This document shows positions 1-30,021 of a stretch of 30,021 nt of DNA, in pieces. Source of the stretch: Ochromonadaceae sp. CCMP2298 (lineage: Eukaryota > Sar > Synurophyceae > Ochromonadales > Ochromonadaceae); the NCBI GenBank assembly GCA_026770595.1, contig MU633679.1:1-30021 (forward strand), in the 5' to 3' direction. Under the pieces are notes generated by a model that made no database searches, had not been told where the DNA came from, and saw nothing but the letters and a program-made list of their open reading frames with translations. The stretch's first letter is position 1; the number at the start of each line of letters is the position of its first letter. The translations under genes were made by a program, and so were the position numbers.

Positions 1-64
1 CTTCCAAAAATTCGCTCAGACAATAGCGAGCCAAATTCAGTGCCCGCAAGCGCTGCTCGTCCAT
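1..64 (-). CDS. Possible 5' end of a minus-strand gene, cut by the window edge
   Basis: On the minus strand an ATG at 64 opens a frame that stays open for 21 codons to the window edge. It begins MDEQRLRALNLARYC, which looks like an amphipathic helical start. The gene would be divergent from CCZ1, with about 700 bp between them. The stretch is too short for a family call, and 21 open codons in GC-rich DNA can occur by chance. It is listed because the left edge would otherwise be unexplained. Confidence 0.3.
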   Translation of the reverse strand, partial: MDEQRLRALNLARYCLSEFLE

Positions 65-765
65 TAGTCCTCAGCTCAGCAGCCTAAAACGATGGTCTAA
101 ATGCAACCGCCACAGAAAATCAGCGAGGGGTGTGGTCGTCGCTGAATATCTTTCGTCGTAGATCTGTGCCCGGCACTGCATGCATTAATGATGTCCGATA
201 GAGATCGCACCACACCTGATAGAGTCGTCCTCGCGCAACACCTAGAAGGAATTCTAGCGCATCCCGGCCACTTTCATACATACACATCGTTCGATCGAGA
301 CGTCGGCGCAACTAGAGAGGCGTCGAGACGTCGAGACGTCCACAATCCGAGAGGCCACCAAGCGAAAAAAGACTGGGAAAACTGGGCCGAGAACCACTCC
401 TTTAGAGGGTTTTGAAACAGACGAGCCCTCAGCTGGAAAAAAAAACGGTTGGCTTGAGAGAGAGGGGAGCTTTGAGGGGGGCAAAAAAAGGCAGGGGAAC
501 TTAAGAGGGGAACTTAGCTACACTGGGGTGTCTGGACATGACAATGACAAAGCCAGATCCCACAAGATCGTATCGTAAAAATGATAAAAAAGACTCTGAT
601 TTAGAGTGGATTTTAGGTGAAGTGAAGAGGAGGAAGATCTTGTGGAGGGGTTGTGTAGAAGATGATCTCTCTGCTTGAAATCCTTCCGGCAGTGCCCAGA
701 GTGACGTGTGGAGTGGCCCTGCGGAGCTCCTGGAGCCCTGGAAACCGCAGCTCGTCCCTCAGGCC
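65..765. other. Intergenic region upstream of CCZ1
   Basis: No convincing gene was found. The region has a short direct repeat of GTCGAGAC near 325-345 and purine-rich stretches near 430-500. ORFs on both strands here are under 80 codons, compositionally poor and unlike any family I know. It probably carries the promoter and 5' leader of CCZ1. A 35-codon upstream ORF lies at 662-769. Confidence 0.5.
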
Positions 766-3700
766 ATGACGTCTGCTGTGCGCTACGCCATCGTGCTGCA
801 CAGGGGACTCGCCTGCAGCGACGAGTCCGCCACGGATGAGGAGCAGGCCGAGAGGGTGCTCTACTTCTACCCAGAGAGTGCGAGCCTGTCGCAGCAGCTG
901 GCCAAGGTCATCGTGCTTGAGAGTCTGATCGACTTCTCCTCTCGCTTCTCGACACAGCCGCTGGACAGCGTAGTCATGCAGAACCACACCTGGGCCTTCA
1001 GCGAATGCGAACCTGGCGTGTGGGTCATCCTGGGGGTCGATGCACAGCCACATGTGTCATCACCGGCCGAGATTCCCGTGGCCCCGGTGCCCCAGAGTCC
1101 CCTGCCCCTGCACTGCAACCAGGCCAGCCCCTTTGCCTTGCAGGCCTCTGCGCAGCACATATACCGCCTGCTCCGCCTCACGCACGGGCCCCTACTCAAG
1201 GCGCTTAGAGGTCCCGCCAAGGTGGGTGTAAAGCAAGGGGGCCAGGAGTGTCGTGGGCAGGAAGCGATCGTGCGGGTGCGGGGGCTGCGCAAGGCTGTGC
1301 GGAAGTTGCGCCTGCGCCTGCGGCAGGAGAGCCAAGACGCAGAGAACCTCCGCAGTAGGCAAGAGATCCTCGCCGCGTACGAGGAGCAGGGAAGTGAGGC
1401 AGTGGCCGAGGAGCATATGGGCATAAGAGACGGGGACAAGACACTGCAGCAGGCAGAAGTGGAGATAGACACGTCCAACCAGGCCATCTCCCATACACTA
1501 CTGCAGCTAGCCGAGGCTCTCAAGGACCCCCACTACCCCCTGCCGCGCCTAAGGGACGCCCTGGCTAGGCATCTGAGGCTGCAAATCAGCTCGGGGCAGT
1601 GGGACGCTCACTGTCTGTTGCAGGGTATGCAGGGGGTGCGTCTGCAGGGGTGGAGCAGCCCCCATCCCGTGCTGAGCGCCGTGCTGGCCCACACAGGTCC
1701 ACAACACGCATCGAGTGGTGGAGGTAGTGGCGGTGACAGCCGCAGCAGTGAGGGTCTGGACAGTATAGGTCTTGGCACACCCCCAGTGTCGATGGCCGTG
1801 GACACTGACCCCTTGGGTACGCCGGGCAGTGGGGAGAGCCAAGATGCGAGTTGCACGAGTGCGGGAACGGGTGGCGGCAGTGGGGGCCTGCCAGCGGGTC
1901 TGCTGCGCTTAAGACGCCTTGTGCTGGATGCTACTGACGAGCTGAGCACAGGTGAATGTCCTATCATTAACCGCACATGGATGGAGATGCGTCCATTGCT
2001 GTCGTTGCCATCTGCCAACTGCCGTCTGTTGTCTGCTGTCTGCCGTATACCATACTCCGTCTGTTGTCTGTTGTCTGCCATCTGCCGTCTGCCCTCCAGC
2101 CCCAAAAACTACCCCCCTAACACACTCACACCCTCCCCCGCACACGCCCACTAGGCTGCGTTATACTGCTGGACGGCTGCGTGGCCTGGAGCGATCTGGA
2201 CGCCGCCAGCACCGCGCTGCTGCAGGAGACGCTGATGCTGCAGGAGGCGAGGGCTGTGCGCGGCGCGGTGACTGCGCTGCTCACCTCCCACAGCCTGGGC
2301 AATGGGACGGGGGCCGAGGTGGAGGTGGGTGATATATAAATATGAATATACGGACATGATATACTTACACGCTGTACAATGTACTTGCTATTTGTGTTGT
2401 GTTATCGCAATCAGCGGGTGCAGGATGCAGAGTGCAGGGTAACGAATGTTTGTCCCCAGTCTAACCCTTTCCCGCCTCTCCTGGTCCCCTGGGAACCCTC
2501 AGGCGTCGGTGCAGCGCTCGCTGAACGCGCTGCTCACTAGTCGCGGCATCGTGTGCGGCGACTGGGAAGTAGTGGACCTCGCGGACGACGGTGCGGGCGG
2601 CGGCGGGGGCAATGGTAGTGGCGGAGGTGGGGGTGGGGGTCGGAGTGACCGAGAGGGCGTGAAGCTCTTCTCCCTCGTGACCAGTGCTAGGGTGGCGGGC
2701 AGGGCGTCTTTGGATGCACTACTGCGCGCCCGGGCAGACACGTCCACAGATGGTGAGCACGTAGAATGCACATTAAATCTTTAATGCCTCCATCATGCCT
2801 ACTGCATACCCCCCTCATACCTCCCTTATACCTCCCTCATAATTCCCTCATATCCCCCACACCTCCCTCTTACCTCCATACCCCCCTCCTGTCCCCTCTC
2901 TCAGTAACGGCAGATAGCTGCGAGGGCATGAGTCGCATTTACTGCCCCCGCATCTACGCACCCGTCCGTACTTCCAGCAGTGGGGGGGGCGTGGCGGTCT
3001 GCATCGGCAGGGCGGTGATCCACCGACACAACCGGGTGATCGTAGTGGTGCTGCTGCCTGACTGGGACAGTGAGGAAGGCAGTGGCAGCAGCAGTGGCGG
3101 CACCAGTGGAGTCGGTGGCAGCAGCAGTGGCGCCAGCGGTGGCACCAGCAGTGGCGTGGGCACAAGCGGAGCACAGGGCGCACATTCACAGGGTCCCTGG
3201 GGACCGCACTTCAAGGTCTCTGCGCTGAGCGAGGTGCTGCAGGAGTACGGAGAGGGTCAGAGCATAGACAGCAACAACAGTAGCAACAATAGCATCAATA
3301 ATAATAACAGCAGCAACAAGGGGGACGAGCCTCTGCGCGCCGCGAGCCAGCAGATCGCCCGCAGGCTCGCGGTTATGAAACCTCAGCAGTTTATAGACTT
3401 CCTCCACACATGCGCTGATGGAAGGGAGGGGGGTGGGGCGCAGTTGGGACAGGCGTGTCTGGTGACCCTCTGTGCCAGTCTGCAGCTGCTGCTGGGTCCT
3501 GAGAGCGCCCGCATCTGCCGCCTGCTGGGGGGCATGGAGCAGGACGGGGGGGGACTGCTGCCGCGGGGGGCGCTGGCGGCCTGGGCTGTGGCGGCGGCGC
3601 AGGTGCAGGCGCAGGCGCAGGTGCAGGCGGCGACACAGGCGCGCGAGGGGGGGTATGGGTACGGCCCGAAGCGTCTGGGGAGTATAGCGAATATTGGGAG

Positions 3701-5054
3701 TATAGGGAATATAGGGAGTATGGGTATGGGTATTGGCGCAGGATCGCAGAGCTATGGGGGGCCCAGGCGCGCTGCCTCCTACAGCAGCACAGGCAGCGGG
3801 GGGGACCTTCCCCTAGACATGGGACCGCTGTCCCTGGACGACAGGTAACCTCTTAACGCGGTGAATCGTGCTGCTCGCGGGAAATCACATTTTAACCCCT
3901 CTCCTCTCCACTTCCTCCCCTCCTCCCCCTCCTCCGTCCTCTCCTCACACAGCCCCGCGCTGTCCTCTCCACTAGCATCCATCGGTGCGCGCATTTCCCA
4001 CGACCTGGGCCTGCCCTCCGTCAGCGCCGGAGCGCCCTTCACCGGAGGCTCGCTAAGCCCCCCCGGACCCAGCCTGCCAGCACGCGCACACTCGTTCCTC
4101 TCCAGCCTCGCCCCACCCACCCATACGCCCCCACCCTCTGGGGCCACCCCCCCGGCGCCCGTGCCAAAGGACTTGTCAGCATCTGCCCGCTCTCTGCGGT
4201 ATATCTATCACAGTCCCGCTGAGCACACCGTGAAGGTATGACTTGGGAGGGATATGGGATATGGGAGGGCAGTGTGCAGTGTGCAGTGGCAGAGCAGTGG
4301 ACTGAATATGACACCTACACAATGATTTTACGCATGAATGCTGACTTACAGGCACCCTAATTCTGACCCCTGACTCCTACTGCCTCCACTCCCTCAGGTG
4401 TACGGAGTGAACCGCGCCGACCTCAGCCTGCTGCTAAGCTGCCCCGCTGCCTTCCACGCCCGCGTACTGGCCCATCTGCAGCCCGCCCCCGCCTCCTCCT
4501 CCGCTGAAGCGAGAGCCACGCCCCAGTCCCGCCGCGCCGCCACCGCCATCTGCCGCACGCTCACGCAGACGCCCACCTCCCTCGTAGACAGCGGCAGCAG
4601 CAGCGGGGGCAGCGGGGGCAGGGGTGCGGCCTCCGTGAATCAGGGCTTTTTCCCCTTCCCCGCCTCGGCCGCGCTGCTGGCTCAGTGCCTGGAGGCCCCC
4701 GTGGTGCGCGCGCTGAACGACGCCTGGGAAAGGCTGCAGCCCCCCAGCAGCCGCGAAGAGAGGGGCAAAACAGGAGGGACAGGGGGGGCGTTTGGCTCCG
4801 AATGGGCCCAGCTCGGGGACCTGGGCGATCTGGAGAATCTGGCAAATCTTGGGAAATTGGGGAACCTGGGACACAGGGCGCCGCGGGAGGTGTGTCTGAG
4901 GGTGGCCACTGCGCAGCGCGGGGGCGTGTGGGTCACGGGGCGGCGTTTGGGGGACAGGTACCTGTACATGGTGGTGGAGAGGTGCGCCACGATGAACGAA
5001 ATGTACGCCACGTTCGAGCACCTCACGGAGCTGCTGCTGTTCCAGCACCCGTGA
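766..5054 (+). CDS. CCZ1: CCZ1 homologue (Mon1-Ccz1 Rab7 exchange factor subunit)
   Basis: CCZ1 pairs with MON1 to load GTP on Rab7/Ypt7 on late endosomes and vacuoles. Proposed exons are 766-1951, 2155-2324, 2503-2752, 2905-3844, 3953-4235 and 4398-5054, all GT-AG and in frame, giving about 1161 residues. The first longin domain is at residues 3-95, with LYFYPESASLSQQLAKV, an FSSRFS stretch and GVWVILGV, as in CCZ1 families. Exon 2 continues it with VILLDGCVAWSDLD. The C-terminal longin part reads GGVWVTGRRLGDRYLYMVVE, very close to plant CCZ1 ends. Between these lie Gly/Ser, Asn/Ser and Ala/Gln low-complexity insertions, making the protein more than twice the usual size of about 480. The start is the ATG at 766; the longer open frame begins at a GTG. 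Exon 4 could also begin at 2914. Confidence 0.82.
1985..2097. repeat. Imperfect TGTCTGC/CATCTGCCGTC repeat inside CCZ1 intron 1
   Basis: The stretch is built of short variants of CTGTTGTCTGC, CTGCCGTC and CCATCTGCC. It lies wholly inside intron 1 (1952-2154) and keeps one frame open by chance, so the exon 1 ORF appears to run through the intron. The acceptor CCCACTAG ends the intron at 2154. Confidence 0.7.
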
Positions 5055-5641
5055 TCGCTTCCCTTAGCCTTACCCTTTGACGCCCAGCCCCAACCCATAA
5101 ACCCACAAACCATCAACCCATCCTCCCATCAACCTATCGTCCCATAAATCCATAAACCCATGATCTCTTACCGATTAGCCATAATACATACTATATACTA
5201 CAGCTCATTGCCTATAATAACATTATAATGTATAAATCAAGCTCCTGCTAATTTCATTTGCACGGTCTCCTGGTCTACCTCCCTGCTCTGGCATCCACGC
5301 AGTCCCTGTCGAAGCAATCCCTATACCCCTTGTACCCAGTACCACATGTACCCCCTTTACACTGTGTGCGCTTCTCCGGTCAGCCGACTATGCACCCACC
5401 CAGTACTAGTGGGGTGTTGCGAGGCGCACCGGAGAGTAGATTCGTCAGCTGATATGTGCTGATGATAGATAACAGATAGCAGATAAGAAACAGCTTGAGA
5501 AGAAAAGTACTCGAAAAGATGCCGCCTCACTTGCAGACCGCAGCTAGCAAAATTTCCTTTGCGATTACTGTCACAGCATGCGGTACTATTGACATCCCCC
5601 CAAACTGGGCATAGAGCATGTCCGCTCCTCCACGTCAGGTA
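5055..5641. other. Convergent intergenic region, no gene seen
   Basis: This lies between the stop of CCZ1 and the stop of the minus-strand ankyrin-like ORF. It is more AT-rich than the genes, with several TATAAT/CATTATAATG and CCCATAAA stretches at 5090-5240 that would suit 3' ends and polyadenylation. Only short ORFs without family resemblance occur. Confidence 0.6.
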
Positions 5642-6541
5642 CTAGGTCTGGCTGAGTAGCCACTGCTCCACCTCCGCAGATCTGCCTGCGTAACTTTGGT
5701 CCATAGCATATAAACAAGCATATATATCCAAAGGGCACGGGGGATTCTGAGCCCGTAGCCACTGCATTGTTTCCAATTGACCTTCAATTGCTGCAAGTAA
5801 GTAAACACCAAAATCCCATGGGCAGGGGGGATTCTGAGCCCGCATCCACTGTAGTACTTCTATGTGTCCGTTTTCTGCTGCATATGAGCTTGTCCTTGTA
5901 TCCCATGGGCATGGAGGATGCTGGGCTCGTAGCCACTGTAGTGCTCCTAACTGTCCGGCCCTAGCTGCCTCCAAGCAAGCATCTGCATTCCATGGACAGG
6001 GAGGGTGCTGCGCTCGTAGCCACTGCAACACCTCAATTTGGCCATTACGTGCTGCATATGAGCAAGCTCGTGCACTCCATGGGAAGGGAGGATCCTGAGA
6101 CCGCATCCACTGCAGCACCTCTATTTGGCCATCTCTTGCAGCAGATGCAAAAATCCATTCATCCCATGGGCACGGAGGACTCTGAGCCCGCATCCACTGT
6201 AGCGCTTCCAACTGTCCGTATTCAGCTGCTAACGTGCAAGCCGCTTCACTCCATGGGCAGGGAGGATCCTGAGCCCGAAGCCACTGCAGCATCTCCAGAT
6301 GGCCTCTTCTTGCGGCATATGTGCAAGCCATTTCGTTCCATGGGCATGGAGGATGCTGGGCTCGTAGCCACTGTAGTGCTCCTAACTGTCCGGCCCTAGC
6401 TGCCTCCAACAAGCATCTGCATTCCATGGACAGGGGGTGGTGAGGGGGAGGGAGGAGAAATGGTGATGGGTGCTTGGGTTTCGAACTGCGGACAGTGAGA
6501 AAAGCGTGGACACCAATTGTCGGGAAAGTGATATTTCCCAT
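5642..6541 (-). CDS. Ankyrin-like repeat protein (PPCPWD type), possibly truncated
   Basis: This single-exon ORF of 299 codons starts at an ATG at 6541. After about 38 unique residues it consists of nine 29-residue units of the form AAxxGQLExLQWLRAQxPPCPW. The LEALQWLRAQ helices and the conserved Ala-Ala pair identify an ankyrin-like solenoid, expected to bind proteins. The last unit is degenerate and ends EVEQWLLSQT, a cap similar to that of the 13072-15726 gene. No F-box-like or other N-terminal domain precedes the repeats. The first unit is an almost exact copy of the sixth, with one base missing, so the repeat frame is shifted and is joined to unrelated upstream sequence. It could be a young short gene, a 5'-damaged pseudogene, or a gene with an unseen first exon. 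No donor or acceptor convinced me. Confidence 0.6.
   Translation of the reverse strand: MGNITFPTIGVHAFLTVRSSKPKHPSPFLLPPPHHPLSMECRCLLEAARAGQLGALQWLRAQHPPCPWNEMACTYAARRGHLEMLQWLRAQDPPCPWSEAACTLAAEYGQLEALQWMRAQSPPCPWDEWIFASAARDGQIEVLQWMRSQDPPFPWSARACSYAARNGQIEVLQWLRAQHPPCPWNADACLEAARAGQLGALQWLRAQHPPCPWDTRTSSYAAENGHIEVLQWMRAQNPPCPWDFGVYLLAAIEGQLETMQWLRAQNPPCPLDIYACLYAMDQSYAGRSAEVEQWLLSQT
5903..6435 (-). repeat. Two nearly identical ~98-bp copies 435 bp apart inside the ankyrin-like ORF
   Basis: Copy A (5903-6001) and copy B (6338-6435) match at every base except one G missing from B within the CTCCAA(G)CAAGC segment. Their separation of 435 bp is exactly five 87-bp repeat units. Similarity stops at the 5' end (gene sense) of copy B, next to the non-repeat N-terminal sequence. 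Confidence 0.85.
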
Positions 6542-6916
6542 CCAATGAATGAGTTTGTATCAATTCTTCCCAACAAGATGAGTAATGTCTGTGGTTTTTC
6601 AACCGTCGATTGTTTCTCAGACAGTTATTTTTGGCGCGCATGATTGATCGAGCAGGGTCTTGACAGCACTTGTACTGCTGTTGTACTGATCACTGCCACT
6701 CGCAGGCTGTTTGATCGGCAGTGGTGTGCCTTCGCAGTTCGCACGATCGTGGAACGCAGAGCGCAGAGCAAGTTCGAGACTCGCAGCTGTCTACCCAGGA
6801 ACAGGCTCGCAGCGCAGGCGTTTCTAGCTGATCCCACCCCAGTTGGGGCACTGCTCTTGGGTCAATCGCATCCTCAATCGTATCCGCATCCTCAGTAGGA
6901 TCAAGCGTCACCAAGC
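6542..6916. other. Divergent intergenic region
   Basis: This lies between the minus-strand ankyrin-like ORF and the plus-strand EGF-like gene and probably holds both promoters. A minus-strand ATG at 6641 opens a frame that reaches the repeat region in a different frame and stops at 6396. I saw no RNA gene or clear motif. Confidence 0.5.
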
Positions 6917-9900
6917 ATGTCCCTCAGGCTGGCCTTCCTCGTGGTGGGGCTGCGATGGCTGGGCATGGCCGAACACGCCCCCTCCACGCCCCCCACCACC
7001 ATATACGATTTCCCCTTCAGCGCGCGCTCAGCCATATGCCCCAATAAATGCTCGGGCCATGGGGTGTGCGCGTACAACGAGACTCTGACTTGCGATTGCT
7101 TCCCTGGGTACACTGGACTGGACTGCTCTCTGAGGGTGTGTCCTTCCTCTAGAGCGTGGGTGGCGGTGCCCAGCGCTAACGACACGGCGCACCCGGCGTT
7201 CACTGAGTGCTCCAACATGGTGAGAGGTGTATAGGCGAAGAGATAGAGAGATAGAGAGACAGAGAGATAGAGAGGCAGAGTTGCGGAGAGGCAAAGAGGT
7301 GGAGAGATGGAGATGGAGCAGTGGAGAGGGGGAGGCGTGGAGAGGGGGAGGGGGAGAGGGGGAGCAGTGGACAGGCATACAGCGCTTAGTGTGCAGTATG
7401 CAGTATGCAGTATGCAGTGTGGAGTCTGCATGTGCTGTAGTCCAGGGCAAGTCCCCCCTTCTCCCTTTTTGTATGTTGGCATACATGCACTTGTTCGAAT
7501 TCACCCCCAATGCACTAATACACTTGCACTCATGTTCTCTCTCCACCCTACCTGCCGATAAATCTACACCCACACTAACACCCACACTTACACCCACACT
7601 TACACCCACACCTACACCCACACCTTCTACACCCACACTTACACCCACACCTACACCTACACCTACACCTATACCCCCACCTACACCCACACCCACACCT
7701 ATAGGGCTCCTGCGACCGCACCACGGGGCAGTGCCAGTGCAGGAGCGGCTTCGACGGACCCGCCTGCGATAAAAGTAAGTTTTCTGAATGTCCAAACTGG
7801 GACCTACATCGTCCCGAAACTGGGACCTGTCTTCTAGAAAGACCTTGTTCCTCTCGCGAATGCCGAACCTGTCCCTTGCTGTTCCCTCTCCCTCACTGTC
7901 CTCTCTTTGTCTCTACTCCTCCCCACCTCCACACCTCCCTTCTCCCCACGTCCCTACTCCCCACAAACCACACACCCCTCCTTCTCGCTCGCTACACACA
8001 CCTCCCTGCACACCTCACACCTCACAACTCCCCAAACCCCACACCTCGCGCCTCCAGTCATCTGCCCCATCGGCACCCTGACCTCCTCCATCCCCGAGGG
8101 CACCAACGTAACCGCCGTCTGCTCCGGTAACGGTCGCTGCATGTCGCTACGGGAGGTGACGAACTTCCAGACCTACTTCAAGTACGTGGACTACACACAC
8201 TACGGCGGATGGGACGCAGACAAGATCTACGGATGCTACTGCGAGGCTGGGTGGGAGGGCGTGGCGTGCGAGAAGGTACTGCTGCCTCTGCCACTGCCAT
8301 TGCCTCTGCTGCTGCCTACAGATTGTTATAAAACCCCCTCATTTAATCTCATCATCCCTATCACTCCCACTACCCACCACCATCCCCCAGCGCTCCTGCC
8401 CCGTGGGCCCCGACCCCACCCGCGCAGTAAATCACGAGGTGCAGCTCATCGACTGCCGCTGCCACGGGACCACCTGCCAGGGCGGGCTGCACATCTCCTT
8501 CCGCAACCAGCAGACGCCCTTCATCCCATACGATGCCTCGGAAGAGCTGGTCGCATTCCGCATACGGGTGAGGGGGGGTACTCAGATGCTTCGATGATTA
8601 TTCTCAGATTTCGGATGCTCAGATGCTCATATACTTTATATGCTTAGATGCTTAGATGCTCAGTTATTCGCATCTAGGTTGTTACGCCGTCATACCATCA
8701 CGCCGCCACATCGCCATGCCATCAGATCCTAACTCGTCCTTGTACCCTTTTCTCCCCCCTTCTCCCCCTCTCCCACTTTTCCTCCCCAACCGTATCAGCA
8801 ATTCACGGAGATGGAGAGCGTGAGCGTGCGTCTGGTGGAGGGGGACAAGCTGTGCTCCGAACAGGGATCCGTCACCAGGGTACGCACCGAACTGCACTGT
8901 ACTGTACTACACTGCACTGTACGCCTATCTCACGCACCCCTCTCGTGCACCTCCCCATCGCACCCCTGCTGCCTGCACTCCTCCTCACCCCCCCCCCCCC
9001 CCCCCCCCCCACCCACAACCCCGCCACACACACAAATAACCCCCCCAGATCGAGATCACCCTGCCACACGGCCCGCAACCCGACTTCTCCGTGGTGGCAG
9101 TAGCGGGACTGAAGAGCCACCCCGCAAAAAAGATCCAGGTCATCGCGGGGGGGAAACACTCGCAGTTAAACACGCTGATCTTCTCTCAACGCGGCGCCAT
9201 TTCGTCTGTCGAGTGCTCCGACAGGGGTAGGTGCAACTACCTCACTGGCGTGTGCAGGTGCTACGACGGGTTTCGCAGCAGCGACGGGCTGGGGGAGATC
9301 GGTTCACGGGGGGACTGCGGGTATAGGTACCAAGACCACCTCAACTACACCTCGAATGGCATCCAGATCACCACCAACTGCCCCTTCCTCTTCGGCGCCA
9401 TCTGCTCGGGCAACGGCACCTGCAACGAGGGCAAGGGCACATGCACGTGCAATGCGGGATACGGTAAGCGACTGGGTTTTGTTGGAATTTAAAGATTTGC
9501 TGAGTGTGCTTGCTGGAGATGCCGAGTGTGCGAGTATGCAGTGCACCCGCTTGCGCCTGCGTGTAAGTGTACATTGCCATTCCTTGAGGAATTCTAACCA
9601 TGGCTTGTCTCCTCTCTCCGCATCTCCTCATGTCGTCTTGTCACCATGTCTTCATCCTTGTGCTCTTTGCTCTGCGCTCTATACTCTCTATTCTCTATTC
9701 TCTATTCTCTGCTCTAATCTCTATGCGCTCTGTTCGATCTGCGTAATCTATTATCTGCTCTGTGCGCAGGGGGTTCTGACTGCTCCCAGCTGAGCTGCGG
9801 CCTGGCGGCTGCCTGGTTCGGCAACGTGGACGACCAGCACGCAGCACAGACAGAGTGCGGGGGCGTGGGGGAGTGCGACGGCGACACCGGGAGGTGCAAG

Positions 9901-12647
9901 TAAGTGACAAGCTGCACCTGCCCTACTCGCAGCTCTCTGCTCTTCTGCCCCCGTTCTCTGTTCGATGAACCTCTGCTCCCTGCTCCCTGCCCTCTACCCT
10001 CTGCTCCCTACACGCAAGGTCCACTCAGACTAACCCCCCTCCCCTCTCAGGAACTGTGGCGGTAACTGGAAGATCTTTGGCGGTGAGCGCTGCGAGTACT
10101 TGACCTGCGCCAAGGGCAACGGCCAGGACTGCAGCGGCGATGGCACCTGTCTGACCCTGCACGAGATCGGGCTGCTGCGCCACGACGAGCGGAAGCAGCA
10201 CATGCCTGTGTACTATGATGAGTGGGACGCAGAGTGAGTGACAATGCATGATGAGTGGCCTCCGCTGCACTCTAGCACTTTTTCTCCCTTTCCTAACTTA
10301 CCCCCACCCCATAACCCTCACTTCCCACCCCTCATCCCCAACCCACAACCCACCGCCAACCACCCCACCCTCCAGTTCTATCCGGGGCTGCTCGTGCGCC
10401 CGCGCCATCTCCATCGACAACCAGTACCCTGTGGGCTACAGCCTCCTGATCAGCAATTTCTTCTTCAACGAAACCAACAACGCGACGGAGCTGTTCACGG
10501 ACAGGGATCTGACAAGATTCTACAGGTGCGCATGGGCTGTGCTGTGCTGTGCTGTGTGCGCTGTGCTGTACTATGCATTGTCCTGTACTGTGCTGTGCTG
10601 TGCGCTTGTGAATTTCAATATTTAATCCTCGATACTTTCTTTCTTCTGCCATTGTGCACACCTCCACACGTACCGCACAGGGGCCCCTTCGCCTTCTCGG
10701 CCACGGACTTCAAGGGCTACACCTGCGACGAGAAGTCCTGCCCCAAGGGAGACAACCCGCGCTTCGGTGGAGGTAAACACTGCGTCTGCGTCTGCCTCTG
10801 CCTCTGCCTCTGCGTCTGCCTCTGCGTCTGCCTCTGCGTCTGCGTCTGCCTCTGCGTCTGCCTCTGCCTCTGCCTCTGCGTCTGCCTCTGCNNNNNNNNN
10901 NNNNNNNNNNNNNNNNNNNNNNNNNNNNNNNNNNNNNNNNNNNNNNNNNNNNNNNNNNNNNNNNNNNNNNNNNNNNNNNNNNNNNNNNNNNNNNNNNNNN
11001 NNNNNNNNNNNNNNNNNNNNNNNNNNNNNNNNNNNNNNNNNNNNNNNNNNNNNNNNNNNNNNNNNNNNNNNNNNNNNNNNNNNNNNNNNNNNNNNNNNNN
11101 NNNNNNNNNNNNNNNNNNNNNNNNNNNNNNNNNNNNNNNNNNNNNNNNNNNNNNNNNNNNNNNNNNNNNNNNNNNNNNNNNNNNNNNNNNNNNNNNNNNN
11201 TCTGCCTCTGCCTCTGCCTCTGCGTCTGCCTCTGCGTTTGCGTCTGCCTCTGCCTCTGCGTCTGCCTCTGCGTCTGCCTCTGCCTCTGCGTCTGCCTCTG
11301 CCTCTGCGTCTGCCTCTGCTCTTGCGGCCCCATCACTAATTCGCCATGCGGTCACCTTTAGCGCGATTTCTGACCTCTGTCTCCTGTTCCTTCCCCCCAT
11401 CTTCTGCTCTCTCCTCCTCACTGTCCTCTACCCCCCTCTAAACCCCGTCCTCTCCCCCCCCCCCCCCCTCAGTGAACGAGATCCAAGCTATCAACTGCCA
11501 AGCCGACAACGGCAGCTTCCGCCTGTCCTTCCGCGACAACGTGACCCTGCCCATCTCGGTGAACGCCACGGCCAGGGAGATGCGCACAAGTCTGGAGCAG
11601 ATATTCACGTAAGCTTAATACCTATGTTTTTAAGTACCTGTATGCATAGATGCCTAAGTGCCTAAGTGCTTAAGTACCTGCGCCACTTCAGATGCACGCT
11701 ACGCACTATGTACGGTCACTACACACTACGTATCACACACCACACACCATACATCGCACATCACGCACAACACACGCCACATACAACACATACACTGACC
11801 TCCCATACACCCTTTCCCACTGCCCACTCCAGCATCGGCAGCGTGGGAGTCGTCATCACTGGGGGCGAAAACGACACAGTCTGCGGCATCGACGGGAACA
11901 GAAGTAAGATCTGTCCCATGTTCCCTAAGCCCACTGCCTTGCACGCACCACACACCGCACCACGCGCCACATACTACAACTACATACCACATGCTATGCA
12001 CCATACACTATGTGCCACATCACACATGACGCACCAATTAGTTCTGTACACACTGACGTCACCACCGCCCCCTCCCCACTTACCCCTCCCCTCAGCCGTG
12101 ATGATCGAGTTCCTCACTGAGTTCGGCGACCTGCCCTCGCTCACCTACGACCTACGCGGCATCTCGAACCTTCACGCCTACATCGACGACTACAAAAACA
12201 GCTACCTGATGAACATAACCGAATTCCAGAAGGGTAAGCCACTCTGCAACTATGCACCTATGCACCTCTCGATTACCCGCGCTTATTAAAATTCCCTCCC
12301 TCCCTCTAATACCCCTCTACTAATTCCCCTCCCACACGTGAATACCTACCACGCCCCAACCCCCAAATTGCAACAGGCACGAAGCTGGATGTGGAGTGCT
12401 CGGGACAGGGCGTGTGCAACGGTGCCACGGGCAGGTGTAGCTGCTTCGACGGGTTCGGGTCTGGGAATGGCACGCTGGGGTTCCCGGGGGAATGGTGAGT
12501 GTGTGTCCTGCAAAGGAAATGTCATAGTCCCACCCTCTGTCACCCATTGTCACCCTCCCTCCTCCCCCTCCCCCCCCCCCTCCCCCCCCCCCACCTCTCC
12601 CTCCTGCGCACAGGGGCGAGTGCTCCTTCTTCAACAAGTACAAGTAG
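6917..12647 (+). CDS. Secreted EGF-like, cysteine-rich multidomain protein (15 exons)
   Basis: Proposed exons are 6917-7219, 7705-7774, 8058-8275, 8391-8567, 8799-8879, 9049-9463, 9770-9899, 10051-10233, 10376-10525, 10681-10772, 11473-11608, 11833-11903, 12096-12233, 12377-12494 and 12614-12647. Every junction is GT-AG and in frame, giving 771 residues. A signal peptide (residues 1-21, [14 protein letters not shown]) suggests secretion. No membrane segment is seen near the C terminus. EGF-like units include [43 protein letters not shown] and [16 protein letters not shown]. Between them are a [11 protein letters not shown] unit and two beta-rich modules, one with [18 protein letters not shown] near 198-300 and one with [20 protein letters not shown] and [13 protein letters not shown] near 606-700. 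Similar architectures occur in stramenopile surface proteins. The ligand and function are unknown. Intron 10 contains a sequence gap, so a missed exon there cannot be excluded. Confidence 0.75.
7235..7425. repeat. GAGATAGA, GGGGGAG and GTATGCA short repeats in EGF-gene intron 1
   Basis: A purine run of AGAGATAG and AGAGACAG variants (about 7238-7300) is followed by GGAGAGGGGGAG variants and then by several GCAGTAT units (about 7390-7425). All of it lies in intron 1 (7220-7704). Confidence 0.7.
7565..7702. repeat. ACACCC/ACACCT/ACACTT tandem repeat at the 3' end of EGF-gene intron 1
   Basis: Hexamer variants of ACACCC, ACACCT and ACACTT run up to the acceptor CACCTATAG at 7704, so the repeat makes up the end of the intron, including its C-rich acceptor tract. 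Confidence 0.75.
8988..9010. repeat. C homopolymer in EGF-gene intron 5
   Basis: This is an unbroken run of 23 C residues inside intron 5 (8880-9048). Its length is likely to vary, and sequencing error is likely. Shorter C runs lie in introns 10 (11454-11468) and 14. Confidence 0.85.
10535..10608. repeat. CTGTG/CTGTACTG pentamer-like repeat in EGF-gene intron 9
   Basis: Repeated GCTGT units begin within about ten bases of the donor at 10526 and drift to CTGTACTG variants. Similar CTGTACTG text follows the donor of intron 5 (from 8880), and CTGTGCTGTATT follows the donor of the GPALPP1 intron on the minus strand. Confidence 0.6.
10782..11322. repeat. Hexamer microsatellite TCTGCC/TCTGCG with a 309-base run of N, in EGF-gene intron 10
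   Basis: TCTGCC and TCTGCG hexamers run from about 10782 to the gap at 10892 and resume at 11201 to about 11322. The Ns (10892-11200) are an assembly gap. All of it lies in intron 10 (10773-11472). The repeat has no stops in several frames, which explains the long Ala/Ser, Arg/Gln and Leu/Pro ORFs that cross it; I do not regard them as coding. Confidence 0.85.
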
Positions 12648-13071
12648 CAGGAACGCACGAAACAAACGAAGCATGAAATGGGCATGAAATGGGCATAGAA
12701 TCATGTACTAAAGAGCTGCCCCTGTTGCACTGTTAGAGGTGCATGAGGATTGCGCCCAACTGAATATAATTATAACGTCAGACTATGACAAGATGACATA
12801 GCCACTCGACCACATGTATAAACAGATAAATGATAATTCGACGAATTTTGATGAATTTTGATTAAATGCTTCCTGACTACTGGGTCCTGACTCTGGCGCC
12901 TCGCACACCTCGTACACCTACCACTCCACGTTCCCCTTGCCCCCTGTCTTCACCCCGCTCCCGCCCCCTGCACCTCCTGCGCCCCCTGCCCCAGCCCCTC
13001 TGCTGACTGCCCCAGCCTGCCGGATACTTTCGAGTCGTTAAAAGTCGCTTGCCGCTGCTTCTGGACAGCGC
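12648..13071. other. Convergent intergenic region, no gene seen
   Basis: This separates the stops of the EGF-like gene and the HORMA-ankyrin gene. AT-rich sequence with TATAATTATAAC-like text (about 12760-12870) suits 3' ends. A C-rich stretch (12930-13015) follows. No ORF with family resemblance was seen. Confidence 0.6.
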
Positions 13072-15726
13072 CTAGTCGTCCTCGAAGTCCTCCTCGAATT
13101 CTTCACTGAAGTCCATCTCCTCGTCCTCGTCGTCGTATGGCTCAGGCTCAGGCGCATCGTTGTCCCTCAGCCACTCCTCTATCTCGCCAAACCCGTTCTC
13201 CATGGCACTGTCCAGCGCTCCCTCGTCCCAGGGGCAGGGGGGGTCCTGAGCCCTCAGCCACATTAGCATACGCAGACTTTCAGACTCGACGGCCATTTCG
13301 CAGACATAAGCGTCCCAGGGACAGGGGGGGCTCTGAGCCCTCAGCCACTTCAAGACTTTCAGATGACCTCCAGTCGCGGCCTCCCCACTAGCCTCTGCAT
13401 CCCAAGGGCAGGGAGGGTTCTGACCCCGCAGCCACTTGAGGACACGCCAATGCCCACCCCTGGCAGCACCAGAGCAAGCGTATGCATCCCAGGGACACGG
13501 AGGGTGCTGGGCTCTCATCCATTGCAAAGTCTCCAGACGGCCGTTCCGCGCTGCCAAGTGGCAAGTCCAGCTGGCCCAGTGACAGGGAGGGTCCTGGGCC
13601 CTCAGCCACTGGAGAACGTCCACACGGCCACCCTTGGCAGCATGGTTGGAAGCGCGTCCGTCCCAAGGGCAGGGAGGGTTCTGAGCACGTAGCCACTGCA
13701 ATGCCTCCAGATGGCCATTCTCGGCTGCTACGTTACAAGCATCTGCGTCCCATGGGCACGGGGGGGACTGAGCTCTCAGCCACTGCAGAACCTCCAGCTG
13801 GCCACTCTCAGCTGCGGATATGCAAGCGCCTGCGTTCCATGGGCAGGGGGGGTCCTGAGCCCTGATCCACTGCAGCACATTGAAATACCCACCCATGGCA
13901 GCAGCAGCAGAAGTAGCTGAACTCCAAGGGCAGGGAGGGTTATGAGCTCGTAGCCACTGCAATGCCTCCAGATGGCCATTCTCAGCAGCAGCCGTACAAG
14001 CTGGCTCGATCCCAGGGACCCAGGGACACGGGGGGGTTTGAGCCCGCAACCATTGCAGTATACTCAAGTGGCCGCCCTTCGCAGCACCCGCGTAGGTATC
14101 GCCAGCCCAGGGACAGGGAGGGTTCTGACTGCGCAGCCACTGCAAGATGTGCACGTGACCGCCTGTCGCAGCAGCAGCACACGTCCCCTCGCTCCAGGAG
14201 CAGCCCCGCGCACGCAGCCATAGCAGTACCTCCAGATGCCCATGCTCGGCTGCGCTGTTGCAGGCACTGCTCCTCACGATGCATTGAGGATCCCGTGCTC
14301 GCAGCCACTCCAGCACATGCAGATGCCCGCCTCTGGCAGCATAGAGGCAGATATCATACACCCTAGGGCACTTAGGACGTTGGGCGTACATCCACTGCAA
14401 CGACCCCAGGTGCCCGCCCTCGGCCGCGCCGCGCGTACCGTCAGGTCCCCAGTGAACCGCAGGGGTGCGGGATCGCAGCCATTGCAGCACGTGCAGATGA
14501 CCCCCTCCCGCCGCAGCATCACACAGAGCACCACCCCAGAAGCCGCCTTTAGACTTGCCCAAAAACTGCAGCATCCCCAGGTGGCCGCCGCGTGCCCCCT
14601 TGATCGCTACCCCCTTCCCACGCGGCATACCAAGCTGTCGCCGCGCCCAGACGTACAGCTTAACAGGGGTCAGAAAGTCGTCAACCCTGAGCAGTGCACG
14701 AGGCACCGGCGCAAGCACATCCCGGCACCACCGCGACACGAGTCTGAGCTGGGGGTCGCACGCGGTGCCTAGGAACTCCCTCGTCCTCTCTAGCACGAAG
14801 TCCACGCACAGCAGAGAGTTGACGCCATCCCCCGTGCGAGAAATATGGTACAGATCGGAGGCAGGCTTGAGGCCGTAGTATCTGACCGTCAAATCTAGGG
14901 TGTTGGTGCTGACACTGCCGATGTCGATGTAGTATGACAGGAGGGCACCCGAAGCTATTGTTGAGACGGGGAGGAACTCGGGTTTGTAATCCGCAGGTGC
15001 CCGATCCGTATACTGTAGATGGGATAAAGATGAGGATTAAAGGATGATTGGGGTTTGGGGTTAATGGATGATCAGGATTTACGGATGATAAGGATTTATG
15101 GATGGTTATTTAATGGGAGTATTGGGAGTTACCTTCATGTGCAAAGAGCACCAGCGGCTTGCTGGCTTGACAGCCCCCTCTACCTCCCGCGTGTTCAGTG
15201 TAGCAAGAAACGAAGTGACCGACAGAATGAGGTCTGTCATCTGCTCCTTCACCGCATCCTTCGAGATGAGAGCGTCCACCACCACCTCCGATCCATCACT
15301 ATAGGAGAACTCGTACTCGTATGTCTCTAGCAGTTCTTCTTTGCCGGAAATAGGGTGCTTGGTGTAGATGGCGAACACGAGGACAGAGAGGAACTCATCT
15401 TCTAGAGCCTTGAAAACCCCTTCCTCTACCCGCTCCCTAAAGGTATATGCAGCAGCAGCGCTGTTACCTGTCTTCGCAACGGGTTGATAGATGTCGAATG
15501 ACAGGAAATCGTTTGTGTTGAAGCAGCTCATGGGAAAGATTTCGCGACTGAAGCAAATCGACGAAATCGATGCGCGAACCTGAGGGAAATTAAAGGCATT
15601 GGTTAGAGGTGCGTATGAATGCATCGATGAGAAAGAAATAGGGCTCACCATATGCTTCATTAGCACCACGGCGTCGTATTTGGAAATGGCCGCGTCCTCG
15701 CTCTCGTCAGCTTGCTTGGTCGACAT
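13072..15726 (-). CDS. HORMA-domain (Hop1/ASY1-type) protein fused to 17 ankyrin-like repeats
   Basis: Exons on the minus strand are 15726-15649, 15579-15133 and 15012-13072, with GT-AG ends and phase 0 throughout, giving 821 residues. Residues 13-216 match the Hop1/HORMAD fold: DAVVLMKHMVRASISS, EIFPMSCF, EGVFKALEDEFLSVLVFAIY, YEYEFSYSDGSEV, YTDRAPADYKPEF and IDIGSVSTNTLDLTVRYY. Hop1 proteins organise meiotic chromosome axes by closing around peptide motifs. The frame then continues without intron or stop through an F-box-like segment (about 238-275, LRLVSRWCRDVLAPVP) into 17 repeats of the LEVLQWLRAQNPPCPWD type and an acidic tail. There is no ATG between the HORMA end and about position 14630, already inside the repeat-like region, so a separate ankyrin gene would lose its N-terminal part. 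A fusion is the simplest reading. Two merged genes with an unseen promoter or exon remain possible. A start at 15798 would need a TTG, so the ATG at 15726 was chosen. Confidence 0.7.
13200..14660 (-). repeat. Tandem 87-bp coding repeat (29-residue ankyrin-like units)
   Basis: Seventeen units are present, most 87 bp long. The 3' units are close to the consensus (PPCPWD); the first four or five are diverged (for example PKCPRVYD and PQCIVRSS). One unit carries a short VPGIEP insertion. The last is a degenerate cap ending EIEEWLRDN. Confidence 0.85.
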
Positions 15727-16166
15727 GATGAGCAGAGCACCTGCGGCAAATGAACTCGAAATAAATTCTGCGATAGGGCTGGCGGTGACGAGTGACAATC
15801 GAGTCCAGTCGGTTTATGCGATCAGGAGCAAGCTCGGTATGTGATTATCTCCCTTTTTTCAAAACGCAGAAATTCCGAAGTTCTGGATCTTTGGGGGAAT
15901 ATCTCCTACCTGCTCCCGAGTTGGTATCTTTGTGTCCAGGTGTTGGTCGTTAATGTTTTAAGGAAGCTCCTGGTACTGTGGCTTGTACAGAAGAATACAG
16001 TATTGACTGAGAGATGGAGGGGCAGAGAGCCACACAGGAGTATCTGCGCTATACACCTTTCGCGCAATGGCACCTCCTCCTTACTTGGCAGCTGCCTCCA
16101 CTCTCGTCCGAGGTGAATACCCTCTCTATCACACCGCGCCTCCAACCATTTATCTACCCCCCCCCC
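15727..16166. other. Intergenic region upstream of the HORMA-ankyrin gene
   Basis: It lies between the 3' end of GPALPP1 and the start of the HORMA gene; both genes are on the minus strand. It is presumed to hold the HORMA promoter. ORFs here are short and on the face of it meaningless. A C run (about 16158-16167) directly abuts the GPALPP1 stop. Confidence 0.5.
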
Positions 16167-18017
16167 CTACATGAAGGACTTCTGCGCCCCCGCCGTGCTG
16201 AACCTGCTGTTGAGCTCTCTGGAGTTCTCCACGATGGCCGCCACCTTGTGCTTGTCCATCTTGCTGCGAGACAACACGTCCAGCTCCCTATCGAACGCGC
16301 GACGCTTCCCAGGCCCCTGCATCTTCTCCTCGCGGTCCTTGCCCTTGCGCTTGGCGAGGTGTTGGTCCATAAGGGAGGCCACGGCGGGCTCGGCCGACTC
16401 TTCCCTGCCACCACCGCCCCCATCCCCGCCACCCTCCTGCGCCTGCTGCTTTTTCTCCTGCTGGTTCTGGAACTCCCTCTGTATGGACATCTTCTCCGCC
16501 AGCTTCTTGGCTTGCTTGCCCGTCTGGAACTTGCGGTTCTGCAGCCCGCCACCGGTGATGTCTGGGGGGTGGGGATGGGGGATGAGGATGTGGGGGGGAT
16601 GTGTGGGGAGATTGGAGAGCGAGTGAGTATTTGAGTAGGGTAAATGGAGCATGCAGCATACAGACAGTGCTCGACATACACCGCACACGCAACATAGCAT
16701 ACAGCACACACTACAGTATAATACAGCACAGCACGCACCTTTGGCCATGCTCGAGTCCCCAGGGGTGAGGATCCACTCCTCCCTTTTGTTCTCCTCCACC
16801 CCTATCTCCGCCTTCTGCGCGTCGTCGTACTTGCGCGGCCCCTCTCTCACCGCAAACGCGCGCTCGAACGATGGCTCCAACTGTGCGCCCGCGAAGCCCA
16901 GCGGCTGTGCGGCGCTGCCTGCCTGCATGAACATCGCCGCTCGGTGGTCGGGGCGCTGTGGCCCTGCCTCCCAGTCGTCCTCGCTCTCCTCCTCCTCTGG
17001 GGGCGGGGCGTGCTTCATCGCCTGCCGCGCTGCGAGAATGTCCGCCACGCTGGGCATGCTGGGCCCCTGCACTGGCGGGGGAGAGGGGGAGGGGGAGGAC
17101 TGTCGTGCGCCGGGCCACTCGGGACCAGCCACTGCAGCCACCGCACCCACTGCACCCACTGAGGGGCCCTGCTCGCTCAGATGCGGGGCTTCACGTGGTC
17201 CCTGCGCTGCGCTTGCCGATCCTGCTGTCTCTGTTGACCTCGACCCTCGTCCAAATGCCTCTACTTGTGCCTGTGCTTTTGCCTGTGCCTTAGCCTGCGC
17301 CTGTTCCTCAGCCTCAGCCTGTGCCTTTGCTTTCTCGGCCCTCTGCTCCAGCTGCTCGAACACCGCACCCGTGTGCTCCAGCACCCCGCACACGCTCTCC
17401 CGCTTCCACCCCTGGGGCAGGGAGTACCCCTCTGGCGAGTAGGTGAGTCCCATGACTCTGAATAGTTTCTCAAGGACCTCCCTGATGTCCTCGTTCTCCA
17501 GCTCCTCTAGGTCCACCGCAGACCCCTCAGACAGGGCTCCCAGCAGGCCACGCAGCTCGAAACGCAAGTCTGGGAAGGACTCCAAGATACCCAGCAGGTT
17601 CGTGGAGGCGTAGCGCGTGGAGAGAGACTCGCTCTCGCTGAGCTCTCGGGGGAGCTTGGCTGCGCCTGCCTCGCACAGCGCGCCCATGAGGGAAGCACTG
17701 ACCTCCGTATGCTCCGTCGCCTTGCACCACCCCTGCGAGTCTTGCCGCACTGGTAGGAAAGACATCAATCCCACTAATGCAGTCCTTCTGCGCTGGTCGC
17801 GTATTTGGTCCAGGGCGACGTACTCTCCCACGTCCAGAGACTTCGCGATGGAGGGCAGGTCGCGCACCAAATCAGGCATGTCCACCAGGAGAAAAGCCAG
17901 TTCGCGCGCCAAGGAACAGCACTGTCCGTGATAGCTCTGATTCCCTCTCTCGCCTGCTCGTTTCGTTTCCTTCTCTCTCTTCCCGTGCTTTCCCTCCCTC
18001 CTGTGCTGGTCCGCCAT
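16167..18017 (-). CDS. GPALPP1: GPALPP1/DUF3752-family nuclear protein with an extended N terminus
   Basis: Exons 18017-16739 and 16561-16167 (donor G|GTGCGT, acceptor CCCCCAG|AC, phase 1) encode 557 residues. The C-terminal third matches GPALPP1: KREEWILTPGD, then ASLMDQHLAKRKGK, then AFDRELDVLSR, and the hallmark end ENSRELNSRFSTAGAQKSFM. Family members are poorly characterised nuclear proteins found in eukaryotes. The N terminus (residues 30-225) is not part of the usual family. It holds two similar ~50-residue helical modules, one with DMPDLVRDLPSIAKSLDVGE and one with SFPDLRFELRGLLGALSEGS, followed by an Ala/Gln/Lys/Glu coiled-coil-like stretch (about 225-255) and a Ser/Pro-rich linker. 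The intron contains a CTGTG/GTGTGCTGTA repeat. The start ATG at 18017 is followed by a basic, Arg/Lys-rich leader. Family assignment of the C-terminal part is good; the N-terminal modules are unrecognised. Confidence 0.75.
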   Translation of the reverse strand: MADQHRREGKHGKREKETKRAGERGNQSYHGQCCSLARELAFLLVDMPDLVRDLPSIAKSLDVGEYVALDQIRDQRRRTALVGLMSFLPVRQDSQGWCKATEHTEVSASLMGALCEAGAAKLPRELSESESLSTRYASTNLLGILESFPDLRFELRGLLGALSEGSAVDLEELENEDIREVLEKLFRVMGLTYSPEGYSLPQGWKRESVCGVLEHTGAVFEQLEQRAEKAKAQAEAEEQAQAKAQAKAQAQVEAFGRGSRSTETAGSASAAQGPREAPHLSEQGPSVGAVGAVAAVAGPEWPGARQSSPSPSPPPVQGPSMPSVADILAARQAMKHAPPPEEEESEDDWEAGPQRPDHRAAMFMQAGSAAQPLGFAGAQLEPSFERAFAVREGPRKYDDAQKAEIGVEENKREEWILTPGDSSMAKGACCAVLYCSVCCMLCCVCGVCRALSVCCMLHLPYSNTHSLSNLPTHPPHILIPHPHPPDITGGGLQNRKFQTGKQAKKLAEKMSIQREFQNQQEKKQQAQEGGGDGGGGGREESAEPAVASLMDQHLAKRKGKDREEKMQGPGKRRAFDRELDVLSRSKMDKHKVAAIVENSRELNSRFSTAGAQKSFM

Positions 18018-18330
18018 TGCGAGGAAGGTGAGTCGTGCGCGCTATCGGGAGATGACTGTCACGGCTGCGAATGACTGCGGGGCCATCAACAGTGCAGCCA
18101 CGGGCTGTTCGACTGAATGAGCTGGCCTTCGATCGAGCAGGGGCCAGCCACCAGCAGGAACACCTCCAAAAGTGAAAGATGTAAAGCTCTTTTCCAAAAC
18201 CCTTTACCAGAAAGAGCCTTTTATCACGATTTCTGTACATAACTTCTGGGATCTGGGGACAAAAAGAAAGGAGGGCTTCTAATAAATAATCCGGGGTCTA
18301 ATAAATAAGTTCCGCCCATTAAAATAATCT
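18018..18330. promoter_or_regulatory. Left part of a divergent intergenic region
   Basis: This is the left part of the 810-bp divergent spacer between the ATGs of GPALPP1 (minus) and the CRAL-TRIO gene (plus), presumably with the GPALPP1 promoter. A direct repeat of TCTAATAAATAA occurs near 18280-18308. No motif defines the transcription start. Confidence 0.4.
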
Positions 18331-18582
18331 AAACATCTGGTGATCATTGATTGTGTAGAATAAAATTCTCCATCGATCCAGCTATTGAACGCTTTGATTT
18401 CTTGCGACAGTCAAAAGTTCTACGCGATACAGAAACATGTACGTTTTTTGGCAGGAATAGTAACAAAAACGTACATGCTTCTGTATCGCGTAGAACTTTT
18501 AACCATCGCAAGAAATCAAAGCGTTCAATAGCTGGATCGATAGAAAATTCAATTCTACACAATGCATAATCATCAGATGTTT
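18331..18582. repeat. Inverted duplication (two ~118-bp arms, 16-bp loop) carrying a gene fragment
   Basis: Arm 18331-18448 is the reverse complement of 18465-18582 with roughly a dozen mismatches. The longest exact pairings are around CGATCCAGCTATTGAACG and AAGTTCTACGCGATACAG. The DNA is more AT-rich than its surroundings. Both arms keep the same open reading, CRI(K/E)FSIDPAIERFDFL then KVLRDTE, and most differences are silent or conservative. This points to duplicated coding sequence rather than a random palindrome. On the minus strand the frame continues upstream into GKIAEKIGIKTSDDYALC (18550-18646), which resembles the ubiquitin-like F1 lobe of talin/FERM proteins. There is no start codon. 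It could be a fold-back mobile element, a pseudogene fragment, or a hairpin RNA locus. Confidence 0.75.
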
Positions 18583-18646
18583 TAATTCCAATTTTTTCGG
18601 CGATTTTTCCGCGGAGGGGTTTTTCTCCCAATTCTTCAATTGGCAA
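18583..18646 (-). pseudogene. FERM/talin-like coding fragment flanking the inverted duplication
   Basis: The minus strand from 18646 is open through the right arm of the inverted duplication. It reads EELGEKPLRGKIAEKIGIKT and then SDDYALC. Spacing and residues recall the talin F0/F1 segment (ARIGITNHDEYSLVR in animals). An in-frame stop precedes it and no ATG is present, so it is at best a relic or an exon of an unseen gene. The family suggestion is weak. Confidence 0.25.
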
Positions 18647-18827
18647 GATCGTAAAAGAGACTCTGGTCTAAAATGGGTTGTTAGCTTTTGGCGAAAGATA
18701 TTCTTCCCGTCGAGGCTCGAGCACTCCTCGCTCGATTGTCGCAGATTCCATCGCAGTCTGCCATCCATTCTCTCCCCCTTGGCCTGTCTCCGTTTCACAG
18801 TTTCGCTCACAGCCCGACCATTCAATA

Positions 18828-19347
18828 ATGGCGACCGTTGGAGATATCGTAATCAAGTCGAAGGACGTGGATAGAACCAAATTCTCCGATGAGAACCTCC
18901 TAAAGTTGAAAGAACTCTACCCCTCGATGGAGTGGAGCGAGCTCGCGAGGTACCTCATTGCCCGCGGTAGTGTCGAGAAGGCCACGGAACAGATCCAAAG
19001 GGCTCTTGCGTGGAAGGACAAGAACTGGCCCTGTCTGAAATCCTCCTGTCTGACGGAGATCAGCACGGGCAAGCTCTACGTGCGCGGCGTGGACAAAGAG
19101 GGCCGCCCGTTGCTGATCTTCCGCTCGCGCTTTAGCTTTCCCAAGAAGCGCAACCTGGAGGAGTCTGCACGCATGCTGGTGTTCTTCGCGGAGCACATTG
19201 TGCGCGCTTTGCCTGACGACTTGTCCAAGTATACGTTGCTGTTTGATCGGACAGAGCACAAGGGCGAGAACACTGACATGGAGCTGATGAAGCACGTGGC
19301 GTCGTCGTTCCAGGTGAGGAGTGGGAGGAGTGGGCAGTGGGCTGTGG

Positions 19348-19382
<35 letters not shown>

Positions 19383-20119
19383 ACGCAGCTTGCTGGAAGA
19401 AGTAGGCAGCGGGCAGCAAGCAGTTGGCAATCTATGCTACTTCGCTATATCACTTACCACCCCCGTTACCCACCCCCTTAAACCTTAATCCTTACCAACC
19501 CCCTTAACCCCTAATCATTTACCCCTAACCCATAGGACCTGTTCCCCGAGCGCCTGATGCGCACGATCATCTACCCCTCCGACCTGCTCTTCTACGGAGT
19601 GTGGAACATCGCCAAGTGGTTCCTGGACCCCGTAACGGCCGAGAAGGTGAAGCCCATGATGTACTTCTCGGGCCTGGAGCAATTCGTGGATAGGAAACAC
19701 ATCCCCAAGAGCATGGTACGTGTGTGTTGTGTTGAGTGCTGTGTGTTATGTTGAGTATGCTGTGTTGTGATTTATCCTCATCCTTCCCTTCCACCCTCCA
19801 CCCTCTCCCCTCTAACCCTCCACCCTCTTAACCATACCCTCTAACCCATACCCTCCACCTCATACCCTCCACCCTCTCCCCTCCAACCCATCCCCTCTAC
19901 CCTCTACCCTCTACCCTCTACCCTCTACCCTCTACCCTCTACCCTCTACCCTCTGCCCTCTACCCACAGGGGGGCGACGACGACTACGAGTTCAGCCCCG
20001 ACGACTTCGGCGAGCCCTACTCCGAGGAGGTGCTCGAGGCAGCGCGAGCAAAGCAGGAGAGCGCAAAGGAGACCAAGCCCTCTGGCGAGGAGGTCCCTGT
20101 TACAGTGTTCGCCATCTAG
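18828..20119 (+). CDS. CRAL-TRIO (Sec14-like) lipid-binding domain protein
   Basis: Exons 18828-19313, 19536-19715 and 19970-20119 are GT-AG, phase 0, giving 271 residues. Residues 65-245 form a CRAL-TRIO fold: GVDKEGRPLLIFRSRF, SKYTLLFDRTEHKGEN, the PERLMRTIIYPSDLLFYGVW helix-strand, KVKPMMYFSGLEQF and the end MGGDDDYEF, which corresponds to the GG-x-Y turn of Sec14-like proteins. An N-terminal helical segment (CRAL-TRIO N-like) precedes it, and an acidic/Lys-rich tail follows. Such proteins move or present phosphoinositides, sterols, tocopherol or other lipids between membranes; the ligand cannot be told here. The ATG at 18828 is the first in a frame that is open further upstream from a TTG. 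It is divergent from GPALPP1. Confidence 0.8.
19354..19380. repeat. (GT)n microsatellite in CRAL-TRIO intron 1
   Basis: About twelve GT dinucleotides lie roughly 40 bp after the donor at 19314. Confidence 0.85.
19797..19966. repeat. CCCTCTA heptamer array in CRAL-TRIO intron 2
   Basis: Degenerate CCCTCCA and CCCTCTAACCCAT variants (19797-19890) grade into about ten regular CCCTCTA heptamers (19893-19965), which lead directly into the acceptor CCCACAG at 19969. The period equals that of plant and algal telomere repeats (CCCTAAA) but the unit differs. Confidence 0.8.
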
Positions 20120-20517
20120 GACAGGGATTTAAACGAAAACACTCTACACACCCTACCCTTAACAGCTAGAGCATGTTATCATACTAGACAGTAGTACACT
20201 ACCTAACTAACCAGAGGAAGAATAATATTCGCTGACCAAGGGCAAACCTCTTTCATTATTTTGGATTCAATGTGGTAAAACAATTTAGGGCAAAGGGCTA
20301 AGTTATAACAAAAGGGGGCCCGGCCTGGGAATATTGGGCGGTTGGAAGACAAGCCAAACCAAAAAAAGAGGAGGATGGATTGTTCCTGCATCCAATCCGA
20401 GGCGTATGTGGATTTCACAATGCGCAGAAGGAAACAGCCGACGTCTGCTGCTCTCCAGTTGAGACCTGCCGAACTGAGCCACAGGCACAACTCACCCGGC
20501 ACCCAGTTCTGAAGAGG
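20120..20517. other. Intergenic region between CRAL-TRIO and LIS1
   Basis: Both flanking genes are on the plus strand. The first 100 bp are AT-rich and suit a 3' end; the rest would carry the LIS1 promoter and leader. The LIS1 frame is open upstream to 20380, but those codons do not resemble LIS1, which starts at 20518. Confidence 0.5.
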
Positions 20518-22159
20518 ATGTCTCTGCTTCTCACGGACAGGCAGAGAGTCGACCTCAACAACTCCATCCTGGACTATCTCCTCTCACAACCAGATGTGTT
20601 CCAGGCGAGTGCAGCTGCATTCCAGCAGGAGGCCGGAGTCACCATGGAGGGCGGATCAAGCAAAGGACTGCTGGAGAAGAAGTGGACATCAGTAGTGAGG
20701 CTGCAGAGGAAAGTTATGGAGCTCGAGGCAAAGGTGGAGACAATGCAACATAGAGGAATAGGCGAAGAGGTGGCGGCGAAGGTGAGCATGGGGGACTCGA
20801 AGATGCTGCCCCGGCCGCCTGCGAAGAAGTCCATGAGCGGGCACCGTGCCGGCGTGACAGCCGTCGCCACGCACCCTGTGTACAGCTTCTTCGCCTCGGG
20901 CTCTGAGGACTGCACCATCCGCATGTGGGACCACGAGACCTGCCAGTACGAGCGCACCTTAAAGGGACACACAGGCTCCATTACGGGCCTGGCGTTCGAC
21001 TCCCGCGGCTCTGTGCTGGCCTCCTGCAGCGCAGACATGAGCGCCAAACTGTGGGACATGAGCACCTTCACCTGCTCGAAGACGCTCAAAGGACACGACC
21101 ACACCATATCTGGCATAGCCTTCTTGCCCTCAGGCGACCAGATGCTGACCTGCTCTCGCGATCATACGTCCAAACTGTGGGAGGTGTCTACAGGCTTCTG
21201 TCTGCGCACGTATGCCGCACATTCGGACTGGGTGAAGTGCCTCTCCATCAGCCTGGATGGGCGGAACTTCTCCTCAGGCAGCGTGGACCACACAATCATC
21301 GTGTGGGAGGTGGGCAGCTCGCAGCCCCTGCAGACTTTGCGTGGGCACGAGCATGTGGTAGAGTCGGTGTGCTATGGAAAGCGACCCCGAGACGCGGCGG
21401 CGATAATGGCATCGGAGGGCGTTGGTTCTCCGGGCAGCGTTGTAGCGGTAAGGAAACTGAGTAGTCTTGGGAGTGCGGGGACCTCTTATGCATACAAAAA
21501 CCTTTCACTCTAGCGTCCTCACTCTTTTCTGAGTTACATGTTTCACGCATCATCTTTAATGCTTCACACTCCACACTCCATACCCCACGCCCTACGCTCC
21601 ATACTCCACACTTCAAACAGGAGGATTATAGTTATCTAGCGTCTGGGTCCAGAGACCGGTCAGTACGGCTGTGGGACCCCCTTAGCGGCGCCTGCTTGAC
21701 GGTCTTCGCAGCGCACGAGAACTGGGTGCGCTGTGTGATCTTCCACCCCTCCTACAAGTACCTGTTGAGCTGCTCGGACGACAAGACTATCCGAGTGCTG
21801 GATATAAAGGTGAGTAGACGCATTACTTGCATTGGACCCTATGTTCACTATCCCCAACCCCCACTACCCCCACATAACACCATACCCCCACCCCCCATAT
21901 ACCCACTAACTTATACTCTTATGTCCCTAACCACACCTCCATTCTTCATACTCACACTATATCTGCATTCCTGAATCTCTGCATCTCTGCATCTCCTCTC
22001 ATATCTTTACCTGTGTCTGTGCTCCAGGAGGGGAGGTGTATGCGCACTCTGGCAGAGGCGCACGGGCACTTCGTCACATCGCTCAGCATGAGCATCTCCT
22101 ACCCCGTGCTCGTCTCGGGTGGCGTGGACAAAAACGTCAATATATGGAGCTGCGTGTAA
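20518..22159 (+). CDS. PAFAH1B1: LIS1 / PAFAH1B1 dynein regulator (LisH plus seven WD40 repeats)
   Basis: Exons 20518-21447, 21621-21809 and 22028-22159 (phase 0) encode 416 residues, against about 410 in animals. The LisH motif is at residues 5-40 ([20 protein letters not shown]), then a short coiled coil (52-82, [20 protein letters not shown]), then seven WD40 blades from residue 104. Blades are marked by GHRAGV...IRMWD, GHTGSI...AKLWD, GHDHTI...SKLWE, AHSDWV...IIVWE, GHEHVV...VRLWD, AHENWV...IRVLD and AHGHFV...VNIWS. LIS1 binds the dynein motor domain and tunes microtubule attachment and transport, so dynein is expected in this organism. Blade 5 carries an insertion of about 25 residues after [10 protein letters not shown], before the exon 1 boundary. 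The ATG at 20518 matches the usual LIS1 start, and the stop at 22157 lies 51 bp from that of LENG8. Confidence 0.93.
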
Positions 22160-22210
22160 ATTTGCCATTAAACCCATTAAACAACAGCCGAAATTGCCAT
22201 TAAACCACAG
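22160..22210. terminator. 51-bp tail-to-tail spacer shared by LIS1 and LENG8
   Basis: The two stop codons face each other. The spacer holds two copies of TGCCATTAAACC. There is almost no room for separate 3' UTRs, so the transcripts very likely overlap in antisense. Confidence 0.5.
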
Positions 22211-24469
22211 CTACAATAGCAGTTTTGTCTCTGTCACGAGGGCAGACACGTCCACTACTGAGTCCTTCGTGTTCCACACCCACCGCTCTCGGTCCTTCTC
22301 AATTTTGCAGCCCACCTTCTGCATAAACTCCAGACCTATATGCTTATCCGTGAATGCCAGCTCCTTCAGCACGAAGTCCGCCTCCACCGAAGGCTTGTAC
22401 ACCTTGCAGATCTTCACCAGCGTGGTGGCCCTCAGGTTCTCCACCATCAGGTCCAAAATGTACGTACCCATATTGGGGGTCTTGAGGTACAGCTGGAAGA
22501 ACGAGTGGTAGTTGTCGGCCTGCAATGCTTGCCGGATTTTCAACGCGTGCGCTACAGCGGGGTCGCTAATTTTTGCAGCGGATGATTTTTTGTGTTTTTT
22601 GCGTTAGTGGAGGTAGAAGGTGAACAGGCGGATACTGGGTGTCGAGTGTAACACACACACATATACTACACATATACTACACATATACTACATATACACA
22701 TGCACATATACATGCACATACCTCATGGCTTCTGGCTTCAGCGTGCTCATCAGATGCGCCAGGTCCGAGCTGCCTGCGGTGTACTTCTTGTTCCCCCGCA
22801 GGTACACATAGTACAGCACCCTATAGGCCGTGAACTCCATCTCGCTACCCTTCAACCCAGAGGCGTAGAGGTGCTTGAGCTGCGTCTGGCACTGGTTGTA
22901 CTCGTTCATATCGTCGCTCTCGAGGGCCACGCGGGCGTGCGTCTCGTACACGTGGACGGTGAAGTCTGCGGTATGTGGTACGTGGTACGTCAAATGTGGA
23001 ATATGTAATGTGTGTAATATGTAATATGTGATATGGGAGGTTAAGGAAATTAATCGGTGAAAGAGATATCAGTGTGTCGGGAGGCATCGCGAAGTAGGAG
23101 AAAGCTTACCGTTCTGTATGTGCTGCACAGTGAGGTCCTGTCGCATCGACTTCAGCTGGGAGCACATGTAGACATAGTCCACCACGCCCTCTGCCCACTT
23201 CTTCTTAATCAGCTGCACAGTCTTGCGCAGCACCTGCTCGGGCCGCACCACAGAGGGCAGCGGCGCCTGTGTCAAACGCAGGTATTCCTTCTCCAACTTC
23301 TGGCAAATGCCCACTATCTTCAAGCTATCTGGATCAAAATCACCCGAACTGTTCTGCTTAACCACCTTCTTCACCTTTTTCACCCTCTGAGTCATGGTAG
23401 GGGCCTCCTTGAAGCGGTTCGCGCGATTCAGGCGCATCGCTGCCTCTTCCGGGGTGTCCAGCCTATCCACGCCTTCGAATATGTCCGACGTCAGGGCAGA
23501 GCTTACCTTCCTCGAATCCTTATCCTCGAAGCGAGACTTGCGCTTCTTGTCGCTGGGTCCATATATAGTTTCAGGTTCTTTCCTCTTCTTCCCCCCTTGC
23601 GTCCCTTGTCTCTCTGCATTAACCTGACCGCCTAGATTGACGTAACTTCCTAGATTGGTGGTCCCTTGGAACTGTGCGCTTGCGTAGTTACTAGTTGCCT
23701 GCTGCTGGTACTGCTGTTGCTGTTGTTGCTGTCTCTGTTGCTGTTGCTGCAGCTGCTGCGGGGACATGTATACAGGCACTGCTTCTAGATCCCACCGGTG
23801 CACCTGCAGTCTCCCCTCTGCTGTTACCTTCGCCACCTGCTTCTGCAGTTCAGCACTCACGTAAGTACGCTCCTCCAAGTTGTTGCAGCTGGCGAAGGCC
23901 CTTTTCACGTAGTCTTTTAGAGAGTTGGGCTGGCTGGGCGGGGGCGCTCTGGCTGACATACCTGGCATGGTCATTGCATCGACAGTCACTTGGGGCGCCA
24001 CAAAGCGAGACTTGTTCGGCTTCTTTACACCGAAAGTGCTCGAGGCAGGGACCAGACCCACACCGTGTGAGTAGGAGGGGGGCGCGGAGGGGGGCGGGGG
24101 AGGGGGGGGATACATGGACATGGGCAGGGACCCATTCGCCGCAGCGAAACTGTAGGCCCCTGGCCATGGTGCGGAAATAGAGCGAGACATACCTGTTATG
24201 GGGCCTTGAATGATGGCACTCGCGTAGCTAGCGTGCGGTCCTGGCTGTACAGGAGGAGCAGCTGTAACAGCAGCGCTGCCTTGGTACATCTGCTGGTACA
24301 TAAGCTGATACTGTGAGCTGGCAGCTGGCTGAGTTACAGCAGGCGCTGCTAACACTCGCGGTTTATAGCTGGGCGGGGGCGGGGGGGGCGGGATCGAAAA
24401 TGATGGCCGCGGGACAATCGCCTCGACGACGGAGGCGCACCAGTGGGGCTCCGCACCCGCATCACCCAT
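22211..24469 (-). CDS. LENG8: LENG8/THP3-like SAC3-domain protein
   Basis: Exons 24469-23110, 22965-22722 and 22565-22211 give 652 residues. Junctions are AAC G|GTAAGC to CAG|AC and ATG AG|GTATGT to TTAG|C. The C-terminal half is a SAC3/GANP-family PCI-like domain and aligns with LENG8 almost word for word: VGICQKLEKEYLRLTQAP, SMRQDLTVQHIQND, FTVHVYETHARVALES, EYNQCQTQLKHLYASG, FTAYRVLYYVYLR, SDPAVAHALKIRQAL and NYHSFFQLYL. LENG8/THP3 proteins act in nuclear mRNA processing and export. The N-terminal half is low complexity: proline runs, a polyQ block (about residues 240-265, QQLQQQQQRQQQ) and a basic stretch GGKKRKEPE. The start is the ATG at 24469 (MGDAGAEPHW); the longer open frame begins at a GTG. 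Intron 2 (22721-22566) contains an ACATATACT repeat and a CTAAC branch-like element. Confidence 0.88.
22650..22718. repeat. ACATATACT / CACATATACATG repeat in LENG8 intron 2
   Basis: Several copies of ACATATACTAC and of CATGCACATATA lie directly next to the donor at 22721 (minus strand). Confidence 0.7.
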
Positions 24470-24884
24470 CTTCAACGCAGGGAAAAGATTCTGCGGAGAG
24501 CCGATCTCGAAGAACACTGACTCGTAGGAGCCCCTGGCTGCAACTGGAAGCCAACGCTCAGAAAGCACACAAGCAGAATGCCAAAGAGAGATTTTAGTTC
24601 CCAGATTCCTTCGTCCTTGTCTAGTCCCCTGTTGTTACAACAACCCTTTCCCTCCGCAAATTCAAACACCGGCCAAGCCCAAAGGCGGCGTGTCAGCAGT
24701 ATCTGGCGATGATCGCCAGTTGTTCTTCTGTTGTAGAGGGTGATCATCATAAAGAGGATCGGCCACTCGTGATTCTGAAATCGTCCAGCCGCTGGCGGAG
24801 CAGTCGAGAGTTTTCGGGCGGCGCAATCTTCGGCGTTCCGCTGCCAGTCTCCCAGCGCCCTTCGAATTACAGCTCCGAAAGAAA
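24470..24884. promoter_or_regulatory. Divergent promoter region of LENG8 and the CXC gene
   Basis: This is 415 bp between the two divergent ATGs, with no supported gene of its own. The minus-strand ORF through it starts at GTG and continues LENG8 upstream without family resemblance. No TATA box or other defined element is evident. Confidence 0.45.
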
Positions 24885-27084
24885 ATGAGTGCAAACTCGC
24901 ACCAGAGTCCGACCAAACAAATTCGCACCATGGCGTCCGCCCATCCTGGTATGTTTACTGCGCGCTTTACCAATTTCTCTGCCGCAATTAATTGAACCCA
25001 CTGCTTTTTCTGTTCCCAAGCCCCAGGCACTTACGAAGACCCCGCGACAATGCTGCAGTGGGCAGCGTCCCCCCTCTGTGGGTTTGACTACTACAGCCCC
25101 GAAGGCAGCAATCTTTCATTCACCATGACCTCGCCGCCGCCTTGCGTGTTTACCCACGGGACGGCGGAAGTCGTGGCCCACCAGTATTCCGCGGAGCACT
25201 TGAACTCCTCCTTCTCTCCCTCGATCTTCTCCCCCACCGAAAAGACCGGAATCAGACTCCCCAAGAAGAGAGACGTCTACCGCGACCCCGCCCTGATGGG
25301 GAACGGCATCGCGGGCATGGCGGCCAGTGCTGCTCTGTCGCCCGTCAGTAGACCGGAGAGTAGGAACAGCGTGGACATGCAAGCCCTAGCCCTGTAAGTG
25401 GGACAGAGGACAGTGACAATACCGCTTCATTGTTGTACTCTAACCTTCCCTTCCCTCTTTCATTATCGTACTATTACCTTTCCCTTCTAGGCTCGAGTCT
25501 CCTCACATCGGACTGTGGGGGCGCGTGCAAGACGCCCTGGGTGTGAGCAGTATGGGCATGGGCAGTAGCATGCACATGGGCAGTAGTAGCAACTGCAGCA
25601 GCAGTTCCAGCGCCGGCAAGAGGACATCTCCCGTGTTCCACGCGCTCATCCCTGAGAATTATGTTCACACACGGATGCAGATAGACAGCACCGAGAGTGC
25701 AGAGCCCGCTCCTCAGCCCAAGGGCAGCGCCCGGAAGTCTAAGGCTAAGAAGAGTCCTGGAGACAGCGCGTTGAAGGCGAAGAAAACTCCCGAGGCACGC
25801 GAGGCGGAACCCGATATGGAGGAGGCGGAGGAGGAGCGAGGAACAGCCAAATCACGCGCATCCAAGAAGAAAAAGGCCCCCTATGTGTCCCCCGATAGCT
25901 CGCTAGATACAGACAGCAGTGCCAGTATGGTCAGCGCTGACGATGTGTTGGGCAGTCCGGATGGTGCGGTGGAGGTGGTGGTGGGCGCTATCCGCAGCAG
26001 TAAGTTCGGCGTGACGTCGGCCACCCAGGCCACACCCTCGGCCCGGGATGTGCGGGTGACGACCCTGATATCTACCGGGGTTAGGGCGAAGACCTTGCCG
26101 CTCGAGACGTACGACCTAGCGCAGCACTATCCCAAGGGCAAGGCGCCCAGGACCAGCACGCCGCGCACGCCGGGTACCACCGTCTGCAACTGCAAGAAGT
26201 CCAAGTGCCTCAAATTGTACTGCGACTGCTTCGCCGTGCTAAACTACTGCGACGCCAGCTGCAACTGCCACGACTGCTGCAACAGCACGGAGCGCGAGTC
26301 CGTGCGCCAGGAGGCCATTCGGGCCACCAAGGACCGCAACGCCTTCGCCTTCCAGACCAAGATCAACGAGAAGGAGCAGCACTCTACGGGCTGCCACTGC
26401 AAGAACTCCGCGTGTTTGAAGAAATACTGCGAGTGCTTCACGGGCGCAGCTTTCTGCGGCACCAACTGCAAGTGCCAAGCCTGCTTGAACTTCAGCGGCT
26501 CCGAGGACCTAGCCAAGGCACGCTCCAACAACCGCGAGGACGGCTCTAGCCGGAAAAGGAAAGAGAGCCCCTCCAGCGTGGCCTTCGTGGACAGCGTGGA
26601 GAAGGGTGGGGAGGAGATGGATGTGTCGAGATCGGACAGTGTGGAGAGTTCCATGGAGGACGATTATCCAAAGGTCAAGACGGAGGGCGCGATCACGCCT
26701 CTGAGCGCGGTGCACAACGGCGTGCTGGTCAGCTCCTACTCCTCCGGCGAGTCCCCCATGGACGGACAAGCCGCAAAGCGCCACAAAGGCGATAACACGC
26801 CTCTGGAGACGCGGCGGCGCACCAAGAAGTCCCCGCCCTCTGCAGCCTCAACCTCTGCGGCCTCTGCGAGCGTGGACTCCGCGGACAAGTCGAAGTCCAA
26901 GAAGCAGGTGAAGTTCAACGTTCACCCCCTCGTCTACCCCTTCTTCGGGCCCAACCTGCCCGAGGTGACAAAGGTCGTGGCGCTCAAGGTGCTGGAGTGC
27001 TGCGCGGGCAAGGACATCTACAGCATGTCGCAGCTGAACTCCGACTGGAACACCGCGGTGCATGACGACGCCATATGGGACTGA
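24885..27084 (+). CDS. Tesmin/TSO1/LIN54-type CXC DNA-binding protein with C-terminal F-box-like motif
   Basis: Exons 24885-24948, 25027-25393 and 25491-27084 give 674 residues. Two cysteine-rich CXC motifs are seen: CNCKKSKCLKLYCDCF (about residues 376-415) and CHCKNSACLKKYCECF (about 445-480), joined by a basic/polar linker with RATKDRNAFAFQTKI. This pair is the CRC domain, which binds CHR-like TTYGAA promoter elements in cell-cycle and developmental regulators such as LIN54 and TSO1. Lys/Ser/Glu-rich disordered segments flank it, with a possible nuclear signal at SSRKRKES. The last 45 residues (EVTKVVALKVLECC, then KDIYSMSQLNSDWNTAVHDD, ending AIWD) resemble an F-box helix bundle. The exon 2 acceptor may be at 25020 or 25026, six bases apart and frame neutral. 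The start at 24885 gives MSANSHQSPTKQIR; an ATG at 24930 is a second choice. The target genes are unknown. Confidence 0.82.
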
Positions 27085-27479
27085 AGGAACGAATTTGCAA
27101 CGAATTTGCGAATGTGAAGCGAATTAGCAACAACGCAACGCCGAGCCCGGATTCCCATAAAAGTGGACAGAGGACAACTAGATAGTGGACAGCTCATAGT
27201 GGCCCCCAGACTAGCATATCTAGTGATTTTATTTTGCACATGACTTTCTCAGGCTAACCTTTAGGGCACTTAATCTTATTTCCACAAGTGTCTAAACAAA
27301 AAAAGGTTTTGAAAAGGTTTGAACAGTTTAGGTGTGTTTATTTACAATCAGCTATAATGTGAGTGTCCATGAGCAGAGGGTGGAGACATGTAACAGTGTG
27401 TTGGAACTTGCTGTCTACCCTCTAGGCACCAACTTCCTACCTCCACTTGTACCTCCACTTCTTCTAACCCCACTTCCCC
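27085..27479. other. Convergent intergenic region, no gene seen
   Basis: It lies between the stops of the CXC gene and the DNAJC8-like gene. It is AT-rich at 27200-27360 with an A-run and TTTATTTTG/GTTTATTTAC text suited to 3' processing. Near 27101-27131 the GAATTTGC and GCAAC motifs recur. Confidence 0.6.
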
Positions 27480-29049
27480 CTACTTCCACGACTTCTTCCA
27501 GGTCTCCGTCTTGGCCTGTCCGTGCAAAGTCTCCTCCCTGTGCTCCTCCTTGAAGCTGCTCGCCTTGACCTTCTTGCTGCCCGGGTCCGTCTGGAAGTCC
27601 CTCCAGTTGCCGATGCGCTTAAGGAGGTATGGATAATATAAGTGGGGATTTTTGTAAATGTTTGTAGGTGTACATGTGTATATGTGTATAATATGCTTGT
27701 TTGTACCTTGTCTCTGCGGTTGTCCTCGGTCCAGCTCTTGTCGAACTCCATGGCCTTGATCAGCTTCTGGTGCTCCGCCGCCTCCTGCATCTTGTCCCGA
27801 GCACTGTAGTTGCGCAGGTTCGCCTCGCTGCGCCGACGCATTGCCTCGATCTCTGCAGGGGGATAGGGGAATGGGGGGAATAGGAATCAGCATGGAATCA
27901 GGGGAGACAGGGGAGACAGGGAAAATCAGATGACCGCTCAGGGTAGAGGTGCCGCATGCAGAAGAGCGTACCTGCGAAGTGCTTCATGGCCTCTCTGTTC
28001 ACCTCCTCGTCAAAGTCCCCCAAGTCCGTGTCTTTTTTACCCCCCTTCAGCAGCCCCCGGCGGGTTTTTTTGACCTCCATTTCCACTCCCTCCATATGCA
28101 TCAGTATGTTCTTCTTCAACGATTCATCTGTGAGCTTCGCGTATGCGTCCTTGACTGCCTCGAAGGCGTCTCGGGCGTTGGGCACATCTCGCAGCCGATC
28201 GGGGTGCACCTTGAGGGACATCTTGCGAAACCGCTGCTTGATGTCTTCCTCCGTGGCGTCCCAGCCCAGCTGCAGGACGGCGAAGGGGTTGAGGTTGCGC
28301 CACTCGCAGTGCCGGCCGGTCAGTCGATCGAATTGGGCGCGCCCCTCGCCTAGGTCCTGCGTGGCATATTTCTCCGTCAGGGCGCTCTCGTCCCGACCCT
28401 CCTTCTCCTCCACCGCCACCTTTGGGGGCTCTTTCTCTACCTTCTCGGCCGGAGCGACTTCCGAGAAGAAGCTGGCCAGCAGGTCGTCCTCTGCGTTGTC
28501 GTTCTTGGGTGCGTCCTCAGCCTCAGCGGCGGCTAATGCCTCTTTCTCTCGTGTCCGCTTCTCCTCCGCTTCCTTCTTCAGCTCCCCCCTGCGCTTTATC
28601 ATAGCCTCCTCCGAGGCCCTCTCTATCTTGCCCATCTCACACTTGGCCTTCTTGTCCGCCTCGTGGGCCTCCTGGCAGGACTTCAGAGAGGCCCAGAGAG
28701 CCTTGCCGTTGGGGTCCAGCTCAATGCCCTTCTTGAAAGAATCCTCCCCAGCGTCAAACCGCTTCAGCCCCTGCTGCGCCGCACCCAAACGACCATAGCC
28801 CTTCGCCCAGTCTGGGGCCAATTCGACGCACTTCTCGGCATCCTTGAGCGCCTTGCTCTTGGAGTCGTCCTTCATATAGGCAGCAGAGCGGTTGCTGTAG
28901 AAGACATGGTTGTCTGGATCCAGGTCGATCGCCTGCGAGAAGTAACTGATCGCGCCCTTGACGTCGCCAGCCTGGAACGCTTCATTGCCCTGGTCCTTGA
29001 GCGAGTTGGCGAGCACTTTGTAGTCGTCCCCCTCCTCATCGTCCTCCAT
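27480..29049 (-). CDS. DNAJC8: DNAJC8-like J-domain protein with N-terminal TPR repeats
   Basis: Exons 29049-27972, 27852-27707 and 27617-27480 give 453 residues. Three TPR motifs (about residues 8-115) read SLKDQGNEAFQAGDVKGAIS, VFYSNRSAAYMKDD and YGRLGAAQQGLKRFDAG, of the Hsp70/Hsp90-adaptor (STI1-like) class. A charged helical linker follows, then the J domain (about 255-315): LNPFAVLQLGWDATEEDIKQ and KVHPD, with the HPD tripeptide that stimulates Hsp70. Downstream, EEVNREAMKHFAEIEAMR and RIGNWRDFQTDPGSKK match the DNAJC8/SPF31 tail, a family found with spliceosomal proteins. Usual DNAJC8 is about 250 residues and has no TPR. The start at 29049 (MEDDEEGDDYKV) was chosen because the frame open to 29262 begins at TTG. 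The last intron ends in TTAAG rather than CAG or TAG. Confidence 0.82.
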
Positions 29050-29516
29050 CGTACTAAGATCGAGCAAGTGCTGCAAGGAGGTGTGAGCGGGGATGGGTCT
29101 CTCCTCTAGAGCAGTGCTTGGCCTGCTGGACGCTACTGAGAGCCTCTGCGACCTCTGCGGCTGAACACTTCGAGTCCCCTTCTGGCGGAACTGTGAGATA
29201 GACGGCAGGGAGGAGCCCTCCCTGGCATCCCCATCCACTTGTGCTTGGTCTCCCTCACCCAAAAGGGCACAAAAAGACCCTGACCTATTTTATAGAGGAA
29301 GTACAAAATAACCCGCAAAAAATCCAGTAAAGCCATTCCACCCAAGACGGTTACGGCAGATGAACCAGGGGCAGATGAGATACGTAAGTTAGGATAAAAA
29401 GTCTACGCTCGCAATCTCACAATCCCGGAATCTCTGCACAAGTGTGAGTGCCCAGGGACCAGACTTCGGTATTCCGCACTTCGTTCCCCCCTCCATTCAA
29501 AGTGCGAGAGCGGGCG
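29050..29516. promoter_or_regulatory. Divergent intergenic region
   Basis: This is 467 bp between the ATGs of the DNAJC8-like gene (minus) and the right-edge ORF (plus). The minus-strand frame stays open to 29262, but from a TTG and with Ser/Arg/Gln-rich sequence that I treat as leader. No further gene was seen. Confidence 0.4.
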
Positions 29517-29864
29517 ATGGAGGGGTCGCCAGAAGCGGCAGAAGCGGCAGAAGATGCAAAGGTGTTAAGCCCGCGCGTGATCGTCTTGAAGTTGGGCGAG
29601 CTTGCAGTTGCAGAGGGAAAGCACGAGCCACCCCCAGAGCACGATCTCCAGCGCTCTGGGGGTCTAGTAGAGCTAATGGAGACAGAGCAGCCGCAGTTGC
29701 ACAGCGGTATCCAAGCACTAGCGCTGGTAGCCGTCGCGGGCGGACGCAGCAGCGTCTACGGCATGCACAACGTGAAGCCCTCGAAGACGGTGGTTTCTCT
29801 GAGAGTTGACGGTGGTTTCTCTGAGTTGGGATTCAGGGATGTGCCCCCCCCCCGCTCCAGGTAG
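29517..29864 (+). CDS. Unrecognised ORF at the right edge, probably the first exon of a longer gene
   Basis: An ATG at 29517 opens 115 codons that begin MEGSPEAAEAAEDAKVLSPR and continue with VIVLKLGELAVAEGK. Composition is Ala/Glu-rich and then mixed; no domain was recognised. A strong donor-like CCAG|GTAGGG at 29861 lies three bases before the in-frame stop, so this is more likely the first exon of a gene that runs off the window. A direct repeat of GACGGTGGTTTCTCTGAG (about 29786-29825) sits in the 3' part. The donor lies within a large palindrome. Confidence 0.4.
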   Translation: MEGSPEAAEAAEDAKVLSPRVIVLKLGELAVAEGKHEPPPEHDLQRSGGLVELMETEQPQLHSGIQALALVAVAGGRSSVYGMHNVKPSKTVVSLRVDGGFSELGFRDVPPPRSR

Positions 29865-29905
29865 GGGTATATATATACCCCTACCTGGAGTGGGGGGTTG
29901 GCACA
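29840..29905. repeat. 66-bp near-perfect palindrome
   Basis: The centre is at 29872/29873. The inner 36 bp (29855-29890) are a perfect palindrome with TATATATA at the core and CTCCAGGTAGGGG as the left arm. The symmetry continues outward to 29840/29905 with only three mismatched pairs (29854/29891, 29847/29898 and 29846/29899). Confidence 0.9.
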
Positions 29906-30021
29906 GTAAGGGGTGTAAGAGGTGTAAGAGGTGTAAGGGACGTAAGGATGACAGGCGTTGTGAGGTTGTGTGGGGGGTATAATGTGCGCCAGGGTGCGTA
30001 AGGAGGTGTCAGGATGTGTAA
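29906..30021. repeat. GGTGTAAGA-type short repeats at the right edge
   Basis: About seven variants of GGTGTAAG and GACGTAAGG run to the end of the window. They would be intronic if the preceding exon ends at 29860. Confidence 0.55.

Follow-up and report, generated by a model that had tools for sequence, protein, structure and literature searches.

Published descriptions (PMC12678776, PMC12365614) give meiotic HORMADs a HORMA domain, a chromatin-binding region that varies, and closure motifs towards the C-terminus. The chromatin-binding region, a PHD and/or winged helix, occurs in many HORMADs though not in every one; according to these papers mammals and nematodes lack it, so it is not a defining feature of the family. 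As far as the available text of PMC12678776 describes it, ecHOP1 of Ectocarpus, a brown alga and thus a stramenopile, combines an N-terminal Hop1-type HORMA domain with a DNA-binding winged helix, to which isoform 1 adds two cis closure motifs. The window analysed here, a 30,021-nucleotide stretch of DNA, encodes a protein that, similar to ecHOP1, has an N-terminal Hop1-type HORMA domain but that differs in carrying an ankyrin arm, in having no Pfam PHD or winged-helix match and in lacking the two brown-algal closure-motif patterns searched. One of its stand-alone HORMA relatives, P0002, likewise comes from a stramenopile; with P0002 as its best stand-alone relative, the gene probably belongs to a eukaryotic microbe allied to the golden algae.

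Ankyrin repeats also take part in meiotic recombination in mammals, where the ankyrin-repeat protein ANKRD31 is a partner of REC114 in the control of meiotic breaks (PMC11511760). The likeness to the window protein is by analogy only, and no HORMA domain is mentioned for ANKRD31 in the available part of that paper. The word ‘ankyrin’ is absent from PMC12678776 and PMC12365614 and occurs once in PMC11511760, where it concerns a protein other than the one described here. No description of a HORMA–ankyrin fusion was found in the literature on HORMA or HORMAD with ankyrin, on HORMA architecture and on fusions, within a search that covered titles and the starts of abstracts, with most subscription papers outside it.

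Gene structure and transcript of the HORMA–ankyrin protein

The HORMA–ankyrin gene lies on the minus strand and consists of three exons, 15726–15649, 15579–15133 and 15012–13072, which encode an 821-residue model. Exon 1 (15649–15726) encodes residues 1–26, starting with an ATG at 15726–15724 and a MSTKQ sequence shared with stand-alone HORMA relatives. Exon 2 (15133–15579) encodes residues 27–175 and contains the HORMA core, on the basis of the Pfam match and of identity to the transcript open reading frame P0001. Introns 1 (15580–15648, 69 bases) and 2 (15013–15132, 120 bases) are both GT..AG introns in phase 0, are both missing in P0001, and leave the three exons joined in frame. Exon 3 (13072–15012) encodes residues 176–821 and the stop. 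The open reading frame 15036–13072 has no interruption and, together with the phase-0 splices, bears out the initial annotation of exon 3 (15012–13075 plus the stop) as one open frame of 646 codons.

Starting from its 5′ end, exon 3 encodes the C-terminal part of the HORMA domain (approximately residues 176–232, 14842–15012), a linker predicted to be helical (approximately residues 240–303, 14629–14820), an ankyrin-type repeat arm (approximately residues 305–795, 13153–14625) and a C-terminal tail (approximately residues 796–821, 13075–13152) that is strongly acidic: the final 40 residues of the model contain 22 D or E and a single K or R. The junction between HORMA domain and linker falls at about residues 232–241 in the alignment with the stand-alone relatives P0002 and P0003. 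In-frame ATGs are found at 15138, in exon 2, and next at 14628, which is residue 304, just before the first repeat unit. The original statement that no ATG separates the HORMA domain from the repeats therefore holds up to the end of the segment then called F-box-like, but not at residue 304. Pfam searches of the 821-residue model, which had been put forward as a check, find a HORMA domain at residues 21–189 with 80 bits against a cut-off of 24 (E 2.2e-22), and ankyrin repeats through the Ank_4 model with 103.4 bits against a cut-off of 22.7 (E 4.6e-30).

P0001 is an MMETSP transcript open reading frame of 721 amino acids, marked complete, in a cluster of five members, and carries precomputed HORMA and ankyrin domains. 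Residues 1–416 of the model are identical in P0001, a length that takes in the two splices, the end of the HORMA domain, the junction, the linker and the first repeats. The HORMA–ankyrin fusion is real and transcribed: since genome and transcript agree over these 416 residues, the join, and with it the proposal that HORMA reads in frame into ankyrin-like repeats, is confirmed by two data sets, as opposed to the later repeat array, which is not so confirmed. P0001 also contradicts an arrangement in which transcripts end after the HORMA part or start separately before 14892, although shorter isoforms may exist beside it. Past residue 416 (P0001 residues 417–721, compared with window positions 14289–13072), P0001 is a mosaic of differing stretches and of identical ones at its residues 466–530 and 612–706, with 13 clear repeat units against 16 in the window model; its last 15 residues are unlike those of the window protein and match the paralogue L003 exactly. 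These downstream differences may reflect a strain variant, rapid turnover of the array, or in part a chimera or misassembly of short reads.

Could the locus instead yield two products, a HORMA protein that ends early and an ankyrin protein that starts within exon 3, for example at 14628? The in-frame ATG at that position, the HORMA relatives that stand alone and the linker, which forms the start of the other ankyrin family members, fit such an arrangement, but no stop lies between the two parts, a single open reading frame marked complete holds both, and a start at 14628 would drop the linker that other members keep, making two products very improbable. An assembly artefact, with a HORMA gene and an ankyrin gene brought together in a chimeric contig, has a nearly negligible probability. 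Redundant contigs do exist, and positions 1–9324 of the window are 100% identical to part of contig C473, but the transcript, from a separate data set, shows the same join to the residue, and in the paralogue L022 the linker is likewise accompanied by DNA that resembles both HORMA ends.

When residues 1–240 were searched against 5.77 billion proteins (4361 candidates), P0001 was the sole match at E ≤ 0.001, and residues 214–330 likewise matched nothing except P0001 among 334 candidates; both searches covered lengths of about 452–1436 residues at word-based sensitivity, and the fusion may occur in further organisms beyond P0001 and the window. Within the genome, L034 (contig C638) is left out as a second fusion: stops interrupt its match to residues 11–188 of exon 3, and its HORMA-side part is 23–27% identical (E 0.022–0.67).

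The HORMA domain and its stand-alone relatives

A single-sequence search of the PDB at E ≤ 0.1 gave four matches, namely HORMAD1 (9.5e-7), one ‘HORMA domain-containing protein’ and HIM-3 twice. With a three-row family profile at E ≤ 1, the matches comprise six distinct sequences, HORMAD1, HIM-3 (two), HTP-1, HTP-2 and the same ‘HORMA domain-containing protein’, none of which is Mad2 or Rev7 by name. These profile matches assign the HORMA part to the meiotic Hop1/HORMAD type, which mammalian HORMAD1 and nematode HIM-3, HTP-1 and HTP-2 have in common with the window protein and which the initial annotation had also proposed. None of those four proteins is known to have ankyrin repeats. The profile match to HORMAD1 (PDB 8j69) has an E of 2.6e-20, and its alignment extends through the last strand of the domain, the place of GSVSTNTLDLTVRYY in the window protein. 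The domain end first placed at LDLTVRYY is therefore right.

Outside the window, a search with residues 1–302 gave two matches among 3051 candidates. P0002, from Ochromonadaceae sp. CCMP2298 (Ochromonadales, stramenopiles), has 316 amino acids and is 46% identical over 79% of the 302-residue query, and P0003, a JGI protein named ‘meiosis-specific protein HOP1’, has 343 amino acids and is 33% identical over 74% of that query. Both have the MSTKQ start and a similar HORMA domain end and score higher in Pfam HORMA than the window protein (133.7 and 127.3 versus 80 bits). Unlike the window protein, they consist of HORMA alone, with no ankyrin match, and their tails after the HORMA domain show no resemblance to its linker in the alignment. 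As these HORMA relatives stand alone, the fusion looks derived, judging by the sequences compared. Relatives in which the two parts are separate, named at the outset as an argument against a fusion, thus exist on the HORMA side, and they indicate that the fusion is derived rather than absent here. A Pfam PHD or winged-helix match at E ≤ 0.001 was not found in the 821-residue model, and two brown-algal closure-motif patterns were found neither in it nor in P0001, P0002 or P0003. No NCBIfam model matched P0001 or P0002, viral contigs contained no relative of P0001, and genome contigs contained none of P0002.

The assembly (11.25 Mb in 724 contigs) is partial and partly redundant, and in it a single HORMA locus was found, even at E ≤ 10, where introns and gaps may hide others. 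HOP1 has been reported in the transcriptomes of 6 of 18 chrysophyte strains, according to the available part of PMC6339481. Exons of a RAD51/DMC1-type recombinase are located at C275:2316–3451 (L042, L043), with one TGA in a third piece. Although these are fragments and all score under the curated cut-offs, the DMC1 model outscores the RAD51 model on them (229.2 versus 217.4 and 75.0 versus 58.4 bits), which suggests that meiotic recombination genes are present. Searches of the partial assembly found neither Spo11-type sequences (PF04406, TP6A_N) nor TRIP13_N; they were positive in 4 of 14 and 0 of 14 controls, respectively.

The ankyrin arm and its local family

The arm has a repeat period of 29 residues and contains 16 units with a clear core, spaced by 27–32 residues, and a 17th, degenerate last unit that was recognised by eye. 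The 17 repeats first counted are reached only with that last unit, and the motif PPCPWD, by which they had been named, occurs exactly 6 times rather than 17; PPCPW occurs 10 times and PPC[PH]W 11 times. An AlphaFold model of P0001 shows alternating helices in the predicted repeats, and in residues 401–710 most ten-residue blocks have a pLDDT of 77–92, with dips to 55–70. On the HORMA side, for which the alignment had 3 HORMA rows only, 23 of 24 ten-residue blocks are below 60. A first 15-row alignment, which had aligned the HORMA relatives to ankyrin columns, was left out of folding. Among the 50 Foldseek rows listed for the P0001 model, 47 are of ankyrin or DARPin type and 3 are PPR10, with a query TM-score of at most 0.25.

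A search of the genome with exon 3 yields 96 matching stretches, several to a locus and counting exon 3 itself. Thirty-one loci were distinguished, and in all except L011 and L020 the match extends to the linker side (29 loci). Comparison of ATGs and 5′ flanks used 18 loci, leaving out L001 and L002 (the window’s own), L009 (identical to L010), L012 and L013 (whose matches are confined to the repeats) and six loci that overlap others; L010 was also left out of the linker alignment, the F-box search, the last-strand comparison and the tree. Of these 18 paralogue loci, 17 have an in-frame ATG at the linker start or farther upstream; the remaining one, L006, has a methionine at that place. By these genome-wide matches and linker-start ATGs, the arm is a member of a large linker-plus-ankyrin family that is widespread in this genome. 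Members such as L003, L022 and L014 have the linker and PPCPWD repeats in common with the window protein; as opposed to it, the paralogues examined begin at or upstream of the linker and have no HORMA domain. The paralogue closest to the arm is L003, which is 71% identical. A further PPCPWD ankyrin gene of the same family lies within the window itself, at 5630–6559 on the minus strand, with one TAG inside the longer match, 5630–6403.

History and proposed role of the fusion

The HORMA-less paralogue L022 (contig C272) has, in this order, a HORMA-like 5′ flank and start codon, a stretch like the HORMA last strand, and the linker, with no domain between. Compared with the 5′ flank (15727–15801, minus strand) and start codon of the HORMA gene, the L022 DNA scores 50, a value that none of 2000 shuffles reached (maximum 34), and the other 17 loci score 14–23. 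Its match to the HORMA last strand scores 27, again reached by no shuffle (0 of 1000, maximum 22), with the other 16 loci at 10–16. As a peptide the short N-terminus of L022 is weaker, its score against P0001, P0002 and P0003 being reached in 11, 10 and 106 of 1000 shuffles, respectively. Because remnants of both HORMA ends are recognisable in it, L022 is probably a HORMA-less descendant of the fusion. The opposite reading, that LDLTVRYYGL is an ankyrin-family sequence, given that L003 and L022 carry similar ones, was rejected; the stand-alone relatives and HORMAD1 share that end and L022 has HORMA-like start DNA, so a HORMA remnant is more likely.

L003 (contig C274) has an extension in common with L022 (score 48, 0 of 2000 shuffles), and the case for a remnant in L003 rests on this similarity. 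Its upstream DNA does not match the window HORMA end significantly (184 of 1000 shuffles), nor does it match the window 5′ flank (1504 of 2000), and its peptide is reached by 122, 270 and 518 of 1000 shuffles against P0001, P0002 and P0003. In a tree of 18 linkers the window pairs with L003 at 95/88, and L022 joins this pair at 85/70, support that falls below the mark of the tool. Pairwise dN/dS values for the arm are 0.45 for window and L003, 0.38 for window and L022, and 0.34 for L003 and L022. The simplest account of the sequences would be that the fusion came first, followed by at least one copy without the HORMA part.

We consider it probable that the product of this transcribed Hop1/HORMAD fusion, in which the tail has been replaced by a linker–ankyrin body, docks on axes and binds a partner, and that L022 is a later HORMA-less copy. 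As sequence and transcript show, the body of a local linker-plus-ankyrin family member stands, in a single exon, where the stand-alone relatives have their tail. The HORMA domain would close on a short closure motif in a Red1-, ASY3- or SYCP2-like core protein of the axis, and this closure would dock the protein on meiotic chromosome axes. The ankyrin solenoid would then bind a partner and hold it at the axis, and the arm would stand in for the chromatin-binding region or the cis closure motif of other Hop1 proteins. The protein may be a new axis or checkpoint protein, as first proposed, its arm serving to bind other proteins. In a variant that appears improbable to us, it is a HORMAD with a fast-turning arm, in which repeat number and content vary between strains (821 versus 721 residues), the axis partner evolves quickly and is perhaps ubiquitinated via the linker, and the fusion has donated HORMA-less ankyrin genes.

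The fusion could also be real and its arm carry the function while the HORMA domain has ceased to serve as a meiotic axis module, having been co-opted or heading for loss as in L022. The persistence of a likely HORMA-less descendant, the constraint on the arm and the lower Pfam score of the window HORMA domain (80 bits against 133.7 and 127.3 in the stand-alone relatives) favour this reading. We nevertheless hold it to be unlikely, if worth keeping in view, as the HORMA frame is intact within an expressed open reading frame and searches of the partial assembly yielded no second HORMA match, so that no other Hop1 is seen that could replace it. A different function would follow if the linker, which the initial annotation called F-box-like, were a true F-box: the fusion would be a HORMA-tethered SCF ubiquitin-ligase receptor whose ankyrin arm chooses axis substrates. 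The linker is indeed conserved, with a mean column identity of 52% and 13 invariant columns in an alignment of 18 rows, it is predicted to be helical in a 95-residue model whose mean pLDDT of 55.5 is weak, and too weak for a structure search, and one of the 18 family rows matches the Pfam F-box, at E 0.11. The other 17 rows, the window’s included, have no F-box match at E ≤ 10, the window linker matches no Pfam family, and none of the 8 full-length paralogues searched gives an F-box match. The F-box identity of the linker is not established, and the SCF reading is decidedly doubtful.

Read as a Hop1/HORMAD fusion with a partner-binding arm, the gene is a transcript-supported case in which the C-terminal part of a HORMAD is replaced by a long arm, presumably for protein binding, and would serve as a natural test of which C-terminal functions Hop1 needs. 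The series from unfused relatives through the fusion to a likely HORMA-less descendant would give an ordered gain and loss of domains in a core meiotic gene of a non-model lineage.

Beyond the HORMA–ankyrin gene, the window contains a gene with a Tesmin/TSO1-like CXC domain at 25444–27084 on the plus strand (Pfam TCR, E 1.6e-20). Between a DUF3752 open reading frame and the HORMA gene, positions 15922–16137 are 77% identical to 1112–1327 of contig C274 (L032), on the contig of L003 and in the opposite sense to its ankyrin gene. The identity of positions 1–9324 to C473 covers C473:2592–11915, with window positions 287–381 also equal to C473:1–95, and would be explained either by redundant contigs that were left unmerged or by a duplication of very recent date. 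In a similar manner, L009 (contig C25) and L010 (contig C693) are identical over 3822 bases.
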